Source: Fibrobacter sp. UWB4 | GTDB taxonomy: Bacteria > Fibrobacterota > Fibrobacteria > Fibrobacterales > Fibrobacteraceae | NCBI RefSeq assembly: GCF_002210345.1 | Contig: NZ_MWQI01000001.1 | Location: 310,001-374,000 of the forward strand | Direction: 5' to 3' | Length of the DNA: 64,000 nt | Part shown: piece by piece, positions 1 through 64,000 of the stretch | Layout of the letters: every line of letters begins with the position of its first letter | Numbering within the stretch: the first letter of the stretch is position 1 | Made by a program: the position numbers and the translations under genes | The notes under the pieces: generated by a model | What the model was told of the DNA's origin: nothing | Seen by the model: the letters and a program-made list of their open reading frames with translations, nothing else | Databases searched by the model: none

Positions 1-712
1 CTTCCATAGCCTTTTCCATGACTTCGTCGCTGTAGTCAGCGCAGCAGTCAACGAGCTTTTCACGGTATTCGTTAGCCTGGTCGACGAGTTCTGCCGGGAT
101 TTCCTTTTCGATCATGTCGTCGCCATTGTCGCCTTCGAAGTAGTATGCCTTCATTTCGAGAAGGTCGACCACGCCCTTAAGATTGGATTCCAAACCTATA
201 GGAATCTGCATGACGCACGGCTTGTGGTTGAGCTTTTCCTTGAGCATGACTGCAACGCGGAGCGGATTTGCACCAGAGCGGTCGCACTTGTTCACGAACA
301 CGACGCGCGGCACATGGTAACGGCGCATTTGGCGGTCAACGGTAATAGACTGGGACTGGACGCCTTCAACGCCAGTGAGGACGAGGATAGCACCGTCCAA
401 CACGCGGAGAGAACGTTCCACTTCGATCGTGAAGTCCACGTGCCCCGGGGTATCGATGATGTTGATGGAGTCCTTTTCACCGGTCTTGGTGTGAGTCCAG
501 TTTGCAAACGTAGCGGCAGACTGAATCGTGATGCCGCGTTCGCGTTCAAGTTCCATGGAGTCCATCGTGGCACCGACGCCGTCTTTACCACGAACTTCGT
601 GGATAGCGTGGATACGCTTTGTGAAGTAGAGGATACGTTCGGTAAGAGTTGTCTTACCGGAGTCGATGTGAGCAGAAATACCAATATTTCTGTGCTGCTG
701 AATGTCTTTCAT
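1..712 (-). CDS. fusA: Elongation factor G, N-terminal part (runs off window)
   Basis: Translational GTPase that drives ribosome translocation; only the first 237 residues of the G domain are inside the window. The start is ATG at 712 (MKDIQQHRN). G1 (AHIDSGKT), G3 (DTPGHVDF) and G4 (NKCD) are all visible. The switch I region reads [20 protein letters not shown], which from memory is the pattern of the spirochaete/mitochondrial type (spdEFG1/mtEFG1) rather than the canonical bacterial AHIDAGKTTTTER / DGAATMDWMEQE type. The subtype call is inference from these motifs. The rest of the gene lies beyond base 1. Confidence 0.93.
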
Positions 713-819
713 ATTTTTATTCCACTAATGGAGTTGATGTTATTGAATGTTGCGCCCAAAAATAGAAAAATTTGGGGGGAACTCAAGGGCGGTTTTTCAT
801 TTGATAGTATAAATGAGGG

Positions 820-2307
820 CTAAAATGGGTAAAATTTGCGTTTTTGCACAATCTGGTAGACTAAAAATCCCGTTACAATAGAGATTCCTGTCCATATGGC
901 AAGTGAACGAAATGACATCCAAGGACCCAAATTCATGAAATAGCGCTGGGATATTCCGTAATAATCGTTAATAACAAGGGAATATGCAAATCCATCGATG
1001 TTTAGTGGTATGTAAAAATGACTCAGGGCGATTTGCAAGGCGAGTAACGCTGCGACAGTCTTTGCGCTTAGGTTTGTTTTGTCGAGGGTGTCGCCGAGCG
1101 GGACAAGAATCAAAGGGAGTAGCGGAATGATATGCCTAGCCTCGCTGTCGATAGCAAAGAACATGAAGACGAGGAATGCAAGTGCGTAGCCGGGACTCCG
1201 ATTGAAAATGTTCTTTGAAAAATCGCGGAACAGAAAAATCACAAGTAGCGGCAAGATACCGAAATAGCAGATATGCGAGACCGGTGTGATGAACGGATAC
1301 TTGAGCGGGCGTAAAAAGGCTTGGAGGATAAATGCGACTTCACTAAAAAAGAATTTGTCATTCGCATGTGCGTGGAGGTAAAGAATGATTGCGATGAAGG
1401 GGATGAGGATCATCGCCAATTTTTTCCACAGGGACTGGCGGATAAATTCACGGGCGTATGTGGACGGGGTGTAGATGTGGCCGTCGCAGTTTCGAAGGAC
1501 GATGTAGAGGAAAGCACTCCAGGCAATAGCGTTTACGACGAGTAAAGGCTGGGATGCAGGGATGAACAGCATGCTTTCGAGAAGCTGCTGCTTGTGTAGC
1601 AGGTAGAGCGCGGCAACAGCTCCGACAGAAAGTAACGGAAGCGTTAGGGCGAGAAGTTTCCCGGTGTGGATCTTTAGGTAGTGTGCGTCTTGTGAAAAAG
1701 GTTTATTGAAAAAGTAAAGGAGCCAAATGATGTAGGAGACTGTTGGCCATGTAAAAATGCCCAAAAATGAAATGGCGATTGCCAGCATGTTTTTTTGCCG
1801 CAGCAAATAATAAAAGGACACAAGGAAAATCGTATTTGCGAAGGCGTCCGTCTGAAATATTTCGTAGCCGCAGTTTTTGAGTATGAAATGATTGAAAAAG
1901 AAACACCCAAAGATTAAAGCCGAGGTCGTCTGTTTCCAGGCGCACAGCTTTGTGAGCTTGAAGAAAAATAATATCAGAATGGCGAGATTGCAAAAATGGA
2001 GCACGTACATGGAGTGCATCAGGTTTGCAAGCGTAGGCTTGATGTCAAAGAACGAGAAAAAAAGATTTATCAGGAAAAATGGGAAAATACGGAAAATGCG
2101 GAATCGGTCGTAGCCTGTCGTCCAGAAGTCTGTGGTAAAATTTTGCGCGACCTGGTAGTAGAAGGTTCCGTCGTAGCCGATGCCGTTGTTCAGCGGCGTT
2201 TTTTCGCCCGCAAAAGATAGCGTAAAAAGAAACAGTAAAACGAACACAAGGAGCTCAGAGGCCCCTTGCATTTTAATCAATTTACAGATTTTATGTATGA
2301 CGCTCAC
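820..2307 (-). CDS. Polytopic membrane protein, GT-C glycosyltransferase-like
   Basis: About 495 residues with roughly ten hydrophobic segments and a cytoplasmic start. The early loop contains NGIGYDGTFYYQVA, resembling the YDGQFYY motif seen near the N terminus of many uncharacterised GT-C-like membrane proteins. A late loop has the charged IDSEARHIIPLLPL. This suggests a lipid-linked sugar transferase or polymer-export role, but the substrate cannot be read from sequence. The start shown is a GTG at 2307; an ATG at 2271 (MQGASELL) is an equally credible start just before the first membrane segment. It stands alone between fusA and the EcsC cluster. Confidence 0.6.
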   Translation of the reverse strand: MSVIHKICKLIKMQGASELLVFVLLFLFTLSFAGEKTPLNNGIGYDGTFYYQVAQNFTTDFWTTGYDRFRIFRIFPFFLINLFFSFFDIKPTLANLMHSMYVLHFCNLAILILFFFKLTKLCAWKQTTSALIFGCFFFNHFILKNCGYEIFQTDAFANTIFLVSFYYLLRQKNMLAIAISFLGIFTWPTVSYIIWLLYFFNKPFSQDAHYLKIHTGKLLALTLPLLSVGAVAALYLLHKQQLLESMLFIPASQPLLVVNAIAWSAFLYIVLRNCDGHIYTPSTYAREFIRQSLWKKLAMILIPFIAIILYLHAHANDKFFFSEVAFILQAFLRPLKYPFITPVSHICYFGILPLLVIFLFRDFSKNIFNRSPGYALAFLVFMFFAIDSEARHIIPLLPLILVPLGDTLDKTNLSAKTVAALLALQIALSHFYIPLNIDGFAYSLVINDYYGISQRYFMNLGPWMSFRSLAIWTGISIVTGFLVYQIVQKRKFYPF

Positions 2308-2339
2308 TGTGGAACGCTGACCGTTAAAAAGGAAAACGA

Positions 2340-3065
2340 TTAGTTGTTTTCGTCAGAACTATGTACTGTCGATTCAGCGCTGTTTTCTCCGCTTGCGCTT
2401 TGATCTGCACCATCATCGCCAGATTCAGATTCCTTGTCGATGGCGTTTTCGACGAGTTCCGGCTTTTCTACGCCTTCGAGAGCCTTGAAGTAAGATTTTG
2501 CCGTCTTGCCGACCTCGTTTGTGTCGAAGTACGTGTAGGCTCCGTTACCGATGGCGCCAATGGCCGGGATTGCGCGGAGGGCGATTCGGCCGAGGAAGTT
2601 TGCTGAAATCTTGACTCCGATTTTCTGGAGCAGCTTCTGGAGGGCTGCAAGCGATAGCTTCTGTACGACAATGCGGCTGCCCGTGCGGACGGCGACATCG
2701 CGGAGGAGCGAGGCTGCACTGTGGCGGAAAAGGCACCAGACCATTGCTTCACGGGAGAGCATCGCGAATTTGCCGTATGTGCAAGCGATATCGGAAACAA
2801 GCTGTGCCTGGATGCGCCAGACTGCTGCTATGTCCGGAATGGAGGTGAGGACTCCGGTGAAACCTGCCGGGATAGAAAGCGAGGTGCTAACGGCTGCGGC
2901 CTTGAGGGCTGCCTGCTTGATCAAAATATCGGCTCGCGTATCGGGGTCCCTGTTGGGGCAGAGGAGCGAGTCCGGAATATCCGTAATCAGGTTGAAGACG
3001 ACCGAATTGAACATTTCCTGAATGGAATTGGATTCGTCTTTTTTGAATTCGTTAAAGTTTAACAT
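2340..3065 (-). CDS. EcsC-family protein
   Basis: 241 residues. The central part (about 50-190) matches the EcsC family pattern: an alanine-rich helix, a glycine/proline turn (SIPAGFTGVLTSIPD), then a helix ending near IACTYGK, followed by a Gly/Ala-rich amphipathic stretch (AIPAIGAIGNGAYTYFD). The last 45 residues are acidic and Ser-rich (ESESGDDGADQS), probably disordered. EcsC proteins are poorly understood; a link to membranes is usual. The two small paralogous genes upstream (3078-3365, 3386-3721) are spaced by 12 and 20 bp on the same strand, so the three probably form one operon. Function unknown. Confidence 0.7.
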   Translation of the reverse strand: MLNFNEFKKDESNSIQEMFNSVVFNLITDIPDSLLCPNRDPDTRADILIKQAALKAAAVSTSLSIPAGFTGVLTSIPDIAAVWRIQAQLVSDIACTYGKFAMLSREAMVWCLFRHSAASLLRDVAVRTGSRIVVQKLSLAALQKLLQKIGVKISANFLGRIALRAIPAIGAIGNGAYTYFDTNEVGKTAKSYFKALEGVEKPELVENAIDKESESGDDGADQSASGENSAESTVHSSDENN

Positions 3066-3077
3066 GGCAGCCTCCTT

Positions 3078-3365
3078 CTATTTCAAGAACATTTTAACAA
3101 TTCCTGCGAGGTTTGGGGGAATCATGTAATTAAAACTACTCTTTTCTAACCACAATTTCACAATTTCATCTACCCAAAGTCTATCTGAAGCGATTTTTGT
3201 GATGAAAAACTCGGTTCTTTCGCCATTTTCGACAATTTTGTAGTTTAAATGGAACGAGATGGGTGTCGTTTCGCCATGCGGAATGACTGTAAGGTCCATC
3301 GTCTGCTTTTCGGCGTTGACGCTGAAGGAGACGTTGTTCAATGCTTTCTGAAGTAGCTCTTCCAT
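3078..3365 (-). CDS. Small conserved protein, paralogue of the next gene
   Basis: 95 residues, no signal peptide or membrane segment. It aligns along most of its length with the 111-residue protein encoded just upstream (3386-3721). Shared landmarks are a hydrophobic strand followed by HGE-TP (VIPHGETTPI here, LLHGEFTPTT there), a second strand ending in ITKI/INKV, a V-NEI/VDEI helix with a Trp (KLWLEKSS versus AWWFKNHS), and a C-terminal I-P...G..-K-hydrophobic tail. This is a tandem duplication. The family is not recognised; the conserved alpha/beta pattern suggests a small binding domain. It precedes the EcsC-like gene by 12 bp. Confidence 0.65.
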   Translation of the reverse strand: MEELLQKALNNVSFSVNAEKQTMDLTVIPHGETTPISFHLNYKIVENGERTEFFITKIASDRLWVDEIVKLWLEKSSFNYMIPPNLAGIVKMFLK

Positions 3366-3385
3366 GATTGCTCCATCTGTGGCGG

Positions 3386-3721
3386 TTAGAACAAAATTTT
3401 TGCGAACAAACCCGTGCCCTTAGGGAGTGCTTTCTTGATAGAATGGTTTTTGAACCACCAAGCGGCGATTTCATTGACCAGCGTTCGTGGACTGTCTACT
3501 TTGTTTATGACAATCATTGTACCTTGTTCTGTATCTTCAAAACAGTAGTGTGCACAAAGTGTGGTCGGCGTAAATTCTCCGTGCAGAAGGATGGTCACGG
3601 TTGCTTGATTTTCTAGTGAGTCGATATCGACGTTCTGGATTTCACCAAATCTGTTGATGAAGTCATTGCGCCGGAAGAACATCTCGATGGCTTTGTCTCG
3701 TGCGTTGCTGAGAAAGGACAT
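3386..3721 (-). CDS. Small conserved protein, first gene of EcsC operon
   Basis: 111 residues, soluble by composition. It begins MSFLSNARDKAIEMFF, an amphipathic helix absent from its paralogue, then follows the same core as the 3078-3365 product (LLHGEFTPTT, VINKVDSPRTLVNEI, AWWFKNHS, FAKILF). The ATG at 3721 is the only sensible start. The region just upstream (3722-3810) has no gene and contains a degenerate TTAGGA-type intergenic repeat. The gene leads a likely three-gene operon with its paralogue and the EcsC-like gene. No function assigned. Confidence 0.65.
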   Translation of the reverse strand: MSFLSNARDKAIEMFFRRNDFINRFGEIQNVDIDSLENQATVTILLHGEFTPTTLCAHYCFEDTEQGTMIVINKVDSPRTLVNEIAAWWFKNHSIKKALPKGTGLFAKILF

Positions 3722-3810
3722 GGTACTTGCTAATTAGGATTTAGGAGTTCGGAATTAGGAATGACTTTGGATGGTTGTAATATATAATTTTTCACGAGAA
3801 TAACAAAAAA

Positions 3811-3830
3811 GGTGTGCATCGCTGCACACC
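3811..3830 (-). terminator. Bidirectional intrinsic terminator
   Basis: A perfect 8-bp stem (GGTGTGCA/TGCACACC) with a TCGC loop. A-run on the left and T-run on the right make it usable on both strands; on the minus strand it ends the GH8 gene that stops at 3861. Confidence 0.8.
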
Positions 3831-3860
3831 TTTTAAAATCTTGCGAAATCGCAAATCTTT

Positions 3861-5480
3861 TTACTTCACGACCTTGTAAGTCTTGTCGCCAACAATGACG
3901 AGGAAGTTGCCTCTGCTGTTGATGCGGACTTCTTGCAGGGCTGAGCTTGTCTTTGCAGACTTGAGCACACGGCCGTTCATATCCGTGATTGCGAACTTGG
4001 TGCCGGTTACAGCGTTTTCAATGACGATGGCGCTGTTGTTGGACCAGACCTTCACGGAGTTGTTGAACTTGGGCTTAGAAGAGATAGAAACATTGTCCGG
4101 CTTTGCGTTCACCTTGTAAAGCTTGCAAGATTCAAACGAATAGAAAGTCGTGTCTTTTGCAATCTTGACGCCGTTGTGTTCGTTGGCGGTGACTTCCTTT
4201 TCCGTAACTTCCGGCTTCGGCTTCCAAATCTTGAATGTTCCGCTCAAGTGGAGCATGGCGAGGTAGTGCACCAAGCCATCGTAGTAGCGGTACTGACCCG
4301 TCATGAGGTTTCCATCCCAAGCCATCTTGAGATTCTTCTTGACGGCGTCATTATACTTCGAATCGTTCATCAAAGCCATTGCAGCCACGGCATTTGCGCC
4401 GGTTTCGCCAAGCGTGTACTGTTCCTGCGGATTGGAGCCGTCCCAGTTGAAACGAGCGTGCTTGTAGCCATCCTTTTCAAAGAAATCGATGATGCGGCGG
4501 GCCATTTCTTCTTGGCGAGCAGAATCAGCGCCGAAGAGGTAGTAGTCCATACCGAAGTTCATAGCGCAACGCATGGCATCGTACATGTACTTTTCGGCAT
4601 TGCCATTGTAGCTTACGCCATGCGGAGTACCGTCGAAGTTGTTGTAATCCGAGAACAAGCCGGACTTCGTGTTTGAGGATTTGTACAAGTGATCGCGCGT
4701 TGCCTTTGCAGCCTTGCTCCACTTATCCTGATTGGAGGTGGACCAGCGAGCGAAAAGATCGACATAGGCTGGCAAGTCGTAAGACGGGTCGGAGAAGTTG
4801 TTTTCGTTGCCTTGCGGCTGGAACGTGATAACGTAATGTTGCGGGTTGAAAAGGCTATGCTGGCCGTTGTCCCACATCTTCTTCAAGATGTACTGGGCAT
4901 CGTCCATGTACTTGCTGTCATTCCAGCGGTTCGCTGCAAAGAGGAGCGACATCATAAAATACATTTCGCCGTCCGGAGCGCAGTTGTCGTCACCGCCGGA
5001 GCCGCTTTCGTTGCGCTGCCAAGCGAAGTAGCCATCCCAGCCACCGCTCTTGTGCCACATGTGGTTCTTGGCCCAGTTCCAGAGCTTGTCGAATTCTTCT
5101 TTGTGGCCGGTCTGCACAGCAATCATCATACCGTAAGACATGCCTTCAGAACGGACGTCTCTGTTGTTCACGTCGAGAATGTAAGCTTCGTTGCCCTTGT
5201 CGTAATAGACCTTGGAATTGTTGTCGCCCTTAAAGTAGTGGTCCCACAACTGATCCATTTTTGCCTGGATTTCTTCGTCGGTCTTGCCCAAGACGGTCTT
5301 GAACGGGCTTTCGTAATTACCGGTGTAGTATGCGCCGGAATAGTTTTTTTCTTTATCGCAGTCCGGGCCATAGTAAGCGCCGTTTTCGTCAAAGAAATTG
5401 CCTACGGTATCGGCTGCAGTGGCCATGGCGGCACTGAACAGCAAGGAGAGGGAGAATGCAGAAAGTTTTGTTGTTTTCAT
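3861..5480 (-). CDS. Secreted GH8 glycoside hydrolase (xylanase/exo-oligoxylanase type)
   Basis: 539 residues from ATG 5480 (MKTTKLSAFS), which gives a clean signal peptide cleaved near ATAAD; an upstream in-frame ATG at 5546 would bury it. The catalytic (alpha/alpha)6 domain spans about 50-420. The GH8 acid motif SEGMSYGM holds Glu112; CAPDGEMYF holds Asp170; YMYDAMR holds Asp301, candidate base. The SEGMSYGMMI, WAKNHM and GYFAWQ pattern is closer to xylan-active GH8 enzymes and reducing-end exo-oligoxylanases than to cellulases, by family memory. After a Pro/Lys/Glu linker the last 75 residues (FAITDMNGRVLKS to the end) resemble a C-terminal sorting domain of the T9SS type. Role: extracellular xylan or beta-glucan breakdown. 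Confidence 0.9.
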   Translation of the reverse strand: MKTTKLSAFSLSLLFSAAMATAADTVGNFFDENGAYYGPDCDKEKNYSGAYYTGNYESPFKTVLGKTDEEIQAKMDQLWDHYFKGDNNSKVYYDKGNEAYILDVNNRDVRSEGMSYGMMIAVQTGHKEEFDKLWNWAKNHMWHKSGGWDGYFAWQRNESGSGGDDNCAPDGEMYFMMSLLFAANRWNDSKYMDDAQYILKKMWDNGQHSLFNPQHYVITFQPQGNENNFSDPSYDLPAYVDLFARWSTSNQDKWSKAAKATRDHLYKSSNTKSGLFSDYNNFDGTPHGVSYNGNAEKYMYDAMRCAMNFGMDYYLFGADSARQEEMARRIIDFFEKDGYKHARFNWDGSNPQEQYTLGETGANAVAAMALMNDSKYNDAVKKNLKMAWDGNLMTGQYRYYDGLVHYLAMLHLSGTFKIWKPKPEVTEKEVTANEHNGVKIAKDTTFYSFESCKLYKVNAKPDNVSISSKPKFNNSVKVWSNNSAIVIENAVTGTKFAITDMNGRVLKSAKTSSALQEVRINSRGNFLVIVGDKTYKVVK

Positions 5481-5573
5481 GTCAACTAAATTATTCTTTT
5501 TTGATTTTTTTGAAATAGGAGCTGGTAAAATACTATTGTAAAACATTACATCAAAAGATTTTATACGTAAAAA

Positions 5574-5599
5574 GCCTCGTGCATTGGATTGCGCGAGGC
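5574..5599 (-). terminator. Intrinsic terminator after map
   Basis: Stem of 10 bp with one G-T pair (GCCTCGTGCA/TGCGCGAGGC), loop of 6. T-run on the minus strand beyond 5574 and also on the plus strand after 5599. It lies 53 bp past the map stop and separates map from the GH8 gene. Confidence 0.75.
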
Positions 5600-5651
5600 G
5601 TTTTTACATTTCTTTCGTCTTTAGTCTGTAGGGCGAAGCCCGTTCTTTCGT

Positions 5652-6413
5652 CTATCTAGGAAGCGTGAGGATGTCAATGCCATCCTTGGTCTTCACGACG
5701 GTGTGTTCCCACTGGGCGCTGAGAGAGCCGTCGCGAGTGACTGCGGTCCAGCCGTCAGCGAGAGTCTTTGTGCCCGGGCGACCGACGTTGAGCATTGGTT
5801 CGACCGTAAAGACGTTACCGATTTCAATGAACGGGCAACGTTCGTAGTTGCGGAAGTGGTAGACGGTCGGTTCTTCGTGGAAGCCGCGACCGATGCCGTG
5901 ACCGCAGTAGTCTTCGACAACGCTGAAGCCGTGTTCATCGGCGATGTCCTGGATGGCGCAGCCGATGTCGTTCCAGTGGGCGCCTCTTTCGCCTGCAGCG
6001 CGGATGCCTTCTTCCATGCAGAACTTGGCTGTGTCCACGAGTTCGCGGGCGATGTCGGAGACCTTACCAACGCAGAACATGGCGGAGGTATCGCCGTGGT
6101 AGCCGGAGAGGATCGTCGTGATGTCGATGTTCACGATGTCGCCATCCTTGAGGATGGTGTTTGCGTTCGGGATGCCGTGGCAGACAACTTCGTTGATGCT
6201 GATGCAGGCATAACGCGGATAACCGTGATAGCCCATGCAGGCGGAGATGCCCTTGTGTTTACGCGTGTAGTCGCCGATGAATTCATCGATTTCGAGCGTG
6301 GAGACGCCGGGCTTGCACATTTCGCCCGCACGGATCAGCGTTTCGGCAGCGAGAGCGCCGGCATCGCGGATCAGTTCTATTTCTTTTGCGGATTTTACTT
6401 TGATCTTTGCCAT
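5652..6413 (-). CDS. map: Methionine aminopeptidase, type I
   Basis: 253 residues. Removes the initiator Met from nascent proteins with a dinuclear metal centre. Typical landmarks are present: YPRYACISINEVVCHGIPN, the Asp ligands in NIDITT and GYHGDTS, the His in GHGIGRGFHEEP, and the Glu ligands in FTVEPML and QWEHTVV. The start is ATG 6413 (MAKIKVKSAKEIEL), which matches the family length; a longer frame to 6464 reads into a repetitive GCGCTTCGC-type intergenic sequence and is rejected. It stands alone, with its own terminator downstream. Confidence 0.95.
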   Translation of the reverse strand: MAKIKVKSAKEIELIRDAGALAAETLIRAGEMCKPGVSTLEIDEFIGDYTRKHKGISACMGYHGYPRYACISINEVVCHGIPNANTILKDGDIVNIDITTILSGYHGDTSAMFCVGKVSDIARELVDTAKFCMEEGIRAAGERGAHWNDIGCAIQDIADEHGFSVVEDYCGHGIGRGFHEEPTVYHFRNYERCPFIEIGNVFTVEPMLNVGRPGTKTLADGWTAVTRDGSLSAQWEHTVVKTKDGIDILTLPR

Positions 6414-6423
6414 TTGAGATTTT

Positions 6424-6560
6424 GAGTTCGCGCTTCGCGCTTTGAGGTCGCTCGCGTTGCTCACTTTGAGGTTTAAAAGTTAGAAGTAGGAAGTAGGCGG
6501 TAGGAAGTTTTATAATCGCGGCTGCGCCGCCTAACTTATTCTGCCTACTGATAACTGTCT
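6424..6560. repeat. Intergenic repeat tract (GCGCTTCG and GTAGGAAGT families)
   Basis: Between the helicase stop and the map start. It holds GCGCTTCGCGCTTTGAGGT-like units (a related one occurs at 13616-13638) and tandem GTAGGAAGT/GTAGGCGGT units at 6486-6510, matched at 50045-50060 and 63108-63142. ACTGCCTACTG units in the opposite sense follow and overlap the helicase stop codon. No gene. Confidence 0.6.
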
Positions 6561-6565
6561 ACTGC

Positions 6566-7960
6566 CTACTGTTTCCTCCATGCGTATCTGTCGAGCAGGT
6601 AGGCAAGTAGCATCTGGTCGTCGGTCGTGCCGTTCGCGAGATCCTTAACGAGCGGGAGCATGCGGCTGATGCGTTCGGTTGCTTTTTGACCGCCGAAGTG
6701 CTTGCGGACTTCTTCGAGGCGGACGCGTGTACGTTCACTCACCTTCTTCGCGATTTCTTCGTTTGTGAGCGGGTCCATCTTGATGAAGTTGATGCCGAAG
6801 TCGACGGCCGTCTGGCGGAGGTCGATTTCTTCGACCGGCGTGATGAGCGAGATGCAGAGACCGCTGCGGCCTGCACGGGCGGTACGTCCGCTGCGGTGCA
6901 CATAGACTTCGTGGTCGGCGGGGTGGTCGTAGACGATCACGTGTGTCACGTGGTCCACGTCGATACCGCGGGCGGCAACGTCTGTGCAGATGAGAATCTT
7001 GAGCTTCTTGTCGCGGAATGCGTTGAGCGTCTTTTCGCGAAGGCTCTGGGTCACGTCGCCGCTCAATGCGCCGACTTCAAAGCCGTAGCCGGAGAGCACC
7101 TGTTCGAGGTAGCTTACGTCGCGCTTGTAGTTGCAGAAAATCATGCAGCTTTCAGGATTGTAGTATTCCAGAACCTTGATGGTCATGGAATCCTTTTCCA
7201 TCACGTCGCAAGTGTAGTAGCGGTGTTCGAGGTTGTTTGCGATGACCTTGTCGTAGCTGAGCGAAAGGAAATCGGCACCCGGACGCTGGAATTCGCGGGC
7301 AAGGCTCTTGACCGTCTGCGGAATTGTGGCGCTGTACATTGTGCAGGAGATGGCCTTCGGCAAGTACTTGCGGATCTTCTGCATGTCGGGGTAGAAACCC
7401 ATCGAGAGCATTTCGTCGGCTTCGTCGAGGACGAGGTCGCGGATCGAAAGCAGGTCTACGTTTCCGCGCTGGATGTGGTCCATGAGACGGCCCGGGGTAG
7501 CGACAATGACATGTACGCCGGAACGGAGTGCCTTGATTTGCGGTTCGTAGCTTACGCCACCAAAAATAGCGACAGACTTGATGCCCGTACCCTTGGAGAG
7601 CTTTTCGAATTCTTCTTGCACCTGGATGCAAAGTTCACGAGTCGGCACGAGGATAAGTGCCTGCGGATACGGATGGTCACGGACAATGACCTGCAAAAGC
7701 GGGAGGGCGTATGCGCCCGTCTTGCCCGAACCCGTCTTCGATTGCACGAGCATATCGCGGGCGGCGAGCATGTAAGGGATGGATTTGCGCTGGACAGGCA
7801 TCAGTTCGGTCCAGCCGTGTTCCCGGAGAATAGCCTTCTGTTCTTCGGGGAGCATATCAAACGTATAATCGGGGAGCTTGTTCTTGGGCTCGATAATTTT
7901 GACAGGCGTTAAAAACGGATTTACTCTTTCTTTCGTTTCTTCTTTAATTTCGTCACTCAT
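6566..7960 (-). CDS. DEAD-box ATP-dependent RNA helicase
   Basis: 464 residues from ATG 7960 (MSDEIKEETK). All core motifs are visible: Q-motif region (WTELMPVQ), motif I (SKTGSGKT), Ia (PTRELCIQ), GG (IFGGVS), TPGR, motif II DEAD, motif III (YSATIP), IV (MIFCNYKR), V (TDVAARGIDV) and VI (HRSGRTARAG). The C-terminal tail of about 85 residues (SERTRVRLEEVRKHFGG) is short, without the RNA-binding RRM of DbpA/CsdA. Likely in RNA decay or ribosome assembly; the exact paralogue cannot be named. A frame open up to 8035 runs into the heptamer repeat and is rejected. Confidence 0.93.
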   Translation of the reverse strand: MSDEIKEETKERVNPFLTPVKIIEPKNKLPDYTFDMLPEEQKAILREHGWTELMPVQRKSIPYMLAARDMLVQSKTGSGKTGAYALPLLQVIVRDHPYPQALILVPTRELCIQVQEEFEKLSKGTGIKSVAIFGGVSYEPQIKALRSGVHVIVATPGRLMDHIQRGNVDLLSIRDLVLDEADEMLSMGFYPDMQKIRKYLPKAISCTMYSATIPQTVKSLAREFQRPGADFLSLSYDKVIANNLEHRYYTCDVMEKDSMTIKVLEYYNPESCMIFCNYKRDVSYLEQVLSGYGFEVGALSGDVTQSLREKTLNAFRDKKLKILICTDVAARGIDVDHVTHVIVYDHPADHEVYVHRSGRTARAGRSGLCISLITPVEEIDLRQTAVDFGINFIKMDPLTNEEIAKKVSERTRVRLEEVRKHFGGQKATERISRMLPLVKDLANGTTDDQMLLAYLLDRYAWRKQ

Positions 7961-7975
7961 AGTGACGCCAAATGT

Positions 7976-8014
7976 AGAAAATAGACGAGAGACGAGAGGC
8001 GAGAGACGAGAGAA
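7976..8014. repeat. Heptamer repeat ACGAGAG (four units)
   Basis: Just upstream of the helicase start, four copies of a 7-bp unit (one with a single change) flanked by GAAAATAG. The same array, including the flank, occurs in opposite orientation at 52945-52980 upstream of glnS. Confidence 0.85.
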
Positions 8015-8062
8015 ATGCTCCGTTAATAGAGCCAAGAATGTCTAGTTTTTGCCTGAAAAATA

Positions 8063-8197
8063 AAAGCGTCGGCCAAGGTATTTTCTTCGCAGTAGCGTGC
8101 AAAACGAGTGTTGCGACGGGCTGCTTGCAGACCGGCATAACCGAGTGAAGCCGCTGACGCCAGAGGCGTCAACTCCGAGCTGGGGCCCCGCCCGCAT
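8063..8197 (-). repeat. 135-bp dispersed element, copy A
   Basis: A perfect 135-bp inverted copy of 57575-57709. It is GC-richer than its surroundings and contains a tight hairpin (TGACGCC/GGCGTCA, 3-nt loop; 8156-8172 region). It lies between the outer-membrane-protein gene ending at 8242 and the helicase start. No terminal inverted repeats or transposase; it reads open in two frames, but the lack of a start or stop context argues against coding. Confidence 0.95.
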
Positions 8198-8211
8198 GCA
8201 GCTCTTGTCAA

Positions 8212-8242
8212 GATTTAAACACTTTTAAAAGTGCTTTAAATC
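8212..8242 (-). terminator. Long AT-rich inverted repeat, possible terminator
   Basis: A 15-bp stem (GATTTAAA-CACTTTT against AAAAGTG-TTTAAATC with one bulged C) right at the stop codon of the 8242-9498 gene. There is no strong T-run, so termination is only probable. Confidence 0.5.
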
Positions 8243-9498
8243 TAAAGCGTCCAGTGGTATTCAAAGCCGAGGCTTACGAAGCAATCGAGGGTGAATCTCC
8301 CGATTGTTGTGGGGGCGGCGCCTGCGTCGGGTGATGGCGCTTCATAAAGGTCTCTTCCACGGCTTGAAATCCCTGCGCGTAAGTCGAGACCATAATGTTT
8401 TTTGAAGATGAACTGACCGCCAACGCCTACTAACGCGCCTTTATAAACATCTTCGAACTTGATGCGGTATTTGTAAGCCCTGGATGGTGTTTTGACACCT
8501 TTTTTCAATTCGATATTTTCAGAATAGAACGAGTATTGGAATCCAAGGAAAAATAGCGGTGTGATGTCTAGCCATGTGGTGATGGGGTAGGTCATGGACA
8601 AGAGTGCATTGAGTCCGATGTCATGCTGTCCAAAATTCCAGTAGTCTAGTTCGCGGTAGACGGTATCGGCTTTGTCTGTTTTCATATCGCGGTTGGAATA
8701 GCGGTACAAAAGTTCAATGCCTATAAAACCGTGCCAGGTTACGCCTGTGTAAAGAGCTAGGAACGGATCGGCATCGTCGATAAAGTTCCAAAGGCTTACG
8801 GAGTCCTTGGTGATGCGGTAGTTCCTGACTTTGCTTCTGGTGTGGCTGCTTGTCCAGTTGTCGGGGGTGAGCGGGAAATGCGCCCGTGAATAGCCGATGC
8901 CTGCACCCGCCCAGATTTTCAAGTTCGGAACTTCCTTGTAAAGGTCATCTGGTTCGGTTTGCTTTTTGAGCCGTTCTTCCTTGGTTAGGCGGCGCTTGGT
9001 GCGCTTGTCGAAAAATGTGGCGGCGATATCGTCGCTGAGGGCTATTTTGTCGTTGTTTGCCTTGACGATGCCTGCGGCTTTGGGTTCTTGCGCCGTTTCG
9101 TCAAAAATGGCGACTTGGATGTTTTTCCCTTGTGGTGCGAGGAACAGGACGATGTTGTCTTCGAGAGCCTGGATCTTTGCTGCCATGCCGGGGTGCCTTG
9201 CGCGCAAATAGCTTGAGGGCAATCCCTTTTCAAGATTGTTGGAAAGCCAGGAACCGTAGCGTGTAGCAATGGTGTCGCGTTCCCATTCGCCGAGTTCGCG
9301 GCATTTGGGTTCTCCGATGCCTGTGTTGTTGCGTCGAAGCGAAAGGCAAAACTCATTGGCATTGATAGGCGAGTTGCCGTCGAGCGTCCAAATGTAAACG
9401 GTTGCATCTTTCCAGAGCGTAAAACGGGAATCGAAATACACTTCGGATGCGCTTGCCCAGGCGGCCAAAAACATCAAGATAACGAGGAGCTTTTTCAT
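8242..9498 (-). CDS. Secreted outer-membrane barrel-like protein
   Basis: 418 residues with a signal peptide (MKKLLVILMFLAAWASA). The first half is a soluble domain with the charged region KRTKRRLTKEERLKKQ; the second half (from about 200) has alternating hydrophobic/aromatic strands (WAGAGIGYSRAHFPL, TGVTWHGFIGIELLYRYS, FLGFQYSFYSE) ending in FVSLGFEYHWTL, an aromatic-terminated final strand typical of outer-membrane barrels. Unknown function. Its ATG overlaps the stop of the upstream lipoprotein gene by 4 bp (ATGA), so the two are translationally coupled and probably act together in the envelope. Confidence 0.7.
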   Translation of the reverse strand: MKKLLVILMFLAAWASASEVYFDSRFTLWKDATVYIWTLDGNSPINANEFCLSLRRNNTGIGEPKCRELGEWERDTIATRYGSWLSNNLEKGLPSSYLRARHPGMAAKIQALEDNIVLFLAPQGKNIQVAIFDETAQEPKAAGIVKANNDKIALSDDIAATFFDKRTKRRLTKEERLKKQTEPDDLYKEVPNLKIWAGAGIGYSRAHFPLTPDNWTSSHTRSKVRNYRITKDSVSLWNFIDDADPFLALYTGVTWHGFIGIELLYRYSNRDMKTDKADTVYRELDYWNFGQHDIGLNALLSMTYPITTWLDITPLFFLGFQYSFYSENIELKKGVKTPSRAYKYRIKFEDVYKGALVGVGGQFIFKKHYGLDLRAGISSRGRDLYEAPSPDAGAAPTTIGRFTLDCFVSLGFEYHWTL

Positions 9499-10190
9499 TT
9501 GACAACTCCTTCGTAAAGATTTTTCCTGATTTTCTGTACCGCAATCTGGACCAGGTTTGTCAAATTGTTGAGCTTGTAAATTGTAATGGGCTGCTGAATT
9601 TCGTCAACGGCGCTGAATAACGGGCGCTGCTTTAGGTTGTCCCAGAGCGTGTAAGAGAAAATGGCGCTGACGTTATCGGGTTTGCGGATGCTGCCGCTTT
9701 CATTGTGGATAAGTGCATAATCAAAGAATGCCTCGCGTTTCAGATCCGTACCGATAATGAATTCGTGCAGTATCAGGACAACGGGAGGGACATTCCCTGC
9801 GGAGTCCTTGAGCGTAACGCCTTGTTCCGGAATGTGGCCCTTGATGAATATGCGTTCATCAAGCTTTAAGCTCTCTTCTGGAAAAATGCGGTTCGAGGAA
9901 TCCGGGATGACAATGAGATTTCCGTATGCCTTGCGCATTTCGGTTTCGAAGGTGTTGCGGCAATGGAGCGTTCCCTTGATCTGGATGCTGTCTGTTCCGA
10001 TTTCGAGACGCTTTGCAAACCAGTTGGAACGAGTAATGACAAATGCGTTTTCGATGCCTGTTACCGCAATGCCGCCATAAGGTGCCTTATGGTATGCGGG
10101 GTGGCTTGCTGTCCAATGATAAGAATCTGCACACCCTGTGAGCATGCAGATTGCAAATCCAATGGAAAGTATAGACTTCTTAAATGTCAT
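9495..10190 (-). CDS. Predicted lipoprotein coupled to barrel protein
   Basis: 231 residues. The N terminus MTFKKSILSIGFAICMLTGC gives a lipobox (LTGC). The mature part includes GGIAVTGIENAFVI and a C-terminal helix-rich segment with repeated hydrophobics (NNLTNLVQIAVQKIRKNL). The family is not recognised; the layout (putative envelope lipoprotein followed by a barrel) suggests an accessory lipoprotein for the 8242-9498 product. It is 23 bp downstream of pyrE on the same strand. Confidence 0.65.
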   Translation of the reverse strand: MTFKKSILSIGFAICMLTGCADSYHWTASHPAYHKAPYGGIAVTGIENAFVITRSNWFAKRLEIGTDSIQIKGTLHCRNTFETEMRKAYGNLIVIPDSSNRIFPEESLKLDERIFIKGHIPEQGVTLKDSAGNVPPVVLILHEFIIGTDLKREAFFDYALIHNESGSIRKPDNVSAIFSYTLWDNLKQRPLFSAVDEIQQPITIYKLNNLTNLVQIAVQKIRKNLYEGVVK

Positions 10191-10213
10191 TTACTCTCGT
10201 TTTCTCAGAAGCT

Positions 10214-10885
10214 TTAGACTGCGCCCCATTTTTCGCGGTAGGCATAGACGCGATCAAGGATTCCTTCGGGGGCGTTAATGGCCTTGCGGTTTTCTTCGCT
10301 TTCGAGGAATGCGATGATATCGTTGATGTTTACGATGGAGTGGGCTTCGATGCCGTATTCATCTTGCACGGTCTGGAGAGCTGACTTGCCGTTTTCGAGT
10401 TTTTCCTTGCGGTCCACGGAAATCAAAAGGCCGATGACGTTTGCGTTTTCGATCTGGGAAAGCGCCTGCATGGTTTCGTTGACGGACGTGCCTGCGGTGA
10501 TCACGTCTTCGATGATGACGACATTTGTCTTTTCGGCATACTTGTAACCGACGAGGGAACCGCCTTCACCGTGGTCCTTTACTTCTTTTCTGTTGTACGT
10601 GAAGGTGAGGTTCTTGGCGTACACGTCAGAGAGTTTCATGGCGGTAGCGGCGCAGAGGGGAATGCCTTTGTAGGCTGGACCGTAGAGGTTCTGTGCCTTG
10701 TCTGCAAAGTGTTCCATGAAGGCTGCTGCATAGAATTCAGCAAGCTTGGAAAGAGATGCTCCCGTACGGAACTCTCCAGTGTTGATAAAGTAAGGCGTTT
10801 CGCGACCGCTCTTGGTCACGAAGTTGCCGAATTTGAGAGCGCCAGATTCTACGAGAAAGTGTACAAAAGTGTCTGTTTTATTCAT
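10214..10885 (-). CDS. pyrE: Orotate phosphoribosyltransferase
   Basis: 223 residues. Converts orotate and PRPP to OMP in pyrimidine synthesis. The PRPP-binding motif reads VVIIEDVITAGTSVNE, and the substrate region TKSGRETPYFINTGEF and GPAYKGIPLCAATA are typical of the family. Length is normal. It lies between a small membrane-protein gene (9 bp upstream) and the lipoprotein gene at 10190; no pyrimidine genes are nearby, so it is probably co-transcribed with unrelated neighbours. Confidence 0.95.
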   Translation of the reverse strand: MNKTDTFVHFLVESGALKFGNFVTKSGRETPYFINTGEFRTGASLSKLAEFYAAAFMEHFADKAQNLYGPAYKGIPLCAATAMKLSDVYAKNLTFTYNRKEVKDHGEGGSLVGYKYAEKTNVVIIEDVITAGTSVNETMQALSQIENANVIGLLISVDRKEKLENGKSALQTVQDEYGIEAHSIVNINDIIAFLESEENRKAINAPEGILDRVYAYREKWGAV

Positions 10886-10894
10886 TGCAAATTC

Positions 10895-11497
10895 CTAAGC
10901 TTTGGCTCCAAGAAGGAGAGCTACAACTTCAGAGATCATGTTGTAATCGGTTATGAACTGGATCGCAACCATTGCGACCAAGCACAATACGCAAAGTACT
11001 AAATAGCTGTGGAAGGATTTTTCGAAACCCTTGATTTTTAGCTTGAAAGTGAGCCAAACGCCAAAGCTCAGGATCGAGCTAAAGACCCAGGCGGCGGATG
11101 TGTTCAAGTCTACAAGGCGGCTAACAGCAAACGTGATGGTAATGCCCGGCAAAAAGAAGAATGCGATGCTCAAGACGACGAGCAATGCAAATCCTACATA
11201 GTAGGCAAGTCCGCGGTCTTTCTTGATGATGACTTGAGAACCGATCGAGGTCTGTTCTTCTTCGCCTGTCATCGGGTTTACGAAAGTTTCCGGCTTGAAC
11301 TGTTTGTACGGAGAATTCGAAGACTTTTCCTTCGGCTTTGCCGGAGAAATGACTTCGCCAGTCAGCGGGTTCACAAGTTCTTCGGTAGACTCTTCGATTG
11401 GCTTTGTGACTTCGGCCGTAGCTTCGGTCTTGACTTCGCTATCTACAGTTGCGGTCGGCTCTTGAGCGGGGACTTCATTCTTGATTTCTTCGGACAT
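10895..11497 (-). CDS. Four-TM membrane protein with NPxTGE repeats
   Basis: 200 residues. The first 95 are hydrophilic and acidic, with two copies of a short motif, VNPLTGEVI and VNPMTGEEE, about 31 residues apart. The rest has about four membrane helices (YYVGFALLVVLSIAFFFL, ITITFAVSRLV, WVFSSILSFGVWLTF, YLVLCVLCLVAMVAIQF). No family recognised. It sits between purU (9 bp upstream) and pyrE (9 bp downstream), so a purU-membrane-pyrE operon is likely. Confidence 0.65.
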   Translation of the reverse strand: MSEEIKNEVPAQEPTATVDSEVKTEATAEVTKPIEESTEELVNPLTGEVISPAKPKEKSSNSPYKQFKPETFVNPMTGEEEQTSIGSQVIIKKDRGLAYYVGFALLVVLSIAFFFLPGITITFAVSRLVDLNTSAAWVFSSILSFGVWLTFKLKIKGFEKSFHSYLVLCVLCLVAMVAIQFITDYNMISEVVALLLGAKA

Positions 11498-11506
11498 TGG
11501 GTTCTC

Positions 11507-12352
11507 CTAGAGAATAAATGTTCTGCCGGCGTGAACGAACACACGGTGTTCAAGCCACAGTTTGAGTGCCTGCGACAGCGTACGCTTTTCAATGTCCTTG
11601 CCGAGTTCGACGAGTTCATCGATGCTTGCCGTTTCAGGAACGCGCTGGATGTCTTGACAAATGATTGGCCCCTGGTCGAGGTCCTCTGTCGCAAAGTGTG
11701 CTGTTGCACCGATGATCTTTACACCCTTGTGCCATGCCTGGTGGTAGGGCTTTGCCCCCTTGAATGCCGGGAGGAATCCGTGGTGGATGTTGATGATGCG
11801 GTACTTGAATTCTTCGGTAAACGATTCACTCAAGATCTGCATGTAGCGGGCGAGTACAACGGTGTCGGTATTTGTTTCGGCAATGATTTCGCGGAAACGG
11901 TTCTCGGGAATAGACTTATCCGGGTTGGACGGCACATAGTAGAACGGTACGCCAAAAGATCCGCCGACAGGACCTAGATCCGGGTGGTTGCCGACGATGC
12001 AGCTGAATTCGCAGGGAAGGTCGCCGTCGCGATGCTTGAGGAGCAGGTCGTAAAGGCAGTGGTCAGTCTTTGAAACGAATATGGCAACGCGTTCGGTTTT
12101 GGATGTATCGAATAACTTCCAGTTGAGCTGGAGGTGCGGGGCGATTGTCTCGAGGTGTCTTTTGACTTCGGGAATGTCGTCTGATTCGATGTCGAATACG
12201 GCGCGTAAGAAAAAGGTTTCGATATCCTTAGCGGTGTGTTGCTGGAGGTCGATAATGTTTGCTCCGGCTTTGGCAAGGACTTGCGTGGTGCCGGCGATAA
12301 GCCCTTTTTGGTCAGGGCAAAGGATCTGAAGAATATAACGAGTCATAGACAT
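11507..12352 (-). CDS. purU: Formyltetrahydrofolate deformylase
   Basis: 281 residues. Hydrolyses 10-formyl-THF to THF and formate, feeding formate to PurT or balancing one-carbon units. An N-terminal ACT domain (ILQILCPDQKGLIAG to about residue 85) precedes a formyltransferase-fold catalytic domain. Catalytic Asn-His-Asp triad: NIHHGFLPAF gives Asn and His, TEDLDQGPII gives Asp. The start is ATG 12352; an ATG two codons later is also possible. It leads the purU, membrane-protein, pyrE run. Confidence 0.93.
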   Translation of the reverse strand: MSMTRYILQILCPDQKGLIAGTTQVLAKAGANIIDLQQHTAKDIETFFLRAVFDIESDDIPEVKRHLETIAPHLQLNWKLFDTSKTERVAIFVSKTDHCLYDLLLKHRDGDLPCEFSCIVGNHPDLGPVGGSFGVPFYYVPSNPDKSIPENRFREIIAETNTDTVVLARYMQILSESFTEEFKYRIINIHHGFLPAFKGAKPYHQAWHKGVKIIGATAHFATEDLDQGPIICQDIQRVPETASIDELVELGKDIEKRTLSQALKLWLEHRVFVHAGRTFIL

Positions 12353-12453
12353 ATTACAATATTAAAAAATTTAGGCCATATTACCAAATATTTTACGAAC
12401 AACTAGATGAAAAATAACTAACATTACAATAAGAATATAAAAAGGATTGATAA

Positions 12454-13572
12454 ATGGAGAGAATTAAATTGTTCAAACTTGGAATTTGCTCTGCGCTCGT
12501 TTTATCTGCGCAGGTATTTGCTGCTCCCCCAAAAACGTGGGATGCCATTTTTAACGCCGAAGGTCAGGGTGACTACACTGCGGCTAAGATTGACGGCAAT
12601 ATCCGTTTCGGTGAATACACGCACTACAAGAATATCCAGCCGGTTTCGTTCCGTATTCTTGATGACAAGTTTGACTTTTCTGTTGCGGGTAACATGACTG
12701 TTCCGGCAAAGATGGTCGAAGATCCGAATTTTTACGAAAGCTGCCGTAATACGATGGAAGCCTGGGTTTCATACTTTGACAAGCCGCGTCGTTTTGGCAA
12801 CGAAGACCTTATCATCAATATCGCCGGTGTCGATTTTGCTTGCGGTAATGACTTGTTCAACGTCCATGATTTGCGTATAAAGTTTACGAATCCGCAGGCC
12901 CAGAAGGCTTGGGTGGCTGAACTTGAAGGCCGCCAGAAGTACAAACGCGAACAGCTCTCTGCATTCCGTGTTGCCGAACAGGAACACCGCGCCGAAATCC
13001 GCGACAAGTCTACCTCGTTTACAGACCCGCGTGACGGACAAGTTTACCGAATCATCAAGGTCGAAGGCCGTGAATGGTTTGCCCAGAACGTGAACTACAA
13101 TGTCGAAGGTCACTCCTGGTGCTATGAAGACAAGGATTCTTACTGTGCCCGAAGCGGTCGTCTGTACGACCTCGAAGGTGCCCGCAAGGCTTGCCCGGAA
13201 GGCTGGCACTTGCCGCGTGACCGCGAATGGTCCGACATGCTCAAGGGCCTCACGGGTTGCTACGATGGTGTGGACAAGTGCGGTAACTTTGCTACAAAGA
13301 TGAAGGCTACGACTGGCTGGCAGGGCGGTGGCGGTACCGATGAATACGGTTTCACCATTTTCTCTTCGGGCTATCGCAAGCTTCTCGGCAAGTCTACGGT
13401 TCGCTATGAAGACATGGGCGAATACGCTGGCTTCTGGTCTGCACAGAACGGCCGTAACGAAACGATTTGGCTTTGGGCTATGGGCCGAATGAGCGACCAG
13501 ATGGTTCGCCAGCTCGTTCCGGCAACCGCAAGGAATAATGGTTATTCTGTGAGATGCATTAACGGGAACTAG
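12454..13572 (+). CDS. Fibrobacter major paralogous domain protein
   Basis: 372 residues. A signal peptide ends near QVFA|APP. The C-terminal half, from about 185, is the Fibrobacter succinogenes major paralogous domain: YRIIKVEGREWFAQN, CYEDKDSYCARSGRLYDL, ACPEGWHLPRDREW, STVRYEDMGEYAGFWSA, and a closing YSVRCIN. Cys pairs are likely disulfides. These proteins are secreted, numerous and of unknown function in fibre-degrading Fibrobacter. The N-terminal half (about 23-180) is not recognised. An AAGGA Shine-Dalgarno precedes the ATG, and a strong terminator follows at 13653. Confidence 0.9.
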   Translation: MERIKLFKLGICSALVLSAQVFAAPPKTWDAIFNAEGQGDYTAAKIDGNIRFGEYTHYKNIQPVSFRILDDKFDFSVAGNMTVPAKMVEDPNFYESCRNTMEAWVSYFDKPRRFGNEDLIINIAGVDFACGNDLFNVHDLRIKFTNPQAQKAWVAELEGRQKYKREQLSAFRVAEQEHRAEIRDKSTSFTDPRDGQVYRIIKVEGREWFAQNVNYNVEGHSWCYEDKDSYCARSGRLYDLEGARKACPEGWHLPRDREWSDMLKGLTGCYDGVDKCGNFATKMKATTGWQGGGGTDEYGFTIFSSGYRKLLGKSTVRYEDMGEYAGFWSAQNGRNETIWLWAMGRMSDQMVRQLVPATARNNGYSVRCINGN

Positions 13573-13652
13573 TAGGGCTATGGGCTATGAGGGCGGTCGC
13601 CAAGGCTCCCTCTGAGCGCGCTTCGCTTTGAGGTTTTAAATACAAATGAAAA

Positions 13653-13675
13653 ACGAGAGCTTAAAAAGCTCTCGT
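13653..13675 (+). terminator. Intrinsic terminator, bidirectional
   Basis: 10-bp stem (ACGAGAGCTT/AAGCTCTCGT) with a 3-nt loop and T8 on the plus strand; A-rich on the left, so it also works for argS on the minus strand. It is preceded by a GCGCTTCGCTTTGAGG repeat unit. Confidence 0.9.
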
Positions 13676-13753
13676 TTTTTTTGCTTTTGCTCAAAGCCTT
13701 GCTTTGCAAGGCGAGCCCAGAGTGCGGAGCACGAGCTCATACCTCACAAGCTG

Positions 13754-15466
13754 CTACATCTGGCGGATCGGGAAGAGGCCGAGGAGGTCGAGGACGTTCT
13801 CGAGCACAATCTGCGTAGACTGCACGAGGAAGAGTCTGGACTTTTCTTCGGCAGATCCGAGTACGCGGTCTTCGTGGATGAACTTGTGTGCGGCTTCGGC
13901 AATTTCGAGTGCGTATTGCGCGAGTACGCTCGGTTCATCGTCCTTGACGGCGGCGAGAATCTTTTCGCCCTTCTTGGCGAGAATGTTGATGAGGCTGTAG
14001 GCGGCGTCATCGGTAAGCTGTGCGTAATCCACATCGGCCACCGGAACGGTGTAGCCGGCCTTGCGCATAATGCTGCAAAGACGGACGTGTGCGTTCTGCA
14101 CGTACGGACCTGTGTCGCCTTCGAAGCTCATGACGGCATCCCAGTCAAAGCGGACATCCTTCAAGCGGCTGTTCTTCAAGTCGTTGAAGGTAAGGGCGCT
14201 GATGCCGATCTGGCGCGCGATGAGTTCCTTGTTTTCGAGAGTAGGATTCTTTTCGTCGATGAATTCGAGAATCTTCTTCTGGGCGGCTTCGATCACATCG
14301 CGGAGGAGGCTTGCCGTACCGGTACGGGTCTTGCCCTTTTCCCACTTGCCATCGACCATCTGGAGAATCACGCCGAACGGAATGTGGTACATGTCCTTGT
14401 ACCATTCGCGGCCCATCTTCTTCAAGACGTGGAACACCTGCTTGAAGTGGAGTGCTTGTCCGAGGTCCACCACATAAAGGCACTTGTCGAAGTTGTATTC
14501 CTTCTTGCGGTAGATGGCGGCGGCGAGGTCACGGGTTGCATACAACGTGGAACCGTCACTCTTGCGGATAAGGCACGGGTTCAGGTCGAATTCGTCGAGC
14601 ATCACCACGTCTCGTTCCTGGCTGTTCACCAACAAGTTCTTTTCACGGAGTTCGTCGAGCACTGCCGGAATCTTGTCTTCAAAGAAGGATTCGCCGGTGT
14701 AGTGGTCAAAGCCAACGCCCATCATGTCGTAAATGCGCATGAGTTCCTTGAGCGTTGCGGCGCGGAATGCGGTCCACAGCTTGCGGTAGAATTCGTCGCC
14801 CTGTTCGAGCTTCGTGAATGCGGCGCGTGCTTCGTCTTCGAGACCGGGTTCTTCCTTGGATGCCTTGGAGAAGCTTGCGTAAAGAATGTTGAGTTCCTTC
14901 ACGGTGAGTGCGTTCAAAGTTGCATCGTCGGTCGGGAGCTTTTCGCGGAGGTACATCACGATGAGCTTACCGAAAGCAGTGCCCCAGTCGCCCAAGTGGT
15001 TGATGCGTTCGACTTTGTAACCGGCTGCCTTGTAGATGCGGGCAAGCGAGTTACCGATCATTGTGGAACGCAAATGGTGGAAGGCAAGTTCCTTACCGAT
15101 GTTCGGGGAGCTGTAGTCGATGCAGACAACCTTGCCGTTCGGTGCGGCGTGGCCGTATGTGAGACCCTTGGCGGCGATTTCGTCGAGGGTAGACTTGGCG
15201 AGAAATCCGCGGTCGATGAAGAAGTTGAGGTAACCGTTCACGGCTTCAACTTTAGAAAGCCCTGCCGGGAGCTGAACCTTGGCGGCTAAATCTTCGGCAA
15301 TGAGCTTCGGTGCCTTGCGGAGAGTCTTTGCGAGAGAAAAGCAAGGAATGGTGTAGTTGCCGTGACTTGTGTCAGGCGGTACGGAAATAAGTTTCAATGC
15401 GGCTTCTTCGTCAAAAGCTCCAGTTGCTGCAAGTGCCTTTGCGATTTCTGCATTAAATGAGTTCAT
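13754..15466 (-). CDS. argS: Arginyl-tRNA synthetase
   Basis: 570 residues. Charges tRNA-Arg. The N-terminal Add1 domain (about 1-110) is followed by the class I signature in DYSSPNIGKELAFHHLRST, with HHLR in place of HIGH as in other ArgRS. The MDGKWEKGKTRTGT region is the KMSKS-equivalent, typically degenerate in ArgRS. The DALR-type anticodon-binding domain is C-terminal and ends FPIRQM. The ATG at 15466 lies inside the end of rsfS (14-bp overlap), giving tight co-expression. A 547-codon open frame on the opposite strand is a codon-usage shadow. Confidence 0.95.
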   Translation of the reverse strand: MNSFNAEIAKALAATGAFDEEAALKLISVPPDTSHGNYTIPCFSLAKTLRKAPKLIAEDLAAKVQLPAGLSKVEAVNGYLNFFIDRGFLAKSTLDEIAAKGLTYGHAAPNGKVVCIDYSSPNIGKELAFHHLRSTMIGNSLARIYKAAGYKVERINHLGDWGTAFGKLIVMYLREKLPTDDATLNALTVKELNILYASFSKASKEEPGLEDEARAAFTKLEQGDEFYRKLWTAFRAATLKELMRIYDMMGVGFDHYTGESFFEDKIPAVLDELREKNLLVNSQERDVVMLDEFDLNPCLIRKSDGSTLYATRDLAAAIYRKKEYNFDKCLYVVDLGQALHFKQVFHVLKKMGREWYKDMYHIPFGVILQMVDGKWEKGKTRTGTASLLRDVIEAAQKKILEFIDEKNPTLENKELIARQIGISALTFNDLKNSRLKDVRFDWDAVMSFEGDTGPYVQNAHVRLCSIMRKAGYTVPVADVDYAQLTDDAAYSLINILAKKGEKILAAVKDDEPSVLAQYALEIAEAAHKFIHEDRVLGSAEEKSRLFLVQSTQIVLENVLDLLGLFPIRQM

Positions 15467-15872
15467 TGTCGTCTCCAGACTTCTTAGCGTCTTCGCGGAT
15501 GAAGTCGTGTTCGTCGAGGTTCATGAGTTTGCCGTCTGCATAGAGGCGGTCGAAGGAAATTTCGTTTCTCTTTTCTTCTTCGAAGAGGTGAACCATCAGG
15601 TCAAGACCAGCATCGAAGATGGCCCAACGCACACCTTCCTTGTATTCTACACCAACGTAGTGGAGCTTGCGAGCCTTGAATTCCTTGGTAAGTTCATTCA
15701 GAATGGCCTGCATCTGGGCTTCACTTTCGCAAGTGGCGATGAGGAAGTAATCCGCTTCGTTTTTGACACCGCGGAGGTCGATGAGCTGCACGTTCTGGGC
15801 GCGAAGTTCAAAAAGGATTCCTGCACCAAGCTTAACGGTTTCAGAAAAATCTTGGTTATTTGTTGCTGTCAT
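15453..15872 (-). CDS. rsfS: Ribosomal silencing factor RsfS
   Basis: 139 residues. Binds uL14 on the large subunit and blocks subunit joining when nutrients are scarce. The core VQLIDLRGVKNEADYFLIATCES, VEYKEGVRWAIFDAGLDLMVHLF and ISFDRLYADGK match the DUF143 family. A C-terminal acidic tail (DAKKSGDDNELI) extends past the usual end. It overlaps argS by 14 bp and the upstream LytR_C lipoprotein gene by 17 bp; in many genomes rsfS is next to a LytR_C protein, as here. Confidence 0.92.
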   Translation of the reverse strand: MTATNNQDFSETVKLGAGILFELRAQNVQLIDLRGVKNEADYFLIATCESEAQMQAILNELTKEFKARKLHYVGVEYKEGVRWAIFDAGLDLMVHLFEEEKRNEISFDRLYADGKLMNLDEHDFIREDAKKSGDDNELI

Positions 15873-16308
15873 TTTGTTCTCCCTGATCGGGTTCTATTAT
15901 TTGTTGAAAATCTCTACCTGTGTGTACGACGGCATCGACTGTGGCGTTTTTGTCGAGTAAAACAAGAACGTTCTTTGTCTTTAAGGTGGCGGCGAGAGCC
16001 TGTGCACCTTCCCATTCCGGGTTCCTAAGCACGATGATCGTTTCGTCGTAGTTCTGGAGGCGGTCATTGCCGATATGGACGACATCAAATCCATTATTGC
16101 GTAAGAAAGCGCGCATCTGGGTGGCGGCACCTTTCATGCTACAGCTGTTCAGCACTTCGACTTCGCCTTTGATGTTATGAACTTTGCGAACGACTGGCGC
16201 TGGCTTTTCTTCTTCGCAGCCACAAAACGCTGTAGCGACAGGCAACAGCGTCAATATCGTCAAGGCTTTGCGAAGCTTTTTGCAAGCTTGGATTGACTGA
16301 ACATTCAT
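15856..16308 (-). CDS. LytR_C-domain lipoprotein
   Basis: 150 residues from ATG 16308 (MNVQSIQACKK). A signal sequence ends at a Cys pair (VATAFCGCEEE), suggesting a lipoprotein. Residues from about 45 match the LytR/CpsA/Psr C-terminal domain: VEVLNSCSMKGAA, MRAFLRNNGFDVVHIGN, VVHTGRDF. The usual enzymatic LCP domain is absent. The start codon overlaps the stop of the upstream gene by one base (TGATG). It precedes rsfS with a 17-bp overlap. Function unknown; envelope-associated by inference. Confidence 0.75.
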   Translation of the reverse strand: MNVQSIQACKKLRKALTILTLLPVATAFCGCEEEKPAPVVRKVHNIKGEVEVLNSCSMKGAATQMRAFLRNNGFDVVHIGNDRLQNYDETIIVLRNPEWEGAQALAATLKTKNVLVLLDKNATVDAVVHTGRDFQQIIEPDQGEQNDSNK

Positions 16309-16889
16309 CACCTGCAAAAGATAGAATTTCTCCACGGAGTGCATGGCTCGTAGAGATAATTATTTGGCCCGTAGGCCCTGAATGCATCTCGTTCGTTGAT
16401 GTACATGACCCTGAATGTCATTTTATCGTTTGGCTTGTATTCGAGTGAAATGTCTGGAATCAGGACGCCTACGTTTCCCTGTTTTACATCTTCCCGTGCG
16501 ATGCCATTGCCAAATCGGAGACTTGAATAAAGCGGCATCCAAAGACCTACATTGGCATACAAATGAAGCGCTGGCGTAAATTCGTATGCGAAATGTGCCA
16601 TGAAACTTTGCTGCGCAAACGATCCAAATGAACCGCCGATGAAGCTCACGGAATAGGTGTAGGCTACTTTTAGTGCGGGATCAAAGGTGTCGTGACGTAC
16701 AAGGCGTTCTGGGTCAAAGTTTTCGCGATTCCAGGGAATGCCGCTTTCTTGGATAACGTAGATTGTATCGACAACAGTATCCTGGGATGCAACGAGTGTT
16801 TCCGAGAGCGCTCTCGAATCCGCTTTTGCGGGGGAGGCCGCAAAGGCAATCGCAGCAAGGAATAGCACTGTAAAACAAACGAATCGCAT
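16308..16889 (-). CDS. Secreted barrel-like envelope protein
   Basis: 193 residues with a signal peptide (MRFVCFTVLFLAAIAFAASP). After a short N-terminal region, beta-strand-like segments dominate (VAYTYSVSFIGGSFGSF, LHLYANVGLWMPLYSS, ISLEYKPNDKMTFRVMYI). It resembles short predicted outer-membrane proteins in which one strand reads YANVGLWMPL. No specific family. It ends in the TGATG overlap with the LytR_C gene, so the envelope genes 16889-15856 and then rsfS-argS are one coupled run. Confidence 0.6.
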   Translation of the reverse strand: MRFVCFTVLFLAAIAFAASPAKADSRALSETLVASQDTVVDTIYVIQESGIPWNRENFDPERLVRHDTFDPALKVAYTYSVSFIGGSFGSFAQQSFMAHFAYEFTPALHLYANVGLWMPLYSSLRFGNGIAREDVKQGNVGVLIPDISLEYKPNDKMTFRVMYINERDAFRAYGPNNYLYEPCTPWRNSIFCR

Positions 16890-16908
16890 ATAATGAATAT
16901 ATAAAAAA

Positions 16909-16936
16909 GGAGACTTCGGAATAATACGAAGTCTCC
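16909..16936 (-). terminator. Intrinsic terminator after flotillin gene
   Basis: Perfect 10-bp stem (GGAGACTTCG/CGAAGTCTCC), 8-nt loop, followed on the minus strand by T6. It lies 24 bp past the flotillin stop. Confidence 0.9.
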
Positions 16937-16960
16937 TGGTTGAGATGAATTTTTCAGGAA

Positions 16961-18475
16961 TTATTTTTTGTTGTCGGCTTTGGGATCGTCGTTTTTGGTG
17001 ACTCCAGCGAGCTTTGCACCGAACATGGAACCGAGTACGGTGCGGAGGTCGATGCCGAGCGAATCGGTGAGGCCGTTTGTGACCTGCGTGAGCGTCTTGG
17101 TGATGTCGCCAGTGAGCTTTGCCGTGTTGCCTTCGCCGTACATGGTGATGTTGCCAATCTTTTCCATCGGCTTTGCGATGGCGGCTGCGATTTGCGGCAT
17201 CTGCTCGAAGTACTTTTCGATGGTCTTGAGCTGCATTTCCTGGCGGGCGGCGTCACCGTAAAGTTTCATGGCTTCGGCCTTCTTGTTGAGCGCTTCTGCT
17301 TCGGCAAGACCCTGCGCCTTGATGGCTTCAGCTTCGGCGAGACCCTTTGCCTTTGTGGCTTCAGCTTCGGCTAAGGCTTTTGCTTTAGTGGCTTCGGCTT
17401 CTGCAAAGGCTTTTTCCTTTTCGGCGTCTGCAATCTGCTTGATGGCCTTGGCACGCTGCTCTTCCTTGTAGCGGACGGCTTCTGCGTCTTTCTGTTGCTG
17501 GAAAAGTTCTGCTTCGGAGCGCTGGATTTGTGCCTGGCGTTCGGCTTCGGCTTTCTTTTCGATTTGAGCTTGAAGCTCTTTTTCTGTCACGGCGACCATG
17601 CGTTCGCGAATTTCAATTTCCTTTTCTTGCTTCGCGACTTCTGCTTCGGCCTGAGCCACGTTGATTTCCTTTTGTTGCGTCTGCTTCTGGATTTCGTAGG
17701 CCGCGTCAGCGATTGCCTTTTCGGTATCGGAAATCTTTTGCAGGTTCGCTTTTTTCACGGCGAGGTCGTTTTGTTTCTGTGCAATTTCAAGTTCGGCGGC
17801 AACTGCGGCGTCGTTTGCTTCTTTTTTCGCTTGAGATTGAGCAACGCTGATGTCTCGTTCGGCGTTTGCCTTTGAAATAGCGGCCGCCTTGCGGATGGCA
17901 GATGTCTTATCGACACCGAGATTTTCAATTACGCCGTTTGCGTCTTCGAAGTTCTGGATGTTGAACGTCTGCACCACGATACCGAGCTTTTCAAGGTCCG
18001 GGATTGCGTTTTCGAGCACAAGTTCAGAGACCTGCTTGCGATCGCCCACGAGGTCTACGAGTTGCATGCGGCCAACAATTTCGCGCATGTTACCTTCGAG
18101 AATATCGACAATCATGGCGCGGATATCTTCGGGCTTCTTGTTCAAGAAGTTCTGAGCAGAGGATTTGAGACGGTCCGGATTGTCCGAAATCTTGGCGGTC
18201 ACCACAGCATCGACTGAGACGTTGATGTAATCCTTGGTGGGGACGGGGCTACCGGTTTTCACGTCAATCTGGATCAACTGAAGAGAAAGGTGGTCGGCGC
18301 GTTCGAAGAACGGAATGCGAAGGCCTGCACGCCCGATGATGATGCGCGGTTGCTTCTGGATGCCGGAAACGATAATCGCTTCGTCCGGAGCTGCCTTGAT
18401 GTAGGACATGACAAAGACAACTACTAGGAGTGCTACGATTAGGAGAATGGCTGGAATAATAATGTTTTCTGGCAT
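16961..18475 (-). CDS. Flotillin-like SPFH protein
   Basis: 504 residues. A single N-terminal membrane segment (ILLIVALLVVVFVMSYI), then an SPFH/PHB domain (about 30-200: GSPVPTKDYINVSVDAVV, IRAMIVDILEGNMREIVGRM), then a long coiled coil (about 200-400) containing Ala-Glu-Ala repeats (KALAEAEATKAKGLAEAE), and a Gly-containing tail. This is the flotillin architecture of membrane microdomain organisers. Usually flotillin genes pair with an NfeD gene; none is present here. A terminator follows at 16909. Confidence 0.9.
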   Translation of the reverse strand: MPENIIIPAILLIVALLVVVFVMSYIKAAPDEAIIVSGIQKQPRIIIGRAGLRIPFFERADHLSLQLIQIDVKTGSPVPTKDYINVSVDAVVTAKISDNPDRLKSSAQNFLNKKPEDIRAMIVDILEGNMREIVGRMQLVDLVGDRKQVSELVLENAIPDLEKLGIVVQTFNIQNFEDANGVIENLGVDKTSAIRKAAAISKANAERDISVAQSQAKKEANDAAVAAELEIAQKQNDLAVKKANLQKISDTEKAIADAAYEIQKQTQQKEINVAQAEAEVAKQEKEIEIRERMVAVTEKELQAQIEKKAEAERQAQIQRSEAELFQQQKDAEAVRYKEEQRAKAIKQIADAEKEKAFAEAEATKAKALAEAEATKAKGLAEAEAIKAQGLAEAEALNKKAEAMKLYGDAARQEMQLKTIEKYFEQMPQIAAAIAKPMEKIGNITMYGEGNTAKLTGDITKTLTQVTNGLTDSLGIDLRTVLGSMFGAKLAGVTKNDDPKADNKK

Positions 18476-18616
18476 TTATTACCTCTTTATTATAGTTTAC
18501 TTTTAATATACAACATTTACATTGTCACAAAGTGTCAAAATGAAAAATTTTTTGAATTTTATGGGATGGTAGCGCAAGTTTCGTATAAATTTTCAGTGCT
18601 TTATCATAAAAAAAAG

Positions 18617-18631
18617 CCCGGCGAAACCGGG
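18617..18631 (-). terminator. Intrinsic terminator after panD
   Basis: Short CCCGG/CCGGG stem with a CGAAA loop, followed on the minus strand by an uninterrupted T8-type run. It lies 26 bp past the panD stop. Confidence 0.8.
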
Positions 18632-18656
18632 ACCTTTAAATGCATATATTTGCGTT

Positions 18657-19013
18657 TTAGATTTTTTCGATAATTTCGTTTTTGCCGTTGACGCGGATAA
18701 CGGTTGGCTTCCAGGTCTTGGCTTCTTCTGGGGACATCGTTGCGTAAGCCACGATAATCACGAGGTCTCCCGGCTGAACAAGGCGCGCTGCGGCACCGTT
18801 CAAGCAAATCACGCCAGAACCGGCTTTGCCTTCGATCACATACGTATCAAGGCGGGAACCATTATTGACGTCAAGGACGCCAACTTTTTCGAAGGGGAGG
18901 ATGCCTGCTGCATCCATCAGATCGCGGGCTATAGTGATGGAGCCTTCATAGTTGAGGTTCGCATCCGTAACTGTTGCGCGATGAATTTTGCTTTTAAGTA
19001 ATTCTAGCTGCAT
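18657..19013 (-). CDS. panD: Aspartate 1-decarboxylase
   Basis: 118 residues. Forms beta-alanine for pantothenate and CoA synthesis; made as a proenzyme that self-cleaves to form a pyruvoyl group. The cleavage site is at Gly24-Ser25 in YEGSI. The catalytic-region sequence [19 protein letters not shown], and ATMSPEE are typical, and length is normal. It is 6 bp downstream of the DUF5683-like gene; no panBC nearby. Confidence 0.96.
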
Positions 19014-19019
19014 TGCTGC

Positions 19020-19751
19020 TTAGAACTTGACATTGAAGAAACTTGCAACGCCCTGGTCCGGAGTCGGAATGATGCCAAAGCTGAAGCGGTTTGCGTCTGG
19101 ATTGCTATCCCACTGAGTGGTGATAAAAGCATCTGCAAAGGACCAGAGATGAGCGGCAGCGATTCCGATGAATCCCCACCACCAGTAGCTCTTATCCTGA
19201 GAGTAAAGAACAATTGTCGTTGCGATACTGCCAATTTCGAGGACATCCATGAAGGTTGCCTTGGCAGTCTGCTTTGTTTTCCACTGATAGTAAGACGGAA
19301 TCAGAAGAGAAATATAGGCACTGCTCTGGTCGCCATTACGATAGCGGTAAGAACGGTCGATGTCTGCATCTTCCATGCCTTCGGCACGCTGGCTGAGCCA
19401 ATCTTCTTCGCTCACGCCGAGACGATTCCACGGCTTCTGGAGATATTCCGTCGGGCGGATACCGAGTTCAACGAGCTTCGTGAGCTTTTCACGAGAAACG
19501 CCCTGTTCCTTAGCCTGCTGATATTCCCATTGAGTAAGGCCCATATCTTCGTACTTGAAGCCTTCCCACTGGCCACCGACGGCCTGAGCGTTACCGATGT
19601 TTGCTTGATTTGTTGCTTCAGCGTTTGCCTGCGCAATGGAGTCTGCTGTTGCAGCATCTTGGAAATCGTCAGAAAAGAGATCGTCAGACTGAGCAAACGC
19701 TAGTGAGCCCGCGAAAAGAACAGCAGAAAGCACTTTGAACATGTTACTCAT
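19020..19751 (-). CDS. Secreted protein, DUF5683-like
   Basis: 243 residues with a signal peptide (MFKVLSAVLFAGSLAFA) starting at ATG 19742; an ATG three codons earlier (19751) is also open. An acidic and Ala/Asn-rich region (about 22-60) is followed by short repeats of hydrophobic/charged helices (LTQWEYQQAKEQGVSREKL, GVSEEDWLSQRAEG). The C-terminal part, SLLIPSYYQWKTKQTAKA and a WWWGFIGIAAAHLWS helix, resembles the DUF5683 family of envelope proteins. Function unknown. panD follows after 6 bp. Confidence 0.6.
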   Translation of the reverse strand: MSNMFKVLSAVLFAGSLAFAQSDDLFSDDFQDAATADSIAQANAEATNQANIGNAQAVGGQWEGFKYEDMGLTQWEYQQAKEQGVSREKLTKLVELGIRPTEYLQKPWNRLGVSEEDWLSQRAEGMEDADIDRSYRYRNGDQSSAYISLLIPSYYQWKTKQTAKATFMDVLEIGSIATTIVLYSQDKSYWWWGFIGIAAAHLWSFADAFITTQWDSNPDANRFSFGIIPTPDQGVASFFNVKF

Positions 19752-19776
19752 TTTGATCTCTTTCTTAAACGTTTAG

Positions 19777-19860
19777 TGCCGGGGGAGGGAATCGAACCCT
19801 CACACTCTCGCGAGTACTGGATTTTGAGTCCAGCGCGTCTACCAATTTCACCACCCCGGC
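19777..19860 (-). tRNA. tRNA-Leu (CAA)
   Basis: 84-nt tRNA with a long variable arm. Acceptor stem GCCGGGG/CCCCGGC; anticodon loop CTCAAAA gives anticodon CAA (codon UUG); T-arm GGGTTCGATTCCC. Discriminator A; the CCA end is not encoded. Confidence 0.97.
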
Positions 19861-19977
19861 GGGGGAGCACAACAAATATAGCACTATTTTTGCTTTTTTT
19901 GTAGGTATAAAGCGAAAAAACGCAAGTTTTCTGCGTTAAAAACTGTAAAAAAATTTTTTGAGTATAATTTTAGTTGC

Positions 19978-20895
19978 TTAAAGGGATTGCTTGATAAGCA
20001 TTGGCCTAAATTCCACATTGAGCGGAGCCAGCTTTTTTGCACCGTAATCTACTGCGCTTTCCTTTGTATCGAATGGGCCTGTGCGCACGATATAGAGGAC
20101 TTTGCCGCTTTCAAGCGTGTTCTGGCTGATGGTGCAGTTGATGTTGCGCTTTTTAAGATTGTCTACGAGCAAATCGGCGTTGGACTTGACTCCGAATGCG
20201 CCTAGCTGCAGTTGCCATGTAGATTTCGTTTCGACAGGCTTTGCCTCGGGAGCCTTTGTTTGTGCGGGTTCGGCTGTGACGGTGTTTGCTGCGGCCTTGG
20301 GTTCAACGACTTTGGCTGCGTTATTGTTTGCGGCCTGTTCTGCCTTGGCTTGAGCTTGTTCCTTCTTGGCGGTGGCTTGCTTCATGGCTTCCGGATTGCC
20401 GAGGTTTTTGCAGGCTTCGTTCAGCTCTTCGCTGTGGGCGCGGTCTTGGACGGCTGCGCAGACTTTCTGCAGCACGGTCACTTGATGCGGTTGCGACGTT
20501 TCAATAGCATGTACGAGGGATTCGGCGGCCTTGTTGTAGCGGCCAAGGTACATCTGGAACTGAGCCTTAGTCATCATGAGGTCCGCGTAAATGGCTTGCT
20601 GCGGGTTCGTCTTGTCGATGAGACTGTCGAGACGCTTGCCCGCCTTGCTGAAATCAGCGGCGATGCCTGTTTGCGAAAGCGCAAGCACGTTCCATAAATA
20701 GCATTCTGTGCGAGTGGCTTCGGGCTCGTTTGGGCAAACCTGCTCATATGCGGCGGCGGCGACTTTCCAGTTGCCGTTGACGTAAGCTTTTTGGGCGGTG
20801 GCGAGAGTCGGAGCGGCCTCAGCGAAGGATGCTGTGGTGGCAAACGCGCTCAGTGCGCCTGTAATAACCAAATTGTGAATAAAATATTTAGCCAT
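19978..20895 (-). CDS. Secreted TPR/SPOR-domain protein
   Basis: 305 residues with a signal peptide (to about ASFA|EAA). TPR-like helices span about 30-160 (AYVNGNWKVAAAAYEQVC, RYNKAAESLVHAIETS). An Ala/Lys/Glu/Pro-rich linker runs from about 165 to 225. A SPOR domain closes the protein (WQLQLGAFGVKSNADLLVDNL, YIVRTGPFDTKESAVDY). SPOR domains bind denuded peptidoglycan at division sites, so a septal envelope role is likely. Stands alone upstream of tRNA-Leu on the same strand. Confidence 0.85.
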   Translation of the reverse strand: MAKYFIHNLVITGALSAFATTASFAEAAPTLATAQKAYVNGNWKVAAAAYEQVCPNEPEATRTECYLWNVLALSQTGIAADFSKAGKRLDSLIDKTNPQQAIYADLMMTKAQFQMYLGRYNKAAESLVHAIETSQPHQVTVLQKVCAAVQDRAHSEELNEACKNLGNPEAMKQATAKKEQAQAKAEQAANNNAAKVVEPKAAANTVTAEPAQTKAPEAKPVETKSTWQLQLGAFGVKSNADLLVDNLKKRNINCTISQNTLESGKVLYIVRTGPFDTKESAVDYGAKKLAPLNVEFRPMLIKQSL

Positions 20896-20960
20896 ATTAC
20901 CCTCTAGTTACCCTCAAGAGTAAAGATATAAATATTTTTACAAAATGGCTTGCGCTGAAC

Positions 20961-20991
20961 ACGTAACTCGTTGATATTCCGTAAGTTACGT
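20961..20991. repeat. Inverted repeat ACGTAACT ... AGTTACGT
   Basis: 8-bp perfect arms separated by 15 nt, between the SPOR gene start and the miaB stop. It could be a weak miaB terminator or part of the dispersed AGTTAC-type repeats; no T-run. Confidence 0.5.
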
Positions 20992-21031
20992 GAACTCGAC
21001 TAGGGTGCGTGGTCTGTGGCGACCGGTCGTA

Positions 21032-22354
21032 CTACACTAGGGTTCCGCGGAGCGTCCAGCCACGGATATCGTCAATTTTCACCTTGACGTAATCGCCCGG
21101 CTTGATGATGCGGCCTTCTTCCGGCTTGAAAATGACCTTCTTGAAGTTGTCCGTCTTGCCGACGAGTTCTGTCTTGTCGCGGGTGGAGCCGTGCTCGACG
21201 AGGATTTCTTCGGTGCGGCCAATCATCATCTGGTTGCGCTTGAGCGTGATGGCGTTCTGGAGTTCTACGAGGCGCGAATGGCGTGCCGACTTTTCTTCGG
21301 GCGTGAGGATTTCGGCTTCATTGAACGATTCGGTGCCTTTGCGCGGGCTGTAGATGAACATGTAGGCCGTGTCGAATTGGCAAGCTTCGAATGCCTTGAT
21401 CGTCTGTTCAAAATCTTCGTCAGTTTCGCCCACGAATCCGCAGATGACGTCTGTCGAAATCGCGTAGTACGGATCCTTGCTGCGCAACTGCTCGATGACG
21501 GTCATGTACTGATCCATGTTGTGCTGGCGGCGCATCTTCTTGAGGATGGCGTCGGAGCCGCTTTGGAGCGGAATGTGCGCGTAATGGCAGACCTTCGGGT
21601 TGTTCAAGAGAACGTCGATGAGTTCGTTCGTGTAATGGCGCGGGTGCGGGCTTGTAAAGCGGATGCGCTTGATACCACCGATTTCAGAAACTTTTGTCAG
21701 TAATGTCGTGAAGTCTGCGTTTGGCGTCTTGTAGGCATTCACCGTCTGGCCGAGCAACATCACTTCGGTGATGCCCTTGTCGGCGGCTCGCTTGACTTCT
21801 GTCAGCACGTCGTCCATGTCGCGGTATTTCTCGGGACCGCGGAGGTACGGCACGATGCAGTAGCTGCAGCGCTTGTTGCAACCGCGCTGGATCGCGACGA
21901 ATGCGCTCACGTCATTCTGGAGCTTCGCGTATTCGCCGAGGTAGTTCTCGTCGCGGTCTTCGTCGATGAACATCTTGTGGTGCGTCTTGTGCAGCGGGCT
22001 CTGGGCATCCCCGAACAGAAGTTCAGGAATTTTGCGGTACTGGTCCGGGCCTACGATGTAGTTCACGTTCTTGAGGCGCTTGAGCAGTTCCGGCCCGCGA
22101 TTCTTGGCCATGCAACCGCACACGACGACTTTCACGTCGGGATTCTTCTTGCGCAAGTACTTGAGCTTGCTGATGTTGACAATGGCTGTTTCCTCGGCCT
22201 TTTCACGTACGCTGCAGGTGTTCACGATGATGATGTCGGCGTCTTCCTGGTTGTTCGTCTCGACGCAACCGCACATGTCCAGCTCCTGCGCAATCATCGC
22301 GGAGTCGTATTCGTTCATCTGGCAGCCGTATGTGGCCAAGTGGTATTTTTTCAT
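21032..22354 (-). CDS. miaB: tRNA-2-methylthio-N6-dimethylallyladenosine synthase
   Basis: 440 residues from ATG 22354 (MKKYHLATYGCQ). Radical SAM methylthiotransferase acting on A37 of tRNAs. The N-terminal UPF0004 domain carries three Cys for the second [4Fe-4S] cluster (TYGCQMNE, NTCSVREKA, VCGCMAKN). The radical SAM motif is RGCNKRCSYCIVP (CxxxCxxC). The C-terminal TRAM domain ends IRGWTLRGTLV. A longer frame from 22381 adds only nine unlikely residues. Confidence 0.95.
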   Translation of the reverse strand: MKKYHLATYGCQMNEYDSAMIAQELDMCGCVETNNQEDADIIIVNTCSVREKAEETAIVNISKLKYLRKKNPDVKVVVCGCMAKNRGPELLKRLKNVNYIVGPDQYRKIPELLFGDAQSPLHKTHHKMFIDEDRDENYLGEYAKLQNDVSAFVAIQRGCNKRCSYCIVPYLRGPEKYRDMDDVLTEVKRAADKGITEVMLLGQTVNAYKTPNADFTTLLTKVSEIGGIKRIRFTSPHPRHYTNELIDVLLNNPKVCHYAHIPLQSGSDAILKKMRRQHNMDQYMTVIEQLRSKDPYYAISTDVICGFVGETDEDFEQTIKAFEACQFDTAYMFIYSPRKGTESFNEAEILTPEEKSARHSRLVELQNAITLKRNQMMIGRTEEILVEHGSTRDKTELVGKTDNFKKVIFKPEEGRIIKPGDYVKVKIDDIRGWTLRGTLV

Positions 22355-22988
22355 GCGCGCAAAGATAGTAAAAGCATGCAAGGCGAGAGAAGCGCGAAAA
22401 GTTGTTTTCGCATATTTGAGCCGCCGCCACGGACGCCGGAGGCGTCAAAAGGCGAGCGATGCGCGAGTCAAGCTTGCTTGAATGAGCATGTCCGAGCCGT
22501 ACTAAATGCATGCGAAGCGTGCCAATTTAGTAAAAGTGCGCAAGGCGCAAATGGCGGATGTTGCTGCTCGAATATGCGGAAAATGCGAAAATGTGCTACA
22601 AAATTGCCAAAATACCTGATTTAGTAGCATGAAATTTGAATAAAATAACTAAAATTAATGCATGATTTCATGATTGAGCTCTTTTGTATGCTACAGGATT
22701 GCGTAAATGCCCGTTTTAGTAGCATAATTGCTGCGGCCTAGTCTTTAAATGTTGAATATAAAGTAAAATTTGTGCTACTAAATTGTTAATAAGTTCATTT
22801 TTGTAGCATGTTTTTTCAAAAATTTCTCATTGAATGTGAAATATGCTTCTCCACTTGTTTTTTCGCGACTATTTTTGCATATTTCAAATGTCGGGTTATG
22901 CAACCTGACCTATCTTATTATATATAGGATGCGTTCGCTCCTTGGTTTGCTATATCGTTTATTATATGAACTATTACAAGAAGGTGCG
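22355..22988. repeat. Gene-free region with three 37-nt inverted-end repeats
   Basis: A 634-bp region without a convincing gene. Three 37-nt units start at 22594, 22689 and 22773, each opening TGCTAC and closing TAGTAGCAT or TGTAGCAT, i.e. inverted ends of 6-10 bp around a variable centre. Units 1 and 2 match at about 30 of 37 positions. Gaps between units are 58 and 47 nt. A more degenerate relative (TACTAAAT ... ATTTAGTA) lies at 22500-22532. The stretch next to miaB (22378-22490) is GC-rich and contains a GACGCCGGAGGCGTC hairpin like the one inside the 135-bp element. Confidence 0.8.
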
Positions 22989-23822
22989 ATGCAATCATTT
23001 GAATGTTTGTCTCCCGACATTTTATTGCTATCGTTACAAAATCGTGCGGAGGAACTTCTCCGTGCTGTTGAAAGAACGAAAAAATCTTTGAAACGTGCTC
23101 CGCAGGGGCATTTGAGGCTCGCAAAACGCGGAAATCAATTTTACGGTTATCATTTGACTGATGCCAAATCGCTAAAGGGCGAATATATTCCCAAAGACAA
23201 TGTTTCGCAAATGTCAAAACTTGCGCAGAAGGATTATGACGAAAAAGTACTTCGGGAAATGGAACATGAACTTTCGTTAATTGATGGTTTTATTGCAAAA
23301 TACAGTCCCGAAGAATTGACAAACATTTACAATCGGATGAATGAAGTCCGCAAGTCTTTGGTTGAACCAATCCTGCTTTCGGATGAAGAATATGCGAGGC
23401 GTTGGCTTGCGGTGTCGTATAAGGGAAAACATTTTGAAGCGGGAGTTCCAGATTTGCGGACTGCAAAGGGCGAACGAGTTCGTTCAAAGTCAGAGGTGAT
23501 TATTGCGGATACGCTTGGACGTTTGGGAATCCCTTATAAATACGAATGTCCGTTGAAACTCACGGATGGTGGTCGGAGCGTTTATCCAGATTTTACTTGT
23601 CTTGATTTGCGTACACGTAAAGAACTGTTATGGGAACATTTGGGAATGATGAATAATCCTGAGTATGCTTCTTTGGCGGTCAAAAAATTATCGTCTTACC
23701 TCCAATGCGGCTATGTCCCTGGGAAAAATCTCATAATTTCAATGGAAAGTTCTGAAAAACCGTTGAGCCAAACAGAAGTAAGATTAATTATTCAAGGTGT
23801 ATTTAGGGTGAATGGAAAATAA
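22989..23822 (+). CDS. PD-(D/E)XK-like nuclease family protein
   Basis: 277 residues from ATG 22989, chosen because an AGAAGG Shine-Dalgarno sits 5 nt upstream; a longer open frame from TTG 22830 is unlikely. The N-terminal part (about 40-120) has YIPKDNVSQMSKLAQKDYDEK and a coiled stretch. The C-terminal nuclease-like core has RSKSEVIIADTL (Glu169), IPYKYECPL (Glu186), YPDFTCL (Asp201) and LLWEHLGM (Glu216-His217), so the usual ExK is ExH/EH. From memory this matches an uncharacterised family widespread in gut Clostridia. AT-richer than neighbours; likely acquired by transfer. A restriction, defence or repair role is inference. Confidence 0.7.
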   Translation: MQSFECLSPDILLLSLQNRAEELLRAVERTKKSLKRAPQGHLRLAKRGNQFYGYHLTDAKSLKGEYIPKDNVSQMSKLAQKDYDEKVLREMEHELSLIDGFIAKYSPEELTNIYNRMNEVRKSLVEPILLSDEEYARRWLAVSYKGKHFEAGVPDLRTAKGERVRSKSEVIIADTLGRLGIPYKYECPLKLTDGGRSVYPDFTCLDLRTRKELLWEHLGMMNNPEYASLAVKKLSSYLQCGYVPGKNLIISMESSEKPLSQTEVRLIIQGVFRVNGK

Positions 23823-23836
23823 CTCTGAAATACTGT

Positions 23837-24478
23837 ATGTCGATGAAAATTTGTATTATTCCTACTATGAATAATATTGCAAAATCTCATTTGTTCTTGC
23901 TTGCTTTTGTTCTCCTGACAATGCTTTGGTCTGTTATCGGAGTTGAAGATACTTACCTCACTTGGATTCTTGAAGCGGCTCCTGCGATTGTCGGGCTGTT
24001 GGTTCTTGTGTTTACTTACAAAAAGTTCAGGATGCCTACGTATCTTTACGTGGTCATGGCTCTCCATATGGCGGTGCTTTTGGTGGGGGCGCACTATTCG
24101 TATGCGAAGGTTCCGCTTGGATTCTGGATGCAGGATTGGTTCGGTTTTACGCGCAATAACTACGATAAAATCGGGCATTTGATGCAGGGCGTGACGCCGG
24201 CACTTGTGATGATTGAACTTTTGCGCCGCACAACTCCGATCAAAACGGCGGGCTGGACGGTTTTTTTGTCGGTGTGCGTAGCTGAGGCTATTTCTGCACT
24301 TTATGAAATTATCGAGTGGCTGGCATCGCTCAGCAATCCGACGGATACGGAAGCATTCTTGGGAACTCAAGGCTACATTTGGGATACTCAGACGGATATG
24401 TTCATGTGCCTTATCGGGGCAACCATTTCTGTTTTGATTTGTTTAAATGCTAAGAAATTGCGCAAATCAGAAGTTTAA
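23837..24478 (+). CDS. DUF2238 (YjdF-like) membrane protein
   Basis: 213 residues with about six membrane helices. The family signature is present: NYDKIGHLMQGVTPAL, a conserved acidic helix (EAISALYEIIEW) and a C-terminal IWDTQTDMFMCLIGA. The role in the cell is unknown. Starts at 23837 or 23867 (MNNIAKSH) cannot be told apart; neither has a clear Shine-Dalgarno. It follows the nuclease-like gene by 14 bp on the same strand, suggesting co-transcription. Confidence 0.85.
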   Translation: MSMKICIIPTMNNIAKSHLFLLAFVLLTMLWSVIGVEDTYLTWILEAAPAIVGLLVLVFTYKKFRMPTYLYVVMALHMAVLLVGAHYSYAKVPLGFWMQDWFGFTRNNYDKIGHLMQGVTPALVMIELLRRTTPIKTAGWTVFLSVCVAEAISALYEIIEWLASLSNPTDTEAFLGTQGYIWDTQTDMFMCLIGATISVLICLNAKKLRKSEV

Positions 24479-24494
24479 GAAATATATTTAAATT

Positions 24495-25733
24495 ATGGTT
24501 GGATTTTGGGTTAAAGCTTTAGATAAAAAGATGGTGGCGTTTGGTGCGCTTGCCATTGCGTTATTTTTCGCTGCTTGTGGCAACGACGATAACGGTTTTG
24601 TTTCGGTGAATCCTATAGGTGGCGAAAGTTGCGCAGCTGTTGAAAAATCGAGTTCTTCTACGGATGAGCTTGTTTCGGTATCAACGATTATTGTAGAAGA
24701 TACGCTTGAAATTTTTGCATTCGGGGGTGTGAAACTTGACGTTGTTGCAGATTCGTTCCTGACAAAGTTTGATTATGGCGATGTCGTGACTGTGATGATT
24801 GCGGGGTACGATACGTTGGATGTTCCTGTAGTTGCGGGTTACGGATATGTTTTCCCCGGTGAATTCTTTTTGTATGTCTCTGAGGGATTGAACTATATCA
24901 AGCTTGAGGCTCGTTATGGCCAAATGGCAGAGATTGTTGGTCTCGGTCGCGATTTGAAATTCCCGATAGATGTTGTTGTGCAGATGAAGGAAAAGGGAGG
25001 CTATGTAGACCATCTCGAAAATCTGAAGTCGCTTTCGTTTGCGTATTCTCCAGAATCATATCCTGATTTGTCAATTGAAGAGTTTGCGAATTTTAGAATG
25101 GTGCGCACAACCGGAATGGGTGAGGGAGTGCTGTATCGTTCGTCAAGCCCGATTGATCCTTCGATTTATCGTAATGCAATTGCTGATTCCTTAGCGGCTC
25201 TTGCTGGCGTCAAGACATTTTTGAATCTTGCGGATGATAAGCGATATGCTGAAGAATACAATGGTTTTGCTGAATCTTATTATGCGACGCAGAATGTGGT
25301 GTATCTTACGGTTGACCCTACTTTTGCGAATACGCTTTTCAAGGATGGGCTTGTCAAGGGATTGCGCTATATGATAGAGCATGATGGCCCGTATCTGGTG
25401 CATTGTACGTATGGTATGGATCGAACTGGGTTTACGATTGCTGTGCTCGAAGCGCTAATGGGTGCGACCGCTGATGAAATCAAGGCGGATTACGCTACGA
25501 CTCACAAGAATTTTTACAACGTGGTCGATGGCAAGCATATTGGTTTGACGGAAAAACAAGTAGAGCTGCTTCAGGCGATTATTGTCAGACTTATGCAGAA
25601 TTCGTTCAAAACGGCTGGTGTTGACATCTCTAATTTCGAAAATGCAGATTTGGCGGCCGCAACAGAAAAGTATTTGCTGGCGCTCGGCATGGAACAATCA
25701 GAAATCGAAGCGCTGAAAGTTCGGCTGAAATAG
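24495..25733 (+). CDS. Lipoprotein with tyrosine-phosphatase domain
   Basis: 412 residues. The lipobox FAAC places the lipidated Cys at 28. The N-terminal region (about 65-170) carries GDVVTVMIAGYDTLDVPVVA. The C-terminal domain (about 190-400) is a Y_phosphatase3-like fold: FRMVRTTGMGEGVLYRSSSP, LNLADD, and the active-site CX5R loop HCTYGMDRTG with Cys304 and Arg310. From memory the whole two-domain layout matches secreted phosphatases common in Lachnospiraceae. Activity on phosphoproteins, inositol phosphates or other phosphate esters cannot be decided. Plus-strand neighbour of the DUF2238 and nuclease-like genes. Confidence 0.85.
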   Translation: MVGFWVKALDKKMVAFGALAIALFFAACGNDDNGFVSVNPIGGESCAAVEKSSSSTDELVSVSTIIVEDTLEIFAFGGVKLDVVADSFLTKFDYGDVVTVMIAGYDTLDVPVVAGYGYVFPGEFFLYVSEGLNYIKLEARYGQMAEIVGLGRDLKFPIDVVVQMKEKGGYVDHLENLKSLSFAYSPESYPDLSIEEFANFRMVRTTGMGEGVLYRSSSPIDPSIYRNAIADSLAALAGVKTFLNLADDKRYAEEYNGFAESYYATQNVVYLTVDPTFANTLFKDGLVKGLRYMIEHDGPYLVHCTYGMDRTGFTIAVLEALMGATADEIKADYATTHKNFYNVVDGKHIGLTEKQVELLQAIIVRLMQNSFKTAGVDISNFENADLAAATEKYLLALGMEQSEIEALKVRLK

Positions 25734-25798
25734 ATAAAAGTCTTTGGGATTATTTATTGGAGTTGTTAGCGTCTCTTAAATTTTGTTATTTATGATGT

Positions 25799-26536
25799 AT
25801 GGCAAAAAACTTTAGCAAATTTCTTGGCAAAATCGCTTTGATGACCGCTGCAACGTTGTGGTCGGCTTGTAACGATTCTGATAAAAAGGAATCCTCTAAA
25901 TTTGATACACCTAAAGCGGAGAAGGCCAATGAACAGCAGTCTGATACTCTCAAAGAAAGGGCTATAGTTTATCCGTTAAAATTAAAAAAGGTTGATGTCC
26001 CTAAAGTTAATATCGATACTTTCTCGGAACGGATTTCAAAGGGATTGGACGGTCTTTTGCAGAATGCAGCTCTTTATGGTGTCCTTCCGGATGTTGTTCA
26101 CAAAGGGGGTGATGGCAAGGTGGTCCCTAGATGCCGTATTAAGCCTTTGTCTGCAAAAAACGTTGTCGTTGAAGGTCGTGATATTGATGTTCAGACTTTT
26201 TTAAAGGTTTATCGCCAACGAGTTCATGGTTTACGCTTTATCTTCGATAAGAATGTAAGGCGTCGATCAGATTTAGCAAGTGAATTTGAAGGAAGAATTG
26301 TCTTGACTTTGAAAATTGCTTCAATCGGCGAAGTTGAAAATGTCCAAATTAAATCGACTACAATTGCCGAAAATAGCCCCTTTAGTGCTATTAATGAAGA
26401 TGTCAAGGAATCTGTCAGCCATTGGAAATTCCCGAAAACGAAAAACGGGGCGACATTCTCATTCCCGATTTCATTTTACATGATGCTTCCGCAACCATCG
26501 ATGTTTGATGATTCGTCTTCAATAAAGAACAAGTAG
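25799..26536 (+). CDS. Lipoprotein with AgmX/PglI-type C-terminal domain
   Basis: 245 residues. Lipobox in ALMTAATLWSAC. A charged spacer leads to the C-terminal domain (about 140-235), which follows the pattern of AgmX/PglI or TonB C-terminal folds: FIFDKNVRRRSDLASEFEGRIVL, SIGEVENVQIKSTTI, VKESVSHWKFPK, ATFSFPISF. In other bacteria this domain occurs in gliding, adventurous-motility and envelope proteins; here it is probably periplasmic or outer-membrane attached. Plus strand, 65 bp after the phosphatase-like gene; convergent with ttcA. Confidence 0.7.
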   Translation: MAKNFSKFLGKIALMTAATLWSACNDSDKKESSKFDTPKAEKANEQQSDTLKERAIVYPLKLKKVDVPKVNIDTFSERISKGLDGLLQNAALYGVLPDVVHKGGDGKVVPRCRIKPLSAKNVVVEGRDIDVQTFLKVYRQRVHGLRFIFDKNVRRRSDLASEFEGRIVLTLKIASIGEVENVQIKSTTIAENSPFSAINEDVKESVSHWKFPKTKNGATFSFPISFYMMLPQPSMFDDSSSIKNK

Positions 26537-26550
26537 CTTGTCGCGAAGTT

Positions 26551-27417
26551 CTAGCCTTTCTGCGGTTCGCGATTTTCGTAGTCTTCTAGGAATGAATGCA
26601 GTTCGCCGCCGGCCTTGAATCCGGGGAAAGTCTCGATGCAGACGGAGTGCAGGCTGTTAAAGATGCTTCTTTCGATGTTCGGATTTTCGCGTTTGAGGCG
26701 CTTGATGAGCGCCTTGATTTCTTGGCGTTTGCTGCCGCCACCGCCGTTGTCGCAGACGGTGCAGCTTTCGGTAAAGCGGCAGGCGCACTGGATAAATTGC
26801 AACCCGTTGTAGTTTTTCCAGTTGATGATGTCCTGCTCGTTGATGCAATACATGGGGCGGATGAGTTCCATGCCGCCGAAATTCAGGCTGTGGAGCTTGG
26901 GCATCATGCCTTGCAGTTGCGAGCCGTAGAACATCGCCATGACGGTGGTCTCGATGACGTCGGAGAGGTGGTGACCCAGCGCAATTTTATTGCAGCCCAG
27001 GTCCTTTGCCTTGTGGTAGAGGTGGCCGCGGCGCATCTTGGCGCAGACGTAGCAGGGGGAACGTTCGGTGTTGTTCGCCACGTCGAAAATGTTTGTCTCG
27101 AAAACGGTGATGGGGATTTCCAAGAGCTTCGCGTTGCTTTCGATTTTCTGACGGTTGATTTCGTTGTAGCCGGGGTCCATCACCAGGTATTCCACGTCGA
27201 ATTTCACGTCGCTATGGCGGTGGAGCATCTGGATGAGCTTCGCCATGAGCATGGAATCCTTGCCGCCGGAAATGCAGACGGCGATTTTGTCGCCTTCTTC
27301 GATGAGCTTGTAGTTTTTGATGGCGGTAATGAACGGCGTCCAAAGCCTTTCGCGGTATGTTTTTGAAATGCTCCGTTCTACGCTTTGGACAAATGAAAGT
27401 TCTCGTGCCATTTTCAT
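26551..27417 (-). CDS. ttcA: tRNA 2-thiocytidine synthetase TtcA
   Basis: 288 residues. ATP-dependent thiolation of C32 in certain tRNAs. The PP-loop SGGKDS is at 50-55. The cluster/thiolation Cys pair is in SPCYVCAKMRRGHLY, with further Cys in CACRFTESCTVC. GHHLSDVIETTVMAMFYG is a family hallmark. Start at 27417 (MKMAREL) or 27411 (MAREL). It lies 13 bp downstream of a cysteine desulfurase gene, a logical sulfur donor. Confidence 0.93.
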   Translation of the reverse strand: MKMARELSFVQSVERSISKTYRERLWTPFITAIKNYKLIEEGDKIAVCISGGKDSMLMAKLIQMLHRHSDVKFDVEYLVMDPGYNEINRQKIESNAKLLEIPITVFETNIFDVANNTERSPCYVCAKMRRGHLYHKAKDLGCNKIALGHHLSDVIETTVMAMFYGSQLQGMMPKLHSLNFGGMELIRPMYCINEQDIINWKNYNGLQFIQCACRFTESCTVCDNGGGGSKRQEIKALIKRLKRENPNIERSIFNSLHSVCIETFPGFKAGGELHSFLEDYENREPQKG

Positions 27418-27430
27418 TACCTTTTTGCGG

Positions 27431-28552
27431 TTACTCGCAATGTTCCTTGTAGCAGCTGTCGAATGCGGCCATGAATTCGTCGATTTCTTTTTCGGTGGTG
27501 AGGTGCGAAAGGCTTATGCGCCAGGAGTTCAAGGCGTTTTTGCGGTCGCGGCTGACGGCAAAAACGGCGCGGGAGGGGAGCGCATCTACGCTGCAGGCGG
27601 ATTTGACCGATACGTAAATCCCCTTGTCCGAAAGCGCTTTTTGGAAAACGCTTCCGCGAACCCCTGCGACACTCAGGTTCAAGATGTGCGGGACTGCGTC
27701 TGCGGGCGAATTGATGCGGACTTTCGGATAGCCGCAGAGTTTTTCTTGCAAAATCGTTCGCAGTTCCTTGACGCAGGCAAATCGCTCTTCGAAATGTTCC
27801 ATGGCAAGCGACAGCGCTGTTTCAAGGGATGCGTCCAACGCGAGTGTCGGGGTGCCGCTGCGGTAAATGGTGGTGCTTGCTCCGCCGTAAATGAGCGGTT
27901 CCATGGCGATACCGCTTTTCTTGTACAAAAGCCCGCTGCCCGAAAGCCCGTAGAACTTGTGCGCGCCGATGCTTGCCGTGTCTGCCAAATTCAGGTTTAT
28001 GGGCGTTTTCCCGATGGCCTGCGTCGCATCCACGTGAAGGCTGCAGTTCGGGAATTCGTGGACAATCTTGCTGATGGATTCTAGCGGCTGCACCGTCCCG
28101 AGTTCGCTATCGACCGCGTTGACCGTCACAAGCACCGTATCTTTGCGGAGCAGGCTCTTCAAGTCTTCCAGGTCGATTTTCCCGTCGGTGCCGATTTTTG
28201 CCATCTCGATTTCGTAGCCCGCTTCTTGCAGGGCCGTGAGCGTTGCGCTTACCGAAGAATGTTCCAGCGGGTTCGTGATGATGTGCTTGCCCACATGGCG
28301 CTTGGCCTGGACGATGCCACGGATGGCGGTGTTGTTGCTTTCGCTTGCGCCCGAGGTGTAAATGATTTCGTCGGGGTTTACGCCCAAAAGTTTCGCGATG
28401 GAATCGGTCACTTGGGCGAGAAATGCTTTTGCTGCATGCCCTGCTTCGTGATTCGAATTGGCGTTGCCGATAAACCTGCGTTCAACTTCGCAGAATCGTT
28501 GCAAGGCTTCTTCGCATGCCGGGGTGTTTGCCGTGTAGTCGAAATAGGACAT
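27431..28552 (-). CDS. Cysteine desulfurase (NifS/IscS family)
   Basis: 373 residues from ATG 28552 (MSYFDYTANTPAC). PLP enzyme that frees sulfur from cysteine as a persulfide. The PLP Lys is in SIGAHKFYG, the substrate-loop Asn/His in NANSNHEAGH and NPLEHSS. The catalytic Cys is probably in VKSACSVDALPSRAV. It is coupled by position (13 bp) to ttcA, which supports a tRNA-thiolation donor role instead of, or besides, general iron-sulfur assembly. No IscU nearby. Confidence 0.92.
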   Translation of the reverse strand: MSYFDYTANTPACEEALQRFCEVERRFIGNANSNHEAGHAAKAFLAQVTDSIAKLLGVNPDEIIYTSGASESNNTAIRGIVQAKRHVGKHIITNPLEHSSVSATLTALQEAGYEIEMAKIGTDGKIDLEDLKSLLRKDTVLVTVNAVDSELGTVQPLESISKIVHEFPNCSLHVDATQAIGKTPINLNLADTASIGAHKFYGLSGSGLLYKKSGIAMEPLIYGGASTTIYRSGTPTLALDASLETALSLAMEHFEERFACVKELRTILQEKLCGYPKVRINSPADAVPHILNLSVAGVRGSVFQKALSDKGIYVSVKSACSVDALPSRAVFAVSRDRKNALNSWRISLSHLTTEKEIDEFMAAFDSCYKEHCE

Positions 28553-28593
28553 AACTATCAAAAAGATAGAAAATTGGGAGGTGCCTTCTGCGG

Positions 28594-29388
28594 TTAAATG
28601 AACTCGGCGAAGTCCTTGATGTGGCTTGCGATGTAGCGCGGTTCTAGCGGGAGCAAGTTCTCGGCTTTGCCGAAGCCTTCAAAAAGCGTGATGCAGTCAA
28701 TGCCTGCGTTCTTTGCTGCTAGAACGTCGGGTGTGTCGTCGCCAATCATAATTGCTTTTTCGGGGGCGATTCCTGTCTGGCGGAGAATCTCGTAAATGCC
28801 GGCGGGGCTTGGCTTGCGTTCGGGTGTGGTGTCGCCGCAGAGGTATGTGGCGAAAGAATTTTCGAGACCGAATTTTTTGAGAATCTTTTGCGCGGGGGCG
28901 ACCGGCTTGTTTGTGAGCATTGCCGCGCATCTCGTCCCGGCGTGGTTCTCGTCACGATTGAAGACCGCGCGGTTCCCATCACGGTTTTCATCGGCGATTC
29001 GTTGCACGAACTCTATAACGCCTTCGTACGGTTCCGTGTTTTCGGTGCAGTGTTCCCAGTAGTATTCAGAATAAACTTTATGGATTTCCTTGATCTTCTC
29101 TTCGATGTAGTTTTCTCGGGAGAGCGTTTCGGAGACTTTTTCCATGTCGCGGGTGCTTACGACGGGAATGAAATTGGCAGCGACAGCTCGGCGGATCAAG
29201 TTCATGGAACCGTTTCCGATGAATGTGCGCACGTCATCGTTGCTATGCGTGTGTAGGCTGAATTGCGTCATCGCGTAATTCACTGCGGGTGCCAAATCGC
29301 CAAGTGTATTGAAGAGCGTACCGTCCAGGTCGAAAATGAACAGTTCTTTTTGCGCGATGAGAGCCTTGATTTCGTCGAGTGGAGTCAT
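28594..29388 (-). CDS. HAD-family phosphatase, phosphoglycolate-phosphatase-like
   Basis: 264 residues. HAD motif I (FIFDLDGTLFNT), motif II (MLTNKP), motif III Lys (ERKPSPAGIYEIL) and motif IV (MIGDDTPDVLAAKNAGI) are all present, with a helical cap inserted after motif I. This is the Gph-type layout; a charged insertion around RIADENRDGNRAVFNRDENHAGTR near residue 130-150 is unusual. Substrate uncertain. 41 bp separates it from the downstream desulfurase gene. Confidence 0.85.
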   Translation of the reverse strand: MTPLDEIKALIAQKELFIFDLDGTLFNTLGDLAPAVNYAMTQFSLHTHSNDDVRTFIGNGSMNLIRRAVAANFIPVVSTRDMEKVSETLSRENYIEEKIKEIHKVYSEYYWEHCTENTEPYEGVIEFVQRIADENRDGNRAVFNRDENHAGTRCAAMLTNKPVAPAQKILKKFGLENSFATYLCGDTTPERKPSPAGIYEILRQTGIAPEKAIMIGDDTPDVLAAKNAGIDCITLFEGFGKAENLLPLEPRYIASHIKDFAEFI

Positions 29389-29422
29389 GGCGCCAAAGCT
29401 AGAAATTTTGTATATTCACACC

Positions 29423-30157
29423 ATGATGTCTAGATTTTTTAAAACTGTTTTTGCGACGGCTCTTGCTTTTTCGGCGACTGTCATGGCTGAAGATATTATC
29501 CGTTTTGTGCCGGACCCGTACCCGATTGGTTATGCGGACCAGGGCGATGTGCGCCATATCGTCATCAAGGGTGCTAATATTACAAATAAAGAAATTGTCC
29601 TTGAAACCGTGATGGGCCAGGGCATTGGCATGTCGAACTTCAAGTATCCGACGAAAATTGCGCCGAATGCTGCGGTGACGATTGAATTCGATATGGATTT
29701 TGCGGGTATGGACGGCCAAATCAACCCGGTCGTGGTGATGGTCGATAACCAGGGCAAGTCGTATGCTGCCCAGCTTGATGGCTATGTGAAAAATCCGATT
29801 TTCTTTGGCGAAAAGCTTTTTGATACGGGTTATTATGCCGCCAATGAAAAGCGTGAATGGACGTTCTACGTCTGGGGAACGGACAAGAAGACGCGCCCGG
29901 ATTTGGCGCTTGACGAAAATGCCCAGAAGGAATTTAAGCTCAAGACCAAGAACGTGATGCTCAATGTCGATGACATGGGCAAAATCAAGGAAGGCGGCAA
30001 GGTGCCTGGCATCAAGGTCACTCTTTCGACTGCAGGGCTTTCCCGCACGGGCTGGGAACTCAAGCAGAAGAGCATTCGCAAGATTGTGGGCTTCAAGAGC
30101 AAAAAATTCCCGAAGGCAACGCCCGAAGTGCTGATTGTTGGTTACTGGAAGGACTAG
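29423..30157 (+). CDS. Secreted protein with Ig-like/DUF1573-like domain
   Basis: 244 residues from ATG 29423 (MMSRFFKTVF) with a signal peptide cleaved near VMA|EDII. A TATATT box sits just upstream in the divergent gap with the HAD gene. Residues 30-110 (HIVIKGANITNKEIVLE, APNAAVTIEFDMD) follow the beta-sandwich pattern of DUF1573/ASH domains. The rest is beta-rich and ends in VLIVGYWKD. Function unknown. An open frame upstream to 29309 overlaps the HAD gene and is not used. Confidence 0.6.
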   Translation: MMSRFFKTVFATALAFSATVMAEDIIRFVPDPYPIGYADQGDVRHIVIKGANITNKEIVLETVMGQGIGMSNFKYPTKIAPNAAVTIEFDMDFAGMDGQINPVVVMVDNQGKSYAAQLDGYVKNPIFFGEKLFDTGYYAANEKREWTFYVWGTDKKTRPDLALDENAQKEFKLKTKNVMLNVDDMGKIKEGGKVPGIKVTLSTAGLSRTGWELKQKSIRKIVGFKSKKFPKATPEVLIVGYWKD

Positions 30158-30274
30158 CGCTATTCTAGAAAGGACTGGAACTGCCGGAATGGGCTAATTA
30201 ATGCTTTTTTCGGGAGTTTGCCTTGAAAAAATACCGTGGTTTAACTAACTTTGGCATACTCTTGCAAGAGACCT

Positions 30275-30348
30275 CGGGATGTAGCTCAGCCTGGTAGAGC
30301 GCTTGAATGGGGTTCAAGAGGTCGCTGATTCGAATTCAGTCATCCCGA
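30275..30348 (+). tRNA. tRNA-Pro (GGG)
   Basis: 74 nt. Acceptor CGGGATG/CATCCCG, D-stem GCTC/GAGC, anticodon loop ATGGGGT with anticodon GGG, T-loop TTCGAAT. Discriminator A; no encoded CCA. Followed at once by a terminator. Confidence 0.97.
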
Positions 30349-30355
30349 CTAAAAA

Positions 30356-30374
30356 GACTCGTCATTGACGAGTC
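30356..30374 (+). terminator. Intrinsic terminator of tRNA-Pro
   Basis: GACTCGTCA/TTGACGAGTC hairpin followed by T6 on the plus strand, 7 nt after the tRNA. Confidence 0.9.
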
Positions 30375-30412
30375 TTTTTTGCGTTATAGCCCGCAGGGCT
30401 TTGGAACGGGTT

Positions 30413-31603
30413 TTATGATCGTTCGCTTTTTTTATTGGCGATTTCTTTGTACAGCGCGAGCTGGCGCTTGAAACAATCGTTCCAGCTGAATTTTTCGGCG
30501 TACTTGCGGGCTTTGATTTTTTTCTCGGTGAGGTCGGAATGGTAGAGTTCGACGATGGCGTCCGCCAAGGCTTCGGGGGTACGTTCCTTGAGGATTGTAC
30601 CTGCGCCAGAGGTGGTGACGTGCTCGAATGCGGCTCCGGCGGCGGCTCCGACAAGGGCGTTTCCGCTTGCCATGCTTTCCAGAATCGAAAGCCCAAAGGT
30701 TTCCCAGCCAGAAAGTGCAAGTCCCATATCGACGCTTGCGTAATAGCGGGCCATCTCGTCGATGGAATTGACAAAGCCGATATAGCTTACGTGCTTGTAT
30801 TTGGCGGCGGCTTCTTGCACGAGCGGGAGGCTTGGGCCTGTGCCTGCAAAGACAATGGCGGGTTCGTGCCCGAGCTTTTGCGCTAAAATGTCGTAAGCGC
30901 CAAGAACGAGGTCAATGCCTTTTTCGTTGCAATGCCTGTGCGGGAAGAATATCGTGAGACGGTTCGGGTCGCCGTCCTTGAGTTCGTTCACGAGCGCTTC
31001 GTCGCGGCGGCTTGGTGAGAATGTGTCGATGTCGCAACCGAGCGGGATCCAGCGCGGGTCGGGGAGGCCGTTCTTTTTGAGGCGCGCCATTGCTTCTTTT
31101 GAAGATGCCTGTACGCAATCAAATCCGCTGAATTCCTGGTTGGCGTACCAAAACGCGAGCTTGCGGAAGAACGTGCCAGCGCCAGCGCCAAGCTTTTTGG
31201 CTATCGGGCGCCCGACATAAGTCACTGGGAAATCGGCATGCCAAAAACTGAACAAAGCCGCGTTCGGCACGATTTTCTTTGCAATATGGCGAACGACTGA
31301 AGGCAAAATATAGGGCGATCCCACTTCAATCACGTCTGGCTTGTACTTTTCGAGAATCGGGCGAATCTGGTGGGATTTCCACATAAAGCGGTATTCCCAG
31401 TTGCCCGGAAATCGGAATGCCTCTACGTGTTCGATGATTAACCCTTCACTTCTGGTTTCGGTGTAGGTACTTGCAGAAGGCATCACGAAAACGGAACGCA
31501 CATCGCTTTGGCGTTCGTAAAACGCCATTTTTTGCAGGTGGTAACGGCGGACTCCGCCTCCCGACGGACTCCAGAAATTATTGAAATCGACAATGGTAAA
31601 CAT
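30413..31603 (-). CDS. Glycosyltransferase family 4 protein
   Basis: 396 residues, GT-B fold. The N-terminal glycine-rich acceptor loop SPSGGGVRRYHLQ and the C-terminal GT4 motif ALSGWETFGLSILESMASGN (E-x7-E) are clear. It uses an NDP- or UDP-sugar to build a glycoconjugate; substrate unknown. The start ATG overlaps the stop of the upstream primase-like gene by one base (TAATG). The pairing of a glycosyltransferase with a replication-protein relative is odd and may be only transcriptional convenience. Confidence 0.88.
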   Translation of the reverse strand: MFTIVDFNNFWSPSGGGVRRYHLQKMAFYERQSDVRSVFVMPSASTYTETRSEGLIIEHVEAFRFPGNWEYRFMWKSHQIRPILEKYKPDVIEVGSPYILPSVVRHIAKKIVPNAALFSFWHADFPVTYVGRPIAKKLGAGAGTFFRKLAFWYANQEFSGFDCVQASSKEAMARLKKNGLPDPRWIPLGCDIDTFSPSRRDEALVNELKDGDPNRLTIFFPHRHCNEKGIDLVLGAYDILAQKLGHEPAIVFAGTGPSLPLVQEAAAKYKHVSYIGFVNSIDEMARYYASVDMGLALSGWETFGLSILESMASGNALVGAAAGAAFEHVTTSGAGTILKERTPEALADAIVELYHSDLTEKKIKARKYAEKFSWNDCFKRQLALYKEIANKKSERS

Positions 31604-33486
31604 TAAGCTTCTTTCATGCGGCTTGATTGAGGGTCCATCGAAATTTTATTTTCGTAAATGCGGCTTGAGCCTAAACGCCTGGAATCGACGGAAAGGTTCA
31701 GAACGCCATCCTTTTCGGTAAGCCAGTAAATGGCGTCGGAATCGCGAAGGTACGCACGCGGGCCGAGGAGTCCCATATTGGAATCGATGAGCTCTCCACC
31801 GAGGAAAATTGGAATGTCGAGCGCTTTGTACAGATCGAGCATGATGGACGAACGCTTCTCGTGGATGTCCGGGAGTTCCGGGCGGTCGGTAATCTTCATG
31901 TGGTCGATGCCGTCAATTACGAGAATCAAGTCCGGATGGTCCTTGAGTTCCTGGCTAAGAGTCTTGAGCAAGTCGCTAAAATCGAGCGAAGGCATGTCGT
32001 CCCAGATTTCGAGACGGTTGTTGCGCACATAGCCCATCAGGTCGCGAGTCGCATCTAAAATCTTTTTGTTGATTTCGTTGTCTGTATTTTGCTTGCGGAC
32101 GGTCAGAATGGACTGCCCGATGAGCATGGAAACAAGACGGTCAAAAATTTGGCGGCGAGGTGTTTCGTAGGCAACGTAAATGACCTTGAGGTTCGGGTTG
32201 CTTTCGATGAGGTCTAGCGTAAGGCTTGAAAGCAGGAACGTCTTGAGGCCAAACGGATGCGACGAAACAAAGAAGCATCCCGACTGCACCCCATCAATTT
32301 CTTGGGTAAGCTTTGGGAACGTACTGAGCTTATAGCCTACGCTTTGGTCTGGCGGGCATGCCATCGCTGTATCGAAGTTTTCCTTGATGTCCTGCAACAG
32401 CATGGAACGACGGTGCGAGTGTATTGTATCGACTTCGGTTTTTGAAATGAGGTCGAGAAGCTTGTCGGCGCCGTTCTTGCGTACAAAAGTATCGACAGTT
32501 TCGTCCTTCGGGAGCACAATGGACTTGAGGCTCATGTGCATTTGTTCGGCAAGCTTCAGGTACTTTTGAATTTTAAGTTCCTGGTTTCGTCGATCCTCTT
32601 CGCGGCGAAGTATGACGGTAAATGCTTCGGCGCCACAGGCTTTGAGCTTGTAGAGGTGATTGACGTTTAGTTCCTGGTACATTGTGGAGACAACGCCCGG
32701 GATGCCGGCGAGGTCTGCGGTGAGCGCATCGAAGAACCCTTGCACGATAATTGGGTTTTCGCTGTCGGGCTGGATGTTGAACGGAATGACGGTCGGTCCC
32801 GAAGCGTAAGTGATATATGTGTGGCTCTTTTCGTTATCGTCGATGAGTCTTCCGTAGACGGAATGGATAAATCCCTTGGAATTGCGGGCCGGAATTGTAA
32901 TTCGCGGTTCGTGGTACGCTTCGAGGTTGTCAAGGTAAAAACTGATCTGGTGGCGTTCGATGCCGGAGAGCATGCAGTAGCTGATAAACGGTTCGGGGTC
33001 GCCACTGTAATAGCCGAGACCGTAAAGTTGGGCTTGTCCAATGCTCCAGCCGCGGGCTTCGAGGAACTTTGCCGAGGACGGGCTTTTGCAGGCGGCCCAG
33101 TGGCAGTAACGCACAAAGCATTCGAGCACCTTGGACTTTTCGCCGCCGACTTCCTTGACCCAGGGGTGTTCGCTATCCTGGTTGTTTGCCAGATCCTTGT
33201 CGAGTGTGCCCAGGAATTCAAAGGCTTCAGTACGCGCGGTCTGTTCGTCCATGCCATTAAAGCGGCTTTTCATGAGAAAGTCGACCAGATCGCCTTCGGC
33301 GCCGCATTGAAGGCAGCGGTACCGCCAGTAGCCTAGAGCATCGTAGAAAAACAGCGATGTCTCTTCTGGAGCGTGGAACGGGCAGCAGGCAATAAGGTTA
33401 CGGCCCCAGCGGCTCAGAGGAATCCCCAGCTGCCTCGGGTGGGCTTTTGTTCTCATGTAGTCAGCGTGTTCCTGGTCAATTAGCAT
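31603..33486 (-). CDS. Degenerate DnaG/DnaB-like primase-helicase protein
   Basis: 627 residues. A CHC2-type zinc finger near the N terminus has Cys35, His38, Cys58 and Cys61. The middle matches the DnaG core (GLGYYSGDPEPF, HEPRITIPA), but the TOPRIM Glu is Gln (VQGFFDA, 249) and the DxD aspartates are replaced (VILRREEDRR, 291-300). The last 240 residues form a DnaB-like RecA domain: Walker B (LILVIDGIDHM) is fine, but Walker A reads SSHPFGLKTF, lacking the Gly before Lys. Architecture recalls Twinkle/T7 gp4, yet neither active site looks intact. Coupled (TAATG) to a glycosyltransferase gene; divergent from ruvC. Confidence 0.8.
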   Translation of the reverse strand: MLIDQEHADYMRTKAHPRQLGIPLSRWGRNLIACCPFHAPEETSLFFYDALGYWRYRCLQCGAEGDLVDFLMKSRFNGMDEQTARTEAFEFLGTLDKDLANNQDSEHPWVKEVGGEKSKVLECFVRYCHWAACKSPSSAKFLEARGWSIGQAQLYGLGYYSGDPEPFISYCMLSGIERHQISFYLDNLEAYHEPRITIPARNSKGFIHSVYGRLIDDNEKSHTYITYASGPTVIPFNIQPDSENPIIVQGFFDALTADLAGIPGVVSTMYQELNVNHLYKLKACGAEAFTVILRREEDRRNQELKIQKYLKLAEQMHMSLKSIVLPKDETVDTFVRKNGADKLLDLISKTEVDTIHSHRRSMLLQDIKENFDTAMACPPDQSVGYKLSTFPKLTQEIDGVQSGCFFVSSHPFGLKTFLLSSLTLDLIESNPNLKVIYVAYETPRRQIFDRLVSMLIGQSILTVRKQNTDNEINKKILDATRDLMGYVRNNRLEIWDDMPSLDFSDLLKTLSQELKDHPDLILVIDGIDHMKITDRPELPDIHEKRSSIMLDLYKALDIPIFLGGELIDSNMGLLGPRAYLRDSDAIYWLTEKDGVLNLSVDSRRLGSSRIYENKISMDPQSSRMKEA

Positions 33487-33575
33487 TGCGGCCTCCTATA
33501 GAGAAATCTAATAAAGTACGCTCCCGTAGATGCGTTTTTTTTGAAAAAAAGGCAATTTTATCTATTTTTTGAATT

Positions 33576-34145
33576 ATGGTTATTCTTGGTATTGACCCGG
33601 GTTCGATTACGACCGGATATGCGTTCTTGAAAAAGACTGGCAACCAGATTCAGGTGCTGGAATATGGCACGTTCCATGCGAATGCGACTAAAAATCTCGA
33701 AGACAGGCTTGTGCATATCGTGACGGAACTCGAAAAGCGCCTGGACCATTACCACCCGGATGCACTTGCTATGGAAGGCGTGTTCTTTGCGAAGAACGTG
33801 AAAAGTGCCTTGGTGCTCGGGCATATCCGCGGGGCGATTCTTGTGGCGTGCCACCGTCGCGGAATGACGTACGAGGAATACCCGCCGAAAGTCGTGAAGC
33901 AGGCCGTGACAGGCAATGGTGCTGCTTCGAAGGAACATGTCGCTAACATGATTTTTGCGCATTTGGGAATCGCAGGTGGGGATCTCCCGCTCGATGCTTC
34001 GGATGCGCTTGCGATTGCATGGACGCATGCAAACCCGGCGCCCTTGGCGCAGTCGCTATTGGGTAAAAAGTCGAAGCCCAAGAAGAAAACGACGGTGCAA
34101 CAGTGGAAAGACTTGATTGAAAAGATGGGAGGGACGATTCTATGA
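33576..34145 (+). CDS. ruvC: Holliday junction resolvase RuvC
   Basis: 189 residues. Cuts Holliday junctions with RuvAB. Four acidic residues of the RNase-H-like active site are in place: Asp7 (GIDPGS), Glu67 (AMEGVFF), Asp140 and Asp143 (LDASDALA). The C-terminal tail after 160 is longer and Lys-rich (GKKSKPKKKTT), slightly unusual. The stop overlaps the next start by 4 bp (ATGA). No ruvA or ruvB nearby. Confidence 0.95.
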   Translation: MVILGIDPGSITTGYAFLKKTGNQIQVLEYGTFHANATKNLEDRLVHIVTELEKRLDHYHPDALAMEGVFFAKNVKSALVLGHIRGAILVACHRRGMTYEEYPPKVVKQAVTGNGAASKEHVANMIFAHLGIAGGDLPLDASDALAIAWTHANPAPLAQSLLGKKSKPKKKTTVQQWKDLIEKMGGTIL

Positions 34146-34825
34146 AGGACTTGTCGTCTCAAGATTTGTTGCCCTACGGCCTTGGAACGCCGGACTTGGT
34201 GGAATTCCAGCCGGGATACTTTGTAGACCGTGAAATTGTAGACGATTTGCAAGCTTTATCAAACGAAGCCAAGGCGAATGGTTTTGAACTGCGCGTTGAA
34301 TCGGCGTACCGCTCGTTTGAAAAGCAGCTCTCGATTTGGAACCGCAAGGCGCGCGGCGAACTGAAACTCTTGAATGAAAATGGCGAGCCGATGGAACGCC
34401 CGAAAGATGAAGAAGAGCTAATGTATGCGATTCTCACATGGTCGGCATTGCCGGGAGCGAGCCGTCACCATCTGGGGACGGACATCGACGTGGTCGATGG
34501 AGCTGCGTGCCCGGAGGGCTACGAAGTTGAGCTTACGCCTGCGGAGTGCAGTGGCATGTTCGCGAAGTTCCATGCGTTCTTGACATCCCGGATGGAGTCT
34601 GGCTCGTCATTTGGCTTTAGCCGTGTGTTTATTCCTGGACGCGGGAAAATCAAGCCTGAAGGCTGGCACATTGCGCACTTGCCGACATCGCGTAAGCGCT
34701 TGGATCGTTTCTCGCTAGACACGTTGCGGAGCATCTATGAACGCTCGGACATGGAATGCAAACGCGTCGTGCTTGCCCGCTTGCCCAAACTCGCGGAGGA
34801 TTATATCTATCCTTACTTTGTATGA
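34142..34825 (+). CDS. D-alanyl-D-alanine carboxypeptidase, VanY type (M15B)
   Basis: 227 residues. LAS-type zinc peptidase that trims D-Ala from peptidoglycan stem peptides. The first zinc motif is SRHHLGTDIDV (SxHxxGxxxD); the second His is in PEGWHIAHLP. The substrate loop SAYRSFEKQ is typical. There is no signal peptide, so the protein looks cytoplasmic, fitting peptidoglycan recycling. Its start overlaps ruvC by 4 bp, and the murein-peptide peptidase gene follows. Confidence 0.9.
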   Translation: MKDLSSQDLLPYGLGTPDLVEFQPGYFVDREIVDDLQALSNEAKANGFELRVESAYRSFEKQLSIWNRKARGELKLLNENGEPMERPKDEEELMYAILTWSALPGASRHHLGTDIDVVDGAACPEGYEVELTPAECSGMFAKFHAFLTSRMESGSSFGFSRVFIPGRGKIKPEGWHIAHLPTSRKRLDRFSLDTLRSIYERSDMECKRVVLARLPKLAEDYIYPYFV

Positions 34826-34858
34826 TGAGCGGCTTTGCCGCAGTTCTGAGTTCCGAGT

Positions 34859-34922
34859 TACTAGTTACTAGAGTTTCATGCCAAGAATTACTAGTAACTA
34901 GTATCTATTAACTAGTAACTTA
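34859..34922. repeat. Inverted ACTAGTTACTAG repeat
   Basis: Between the two peptidase genes. Arms ACTAGTTACTAG (34860-34871) and CTAGTAACTAGT (34891-34902) are exact inverse complements, with a further TAACTAGTAACTTA unit. A similar CTAACTAGTAACTA occurs near 63957. No gene. Confidence 0.75.
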
Positions 34923-34933
34923 CGGTTCCTATT

Positions 34934-35632
34934 ATGTTTCTATCTCCAGATTCTCGCGGTATTGTCCGCTTGCCTTCTCTTGAATATGGACGCTCTGTGC
35001 TGGGCGCCCCGTTGCTGTACTACCCGTGCAAGAGCGAATGCAAGTTGCTTGTAATGGCGGGAATCCATGGCGAAGAGCCTGAGACGACGTTTCTCCTGAG
35101 TCGTGTGCTCCGAGCTTTTGACGAACCTTTTGATTCCATTGCTTTTGTCCTGTGTGTCAATCCGGACGGAGTCGCTCTTGGAACGCGCGGAAACGCCAAT
35201 GGCGTAGACTTGAACCGCAATTTCAAGACGCAGAACTTCTCGACGGAAAAGGTGGGGTCACGCTCGATTCTCGAAGCGCCTCGTGATACGCTTTTGTCTC
35301 CGGGATCATTTGCAGGGAGCGAACCGGAAACGCAAGCGCTTGTCGCGTTAATCGAAAAGCTGAAGCCCGCGAGCGTACTTGCGATGCATGCCCCGATGGG
35401 CTGTGTCGATGCCCCGCAAAAAACATCGCTTGTCGAAGGCGTGATGGATACGTTTAATTTGCCATGGCTGCCGGACATTGGGTACAAGACGCCGGGAAGC
35501 TTCGGGACGTGGTGCGGGGAACGCGGCCTCGAATGCGTGACTCTTGAACTCCCGCGCATGTCGCTAGAACAATTGTTTGACCGCTACGGCCGCGCGTTCG
35601 CGGAATGGCTGGAGGTCGCGGAGTCTTGCTAG
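34934..35632 (+). CDS. M14 zinc carboxypeptidase, MpaA-like murein peptidase
   Basis: 232 residues. Zinc ligands: HGEEPE (HxxE) and the second His in AMHAPMG; the M14 substrate motif NPDGVALGTRGNANGVDLNRNF is present, as is the catalytic Glu near VTLELPR. It resembles MpaA, which cleaves gamma-D-Glu-diaminopimelate in recycled muropeptides. No signal peptide, so probably cytoplasmic. It lies 108 bp downstream of the VanY-type gene; together they suggest a small peptidoglycan-recycling module. A terminator follows. Confidence 0.88.
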   Translation: MFLSPDSRGIVRLPSLEYGRSVLGAPLLYYPCKSECKLLVMAGIHGEEPETTFLLSRVLRAFDEPFDSIAFVLCVNPDGVALGTRGNANGVDLNRNFKTQNFSTEKVGSRSILEAPRDTLLSPGSFAGSEPETQALVALIEKLKPASVLAMHAPMGCVDAPQKTSLVEGVMDTFNLPWLPDIGYKTPGSFGTWCGERGLECVTLELPRMSLEQLFDRYGRAFAEWLEVAESC

Positions 35633-35664
35633 AACGTTTCTTGGAATGTCTATAAAACAGAAAT

Positions 35665-35681
35665 GCCCGCTTGTTGCGGGC
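35665..35681 (+). terminator. Intrinsic terminator after MpaA-like gene
   Basis: GCCCGC/GCGGGC stem with TTGTT loop and T4 on the plus strand. Confidence 0.8.
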
Positions 35682-35701
35682 TTTTCTCATAAAATTTAAC
35701 T

Positions 35702-35742
35702 GGATCCTTCGTTCGTGCTGCGCACTTCACTCAGGATGACGT
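35702..35742 (-). repeat. GTCATCCTGAG...GAAGGATCC repeat
   Basis: On the minus strand the unit opens GTCATCCTGAGTGAAG and closes CGAAGGATCC. A second copy on the plus strand lies at 50068-50104. This is a palindromic-type intergenic repeat known in many genomes. No gene. Confidence 0.75.
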
Positions 35743-35753
35743 GGTTCTAACCA

Positions 35754-36551
35754 CTACTTCTTACCCGCTTTAGCTTCTTCGATAATCTGTTTGCGGTAGA
35801 TGATGCCCACACCGAAGCCGATCACCATGTAGCTTGTACCGAGGATGAGCAGGTATTCGAGAATGTACGGCACTTTTTCGTTGTAGAAAAGGAGACCGGC
35901 AACGTAGGTAAGCAAAATCAGCACAATCTGGAAAATGTTGAAAGGCTTGTTCTTGCGCGGCTGGAGCTTCGGGAGGAACAGCGGGCTTACCATCAGGAAT
36001 CCTGTGATGACAAATACGATAATCGGGAGCCAGAAGATGAATGTGCTCGGATCGTCAAAAGTGCCTTTGCTTTTGAGGAATACGATGAGGGTCGCGTTCA
36101 CCATGCCGGCGAAAGTGGAAGGAAGTCCGGAGAAGTGGTGGTGGTAGGTGTCGCAGTCGCAGGCGTTGTACTTGGCAAGGCGCATGGCGGCGCAAAGTAC
36201 ATAAATCGCGAGTGCGATAACCATCAGCAAGCCGTGGTTCTGGAACCATTCCGGCGCGTAAGTCTTGTAAGCGAAGAAAAAGCCGAAAGCCGGAGCTAAT
36301 CCGAAGGCGATCAAGTCGGCGAGGCTGTCGAACTGGGCGCCGAATTCAGAACTGGCGTTCACGAGGCGGGCGGCAAAGCCGTCGAGCTTATCAAAAAGGG
36401 CACTCAGGATGACGAAGTAGGCACCCATGCGGATCGGGTCTGCGGCACTAAACGAACCGAATGCGCCGGTTGTCCAGCATATGGAAAAAACACCCAACAA
36501 AAAGTTTAGACTTGTGAAAGTATTTGGCAAAATAAAACGTAATTTTCCCAC
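35754..36551 (-). CDS. pssA: CDP-diacylglycerol-serine O-phosphatidyltransferase
   Basis: 265 residues. Integral membrane enzyme making phosphatidylserine. The CDP-alcohol transferase motif DG-x2-AR-x8-G-x3-D-x3-D is intact (FDKLDGFAARLVNAS and GAQFDSLAD). About eight membrane helices. The start is GTG 36551, supported by an AAGGAG Shine-Dalgarno 7 nt before it. No psd gene nearby. Convergent with the MpaA-like gene. Confidence 0.92.
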   Translation of the reverse strand: MGKLRFILPNTFTSLNFLLGVFSICWTTGAFGSFSAADPIRMGAYFVILSALFDKLDGFAARLVNASSEFGAQFDSLADLIAFGLAPAFGFFFAYKTYAPEWFQNHGLLMVIALAIYVLCAAMRLAKYNACDCDTYHHHFSGLPSTFAGMVNATLIVFLKSKGTFDDPSTFIFWLPIIVFVITGFLMVSPLFLPKLQPRKNKPFNIFQIVLILLTYVAGLLFYNEKVPYILEYLLILGTSYMVIGFGVGIIYRKQIIEEAKAGKK

Positions 36552-36610
36552 GATATACTCCTTGAAATGGTCTGCTAAAAATAATTTTTTTAATGGAAAA
36601 AGAAACTTTT

Positions 36611-38389
36611 TTATTGATTATCCTGCTGCTTGACTGGCACAATTTCCCACAGTGCACTCACTCCGGCGGCGACAACGAGATTATTTGGCGGTGCATATGG
36701 GTTTTCTGCGGTAGGGAAGTTAGTCCAGTGCTTGGTTGAAAACTGATAGTAGGTAGATGGCCTGTACATGATCGGGAGAACAGGGACTGTTTGCATGAAT
36801 AAGCTGTTTAGTTCACGGTAGGCCTGCACGAGCGTATCTTCGTCTGTAATGGTCGGAATTTGCATCAAAAGGTTGTTTATCTCTGTATTCTGGAAACGCC
36901 CCTGGTTAGCAAAGGTCTCTTCGCCAACGGGCCTGTACGTGGTGCTGTTGAGCATCTGGTAGAATCTGTTCCAGGGGTTTGCGATGGAGTGTTCCGATGG
37001 CGGAGTCTTCATAGCGAGGTCGAATGTGCCTCGACGCAAGTTCATGTCCCAGATCCCGTAATCTTCGATTTTGGGAACCGCTGTAATTCCGATTTCTGCA
37101 AACGATTCTACAATGACATTGATGGCGTCGATCCAGTCGGTCCAACCTTGCGGACATTCGATGGTGATGCTCCGAACAGGCTTTTTCTTTTTATCGAGCA
37201 GTTTGCCTTCTTCGTTCCAGGAATAGCCGGCATCCTTGAGGATTTCACGAGCTTTTTCAGTGTTGTAGCTATAGCCGAAAGCGTCGGCATCTTCTTTGTT
37301 GAAGAACTTCTTTTCTGGGCCGAACGGGAGAATGAAGCCGGGCTGCATGGTGGGGGTATAGTTTGAAAGTGCCCGAGCCTTTATTTTTTCAAAGTCGACC
37401 GCATGAATGAGCGCACGTCTAAAGTTTACGTTGTTGAAGGGCTCTTTTTGCGTGGCGACGACCAAGACTGTAATGGTCGAGGGGAGCTGGTAAGGTTCCT
37501 CTCTGCTCCATGCACGGATACTGTCCTTTGTTTTTTCCCAGATTCTAGGCAGGTAAATGGAAGAGACGTCCAAGTTGCCACGGACCATGGCACTATTGAA
37601 ATTGTCATTTCCGTCGTAAATGGAGTGGATGATGTACTTGGGGGCCGGTTTTCTTCCGCTGTAATTGCTGTTCCGCCAGTAGTTCTCGACACGTTCAAGC
37701 ACGATCTGGTCGGGCGAAAAATTCTTTAAGATGTATGGACCCGAAGCAACCGGGTTGTTCTCGTTCCTGAAAATGAGAATCTTGTCCATGTTGTAGGTCT
37801 TTCCGACCTTGGCGGACTTGACCAGGGGTTCAAATACCGATTTGGGGAGAATGGATGTTTCGGCTATGGCGTTGAGGACCATGAGCGGATTTCTGTTTGC
37901 AGAAAGATGGAACGTGATGTGGTTCCCGCTGTCGGCAGAAATCGTCTTGATGTACTTCCAGTTGTTGTGGTGCGCGGTCGGGAGAACGGAATCCAGCTTG
38001 AAGGTGTATACAACATCTTCGGGTGTGATTTTTTCTCCGTTATTCCATTTCGCGCGTGAATCTAGGTGGACCGTAATGGAAGAATCTGTCTGGGTGTATG
38101 AATCCGCAAGCATCGGATCGAGCTTGCCGGTAAGCTGGTTATAGGCAAGGAGCGATTCGTACATGAGGCGGATATTTCCGTCGGCAGGGAAGTTTGGGTC
38201 GGGGTCGAGCGGGTTGAATGTTGTGGGCGGTGCCCAGTCAAAGCCGCCGATGTAAAGAGTCTCGTTTCGCGGGTAATCGGAGAGCATTGCCTTGGGCGTC
38301 TTGGAAACTTCATCTTTACAACCTGTAGCCATGAACGCAATCGTCATGGAGAGGGTGAATGGGATGAATTTCTTAAAGTGATCGCTCAT
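36611..38389 (-). CDS. ABC-transporter peptide-binding lipoprotein (SBP family 5)
   Basis: 592 residues from ATG 38389 (MSDHFKKFIP). Lipobox ATGC. The SBP_bac_5 signature is visible: LNPLDPDPNFP, LADSYTQTDSSITVHLDSRAKWNNGE, and DVVYTFKLDSV. Such proteins bind oligopeptides or similar solutes for an Opp/Dpp transporter. No permease or ATPase genes are adjacent, so partners are encoded elsewhere. It lies 59 bp upstream of pssA on the same strand. Confidence 0.9.
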   Translation of the reverse strand: MSDHFKKFIPFTLSMTIAFMATGCKDEVSKTPKAMLSDYPRNETLYIGGFDWAPPTTFNPLDPDPNFPADGNIRLMYESLLAYNQLTGKLDPMLADSYTQTDSSITVHLDSRAKWNNGEKITPEDVVYTFKLDSVLPTAHHNNWKYIKTISADSGNHITFHLSANRNPLMVLNAIAETSILPKSVFEPLVKSAKVGKTYNMDKILIFRNENNPVASGPYILKNFSPDQIVLERVENYWRNSNYSGRKPAPKYIIHSIYDGNDNFNSAMVRGNLDVSSIYLPRIWEKTKDSIRAWSREEPYQLPSTITVLVVATQKEPFNNVNFRRALIHAVDFEKIKARALSNYTPTMQPGFILPFGPEKKFFNKEDADAFGYSYNTEKAREILKDAGYSWNEEGKLLDKKKKPVRSITIECPQGWTDWIDAINVIVESFAEIGITAVPKIEDYGIWDMNLRRGTFDLAMKTPPSEHSIANPWNRFYQMLNSTTYRPVGEETFANQGRFQNTEINNLLMQIPTITDEDTLVQAYRELNSLFMQTVPVLPIMYRPSTYYQFSTKHWTNFPTAENPYAPPNNLVVAAGVSALWEIVPVKQQDNQ

Positions 38390-38492
38390 TGTATTCCTAC
38401 AAAACAAGATTGGTCAAATGTAGTGAGTTTTTTCAAATCTGACCACTAAAATTTAGTTTACTAATACCTAAAGTAATTTCTATAGGCTCTGT

Positions 38493-41024
38493 TTATAGCG
38501 GAAAACCGTATAGCACTCGTTTCGGGGAGGCACTAAACAGGGTATGGTTCAAAATGAAGGGGGTGCCTGCCCCGCCCGGGGTGTTGAATGTCTTTACGAC
38601 CTTGCCGGTTTTGATGGATAGTGCGATGACTTCGCTTCCCTGGTCTATCCATGCTTTGCCGTCATAGATGAATGGTTTTGAAAATATGGATTTTTTTCCT
38701 TGATATTTCCAGAGCGGGGTTCCGATGTTGGAATAAAGGAGTATCGATTGATCTGCTAGCGAAATAATGATTTTATCTTCGTTTTGGTCGCGGAATACTT
38801 GCGTAGATACGATCGGGTATTCCATAAGCACCTGTGTCGGGCTGAAATCCTTGTGCTTGGTGTTTTGTAAAAAGAGCTTGTTTGTGCTTGATACAAGAAC
38901 GAGCGTGGAATCGATCCCTTCCATTGCAGTGATGTTGACCTGAACTTTATTTACTGAATTTTCTATAGCGAAGCCGTTGTCGTCATTGAGCCGCATGAGT
39001 TCTCCGTCGAGGTTGCACAATTGCAGGTTGCGGTTCTGCTTCACTACGTGGAACGGCATGGAATAAACTTTGCGGGACCAGATGATGCTGTTGCTTGAAC
39101 GTGAAATTTTGAGTAGAAAACCGTTCCAGGTCGATGCGTAAATATTGTCGCCACTCAGGGTGAAGTTGAACGCTTTGCCTGGCAAAGGCAGCGGCTTGTT
39201 GAATGCGTCCTTGTTCATGTCGTAGACATGCATCTGGTAGCCGGTTGAAATGACAATGGAATTTTCGTCAGATTGAATAACGGGGGCGTTCCCGATTTTC
39301 CCAATGTGCTTGCTCCAGCGCTGTTCGCCTGTTTCGGCGTTGATGCAGATCAGCTGTTCTGTAGCTGGGTCAACGGTGTAGAGGTTCTTTTTTGAACCCA
39401 GAAACTGCGGATACACCGTCTTTGGCGAAATGTTTAACGGGCTTGCAAAAATGGCGCCGATGACATCGCTGTAATGGCTCAGAATCGTCCCTGCAATTTG
39501 CGGGCTTCCAATAGAAAGCCTTACGGCTTCTGCCCATGCGTTTTGACGGCTCTTTTCAGGAACTTCCTGTCTTTCCAGGTTTAAGGCCTTGAGAAAGTGC
39601 GCTTCTGCATTACCGGGTTCGTTTTTAATGATTGTGTCAAGTATCGGGATTACATTTTCCCAGAGATTCTGCTTGGCCTGGAACATGGCTTGTGAGGCAA
39701 GCTTGCTCGAGTATAGTGGCCTTTGTCCATAGTAATGGGCATCAATAGCAAAGATCTTTTTATCGTTAAAGGAAATGTAAATGAAGCGTTTCTTGATGAT
39801 GGGGCGCATCTTGGGGGGCTTTGCAAAGTTGAAGCGCCACAAGGGGCGAAGTAATGTATCGACGGTGATGACAGAACCTTCGTTAGAGAAAAGCCCCAGA
39901 GTCCCCTGTGCCAGCGGGTACATGTTGGATGCGTTTGCGCGGATGCTTGAAAGGACGGCTCCCGTGTAGTGGTTGTACAGGCTTATTTTCCCGGAAGCTT
40001 CTAGGGTGACAATGTTGTTTTCAAAAGCCTGGATGCTCTCGATGTTTCCGACGGCTACTTTCCACAGAGGTGTTTGCGTATTTTGCAGGGAATAGCAGAA
40101 CAGCGTGTTTCCAGAAATCAGGTAAACTAAGTTCTTGAAAATGAAAACGTGCTGTATGACATCGTATTGGGCGATGGTGAAATTTTCAGTGGCGGAACTT
40201 GCTGAAACGAAGTGGAGCGCGTTATCTGGACAATTGATGATAAAGTTGTCGTTGATGATCTGGTCTTTCTGGAGCTGGCATGAATTGTAGTCGGCGCTTC
40301 CCTTGATGATAGAGCCTTTGCGGTCAAGGATGTAGAAACTTTTGTCGATGATGGCTATGGCGATCCCGTTCACTGCTGTAAACTGGTGCACGTCTTTTAT
40401 ATCGTAAGATGTTATTTGTTTGGGCGAGTTATGAGGCTTGTAAAAGAGAGAATCTCGTGCGGGATTCTGGTACCACATTCCATCGGAATCAATATGCAGC
40501 AGATGTTCGTTTTCGTTTAAGCGCGAAGAAATTTCAAGAATCATGCCGCTTTCGATTTTTGCAATACGTCCGTTTTCAAACAGGATGTTTGCGTTCTTGC
40601 CGTCAAAAATCTTTCGGACAGGACTAGCAAGGGGAATTGTCTTTTGCAAAAGTCTTTCTGGGGCAAAACTTGTGGCTGCGTCTCGTCCGGCAAGCCAGTA
40701 AGCTTTACTCGTGTTTGCTGTAATAGCTTGACTGCGGCTGTAAAAGTGGTTGGCCTGTGCTTTGTTATTGGCTAAGTCGTAAATTTTACCGAGGTAGAAA
40801 AAGGCGGATTCCTTGTCTTCTTCGTCTCCCTGGCGTGAAATTTTTTCAAGAAGCCTTATGGCGTCATCGACTTCGCCTTTCATTTCGAAGAGGTAGATGG
40901 CTTCTTGAAGTTGCGAAGCCATTTTGCTTGCATGTACATGAGCCGAAAATAACGAGCAGAGGGCGATGGTTATAAGTAACCACGCCTTGCAGATGTTGTT
41001 TTCTCTAAGTCTCAAACTATGCAT
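38493..41024 (-). CDS. Secreted TPR and PQQ-type beta-propeller protein
   Basis: 843 residues from ATG 41024 (MHSLRLRENN); the start overlaps the response-regulator stop by 8 bp. A signal peptide ends near VHAS. TPR-like helices (about 30-90, IRLLEKISRQGDEED) are followed by propeller repeats, a second helical segment in the middle (ENVIPILDTIIKNEPGNAEAHFLKAL), and more PQQ-like strands (QLICINAETGEQRWSKHIG). Predicted periplasmic or surface scaffold without an obvious active site. It is the last gene of the operon with the sensor kinase, so it may be the output or input partner of that system. Confidence 0.75.
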   Translation of the reverse strand: MHSLRLRENNICKAWLLITIALCSLFSAHVHASKMASQLQEAIYLFEMKGEVDDAIRLLEKISRQGDEEDKESAFFYLGKIYDLANNKAQANHFYSRSQAITANTSKAYWLAGRDAATSFAPERLLQKTIPLASPVRKIFDGKNANILFENGRIAKIESGMILEISSRLNENEHLLHIDSDGMWYQNPARDSLFYKPHNSPKQITSYDIKDVHQFTAVNGIAIAIIDKSFYILDRKGSIIKGSADYNSCQLQKDQIINDNFIINCPDNALHFVSASSATENFTIAQYDVIQHVFIFKNLVYLISGNTLFCYSLQNTQTPLWKVAVGNIESIQAFENNIVTLEASGKISLYNHYTGAVLSSIRANASNMYPLAQGTLGLFSNEGSVITVDTLLRPLWRFNFAKPPKMRPIIKKRFIYISFNDKKIFAIDAHYYGQRPLYSSKLASQAMFQAKQNLWENVIPILDTIIKNEPGNAEAHFLKALNLERQEVPEKSRQNAWAEAVRLSIGSPQIAGTILSHYSDVIGAIFASPLNISPKTVYPQFLGSKKNLYTVDPATEQLICINAETGEQRWSKHIGKIGNAPVIQSDENSIVISTGYQMHVYDMNKDAFNKPLPLPGKAFNFTLSGDNIYASTWNGFLLKISRSSNSIIWSRKVYSMPFHVVKQNRNLQLCNLDGELMRLNDDNGFAIENSVNKVQVNITAMEGIDSTLVLVSSTNKLFLQNTKHKDFSPTQVLMEYPIVSTQVFRDQNEDKIIISLADQSILLYSNIGTPLWKYQGKKSIFSKPFIYDGKAWIDQGSEVIALSIKTGKVVKTFNTPGGAGTPFILNHTLFSASPKRVLYGFPL

Positions 41025-41739
41025 CAAACTTGTAGCCTGCACCACGGATAGAAAGGATGATTTTGGGATTGGCCTGATCGTCTTCGAGTTTGCGTCTCAA
41101 GTTTACAATGTGGTTGTCGATTGTTCGCGTGGACGGCATGTTGTCGGGCGTGTAGCCCCAGAGGTCCTGCAACAGATCCTCGCGCAGGACCACTTCGCCA
41201 CGACGTTGCCAGAAGTATTTGAGAATCTGGAATTCTCTTGTGGAAAGTTCCAGAGGAACACCGCCCTTTGTGGCGACGAATTTCTTGAAGTCCAGGTGGA
41301 TGTCGGCAAAATCGACGGCATCGACAGAAGCGAGCTGCTTTGTGGGCCGTGCTTGCGCCTGCAAGTCGATTCTACGGAGGAACGCTTTTACGCGGGCCAG
41401 AAGTTCAAGGATTGAAAACGGCTTTGTCACGTAGTCGTCGGCACCCATGTCGAGTCCTGCGACCTTGCTCGTCTCTTCGGTCTTGGCGGTAAGCATGATG
41501 ATAATGCATTCCGGGTGCTTTTTGCGGATGAAACGGCAGACCTCAAAACCGCTTTTCTTGGGGAGCATCACGTCCAGCAAGATGAGGTGTGGCTGGAATG
41601 AGTCCGTCTTGGCGATGGCTTCTTCGCCGTCGCATGCCGTTTCAACTTCGTAGTTTTCGAGTTCAAAGTTGTCCTGGAGCCCAAGCCGGATGATTTCTTC
41701 GTCTTCTACAATGAGAATTCTGTGTTGTTGCATAATCAT
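41017..41739 (-). CDS. OmpR/PhoB-family response regulator
   Basis: 240 residues. Receiver domain 1-125 with acidic pair in VEDEE, phospho-acceptor Asp56 (LILLDVMLP), Thr in LTAKT and Lys in VTKPFS. A winged-helix DNA-binding domain follows (LSTREFQILKYFWQRRGEVVLREDLL, RTIDNHIVNLRRKLEDD). The start ATG overlaps the kinase stop by 4 bp (ATGA). Clearly the partner of the upstream histidine kinase. Confidence 0.95.
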   Translation of the reverse strand: MIMQQHRILIVEDEEIIRLGLQDNFELENYEVETACDGEEAIAKTDSFQPHLILLDVMLPKKSGFEVCRFIRKKHPECIIIMLTAKTEETSKVAGLDMGADDYVTKPFSILELLARVKAFLRRIDLQAQARPTKQLASVDAVDFADIHLDFKKFVATKGGVPLELSTREFQILKYFWQRRGEVVLREDLLQDLWGYTPDNMPSTRTIDNHIVNLRRKLEDDQANPKIILSIRGAGYKFDA

Positions 41740-43784
41740 TCTGCCTTCTTGAATCGTACGGTAAAAGTAGAACCCTTGCCTGGTTTGCTGGTGAGGGAAA
41801 TTGTCGCCTTGTGGGTCTCGGCCACGCGCTTTACGATGGCAAGCCCAAGACCGGAGCCTTTTGTGCTGCGAGTCATTTCGTCACCAACCCTATAAAAATC
41901 ATTAAATATATTTTTTTGTTCTGAAGAGGGAATCCCAATTCCTGTGTCGGCAACGGAGAAAACGACTCTGTCTTCATCGGGGGCGACCGTGATGGTGATG
42001 TCGCCAGGAGCGTTCGTGTACTTGATGGCGTTTTCGATAAGGTTTTGCACTAAGCTGTAAAGTGCTGTGTAGTCGCCAATGACAAATAGGCCCGGCTCGA
42101 TTTTTGTATTGAACATCAGGCCTTTTTCGACGCCGATGTCTTCTACATTGTCAAAAACCTTCTGTACGCAGGCCGAAAAGTCGAGCTTTTCCCAGTGGAA
42201 ACCGCCCTTGCCGTGTTCCATACGCGTGTAGTTCAGAATGGCGCCGATGAGGTTTTCGAGGCGGGTGGCCTCCTTGCCGATAAGCCCTGAGTATTCCTGC
42301 ACTTTTTCGACTTTCTGCACACGCCCGCGGGCCATCATTTCGGCAAACATCTTGATGGAGGTGAGCGGCGTCTTGAGTTCGTGTGAAACGCTCGAAAGGA
42401 AGTTCGCCTTCATCGCCAAAAGCTTGTGTTCTTGCGTGAGGAATCTAAACATCACGATGGAGCCAAGCAGCACTGTAATGAGCGAGAACGATAGAAGCCC
42501 GTACATGAGGAACATGCGCTTGCGGGTTTCCTTCTTGATTTCGCTTAAGCCTTTTTCGTATAGCGTTAAGTTCCATGAAATGACTTTATCTAAAACGACT
42601 TGCGTTAAAACCGCAGAACTGTCGGAGACGTGGCCGAGGATGAGGGCCTTGTCGGAACCTTCGGTGATGGAATAGGGAATGCCCTTCCAGCCTTGTGCAG
42701 AGGTCTTGAGCTTGGATCTCATGCGTTCGCGGTATTCATCGATATTCACCTTGGCAAGAACGACCTGGTCACCGGATAGAATCGGGTAGCTCATCTTGAT
42801 GAACGTCGTCTTGTTATTGCTCATGATATCGATGCCGTTCTTGGACGTCGATTCCTTGTTCATTAGCGCCTGGACAAGATCTTTATTGTTAAAGAATATA
42901 TCCATGTAGCCGAGCTGGCGGTTAAAGTTCTCGCGCAAGTTCCAGAACGCTTCGCGCTTTTCCTGGGTCAGGTTCTCAAATGAAAGGATCTGTGTAAATG
43001 TCGTTTCAAAGAAGAATTTTGCCGAGGGCAGGTTCTCGATGTTTTCGCTTTGCAGGAACTGGTTTAAAACAGAAAGTGTGTAATCTTCGGCTTCCTTGTG
43101 TTTTTTTTGGGCCACAAGTATTTCAAAGTGCAGCAGGTTCACCGAACGGGTCAGGTCTGAATGGAGATAGCCTTGCTGGTGCGGGTGCTCTTCGAGGATG
43201 TTTAAAAGACGGAGCGCTTCGTCGTAGTCCTTCGTTTTATAAGCGATGCGCACAAGCCCAAGAATGTTCTGGATCTGGTCATCGGCGGAATCGTACGAAA
43301 ATCGCAGCTGGCGGGCCGATCGCGAAAGGTTGGCTGGCTGCGGCATGGCCGAGGTGACCTCTTCGCGGAACAGCATCTTCTCGAATGGGTTTGCAATGCT
43401 GTTTGAATAATCTGAGGTCTTCGAGAAATGCTTTGACGAAATGTCCGGATATATAAGCGAACCCTTGTTGTACAGGAACATCGCTTCGATGCCGTTCACG
43501 GTCTTGAACTGGGTCGCGTTTCCGAAGTCCAAGAGGCTGTGTGGCTGTTCGTAAAGGTAAAGCGATGCGGACTTGACTTCCTGGAAAATTTTATTTTGTT
43601 CTTTGTTGATTGTCGATACGCATTGTTCCCGGAACGTTGTCGTGCTTTCGCTAAAGTTCTTTTGCGCGAGGAAAGCTTCGTTCTGGATGTTACGGACACT
43701 CAAAAACGAAAGAATCGCCGTCGGTAGGACGATTCCCCCTGCAAAAAAGGAAAGAAAGAGAAGGTTGCTACGAGATATCTGCAT
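41736..43784 (-). CDS. Membrane sensor histidine kinase
   Basis: 682 residues. Membrane helices at about 8-28 and 424-447 flank a large periplasmic region of about 390 residues, part of which (165-250) is helical and TPR-like. HisKA holds His468 (SSVSHELKTPL). HATPase motifs: N box NLIENAIKYT, G1 DTGIGIP, G2 GSGLGLAIVKRV. No HAMP domain is obvious. A GGAAG Shine-Dalgarno lies 11 nt before the ATG. It is the partner of the response regulator at 41017 and follows the 38-residue membrane peptide. Confidence 0.95.
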   Translation of the reverse strand: MQISRSNLLFLSFFAGGIVLPTAILSFLSVRNIQNEAFLAQKNFSESTTTFREQCVSTINKEQNKIFQEVKSASLYLYEQPHSLLDFGNATQFKTVNGIEAMFLYNKGSLIYPDISSKHFSKTSDYSNSIANPFEKMLFREEVTSAMPQPANLSRSARQLRFSYDSADDQIQNILGLVRIAYKTKDYDEALRLLNILEEHPHQQGYLHSDLTRSVNLLHFEILVAQKKHKEAEDYTLSVLNQFLQSENIENLPSAKFFFETTFTQILSFENLTQEKREAFWNLRENFNRQLGYMDIFFNNKDLVQALMNKESTSKNGIDIMSNNKTTFIKMSYPILSGDQVVLAKVNIDEYRERMRSKLKTSAQGWKGIPYSITEGSDKALILGHVSDSSAVLTQVVLDKVISWNLTLYEKGLSEIKKETRKRMFLMYGLLSFSLITVLLGSIVMFRFLTQEHKLLAMKANFLSSVSHELKTPLTSIKMFAEMMARGRVQKVEKVQEYSGLIGKEATRLENLIGAILNYTRMEHGKGGFHWEKLDFSACVQKVFDNVEDIGVEKGLMFNTKIEPGLFVIGDYTALYSLVQNLIENAIKYTNAPGDITITVAPDEDRVVFSVADTGIGIPSSEQKNIFNDFYRVGDEMTRSTKGSGLGLAIVKRVAETHKATISLTSKPGKGSTFTVRFKKAE

Positions 43785-43798
43785 TGGAGAGCACTTCC

Positions 43799-43915
43799 TT
43801 AAAATGGAACATGCGCTGACAATTCAGGATAATTCAGTATAAGAACACTTCCAGCCATCAAGATCGCTAGAATCGAAATCGCAATGCCAATTATTATTAA
43901 TAAGTTCTTTGTCAC
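43799..43915 (-). CDS. 38-residue single-pass membrane peptide
   Basis: A small gene starting with GTG at 43915 whose first four bases (GTGA) overlap the stop of the LysM gene. It encodes [16 protein letters not shown], then [17 protein letters not shown], then AHVPF. This is one long hydrophobic helix with a short polar tail. It stops at 43799, 14 bp before the kinase start, so it sits exactly between the LysM gene and the kinase gene in the same operon. The overlap and position support real translation; no Shine-Dalgarno is seen, consistent with coupling. Possible roles: kinase modulator or assembly factor (inference). Confidence 0.7.
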
Positions 43916-45066
43916 TGTGCCAATTTCGCTTGATGGGTTATTGAAACCTTGTGTCCAATTTCAATGCGGCGGCTGTTCGAGTAAACTTCGCGAACGAGAA
44001 CCGTAGATTCGTTGTCGGTTGCCCTTGCGATGATGCCACGTCCAAGAAGTCTCGGCGGAATGCTTGCATCCGAGCGGTCTTCTTCCCAGATGGCAATGGC
44101 GTCGCCGGTGTTGTACTCTTGCTTTGTTCCCTTGTCAACCATGATATAGGCGTACGCGCCGATGATGAGCATCGGGTCCATTGTATAGCGGATCATTGCC
44201 ATTTCTTCGACTTTTGCTTCGGGAACGGCCGTGTAGCCAGAGACATTTAATACGTTGAGGGGCTGCTTTAAACGGGCCTTGGCATGGTCTAGCTTAATTT
44301 CCCTGAAGCTCTGGACAATCTTCGCTCTCGAAAGAGTATCTCCGATGGCGGTAATCTTTGCATAACCCGAAAGCCTTACCAAAGCGAAATTGTCATAGCT
44401 CTTGCCCTTGTGGGCGGGAACTTCGATAGCGCGGGCATCCAGGATTTCAACGAGGTCGCCCTTTTTGAGGGACTGGTTTGTCTTGCGCCCGATGCCTACG
44501 ACAACTTCGGATTCCGGAATATGGATAATCGGCTCCTTCTTCTCGCCAGAGCGGATGGAGAAGAACCGGGAATCCTTCTTGATGGAATCAAGTGTGTAAA
44601 TCTCGGGGGCGAGAATCTGGTAGTAGCCGTTGAAAATCTTTGGAGCCGGACGCTTTTTGTAGAGGTAGGTATCAGCCTCTTTTTTCTTCTTGTGCTTTTT
44701 GTCCTTTTCGCGCAGGTTCCCGAGCATGTTCTCAAAATCGCCATTGCGGGCGTCCCTTTCATCGCAACCGACGGAGGTAATTCCCTTCGGCAAGTTGGAA
44801 TCGGCGACAGCGGCTTCGCACGGTCTCGTTTTCGGGAGGCGGTAACCTTCATCGATGCCGTCCCCCAAGTAAATGGAGTCGCCCGGATAAATCCAGTGCG
44901 GGTCTTCAATGTGCCTGTTGTTTTCCCAGAGGTCCGGCCAAGCGAACGGATCATTTAAAAATTCAGCACTCAAGTCCCAGAGGGTGTCGCCTTTTTTTAC
45001 CACATAGGCGGATGCAATCAGAGCTGAAAGACCGAGACAGATCGAAGCACATTTTAAAAATCGCAT
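43912..45066 (-). CDS. Secreted LysM-domain protein
   Basis: 384 residues with a signal peptide (to about ALIASA). An N-terminal LysM domain follows directly: [37 protein letters not shown] Lys-rich spacer (about 120-140) and a beta-rich C-terminal region ([37 protein letters not shown]) resemble secretin- or FlgA-like strands, without a firm match. It probably binds peptidoglycan. First gene of the LysM, peptide, kinase, regulator, propeller run, which suggests envelope sensing. Confidence 0.85.
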
Positions 45067-45104
45067 ACAATTCCCTAAGCAAAATTTGGTATTTGTTAAA
45101 TAAT

Positions 45105-46499
45105 TTAATCTTTTCTTTGCTTAAAAGATGGCGTTTTTTGCACAAAATGCGGAATATCCGACGAATTTGAGCGCATGGGGCGTTCTTTCGGGCGCTGGAT
45201 ATTGCGTGAACGGTGTGCAAGGGCTGGGTTCTGGCCCAAAATGCCAACTCTATCCGGCACAAACAAGAAGAGGATTTCGAAGGTGCCGCGGCCCGGTTCC
45301 ATGTAAAGCGGGATGTTCTTGCGGAGCATGTAGCCTTCGTTACGGAAAGCCTTGATGGCCTTGGAGGCGGTTTCGAGGTTCCCGGTCTGCAAAAGGATGC
45401 GTTCAGGGCGGGATCCTGCGAGCGTGAGAATCATTTCCGAAGTGAGTGTGTCGTTCATGCCCAGGTTGAGGTAGAACGTCCAGCGGCCTTCGGCGTTATC
45501 GCTCTTCGAGAAGAATTTCGAAATGAAGTTTGCATCCAGGTGGCTGCGGTGGAAACGCATGTTCTGCGTGGCGACATTGCGAATGTTCAGCTTGGACGAC
45601 TGCATCGCCACTTCGCGGCAGTCGAGCGATTCGACTTGCTTGAAGAACGGCGCGAGCGATGCTGAAACATAAGAGGAACCGGAGCAGAATTCAAAGAAAC
45701 GGTCTTCGCGGTTCGGGTGGATGGCATCCTTGATGCGCACGGGGAGGTTGAGCCATGCATCCTTGATGCGCGGCGTCCAGTCGAGAACGTGCATGCTAAA
45801 GCCAGTTGATGCAATCGGCATAAAGCTACTGCCGAAGGAGCACTTGGCTTCGACTTTCATGCCTTGTGCATCGGCAGGGTCAAAGAGACGGTCCGGCAAA
45901 CACTGGATTTGGTGGCAGCTGATCACTTCGGGGCAGCTGCGTTCGATAAAGTCCACGAACGTCTTGTAGCCGTGAGCCGAAATTTTGCCTTTGACGTTTA
46001 CTTGTACGAGGAGTGCAAATCGTCCGTCGCCAGTAGCGCGGAACCAGATCTGGCGCAATGCCTTTTTGAAGATGCGCAAATGATCCTTGTGGAGCTGATC
46101 CAAGACTCGGCTCACAAGCTCAATCGGCTTCATGTCGCGGGACGGAGCGTCGATGACCAGGTTTTCCTGGGCGCCATGGAATTCCTTGACGATTCTCCAG
46201 TCGGAATTCTCGGGTGTGGCTTCGGCGGTAAACCATGCCTGCAACTTTCCCGGAATGCGGTCGTTTTCCATCCATGCGGCAACTTGGGCCTTGATGTCGT
46301 CGAACGAAAGAATTCTGCGGACAACAGGCTTTTCGGCCTTTGCCTTCTTTTCTTCGAGTTCATCGTCCTTGCGGACATCGGATTTTCTGGAAGCGTGGAA
46401 CTTGCCTCCGGCGAGAGGTTTGCCGATTCTGTTGCCCATGGTGTTACGGGCAATGCTCCCTTCGGAGCGGCGTGAAAAACGATTGTTCTGTTTGTACAT
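45105..46499 (-). CDS. Degenerate TrmA/RlmD-like methyltransferase
   Basis: 464 residues. The central core (about 80-415) follows the RNA (uracil-5)-methyltransferase layout. The SAM motif I is eroded: [16 protein letters not shown] in place of DLYCG-x-GTFSLPLA. The catalytic SCNP loop reads LQTGNLETA (Gly373 for Cys), and no DPPR motif is seen. The ending [17 protein letters not shown] still mirrors the family C terminus. Basic N- and C-terminal extensions ([32 protein letters not shown]) suggest RNA binding. Predicted pseudoenzyme. It follows the AAA_25 gene by 21 bp. Confidence 0.75.
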
Positions 46500-46520
46500 C
46501 TTTATAATCGTGTTGAATGT

Positions 46521-48290
46521 TTAAACTACAAATCTAGGATAAATCCAGGAGCATTCACGGGCGAGCGTCTTTGGAAACTCGCGGAACGAGCCGTTAATCT
46601 GATACGTGTTGAGGCTGCCTTCGACTGGCGAGAGTGATAGGACGCTATCGGCGCGGGATTCAAGATAGGGGTATTCGCCTATGTTCGTGGACGTCACAAC
46701 CGCGCAACCCGTGAGGGCGATAATCGAGTCTACCATCTGCATCAGAATCTGGTGCGGGGAGCCGCTGAGTCTTGACGACTTCGGGTTGTGCAAAACGGCT
46801 GAAATCGGGTCGATCACGACAACCTTGTAATCGTGATTTTCGAGCTTTTTGGCGCCTTGGATGCGCTTCGCAATGAGCTGTGCGATTTCAAGCGGCGTAA
46901 GCGCTGTACCGCGTAGGTTCAAGAAACCGAACTTGGGCGTGTTAGGTTGTAAATTGCGCTTTTCGCCAAGCAAAAAGAGACGGTTCAGGAACACGGACTT
47001 GGTGAGTTCCAAGTTGATGTACAGAACATCGTTTTCGTTTGTCGTGTTGCCAAGCCAGTCTTCGCCATGGCAGATAGATAGAGCCATGTCCATGAGCGCA
47101 AGCGACTTTCCGCTTTTCGGCGGTGCTGTGAATAAGAAAAATTCACCGGCACGGAGCATGTTCTCGATAATACATGGATCCTTTTTCGGAGCTTCTTCGC
47201 TATCGCTTGCAAGTTCCACAAGCGGCTTGCCGTCAAGCGAGTATTCCGCCCATTCGCGCCATTCCGTGAAGTTCTTGGCACCTTGTTCCAATGCGATGAG
47301 GTACTGCTGCTTGCCATTGCGGAGTACGCCTGGCATGCGGACCATCTGGTTCGGGTTCCTGTTCCCGTCATCGACTTTAAAGCCTTGCGATTCAAGCGTC
47401 TGGAATAAAAAGTCAACGCGCTCGTTGTATTCTTCCTGGTCGTGAGCTTCGATCTTGATCCAGGCCTGCACGGAATTTGCGCCTGTGTTCACAAGGGCGG
47501 CGCAGGGGAGGTTCAAAGCCTTGTAGTAGGCAAGCTGCTTCGCTAGCGTCATCTTCGGGTTGTCTACGACAACGTAACGGTAATGCCAGCTTTCGTCGGT
47601 CGCGTCGGCGCCGCCTTTCACGGCGTTAATCGTGAGGAGTGCTCCGTCCGGGCCGTCGAGCTGCTTCATGATCTTCTTGAGTGCTTCGTCTTGCGCGACA
47701 ATCTTCGAGACGATTTCGCGCGAGCCTGACGGCGTATTTGAAATCTTGAATTCAATCGTTTCGTCGGGCTTGAACGTCGCGGCTAGGAGCTTTGCAAAAT
47801 CCTTGCGCCAGTCAGGAGCGGGCCACGGAATCGAAAGCGCTTCGGGGTCAATCTTGAAGTTCTGCAGCAATTCAAGGGATTGCGTGTCGAGACCGAGCGC
47901 AATCATCTGCTGCATCATCGTTGCCGAAAGTGGCGAGATGACGGTTGGCCCCATGGCGGCATATCCCGGAGCCATGCCCGGCTGGGCTTGTGCGCCTTGG
48001 ACCATTTGCGGGGCGCTTGCTGCGTTCGCTTGGGCGGCTGCCTTTTGTTCGGCTTCGCGTTCGGTACGGCGCTTTTCTTCGGAGAATGCGTTGCGCAAAA
48101 TCTTCTCGACATCGTCTGCCGAAAGCCCCTCGTCGCGGGCCTTGCCGCCGAGCTGGAATGTGGCGTCCATGAACGTCCAGCCTTCGTCAAGTGCGGCAAC
48201 GCCGGCTTGGAACAAAGCCTTCTTCAGTTCATTCTGGTCGGCGAATTTGCTCTTTACGAAGTCGTTAAGAATTTTCTTTCCGTTTTCCAT
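46521..48290 (-). CDS. AEP-primase-like / AAA_25 ATPase protein
   Basis: 589 residues from ATG 48290, preceded by a perfect GGAGGT Shine-Dalgarno (5-nt spacing). The N-terminal helices (1-75) and an Ala/Gln/Met-rich linker lead to a primase-like domain (about 210-335: RYVVVDNPKMT, VNTGANSVQAWIKIEA, NPNQMVRMPGVLRNG). In relatives remembered, the metal and nucleotide motifs are ESD and SGGKSxHA; here they are VDN and TGANSVQA. The C-terminal AAA_25/RepA-like ATPase has Walker A APPKSGKS (389-396) and Walker B VVVIDP (Asp494). Phage/plasmid replication ancestry is likely; its cellular job is unknown. Between thiC and the TrmA-like gene. Confidence 0.75.
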   Translation of the reverse strand: MENGKKILNDFVKSKFADQNELKKALFQAGVAALDEGWTFMDATFQLGGKARDEGLSADDVEKILRNAFSEEKRRTEREAEQKAAAQANAASAPQMVQGAQAQPGMAPGYAAMGPTVISPLSATMMQQMIALGLDTQSLELLQNFKIDPEALSIPWPAPDWRKDFAKLLAATFKPDETIEFKISNTPSGSREIVSKIVAQDEALKKIMKQLDGPDGALLTINAVKGGADATDESWHYRYVVVDNPKMTLAKQLAYYKALNLPCAALVNTGANSVQAWIKIEAHDQEEYNERVDFLFQTLESQGFKVDDGNRNPNQMVRMPGVLRNGKQQYLIALEQGAKNFTEWREWAEYSLDGKPLVELASDSEEAPKKDPCIIENMLRAGEFFLFTAPPKSGKSLALMDMALSICHGEDWLGNTTNENDVLYINLELTKSVFLNRLFLLGEKRNLQPNTPKFGFLNLRGTALTPLEIAQLIAKRIQGAKKLENHDYKVVVIDPISAVLHNPKSSRLSGSPHQILMQMVDSIIALTGCAVVTSTNIGEYPYLESRADSVLSLSPVEGSLNTYQINGSFREFPKTLARECSWIYPRFVV

Positions 48291-48331
48291 GGACACCTCC
48301 AATTCTCTCGAGTGGTTTGGTGAGTTTCAGT

Positions 48332-50030
<1,699 letters not shown>

Positions 50031-50041
50031 AATATAGATAA

Positions 50042-50104
50042 TAAAAGTAGGAAGTAGGAAGGGTGGTGTCATCCTGAGCGGAACGTAGTGGAGTCGAAGG
50101 ATCC
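50042..50104 (+). repeat. Intergenic GTAGGAAGT and GTCATCCTGAG repeats
   Basis: 50042-50062 holds the AGTAGGAAGTAGGAAGG unit shared with 6486 and 63108. 50068-50104 holds GTCATCCTGAGCGGAAC to CGAAGGATCC, the inverse of 35702-35742. No gene; the short region between them and the 57-aa gene is AT-rich and may hold its promoter. Confidence 0.7.
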
Positions 50105-50206
50105 AGTGATTTCTAGAAGGTGGATTTTAATGAGCAAAGCTATTTTATTTTCGTGCAATAATTAGATTTTTTACGTATTTTTTTTGAAAAATGCAAAGGA
50201 GAGGTT

Positions 50207-50380
50207 ATGTCGGAAAAAGAAATGAACAACCAGAGGGCTATTTATGTGCTTTCTGACCTGAGAATGTATGCGAGTTCGCGTTCCTTGGATGCGATTGATT
50301 ACGCTATTGAAGTCTTGCAGAAATTGGAAAATGCAGGGATTAAAAATCCGCTCGAATCATTAAAACCAGAGGAAAAGTAA
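50207..50380 (+). CDS. 57-residue protein ahead of the antiporter
   Basis: Starts ATG 50207 behind a clear AGGAGAGG Shine-Dalgarno. It encodes MSEKEMNNQRAIYVLSDL, RMYASSRSLDAIDYAIEV, and LQKLENAGIKNPLESLKPEEK: soluble, helical, no Cys. The stop is 3 bp before the antiporter start, so the two are surely co-transcribed and probably coupled. No family recognised. It may regulate or stabilise the transporter (inference). Confidence 0.75.
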   Translation: MSEKEMNNQRAIYVLSDLRMYASSRSLDAIDYAIEVLQKLENAGIKNPLESLKPEEK

Positions 50381-50383
50381 TTT

Positions 50384-51901
50384 ATGGAACAGGCCACAAA
50401 TACAGTAATGGCTTATGGAACTTTCTGGGCGCTTGTGCCGGCTCTTGTCGCGATTGTTCTAGCTCTTGTCAGTAAAGAAGTTTACTCGTCGCTTTTTGTG
50501 GGCGTCATTGTCGGTGGGCTTCTTCTTTGTCAAGGAACGGGTTCGGGATTCTTTGATGCCGTTTTTAAGAACGGTTTGATTGCAAAGGTCGCAGACCCCT
50601 ATAACGTGGGCATTCTCGTGTTCCTTGTTATGTTGGGTGCAATGGTCGCTCTCATGAACAGGGCTGGGGGATCAGCCGCTTTTGGCAACTGGGCCAAGAC
50701 GCATATCAAGTCAAAAGTCGGCGCGCAGATTGCGACGATTTGCTTTGGCATCTTGATCTTTATCGATGACTATTTCAACTGCCTCACGGTCGGTAGCGTG
50801 ATGCGCCCGGTAACAGACCGCTTCAAGGTGAGTCACGAAAAACTTGCATATCTGATTGATTCTACGGCGGCTCCGATTTGCATCATTGCGCCTATCAGCT
50901 CATGGGCCGCTGCGGTTTCGGGATTCGTGGAAGGGGAGGATGGCCTCACGCTTTTCATCAAGGCTATCCCGTTTAACTTTTATGCTCTCTTGACGATACT
51001 TGCTTTGTTCCTAGTTGTCATCTGGAATGTGAATATCGGTCCGATGAAAAAACACGAAATGCATACAAATGCTGTCGGCGATAATTTTGAAGAATTGAAT
51101 TTTACATCGACAAAAGGCGGAGTTCTTGATCTTGTAATGCCGATTGCCTCTTTGATTGTGTTCTGTGTGCTCGGCATGATTTATACGGGCGGCTATTTTG
51201 CATCGGGCGATGCGGCAAAGGGCTTTGTCGATGCTTTTGCTTCTAGTGATGCATCTGTCGGTCTTGCGATTGGCTCGTTTGGCGCGTTTACCTTTACCGT
51301 TTGCTTCTATATGAGCCGCCGCGTATTGCGCTTCAGCCATTGCATGGCTTGCTTGCCGGATGGCTTCAAGGCGATGGTACCTGCAATTTTGATTTTGGCT
51401 TTGGCATGGACGCTTAAAGGCACGACAGATGCGCTTGGCGCAAAGGAATTTGTGGCGGGCCTTGTGAAGGGCGGTGCCGCTGGATTCATGAACTTCATGC
51501 CGGCGATTATCTTTGTGATTGCTGCGTTCCTTGCTTTTGCAACGGGAACATCCTGGGGCACGTTCGGCATCCTCATCCCGATTGTCGTGGCGGCGTTTGG
51601 CGGTGTGGATTACAGCCTCATGGTCATTTCGATTTCTGCATGCATGGCGGGTGCCGTTTGCGGTGACCACAGCTCTCCGATTTCGGATACGACGATTATG
51701 GCAAGTGCCGGTGCGGAATGCAATCACGTGAACCATGTCAACACGCAGATTCCGTACGTACTCGTTGTAGCTGCAATTTCATTTGTGACTTACATTGTCG
51801 CGGGCTTCACCCGCAGCGCCATACTTTCGCTGTTGTTCGGCTTCGTGCTGACCTTCGGTACGCTCGTGATGATTAAAAAGCGTACCAAGAAGAATGTCTA
51901 A
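50384..51901 (+). CDS. NhaC-family Na+/H+ antiporter
   Basis: 505 residues with about 12-13 membrane helices. Family signatures: IDDYFNCLTVGSVMRPVTD, PICIIAPISSWAAA, and GDHSSPISDTTIMAS, which hold the polar and acidic residues of the ion path. It exchanges sodium or an organic cation for protons; some relatives swap other substrates, so NhaC is a family label. Preceded by the 57-residue gene; a GTCATTCCCGCC hairpin follows the stop. Confidence 0.9.
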   Translation: MEQATNTVMAYGTFWALVPALVAIVLALVSKEVYSSLFVGVIVGGLLLCQGTGSGFFDAVFKNGLIAKVADPYNVGILVFLVMLGAMVALMNRAGGSAAFGNWAKTHIKSKVGAQIATICFGILIFIDDYFNCLTVGSVMRPVTDRFKVSHEKLAYLIDSTAAPICIIAPISSWAAAVSGFVEGEDGLTLFIKAIPFNFYALLTILALFLVVIWNVNIGPMKKHEMHTNAVGDNFEELNFTSTKGGVLDLVMPIASLIVFCVLGMIYTGGYFASGDAAKGFVDAFASSDASVGLAIGSFGAFTFTVCFYMSRRVLRFSHCMACLPDGFKAMVPAILILALAWTLKGTTDALGAKEFVAGLVKGGAAGFMNFMPAIIFVIAAFLAFATGTSWGTFGILIPIVVAAFGGVDYSLMVISISACMAGAVCGDHSSPISDTTIMASAGAECNHVNHVNTQIPYVLVVAAISFVTYIVAGFTRSAILSLLFGFVLTFGTLVMIKKRTKKNV

Positions 51902-51904
51902 TAT

Positions 51905-51933
51905 GTCATTCCCGCCACTGAGCGGGAATCTCC
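51905..51933 (+). repeat. GTCATTCCCGCC palindromic repeat, possible terminator
   Basis: 29-nt unit with an ATTCCCGC/GCGGGAAT stem 4 bp after the antiporter stop. Same sequence, one loop change, at 56020-56048. Confidence 0.8.
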
Positions 51934-51955
51934 CTCTGGTTGTTTAAGTATGCTT

Positions 51956-52870
51956 CTATCGGCGTCTGATTTTGACTTGCGCAAGGATGACGGCGGTAAA
52001 CATTAGCACACAGCCGATTCCTTCCTGAAGGGTGAATCGTTCGCCAAGAACAGCCCATCCAGAAATTACAGAAAATACCGATTCAAGGCTCATCAGTAGC
52101 GATGCTAGGGTGGGCCTTATTTTATTTTGGGCGATAATTTGCAATGTGAACGCTACACAGCTCGAAAGAATCGCGGCATACAAAAGCGGAATCCACGGCC
52201 CGAAATGCGAATAGACTTCAATGATCGTGCCGAAACTTGCGAAACTCCCTTTCAGGTCTACAAAGAACATCGGGAAAATGGAAAGCGTTGCGACTACGAG
52301 AAACTGAATGGCCGAAAGTCTCACATTGTCCATGTAGGGACCGTACTTCCCGATAACGAGAATGTGTGCTGCAAAAGCGAGCGCGCACAAGAGCAGAACC
52401 GTATCGGAAATCTCGATTGAAAAATCGCCCTTGATGCAGAGCAGATAAAGCCCGATGACCGTGATGGCGACGCAAAGCCAGATTTTAGTGGAAATCCTCT
52501 TGCCGAAAAACAGACTCAGGATCGGGACGAATATGATGTAACAGGTGGTGAGGAACCCCGCCTTTCCGGCAGAGCAGCCCAGGTAAAGCCCGGTCTGTTG
52601 CAAGTTCATCGCAAAGAAAAGCGTTAGTCCGCAGAATAAGCCTGCTTTCCAGAGCTTGCGGCGGTCTTCCTTGTTCTTGGGACGCCTTGGATTCTTGCCG
52701 AGCTTGTCTAAAACTTTAGCCAGCCCGAAGAGGACTCCCGTGGCGATGAAATTTCGCATGCACACGAACGCGAACGGACCGATGTCGTTGCCTTCGATTT
52801 GTGCGACAAAGGTGGATCCCCAAAGGAATGCCGCCAGAACCAATAAAAAACTATATCCAATATTTGCCAT
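51956..52870 (-). CDS. EamA/DMT-superfamily transporter
   Basis: 304 residues, about ten membrane helices in two EamA repeats. The first repeat has AAFLWGSTFVAQ, the second SLESVFSVISGWAVLGE, the classic DMT signature with Glu at the end of the second repeat. Likely exports or imports a metabolite such as an amino acid or a nucleobase; substrate cannot be told. Divergent from glnS. The ATG at 52870 is the only good start. Confidence 0.9.
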   Translation of the reverse strand: MANIGYSFLLVLAAFLWGSTFVAQIEGNDIGPFAFVCMRNFIATGVLFGLAKVLDKLGKNPRRPKNKEDRRKLWKAGLFCGLTLFFAMNLQQTGLYLGCSAGKAGFLTTCYIIFVPILSLFFGKRISTKIWLCVAITVIGLYLLCIKGDFSIEISDTVLLLCALAFAAHILVIGKYGPYMDNVRLSAIQFLVVATLSIFPMFFVDLKGSFASFGTIIEVYSHFGPWIPLLYAAILSSCVAFTLQIIAQNKIRPTLASLLMSLESVFSVISGWAVLGERFTLQEGIGCVLMFTAVILAQVKIRRR

Positions 52871-52944
52871 TCTAGTGTAAAAATAGAAATGCTTACCGAA
52901 GATTGTTTGCTTTAAGTTCTGTAACCTTATATTGCCACTATTTC

Positions 52945-52980
52945 CTCTCGTCTCTCGTCTCTCGTCTCTCGTCTATTTTC
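52945..52980. repeat. Heptamer repeat CTCTCGT (four perfect units)
   Basis: Four exact copies of a 7-bp unit at 52945-52972 then CTATTTTCT. Inverse of the array at 7976-8014. It lies between the divergent EamA and glnS genes, in the likely glnS promoter area. Confidence 0.9.
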
Positions 52981-53015
52981 TAAATTATCCGCTGTAAAAA
53001 TCAAAGGATTGAAAT

Positions 53016-54683
53016 ATGGAAATCCCCGAATCTTCGAATTTTATTCAGGACATTATCGTTAACGACCTCCAGACCGGCAAGCGCGACCACGTGTTGACGC
53101 GTTTCCCGCCTGAACCGAACGGCTACATTCACATTGGACATGCCAAGTCCATCTGCTTGAACTTCGGCACTGCCAAGAAGTTCGGTGGCTTTACGAACCT
53201 CCGCTTCGACGACACGAACCCGACCAAGGAAGATGTGGAATACGTCGATTCCATCCGCGAAGACGTGAAGTGGCTCGGCTTTGAATGGAAAGAAGAATTT
53301 TTCGCAAGCGACTACTACGACCAGATTTACGCCTTTGCCGAAAAGATGATTGAAATGGGCAAGGCTTACGTCGAAGATTTGACTCGCGACGAAATGCAGG
53401 AATACCGCGGCAACGATGCCGGCAAACCCTCCCGCCCGAGTCCTTACCGCGACCGTAGCGTTGAAGAAAACATGAAGCTCTTCCACGAAATGCGCGACGG
53501 CAAGTACGCCGACGGTGAAAAGTGCCTCCGTGCCAAGGTTGACCTCGCAAGCCCGAACATGAACATGCGTGACCCGGTCATCTACCGCATCAAGCATTGC
53601 ACACACCATCGTACTGGCGACAAGTGGTGCATCTATCCGATGTACGACTTTGCCCACCCGATCAGCGACTGGATCGAAGGCATTACGCACTCCATCTGTA
53701 CGCTCGAGTTCGAAGCCCACCGTCCGCTTTATGACTGGTTCCTCATTGAACTTGGTTTGCAGAACCGTCCGCAGCAGATTGAATTTGCCCGCTTGAACCT
53801 CACGTACACGATGATGAGCAAGCGTAAGCTCCTTGAACTTGTACAGACGAAGGCTGTGCTTGGCTGGAACGACCCGCGTATGCCGACCGTTTGTGGTTTC
53901 CGCCGCCGTGGCTTTACCCCGAGCTCCATTCGCGAGTTCTGCAGCCGCATCGGTGTTTCCAAGGCCGACTCCATGGTCGATGTGAACCTCCTTTACTTCT
54001 GCATCCGCGAAGAATTGAACCAGACCGCTAACCGCGTGATGGCCGTGATTGACCCGGTCAAGCTCGTGATTGACAACTGGGAAGCGGGCAAGGTCGAAAT
54101 GATCGAAGTCGAGAACAACCCGAACGACCCGAACGCAGGAACCCGCAAGGTGCCGTTCAGCGGTGAACTCTACATCGAAGCTGATGACTTCATGGAAGAA
54201 CCGCCGAAGAAGTACTTCCGCTTGAAGCCGGAAGGCGAAGTCCGCCTCAAGGGCGCTTACTTTGTCACTTGCAAGAGCGTCGAAAAGGACGAAAACGGCA
54301 AGGTCACGGTAATCCACTGCGAATACGACCCGCTCAGCAAGGGTGGCGAATCTCCGGATGGCCGCAAGGTCAAGGGCACGATCCACTGGGTTTCTGCTGA
54401 ACACGCTGTAGACGCCGAAGTTCGTTTGATCGATAACTTGTTCACGCTCGAAGATCCTGCTCAGGTTCCGGAAGGCGAAGACTGGCACGATTACTTGAAC
54501 CCGGATTCCATGGTCATCAAGCAAGCTAAGGTCGAACCGGCACTTGCAAACGCCAAGCTCGAAGACCGCTTCCAGTTCATGCGTCAGGGCTACTTCTGCC
54601 TCGATAGCGAAGACTCCAAGCCGGGTCACCTCGTGTTCAACCGCACGGTGGGATTGAAGGACTCTTTCAACCCGACAAAGTAA
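53016..54683 (+). CDS. glnS: Glutaminyl-tRNA synthetase
   Basis: 555 residues. Class I synthetase charging tRNA-Gln directly. HIGH motif in [18 protein letters not shown] equivalent MSKRKL, and the C-terminal beta-barrel anticodon-binding region (about 340-550) with [17 protein letters not shown]. Normal length. A near-complete open frame on the opposite strand (about 53001-54629) is a codon-usage shadow. Confidence 0.97.
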
Positions 54684-54797
54684 ATTCGAATTATAACCTT
54701 CGCGATACGGCGTTGCTCACCCCCTCACGTACGCTTAGTACGCTACGGGGTCTCGCGCCTTGTCTCGCTCGGTTCTAATCCGAATTAGATTTTATGT

Positions 54798-54829
54798 CCT
54801 CGGCTTAACAGCCGGGGTCTTTTGTTTTT
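54798..54829 (+). terminator. Intrinsic terminator after glnS
   Basis: 8-bp stem CCTCGGCT/AGCCGGGG (one T-G pair), TAAC loop, then TCTTTTGTTTTT. It lies 115 bp past the stop; the gap (54684-54797) holds a GTACGC-rich palindromic stretch and no gene. Confidence 0.85.
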
Positions 54830-54880
54830 GCTGTAAAAAAATTGTAGATTAAAAAGAGGTCCTTTAAAAAAGGAGGTCTT

Positions 54881-55924
54881 ATGAAACGTTTAATGACTCT
54901 GCTCGTGGCTATGCTTGCGTTCCCGCTGATGGCGAACGCGCAGTCCCGTTACACGCCTTCGGAACTGGATACGCTTGTTTCGACGATTGCGCTTTATCCG
55001 GATCCGCTCCTGGTCCATGTCTTGGGGGCTTCCGAGCATGTTGAAGATATTCCCCGAGCTTCGGCTTTTGCAAATGCGAATCGCCATCTGAAGGGCGACG
55101 ATTTGGCTTATGCCATTGAACGTGCCGAATTGGAATACGATGAATCGGTAATCGCGCTCATTCCGTTCCCGGATGTGCTCCGTAAAATGACGAAATATGC
55201 GACATGGACAAAACAGCTTGGCGAAGCGGTTGAAATGCAAAAAGCCGATGTGATGGATGCTGTGCAGAGAATGCGCAAGGTCGCTCACAAGAATGGCTAT
55301 TTACAGAGCGATGACAAGGTTGCGGTGACCGTTGATGATAACGTATCCATTCAGCCAGTTCGCGAAGAATATGTGTATGTTCCCGAATACGATCCGCGTG
55401 TTGTTTATTATGTCGTATCGAATGATAACGCTCGAATCCGTTATGTTAGCGGGACATGGATTGGTTCAGGACTCATTTATTGGGGCTGGGATCCGTTTTA
55501 TTATGACTGGGTGCACCGCCGCCCGCATTATCGCCATCCGCACCGCTATGCGCCTCCTCCGCGTCATCGTGCAAGGCCCAGACCTGCGCCGGGTCCGCGT
55601 TTGAACAATCCTCCTCCGCGTGGGCGTTTTGACAACCCACCACCACGCCCGCATTCTTCGTGGGAAAGGCGACCCTCCGCTCCTGCGCCGGCTCCGTCGC
55701 GCACGTTGAACAAACGTCAGGAAACACCATCGGTACAGCCGTCAAACAATAGTCGTCCGGCTCCGCCACCACCGCCGTCGAATTACAAGCGTCCGGCACC
55801 ACCTCCGCCACCGCCGCAGGCTTCTAGCTCAAATGACGATGAGGAAAATCGTTGGAATTCTCGCCATTCAGAACGCCATCACGGCTCACATAACCCTCCT
55901 GCGCCACCATCGCGTAGAAGGTAA
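54881..55924 (+). CDS. DUF3300 protein with proline-rich tail
   Basis: 347 residues with a signal peptide (cleaved near ANA|QSR) and a strong GGAGG Shine-Dalgarno. The N-terminal DUF3300 domain (about 25-190) has LVSTIALYPDPLLVHVLGAS, IPFPDVLRKM and EEYVYVPEYDPRVVYY. The tail from about 200 is very rich in Pro, Arg, His and Ser (RPRPAPGPRLNNPPP, RPAPPPPPPQASSS), probably extended and wall- or surface-bound. Function unknown. Confidence 0.88.
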   Translation: MKRLMTLLVAMLAFPLMANAQSRYTPSELDTLVSTIALYPDPLLVHVLGASEHVEDIPRASAFANANRHLKGDDLAYAIERAELEYDESVIALIPFPDVLRKMTKYATWTKQLGEAVEMQKADVMDAVQRMRKVAHKNGYLQSDDKVAVTVDDNVSIQPVREEYVYVPEYDPRVVYYVVSNDNARIRYVSGTWIGSGLIYWGWDPFYYDWVHRRPHYRHPHRYAPPPRHRARPRPAPGPRLNNPPPRGRFDNPPPRPHSSWERRPSAPAPAPSRTLNKRQETPSVQPSNNSRPAPPPPPSNYKRPAPPPPPPQASSSNDDEENRWNSRHSERHHGSHNPPAPPSRRR

Positions 55925-55978
55925 GGGTGTCACCATCTTGTCATTCCACATCGTGGCCTGACATGTTCGCCTCGGATA

Positions 55979-56048
55979 TAGAAACATGCAAGCATGTTTC
56001 TGCATCACTCGGCTCCTTTGTCATTCCCGCCACCGAGCGGGAATCTCC
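55979..56048. repeat. Palindrome GAAACATGC... and GTCATTCCCGCC repeat
   Basis: An exact palindrome (GAAACATGCAAGCATGTTTC) sits at 55981-56000, then the second GTCATTCCCGCC hairpin at 56020-56048. They lie between the convergent DUF3300 and nth genes. Confidence 0.75.
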
Positions 56049-56058
56049 TTTTTTAGGG

Positions 56059-56685
56059 TTACTTGTGCTTTTTTACTACGGAGCATATCGGGCACTCTTC
56101 GTCTTTATGCCCGCGCGCTTTGCAGTAATTGCGCCCAAAATAAATGATTTGCAAATGACGCTTTTCCCATTCTTCTTTGGGAAAAGCTTTTTTTAGATCT
56201 TCTTCGGTCTTTTCGACGCTCGAACCGTCGCTTAAACCCCAGCGTTCGGCGAGACGATGAATGTGCGTATCGACCGGAAATGCCGGGAGCTTGAAAATGT
56301 GGCTCATGATGACGCTTGCCGTCTTATGTCCGACTCCAGGGAGGCTTTCGAGTTCCTCGAACGTGTGTGGGACTTCGCCTTTGAACTTTTCGACGAGCGC
56401 TTGCGAGAGCTTGAAAATGTTCACGCTTTTGGTGTTAAAGAAACCGCAGGGCTTGATGATTTCGGCAATGCGGTCTACTCCGAGCTTGATCATCTTGGCG
56501 GGAGTGTTTGCTTCTTTAAAGAGAACCGCGGTCACCTGGTTCACACGGATGTCGGTGCATTGGGCGCTTAAAACAACGGCAACGAGGAGTGTGAATGGGC
56601 TTGTAAAATCCAGCGGAATGGGCGGATTCGGGTATAGTTCGTCCAGCTTATCGCCAATGAATTTGATTTTCGCGGCCTTGTTCAT
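56059..56685 (-). CDS. nth: Endonuclease III family DNA glycosylase
   Basis: 208 residues. HhH-GPD glycosylase/AP lyase that removes oxidised pyrimidines. HhH motif LPGVGHKTASVI with catalytic Lys121; catalytic Asp139 in FPVDTHIHRLAERWGL. The C-terminal iron-sulfur loop is atypical: only Cys188, Cys198 and Cys201 (YCKARGHKDEECPICSV) are present and the canonical Cx6Cx2Cx5C is broken. Its glycosylase core looks intact. Its start is 179 bp from the stop of nothing else; cysE lies 32 bp upstream on the same strand. Confidence 0.9.
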   Translation of the reverse strand: MNKAAKIKFIGDKLDELYPNPPIPLDFTSPFTLLVAVVLSAQCTDIRVNQVTAVLFKEANTPAKMIKLGVDRIAEIIKPCGFFNTKSVNIFKLSQALVEKFKGEVPHTFEELESLPGVGHKTASVIMSHIFKLPAFPVDTHIHRLAERWGLSDGSSVEKTEEDLKKAFPKEEWEKRHLQIIYFGRNYCKARGHKDEECPICSVVKKHK

Positions 56686-56717
56686 TTGCGCGATTCTCGC
56701 CTTGAACGTTCTTCCGT

Positions 56718-57506
56718 TTAATTCTTGTCGCGCGTGAAGTCTTGCTGCATGTTGAAGCTCGGCATGTCATCGTGCGGGTGCCCCACCTGAACGGCCGGGA
56801 CGCCTGCATAAGTCGTGTGAGCAGGAACATCACAAAGTACCACGGCGCCAGCGCCGATCTTTGCACCGTCTCCGATGTGGATGTTGCCGAGCAGCTGGGC
56901 ATGTGCACCGAGCATCACTCCATTTCCGACTTTCGGGTGACGGTCGCCGATTTCGTTACCCGTACCGCCCAAGGTCACGCCATGCAAAAAGCTCACGTTG
57001 TTTCCGACGGTTGCGGTTTCGCCGATGACGATATTTGTGGCGTGGTCCACCAAAAGTCCGTAGCCGATTTTTGCTGCCGGATGAATGTCCATGCCGAACT
57101 TGCGACTGATGATGCTCTGGAGCATCTTGGCGGGGAAGTGGCGGCCTTCTTCATAAAGGGCATGGGCGACGCGGTAGGCTTGCAGTCCTTGGAACCCCTT
57201 GAAAAACAGCAGCGGTTCGAGGGGGCCCGTGCAAGCGGGGTCGCGAAGGACTGTTGCATGCAAGTCCTTTGTCGCGCAAATAAGCAATTTGGGATACTTT
57301 TCGTACATGACGCCGAACATCTTCTCGAGTTCTGCTCGGTCGATGACTTCGCCGGCGAGCTGACAGGCGAGGGTGACTCCAAGCATATCCGCAAAGTTCT
57401 TGCGGTTAAGGATTTGCTCTTCGAGCATCAACTTCGAAAACGGCTCGGTCTTGACGAGTTCTGCGGCTTCCTTGCGGAGTAACTGTTCCATTTCTTCTGG
57501 TGTCAT
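56718..57506 (-). CDS. cysE: Serine O-acetyltransferase
   Basis: 262 residues. Makes O-acetylserine for cysteine synthesis. Left-handed beta-helix hexapeptide repeats (about 135-235) include the catalytic DIHPAAKIGYGLLVDHATNIVIGE, with GGTGNEIGDRHPKVG after it. The N-terminal helical part has FQGLQAYRVAHALYEEG. The C-terminal tail beyond the repeats is extended (HDDMPSFNMQQDF). No cysK nearby. nth follows after 32 bp. Confidence 0.93.
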   Translation of the reverse strand: MTPEEMEQLLRKEAAELVKTEPFSKLMLEEQILNRKNFADMLGVTLACQLAGEVIDRAELEKMFGVMYEKYPKLLICATKDLHATVLRDPACTGPLEPLLFFKGFQGLQAYRVAHALYEEGRHFPAKMLQSIISRKFGMDIHPAAKIGYGLLVDHATNIVIGETATVGNNVSFLHGVTLGGTGNEIGDRHPKVGNGVMLGAHAQLLGNIHIGDGAKIGAGAVVLCDVPAHTTYAGVPAVQVGHPHDDMPSFNMQQDFTRDKN

Positions 57507-57574
57507 GATGACGCCAAATATAGAAAATGTTGATGGCTTTGCCTTAGAGTTGATTTAGAATCAAAATGAAAATT

Positions 57575-57709
57575 ATGCGGGCGGGGCCCCAGCTCGGAGT
57601 TGACGCCTCTGGCGTCAGCGGCTTCACTCGGTTATGCCGGTCTGCAAGCAGCCCGTCGCAACACTCGTTTTGCACGCTACTGCGAAGAAAATACCTTGGC
57701 CGACGCTTT
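57575..57709 (+). repeat. 135-bp dispersed element, copy B
   Basis: Exact inverse copy of 8063-8197. It lies in the gap between the cysE start and the maltokinase stop, 68 bp from cysE. Contains the TGACGCC/GGCGTCA hairpin. No coding evidence. Confidence 0.95.
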
Positions 57710-57809
57710 ATTCTCTCGACGATTTATTTTTTTTTAGGAATTACAAGTATGTCTCGCATTGACTACAAAATGTTTTATTGTGAAAATACGGACATTTTAT
57801 TATTGAATC

Positions 57810-58994
57810 TTACAGCGCAAGTAGCGCTTTGGCGGGGATCCAGAACCAATCGGGCCTAAATTCCAGCTCGTAGCATGCTTCGTAGATGGCTTTCGCGAGA
57901 ATGTAGGGCTTGGATTCCTTCTCGATTTCTTCGGTGGAAATCCCGGAGACCTTGGAATATCCGGTGACAAACGCTTTTTGCGCTTCGGCCGGGTCGGCCT
58001 TGGCAACGGCGCCTGCATAGGCAAAACTGCGGAGCATGCCTGCAATATCGACGGCGGGGGAGCGGATGGTGCGCCTGTAGTCGAGGCTGCGCGTGGGTTC
58101 CCCTTCAAAGTCAATCATCTCGAAATGCTTGGTGCCGTTCGCACTTTGCGTGATCAGCACCTGCCCGAGATGGTAATCCCCGTGGATGCGCTGCTTTTTG
58201 ATGGTCTTGTCGCTGAAAGTCTCGCGGAGAAGGTCGCTGTAGCGGATGCGCAGTTCCGGGAGCTTCTCGCGCAGTTGCGGTGCGTATTCAGTGTCCGTTG
58301 AGCTTTGAAGCAATTGTTGCAATCGGTCGAACGGAGGCTCGATGCCGCTGTATTTTGGACCGCTTAAACGCTTGAGGCTTTCGTGCATCTGTGCTGTGGA
58401 CATCCCGAGCTGGAAGGCGTCCGTGCTATCCATGTTTTTGCAGAACTCGCTCCAGGCGTCAAGAGCGTTCGGGAAATGCTCTTCGAGGATTCCCCACGTG
58501 TAAATTTCGCCGCCTTTCGTCTTGTAGTTGCACACTGCATAGAGCCTCGGGACGCGGCTACTGTCGGCCTTGTTCAAGGCTTCCAGAATTTCGGCTTCGG
58601 GGTGGATTCCTGCTTCTAGCCTGCGATAAAGCTTGAAGAAAAACTTCCCTGGAGCGCAGAATGCGGAATTGCTCTGTTCCTTTGAAATGGGCTTGATGCT
58701 TGTGAGGGCGCCCCTAGAAATCGGTCTTGTAAGCCGAAACGAAAAGAATCCTTTGTCGCCTGAAAATATGGATTGCTGTGCACCGTCGAGGAATGCGTCT
58801 TCGAGAATCTTTCCGACCGCGTTCTCGTCATCGATGATTGCGTAAATATCGCTTTCGCCATCGGCAAACGAGACTTTTGCAAGCCTGATGCGAGTGCCTC
58901 CGGCCTCTGTGGAATCGAGCTGATCCACACGGGTTACGTTTCTGTTTTTCCCCATGAACCAGCGTTGTTTGCTAAAATATTTTATGAGGTTCAT
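57810..58994 (-). CDS. Maltokinase-like phosphotransferase
   Basis: 394 residues. Phosphorylates maltose at C1 to give maltose 1-phosphate, the GlgE-pathway donor for alpha-glucan. The aminoglycoside-kinase-like fold has the catalytic loop RIHGDYHLGQVL and metal motif MIDFEGEP. N-terminal cap starts YFSKQRWFMGKNR, typical of maltokinases. No glgE, treS or glgB neighbours. Fibrobacter stores glycogen, so a role in reserve glucan is plausible. Confidence 0.85.
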   Translation of the reverse strand: MNLIKYFSKQRWFMGKNRNVTRVDQLDSTEAGGTRIRLAKVSFADGESDIYAIIDDENAVGKILEDAFLDGAQQSIFSGDKGFFSFRLTRPISRGALTSIKPISKEQSNSAFCAPGKFFFKLYRRLEAGIHPEAEILEALNKADSSRVPRLYAVCNYKTKGGEIYTWGILEEHFPNALDAWSEFCKNMDSTDAFQLGMSTAQMHESLKRLSGPKYSGIEPPFDRLQQLLQSSTDTEYAPQLREKLPELRIRYSDLLRETFSDKTIKKQRIHGDYHLGQVLITQSANGTKHFEMIDFEGEPTRSLDYRRTIRSPAVDIAGMLRSFAYAGAVAKADPAEAQKAFVTGYSKVSGISTEEIEKESKPYILAKAIYEACYELEFRPDWFWIPAKALLAL

Positions 58995-59061
58995 GTTTCG
59001 AATATATAATTTCTCAGATGAAAATATTTTTTTAATAACAATTTTTCTCGATCAAATAATG

Positions 59062-59067
59062 TATAAT
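59062..59067 (+). promoter_or_regulatory. Consensus -10 box for candidate small RNA
   Basis: Perfect TATAAT at 59062-59067, preceded by TG. The -35 region is weak. It fits a start near 59074 on the plus strand, although the neighbouring genes lie on the minus strand. Confidence 0.5.
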
Positions 59068-59073
59068 ATAAAC

Positions 59074-59195
59074 CATAGGAGATGGAAGGGTGGATTCTCC
59101 TTGGAAAAATAAAGAAAGTGTCTTCGATTATGTTTCGACTAGTTCATGACTAGATTCGAGCGGGATTAGGAGAGGGCACTTTCTTTTTCGTTTTA
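59074..59195 (+). ncRNA. Candidate small structured RNA
   Basis: A 205-bp gap between two minus-strand genes holds a plus-strand unit: TATAAT box, hairpin GGAGA/TCTCC (59078-59100), then an outer stem AAAGAAAGTG/CACTTTCTTT (59111-59120 with 59177-59186) enclosing an inner hairpin CTAGT-TCATG-ACTAG, and a T-run to 59195. The outer stem plus T-run could also be a minus-strand terminator for the 59200-59562 gene. It lacks the SRP-loop and 6S motifs. No ORF with a good start is inside. Confidence 0.45.
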
Positions 59196-59199
59196 TCCG

Positions 59200-59562
59200 C
59201 TATTTACCTGGACTTGTGAGAGGTGCGAAATATCCCTGGGAGCGCAGTGAGGCTAAAACTTTTAGCTGCTGCGGGACGGGTTCGCGTGGAAGGCCTTCGA
59301 CGACGAAGGGCGGAATCTGTTTGATGGGCTTGAATGCTTCTGGAACATCACTGTAGTCGCAGAGTTGCCATGCGGCAAGCAGTTTTTCGATGAATGTACT
59401 CCACGGAAATTTGTCGGTGGGGTGCATTGTGAATCTTGCGGGTTTGAGGTTGTCCCTCGCATCGAGCAAGAGGCTCCCGTCTTTGTAACAGGCAATAACG
59501 GCGGCTTTCCTGGATATGCCGTCTGTTGCTTTCTGGGCGGGAATGTCTAAAATGAGCTGCAA
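59200..59562 (-). CDS. Small unknown protein
   Basis: 120 residues from TTG 59562 (LQLILDIPAQKATDG), 8 bp after the stop of the 44-aa gene. Begins with a strand-like hydrophobic segment, then KAAVIACYKDGSLLLDARDN, then WSTFIEKLLAAWQLCDYSD and a Pro-rich end. No family recognised and no membrane segment. Start uncertain; no ATG is available upstream. Probably co-transcribed with the 44-aa gene. Confidence 0.5.
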   Translation of the reverse strand: MQLILDIPAQKATDGISRKAAVIACYKDGSLLLDARDNLKPARFTMHPTDKFPWSTFIEKLLAAWQLCDYSDVPEAFKPIKQIPPFVVEGLPREPVPQQLKVLASLRSQGYFAPLTSPGK

Positions 59563-59570
59563 AATAGAAC

Positions 59571-59705
59571 TTATGCTGTAGCGAGTTCACGTTGGATCAG
59601 GCTGTACTCGTATTCAGAAATGGAGGTCATCTTTAAGATCAGTTCGCGCTTGAGACCTGCTTTGATAAGTTCCTTTGCTTCATCAATCTTGCTTGTTGTT
59701 GCCAT
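59571..59705 (-). CDS. 44-residue protein, possible nuclease-remnant tail
   Basis: ATG 59705 behind AGAGG (9 nt). Encodes MATTSKIDEAKELIKAG, then LKRELILKMTSISEYEYSL, then IQRELATA. A helical tail with the shape of the short C-terminal module of Rpn/PD-(D/E)XK proteins (A-x-LLK-x-G ... I ... S...EY). It may be a remnant or an antitoxin-sized regulator. It precedes the 120-residue gene by 8 bp. Confidence 0.5.
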   Translation of the reverse strand: MATTSKIDEAKELIKAGLKRELILKMTSISEYEYSLIQRELATA

Positions 59706-59877
59706 ATAGAGCCTCTTATTTTATAGAATGTAATATAAAAATAATTTTTCTGTGGCAAAAATGTCAATATTGGAAAGAAAAATTTTTGGCAAATATATAA
59801 AAAATGTGTTCTGTAACACATTGATGGTTAATGAATTAGAATTGACAAGTTGTCCAAGGCCGATTTTTGAGTAGTGC

Positions 59878-60690
59878 CTATAAAAATTCCGATGGGACAA
59901 TTCCGTCGAGAACAGGGAAAGACTTGCGGTAGTGGCGCTCGGCCTCGAGGTCCAGTTCGGCAGAAATGACGGCTTCGCTTTGGGCAGGGCCTTCGGCGAG
60001 GATGTCGCCGTTGGGTGAAATGATGAGAGACGTGCCGGCGAGTGGAACCTGGGTGTCTGGGGATTCACTTACGGCATTGACGGCGGCGATATAGACCTGA
60101 TTTTCGATGGCTCGTGCCTTGAGGAGCGTTTCCCAGTGGGCGCGCCTTTTGGCGGGCCATGCCGCCTGGATCGTGATGAGTTTTGCACCTTTTTGTGTCG
60201 CATGGCGGAAAATTTCCGGGAAGCGCAAATCGTAGCAGATAAACGATGCTACCGTCCAATCTTGCAGTTTAAATAAATTAACCTCAACCCCTGGTCGGAA
60301 CGAATCCTTTTCTGGAAAGAACAAATTCATTTTATCGTATCCGCAGAATTCCTGGGCTGAGCGCGGATTGTATATGCTGACGTGGTTTAAAAATTGATTG
60401 CAGCTGTTTGCTTCACGCGCTCTTGAAATGCCTGCACCCATGATGGTGCAGCCTGTTGCGGTCGCGACTTCGGAAAGCATGTGTGCGGTTTCGCCTGATT
60501 TGCAAGTGCTGAAGTCTTCGGCAGCTTCGCTTAGATTGGCCGGTACGTAGCCCGTGGCAAACATTTCGGGGAGGAGCACAAGGCTTCCTTCTGTAGGCTT
60601 TTTTTCGAGAATAATTCTCTTTGCTCTTGCGATATTCTCGGTTTTATCGCCTTTGGCACTGTCCAGCTGGATTAAATAAACTTTAAGCAT
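59878..60690 (-). CDS. Nitrilase-family amidase (omega-amidase-like)
   Basis: 270 residues. Carbon-nitrogen hydrolase with the Glu-Lys-Cys triad: Glu42 (LLPEMFATGYV), Lys120 (YDKMNLFFPE) and Cys152 (FICYDLRFPEI). The WPAKRRAHWETLLKARAIENQ segment resembles the YafV/omega-amidase branch that hydrolyses alpha-ketoglutaramate, a metabolite repair step. Substrate is an inference. Single gene, minus strand. Confidence 0.88.
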   Translation of the reverse strand: MLKVYLIQLDSAKGDKTENIARAKRIILEKKPTEGSLVLLPEMFATGYVPANLSEAAEDFSTCKSGETAHMLSEVATATGCTIMGAGISRAREANSCNQFLNHVSIYNPRSAQEFCGYDKMNLFFPEKDSFRPGVEVNLFKLQDWTVASFICYDLRFPEIFRHATQKGAKLITIQAAWPAKRRAHWETLLKARAIENQVYIAAVNAVSESPDTQVPLAGTSLIISPNGDILAEGPAQSEAVISAELDLEAERHYRKSFPVLDGIVPSEFL

Positions 60691-60756
60691 GCGTATAATA
60701 TAAGATGTTGCGGCGTGGCTAAAAATTTTCTTGCATAAATTATCTATTTTGAAAGC

Positions 60757-63108
60757 ATGAATTTTCGTCTAATTTTCAGTTTTGTCCTATTTGTTGTGGT
60801 TGGGGTCCTTGCAGCTTCGCCAACAACAGTTATTGGTGTCGTTCTTGAGGCTGAATCGGACTTGCCTATCAAGGATGTTGCTGTCTCGTATCAGTCCGGC
60901 AAGCGCATCGGGGAGACTGATTCCCGAGGTCGTTTCGAGCTGACGGTGGATTCTAAAAATGCGACGCTCGTGTTTAAAAAAGAAGGCTACGATAGCGTCT
61001 TTGTGGAACTGCAAGATTTTGCAGATCTTCTGGACATGGTCATTACGCTTAGCACGAATGTTACAAACCTCGGCGCAAGCACGATTATCGGTGATGGTGA
61101 ACCTATCAAATGGGAAGTCGAACGCACTGTGAAGCTCGAAAAGCTTGAAGATGCTGCCGGCATGCGATTTGACTTGACGGAGCATTTGAGCCAGATGCCT
61201 GGGGTTTCGGGACAGAAGGATTTTAGCAGTGCCCTTTATTATGATGGATCCCGTGCAAGCGATGTGGCGTACCATTTGGGCCGCCTCCGCATTCCGAATA
61301 TGCGCCACTTGGACGTCGGATTCCCGGGCAACTTGTCCATCGTGAACCCGCATACATTGAGCGGCATTGAAGTCCACGACCATTACGGTCAGGGACCGCT
61401 TGGGCAAGGTCTTGCAACTTCGATCCAGTATATTCCTGAGCAGACAAAAGGCGAATGGGGCTTAAGAGGCTCTGCAGGGCTTACGCTCCAGGAAGTGGTT
61501 CTTGATGCTCCATTCTTTATCTGGGATAGCTTCCGCTTTGCATTCCGTCGCCTGGATGGTGATATGCTCAAGAACTTGGGCGAAAAATTCTTTACGGAAT
61601 TCCGTAAGCGTAACGACGACTGCTCTGGCGACTGCAAGGTGAAGTCTTCGGACCCGTTTGACCTTTCGGCGTTTGACATTTATGCGCAGTTGAACGGTTC
61701 TGATTCCTTGGGAAATGCGACTTGGGCTTTGCGGACGTTGTACAGTTCTGATGAATATAAGGTGAGCCAGGATACTTCGTCTACTTATGGCGCCGTCAAT
61801 TCAATTGATATTATTGAAGGTAGTCAAAGCTATTTGGTCATCGGAGCCGAGTATGCGTCGAAGTTCGGAACGAGCTTCCATGCGGGACTTGTCCGTGAAA
61901 GTCTAAGCGACACGCTGCGCGATACGACGGGATTCCGTACGGGCAAGATCTCGGACCCGACGGCAAGATCGTTTATTGATGGTTACAGCCAGACTCATAC
62001 AACACTGAGTGCTGGTGCAGACAAGAATTTCAATGCGGATATTTTCGGTGCTGACTTGCGTGGCGCAATTCTTTATGAACATCACTTGGTTGAACGTAGC
62101 TATCCGGTTCCTGGTGGCGAAGAAAGTAGTGACTACCAGACAGGCGTCTTGTCGGGTGCTGTAACGCTAGACTGGAAAAATGATTATTCGGAACACATGA
62201 TTTCTGTGGGCGCAGTTGCCGATGCTGCTGACCATAGGGCGCTTCCGACGGCTTCGTTTGATATGGAACGCAATTTGTCCAGGACGGATACCGCTTACTG
62301 GAGACTCTTTGGTAATGCCGCTTATCGTGCAGACTGGAAACATTATTTTGACGATGGTGATTTGACTGGGCGCCTGGAATCCGGGACGTCGCTCAAGTTG
62401 GGCTTGGGTTACCGTTCAAAATATTTGGTTGCCCAGTTCTCGGGCTTTGGACGTTTCTACTTTGATCCTTTGCTGCCGTTGCCGAAAGCTTTTGCAAATT
62501 ATAAAGATGTGACTCCGATTGATTTTGCCTGGGTTACCGGCGCTTCGGGTTCGTTCGAATGGAAAACTTCGCACCACTTCTCGATGGCAATGAATGCAAG
62601 CTCTGTTTATGGTGAATATGAACTGAAGGGAGGCAAGTCCTTGCCATGGGAAGCCAACTCCCGTCTGGATGTAGTCTCGCACTTTAGGTATTATCCGCGA
62701 AAGGATTCCATCGTGTCGGTTATATTGACGCACCATGCAGCATGGCATAGACCTCTTTATTACTATGCCATTAAACCGGCATCGGATGGCAAGAGCGGAA
62801 CCCGAGAACTCAAGGACTATAACAAGTTTACGGATTTGTACAGAACCGACGTGCGCGTGAATCTCGATTTGACGAAGACGAAGGGTTTCTTTAGAAATGC
62901 AAGATTCTATTTGGAACTCGACAACATCTTCTCGAAGCTCGATGTGGGCGCACTTAGATTCCTTGGTTCTGAAAACGGTCGTGAACGCTCTTGGGTTGCT
63001 CGCGATAAGGACAAAAATACTGCAAATGGCTATGACCTGGTACCGTTTATCGCAAAGGGCATGGGACTCTTTTTCCAGTTTGGCGTAGAAGTGCAGCTGG
63101 GAATTTAG
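60757..63108 (+). CDS. TonB-dependent receptor with carboxypeptidase-like N-domain
   Basis: 783 residues with a signal peptide (to about VLA|ASP). A CarboxypepD_reg-type beta-sandwich (25-105: GVVLEAESDLPIKDVAVS, GRFELTVD) precedes a plug-like domain (about 120-260: FDLTEHLSQMPGVSGQKDF, GLATSIQYIPEQTKGEWG) and a large barrel ending FFQFGVEVQLGI with an aliphatic C terminus. A clear TonB box is not seen near the N terminus. Substrate unknown; a role in outer-membrane uptake or in an export complex is likely. Confidence 0.8.
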   Translation: MNFRLIFSFVLFVVVGVLAASPTTVIGVVLEAESDLPIKDVAVSYQSGKRIGETDSRGRFELTVDSKNATLVFKKEGYDSVFVELQDFADLLDMVITLSTNVTNLGASTIIGDGEPIKWEVERTVKLEKLEDAAGMRFDLTEHLSQMPGVSGQKDFSSALYYDGSRASDVAYHLGRLRIPNMRHLDVGFPGNLSIVNPHTLSGIEVHDHYGQGPLGQGLATSIQYIPEQTKGEWGLRGSAGLTLQEVVLDAPFFIWDSFRFAFRRLDGDMLKNLGEKFFTEFRKRNDDCSGDCKVKSSDPFDLSAFDIYAQLNGSDSLGNATWALRTLYSSDEYKVSQDTSSTYGAVNSIDIIEGSQSYLVIGAEYASKFGTSFHAGLVRESLSDTLRDTTGFRTGKISDPTARSFIDGYSQTHTTLSAGADKNFNADIFGADLRGAILYEHHLVERSYPVPGGEESSDYQTGVLSGAVTLDWKNDYSEHMISVGAVADAADHRALPTASFDMERNLSRTDTAYWRLFGNAAYRADWKHYFDDGDLTGRLESGTSLKLGLGYRSKYLVAQFSGFGRFYFDPLLPLPKAFANYKDVTPIDFAWVTGASGSFEWKTSHHFSMAMNASSVYGEYELKGGKSLPWEANSRLDVVSHFRYYPRKDSIVSVILTHHAAWHRPLYYYAIKPASDGKSGTRELKDYNKFTDLYRTDVRVNLDLTKTKGFFRNARFYLELDNIFSKLDVGALRFLGSENGRERSWVARDKDKNTANGYDLVPFIAKGMGLFFQFGVEVQLGI

Positions 63109-63183
63109 TGAGTAGGCGGTAGGAAGTAGACAGTAGGAAGTCGCGCAAGTTGTCATTGCGAGGAACGAAGTGACGAAGCAATC
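63108..63183 (+). repeat. GTAGGAAGT units plus CATTGCGAGG...GAAGCAATC repeat
   Basis: 63108-63142 repeats GTAGGCGGTAGGAAGT units like 6486. 63152-63183 is GTCATTGCGAGGAACG to ACGAAGCAATC, a widely known palindromic repeat. The repeat contains the GTG start at 63170. Confidence 0.8.
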
Positions 63184-63898
63184 TATTATTTTAGTAATTG
63201 CGCTTTTCGCGGTTTTCTCGTTTGCTCATGTGACGGATAGCTTGTTTGTGCCGCCGAAGCCTGCGAAGCCTTTGCGTTATTGCACTTCGGCAAAACAATG
63301 GGTGGATTACGCAAGTCACGATTCAAATTTAGTCGAAATTACACGCATGCGCGGGCTGCGCATGGATTTGCGCTATGCCACGTTTAACAACGTAACCGGC
63401 CATGATATGTATTGCGGGATCCAGCGCGCTTTTATCCATAAGGACGGATTGCCCAAGCTTAAGCGAGCGCTCTCGATTATCGCCAAAGAATTGCCGGGGT
63501 ATTCGCTTGTGATTTTTGATGCCGCGCGCCCGATGTACGCACAAGCTGTTTTGAAAAGCTCTGTTGCTGGAACGCCTTATAGCAATTTTGTCTCGTCGGG
63601 TAAGACGGGCGGACTCCATAATTATGGCTTGGCCCTTGACTTAGGGCTTGCCGATAGTACTGGCAATTTGCTTGACATGGGTGCTGATTTTGATTCGTTT
63701 GAACGCTGTGCGGGAATCGTGGGCGAAGCGGATGCTTTAAAGTCCGGGCGCCTCACTCAACAGCAAATTGATAACCGCAATTTGTTGCGCAATATCATGA
63801 AGCGCGCCGGCTGGGTGATGCTCCCTAGCGAATGGTGGCATTTCAACGCATTCACGCGCGCCTATACTAAGGAAAATTATCCGCTGTTCCCGATTTGA
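63170..63898 (+). CDS. Secreted D-alanyl-D-alanine dipeptidase (VanX/DdpX type)
   Basis: 242 residues. Zinc dipeptidase of the M15D family: MRGLRMDLRYATFNNVTG, DAARPMYAQ, the ligand motif LHNYGLALDL (SxHxxGxAxD-like) and the catalytic SEWWHFNAF (ExxWH). Signal peptide cleaved near SFA|HVT suggests periplasmic action on D-Ala-D-Ala. The GTG start at 63170 lies inside the GTCATTGCGAGG repeat; no other start keeps the signal peptide. No vanRS or vanH genes are nearby, so resistance is not implied. Confidence 0.88.
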   Translation: MTKQSIILVIALFAVFSFAHVTDSLFVPPKPAKPLRYCTSAKQWVDYASHDSNLVEITRMRGLRMDLRYATFNNVTGHDMYCGIQRAFIHKDGLPKLKRALSIIAKELPGYSLVIFDAARPMYAQAVLKSSVAGTPYSNFVSSGKTGGLHNYGLALDLGLADSTGNLLDMGADFDSFERCAGIVGEADALKSGRLTQQQIDNRNLLRNIMKRAGWVMLPSEWWHFNAFTRAYTKENYPLFPI

Positions 63899-64000
63899 GT
63901 TAAGAACTCTAAGTTACGAGTTTCTAGAAAATTTTATGTCAATATTTTCTAATGACCAATGACTACTAACTAGTAACTATAATCTCGTATTTACGGTAAT
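63899..64000. other. Repeat-containing window end
   Basis: No gene seen in the last 102 bases. CTAACTAGTAACTA near 63952-63968 recalls the ACTAGTTACTAG repeat at 34860. Confidence 0.5.

Follow-up and report, generated by a model that had tools for sequence, protein, structure and literature searches.

A chromosomally fixed descendant of a phage primase-helicase in Fibrobacter, probably domesticated as a pseudoenzyme

Why would a bacterial chromosome maintain a replication protein of phage or plasmid type whose primase motifs are altered? This question is raised by a minus-strand open reading frame (48290 to 46521) in a 64,000-nucleotide stretch of DNA from Fibrobacter sp. UWB4, hereafter the window. 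Its translation gives a product of 589 aa, and its ATG is preceded, at a distance of 5 nt, by a strong GGAGG Shine-Dalgarno sequence. A first-pass annotation of the window had located both correctly, and had described the product as a phage-type AEP primase and RepA/AAA_25 protein that is fixed in the chromosome and has altered primase motifs, a description that our profile searches and the genomes of the genus bear out. No publication on this gene came up in our literature searches. We argue below that it probably encodes a domesticated pseudo-primase-helicase, acting as a scaffold or regulator that would bind ATP and probably also nucleotides or nucleic acids.

The present annotation of the 589-aa protein is limited to a single Pfam match, AAA_25 (E 4.4e-20); a search with NCBIfam profiles matched nothing. 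A PHROGs search identified PHROG_2597, "DNA primase" (E 8.7e-75), over residues 191-532. Because RecA-fold ATPases dominated the PDB fold search with the full-length protein, so that the primase half was not resolved, the AEP domain was folded alone. The resulting AlphaFold2 model of residues 147-354 (pLDDT 91.7, pTM 0.89) found its best Foldseek match in the PDB in the cyanophage S-2L PrimPol (6zp9, E 3.6e-6), and it also matched RSF1010 RepB' (3h25, E 1.3e-5; also 3h20). As modelled, the protein thus has the fold that defines the AEP superfamily. When the full model was used in a viral fold search, phage primase/helicase proteins were matched at low TM-scores, because the orientation of the domains in that model is uncertain. 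The ATPase region matches by profile the RSF1010 RepA protein (1g8y, E 9.6e-7). The positions of the features discussed here are given in Table 1.

Table 1. Features of the locus, in window coordinates
Feature	Position	Strand	Basis
Gene of the probable domesticated InversePrim-type pseudo-primase-helicase (589 aa, P0001)	46521..48290	-	ORF, translation, PHROG_2597, hhalign
Helical N-terminus, residues 1-78, where the phage protein has PriCT_2	48057..48290	-	Helices in predicted model
Predicted AEP (primase) domain, residues about 160-352	47235..47813	-	AlphaFold2 model and Foldseek
Motif I: phage E-S-D to D243-N244-P245	47556..47564	-	Gapless alignment; second metal-binding acid lost
Motif II: phage S-G-x-K-S-x-H-A to T269-G-A-N-S-V-Q275-A-W277	47460..47486	-	Residue counts
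Motif III acid D307, unconserved across chromosomal copies	47370..47372	-	Residue counts
Likely motif IV Arg, R318 of MVRMPG, kept in Fibrobacteraceae	47337..47339	-	Residue counts
Walker A (APPKSGKS, K395), intact	47103..47126	-	G394, K395 and S396 in 74/74
Motif 1a catalytic Glu, E428	47007..47009	-	E67/D6/N1 of 74
Walker B (VVVID, D494), intact	46809..46823	-	D494 in 74/74
Eroded motif 3 and deletion site of loop with candidate arginine finger	46647..46697	-	Alignment with phage copies
RlmCD/TrmA-like RNA methyltransferase homologue, apparently degenerate motifs	45105..46499	-	RlmCD SP_1029 (5xj1) profile match, E 3e-18; synteny
Conserved downstream LysM protein	43912..45066	-	Pfam LysM, E 2.4e-8; synteny
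Degenerate primase-helicase: DnaG-type zinc ribbon, TOPRIM-like region, DnaB-like ATPase	31603..33486	-	Profile matches, alignment

Where does this protein come from? Firstly, a tblastn search against phages returned 50 records, mostly Streptococcus prophages together with phages of Faecalibacterium, Flavonifractor, Enterococcus and Paenibacillus, and in the rows listed the identity is about 30-37% over residues 160-532. Secondly, an hhalign comparison of the alignment of the copies from Fibrobacter and a sister family (f2) with that of the phage proteins gave a probability of 100 and an E value of 1.8e-55 over 416 columns. The phage proteins have the domain order PriCT_2, primase region, AAA_25 and C-terminal extension; PriCT_2 is recognized by Pfam in the phage homologue (E 3e-20), whereas the Fibrobacter protein has a helical region there and no Pfam PriCT match. 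In the tree, the chromosomal copies are separate from the phage clade, whose support is 100/99. Searches of viral contigs with the Fibrobacter sequences revealed no closer relatives, and a plasmid search retrieved one Paenibacillus record. Primases of the PrimPol-PV1 AEP supergroup have been reported to be confined almost entirely to mobile elements (Kazlauskas et al. 2018, PMC5862659). One of its families, InversePrim, is described as present on prophages of Firmicutes, with an AEP domain followed by a RepA-family helicase, a domain named PriCT-1 ahead of the primase and a His in motif II (PMC5862659). The domain order and the Firmicute prophage hosts suggest that our phage relatives belong to InversePrim, the two sets having no accession in common. 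The chromosomal gene descends from a phage primase-helicase of this probable InversePrim type, in which the AEP domain precedes a RepA-like RecA-fold ATPase. An InversePrim-type copy with intact phage motifs is also present in a Fibrobacter genome assembly (L036, positions 1482-3713; G027 contig 64, 5 kb).

As far as the contigs reach, the gene is followed on the same strand throughout the family by genes for the TrmA-like protein, the LysM protein, a histidine kinase, a response regulator, a TPR protein and a solute-binding protein, in this order. It had been described as fixed between thiC and the TrmA-like gene. The second neighbour is upheld by synteny, with a median gap of 21 bp to the TrmA-like start codon (57 loci), but thiC is located upstream only in the F. 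succinogenes-like clade, and we therefore rejected functional coupling to thiC. Read by eye against the RlmD motifs, the SAM-site and catalytic-Cys segments of the TrmA-like protein look degenerate; the copies of f2 and of the most divergent genomes look nearer to canonical. The TrmA-like gene is more widespread than our gene. In genomes of the genera g15 and g17 (L255-L260, L262), the LysM and histidine kinase genes are still adjacent, our gene is gone and the TrmA-like gene is located elsewhere, which weakens the coupling between the two. In f2, the gene precedes a ClpC-type gene and a gene that, read from its sequence, is BamA-like. Mirror-tree comparisons with the neighbours gave Spearman coefficients of 0.33 to 0.85; from these values we conclude no more than that they agree with shared inheritance. 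The surroundings of the locus in the window showed no phage genes, and no Rfam family matched at its gathering score between 40000 and 52000.

The window contains a second degenerate primase-helicase gene, at 31603-33486, as the first-pass annotation had noticed. Across the family, the encoded protein has kept its zinc ligands and has lost the TOPRIM DxD and the P-loop glycine; the TOPRIM Glu is a Gln in the window copy and a Glu in most of the relatives shown. One alternative is that the first gene encodes a regulator or structural part of the host replication or repair machinery, forming with the 31603 protein a "pseudo-primosome" that, for example, tunes DnaB or DnaG. On the one hand, both genes derive from primase-helicases, they occur in the same Fibrobacteraceae genera, the distance between them is about 15 kb in many of the genomes with both on one contig, and neither was found in the eight genomes of g15/g17 to which both queries were applied. 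On the other hand, f2 has only the first, the 31603 query having found nothing beyond weak matches of canonical DnaG strength in the g15, g17 and f2 genomes tested; the joint absence may be a single event; and the genes conserved next to the first one have to do with the envelope and signalling rather than with replication. We consider this alternative unlikely. Its fuller form, in which two independently derived, disabled primase-helicases (the first from a phage AEP-RepA protein, the second from the DnaG/DnaB line) would jointly regulate replication, repair or another nucleic-acid process as a non-catalytic, ATP-dependent and lineage-specific complex, seems to us doubtful. Furthermore, since a canonical DnaB, a DciA loader and another open frame of DnaG type (747 aa, contig 5) are encoded elsewhere in the genome, the cell is unlikely to need the protein as its replicative helicase or loader.

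Among 168 genomes of the phylum, the profile matched 98, which by our own count from the result table comprise 80 Fibrobacter genomes, 15 from the remaining genera of the family, two of the sister family f2 and one with a weak, ATPase-only match. The gene is thus present in 80/80 Fibrobacter genomes and in most other Fibrobacteraceae genera, and sporadic presence inside prophage remnants only, the objection anticipated in the first-pass annotation, is not what we find. The scan of the genome collection relied on peptide patterns specific to this lineage. The profile search did not find the gene in the genera g15 and g17 (14 genomes), which form one clade (99/100) among carriers in the LysM tree; this is compatible with a single loss, in a tree with several weakly supported forks. 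Since that clade has neither our gene nor the 31603 gene, the former is dispensable in some relatives. In most genomes it is single-copy and open; in G014, a fragmented assembly, it is broken into two pieces. G095 and G161, the most divergent of the Fibrobacteraceae genomes carrying the gene, also encode short extra proteins of 361-374 aa that are related only to the ATPase half and the C-terminal part (L234, 4658-5740; L235, 2745-3866). A contig titled Fibrobacter succinogenes (L135, CADBQJ010000085.1) carries a copy that is about 33% identical and has an f2-family context, and its label is probably wrong.

Selection was estimated by the Nei-Gojobori method from pairs with a dS of 0.1-1.0. 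The median dN/dS of the gene is 0.041, as compared with 0.026 for thiC, 0.025 for the response regulator, 0.058 for the kinase, 0.071 for LysM and 0.094 for the TrmA-like gene; by domain, it is 0.038 for AEP, 0.021 for the ATPase and 0.174 for the linker. In a set of 59 sequences, 26% of the columns of the AEP core and 11% of those of the ATPase are invariant. These low ratios and invariant columns indicate that the disabled primase domain is constrained and is not decaying. They also bear on the idea of an anti-phage decoy function, in which the protein, as a dead subunit, would poison incoming phage InversePrim primase-helicases or bind their partners. In favour of this idea, an intact InversePrim-type copy with canonical motifs is present in a Fibrobacter genome (G027 contig 64, L036). 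Defence genes, though, are usually patchy in distribution, and this gene is found throughout the genus with conserved synteny and a low dN/dS; moreover, the protein has lost the loop that would carry the candidate subunit-contact residue (see below), and a PADLOC search gave no convincing match. We regard a decoy function as quite improbable.

The state of the primase site was assessed by counting residues in two sets of distinct sequences, 74 from chromosomes and 83 from phages. Motif I is indeed altered, but the reading of ESD as VDN was off by one residue, ESD being located over D243-N244-P245. The first acid, at position 243, is kept as Asp or Glu (D71/E3, versus E83 in phages), whereas the second, at position 245, is lost in 74/74 chromosomal copies (P71/N1/K1/R1, versus D in 83/83). 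The motif III acid at position 307 is D63/N5/E4/S2 in the chromosomal copies and Asp in all 83 phage sequences. Thus, the chromosomal copies do not have the complete AEP metal site, to which motif I contributes two acids and motif III one. The replacement of SGGKSxHA by TGANSVQA in motif II had been read correctly: position 275 is Gln in 74/74 chromosomal and His in 83/83 phage sequences, and position 277 is Trp in 74/74 versus I79/V4. Arg318 (R72/A2, versus R in 83/83) is, from its position, the likely motif IV Arg of PMC5862659. A total of 31 columns, including D245P, H275Q and I277W, are conserved within both groups with different residues, and 0/83 phage primases share the exact residues of the chromosomal protein, which removes the other anticipated objection, that working primases might have them.

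It should be noted that the change from His to Gln does not by itself indicate a dead site, because active RepB'-type primases also have a motif II Gln; it is conserved in RepB'-like and PolpTN2-like enzymes (PMC5862659). The main argument is that the second acid of motif I has been lost, since the acids of motifs I and III are reported to be nearly universal and PolpTN2 became inactive when both of its motif I acids were changed (PMC5862659). Judged by these residues, none of the chromosomal copies has an intact primase site; some metal might still be bound, because D243, and D307 in most copies, remain. A still active, unusual primase or polymerase with a RepB'-like Gln and a rearranged metal site would be in keeping with that Gln, with the retained R318 and with the intact predicted fold. 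However, we consider it very unlikely given a Pro, Asn, Lys or Arg in place of the second motif I acid in 74/74 copies, the variable motif III acid and the PolpTN2 result.

The ATPase had been described as sound, which is correct for its nucleotide-binding loops: Walker A and Walker B are intact, and the Lys and Asp of RepA-type hexameric helicases (K395, D494) are present in 74/74 copies. It does not hold for the whole of the site. The catalytic set of RepA-type enzymes consists of this Lys and Asp, a Glu, a motif 3 His and an arginine finger (PMC8965321). Glu428 is replaced by Asp or Asn in 7/74 copies, and where the phage proteins have YCHHHSKG..GGKxSMDRASGSGVFARDPD, the chromosomal protein has TSTNIGEYPY-(gap)-LESRAD. 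In all chromosomal copies shown, the HHHSKG of motif 3, and with it the His, has been replaced, and the GKxSMDRASGSGV loop with the candidate arginine finger (DRASGSGV) is gone from all of them; another Arg could substitute for the latter. ATP binding looks retained, and coupled hydrolysis and translocation look compromised; some hydrolysis is possible, because the two Walker motifs do not vary and most copies still have Glu428. A decaying prophage remnant, as the phage ancestry and the loss of the C-terminal region and the ATPase loop might suggest, is hardly credible and was rejected, since the gene is open in essentially all genomes, has a dN/dS of 0.041 and a conserved gene order, and has no phage genes around it.

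The gene has phage ancestry, is fixed, is under selection in both domains and has lost primase and motor residues; together with the retained ATP-binding loop, these losses and the strong selection make a new cellular job probable. Our preferred reading, a domesticated pseudo-primase-helicase, can be summarized as follows. A phage replication protein of the InversePrim type entered an ancestor of the Fibrobacterales and has been passed on since then as a single-copy chromosomal gene, with strong purifying selection on the primase-like and ATPase domains. The chromosomal copies have lost residues required for primer synthesis and some of those with which a RepA-type ring helicase couples ATP hydrolysis, and the protein probably no longer primes or unwinds DNA. 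The AEP fold, with a new invariant pocket (TGANSVQAW and R318), may serve as a binding module, and ATP bound by the retained Walker A and B motifs may act as a conformational switch. The gene heads a cluster with the apparently degenerate RNA methyltransferase homologue and the LysM protein. Across most of a bacterial order, a descendant of an AEP primase has become a normal part of the chromosome that is inherited vertically, with primase-site residues lost and new ones locked in. On our reading, these cellulose-degrading gut bacteria offer a clean case of a phage replication enzyme turned pseudoenzyme.

How does the protein compare with known systems? With the InversePrim family it shares the order of AEP domain and RepA-family ATPase, and its nearest homologues are Firmicutes prophage proteins; the PriCT domain ahead of the primase was seen in the phage homologue tested. 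It differs in being chromosomal and syntenic, whereas InversePrim is prophage-borne, in its changed motif I acid and motif II His (Gln in 74/74), in having no PriCT match in Pfam, and in the loss of the ATPase loop and the C-terminal region. The PHROG 2597 copies of Streptococcus Javan phages, Faecalibacterium phage Lugh and Enterococcus phage EFC-1, about 30-37% identical over residues 160-532, retain E-S-D, the His, HHHSKG and RASGSGV and extend about 150-170 aa further at the C-terminus; the chromosomal protein is without all of these. The RSF1010 RepA hexameric helicase (1g8y) has the same RecA-fold ATPase and Walker A/B context; unlike RepA, the chromosomal protein is without the motif 3 His and the adjacent loop, and is fused to an AEP domain that appears disabled. 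Finally, RSF1010 RepB' (3h25) and the cyanophage S-2L PrimPol (6zp9) share the AEP-domain fold, and RepB'-like enzymes also share the Gln in motif II; both, however, are working primases, and the motif I acids are reported to be nearly universal among such enzymes.
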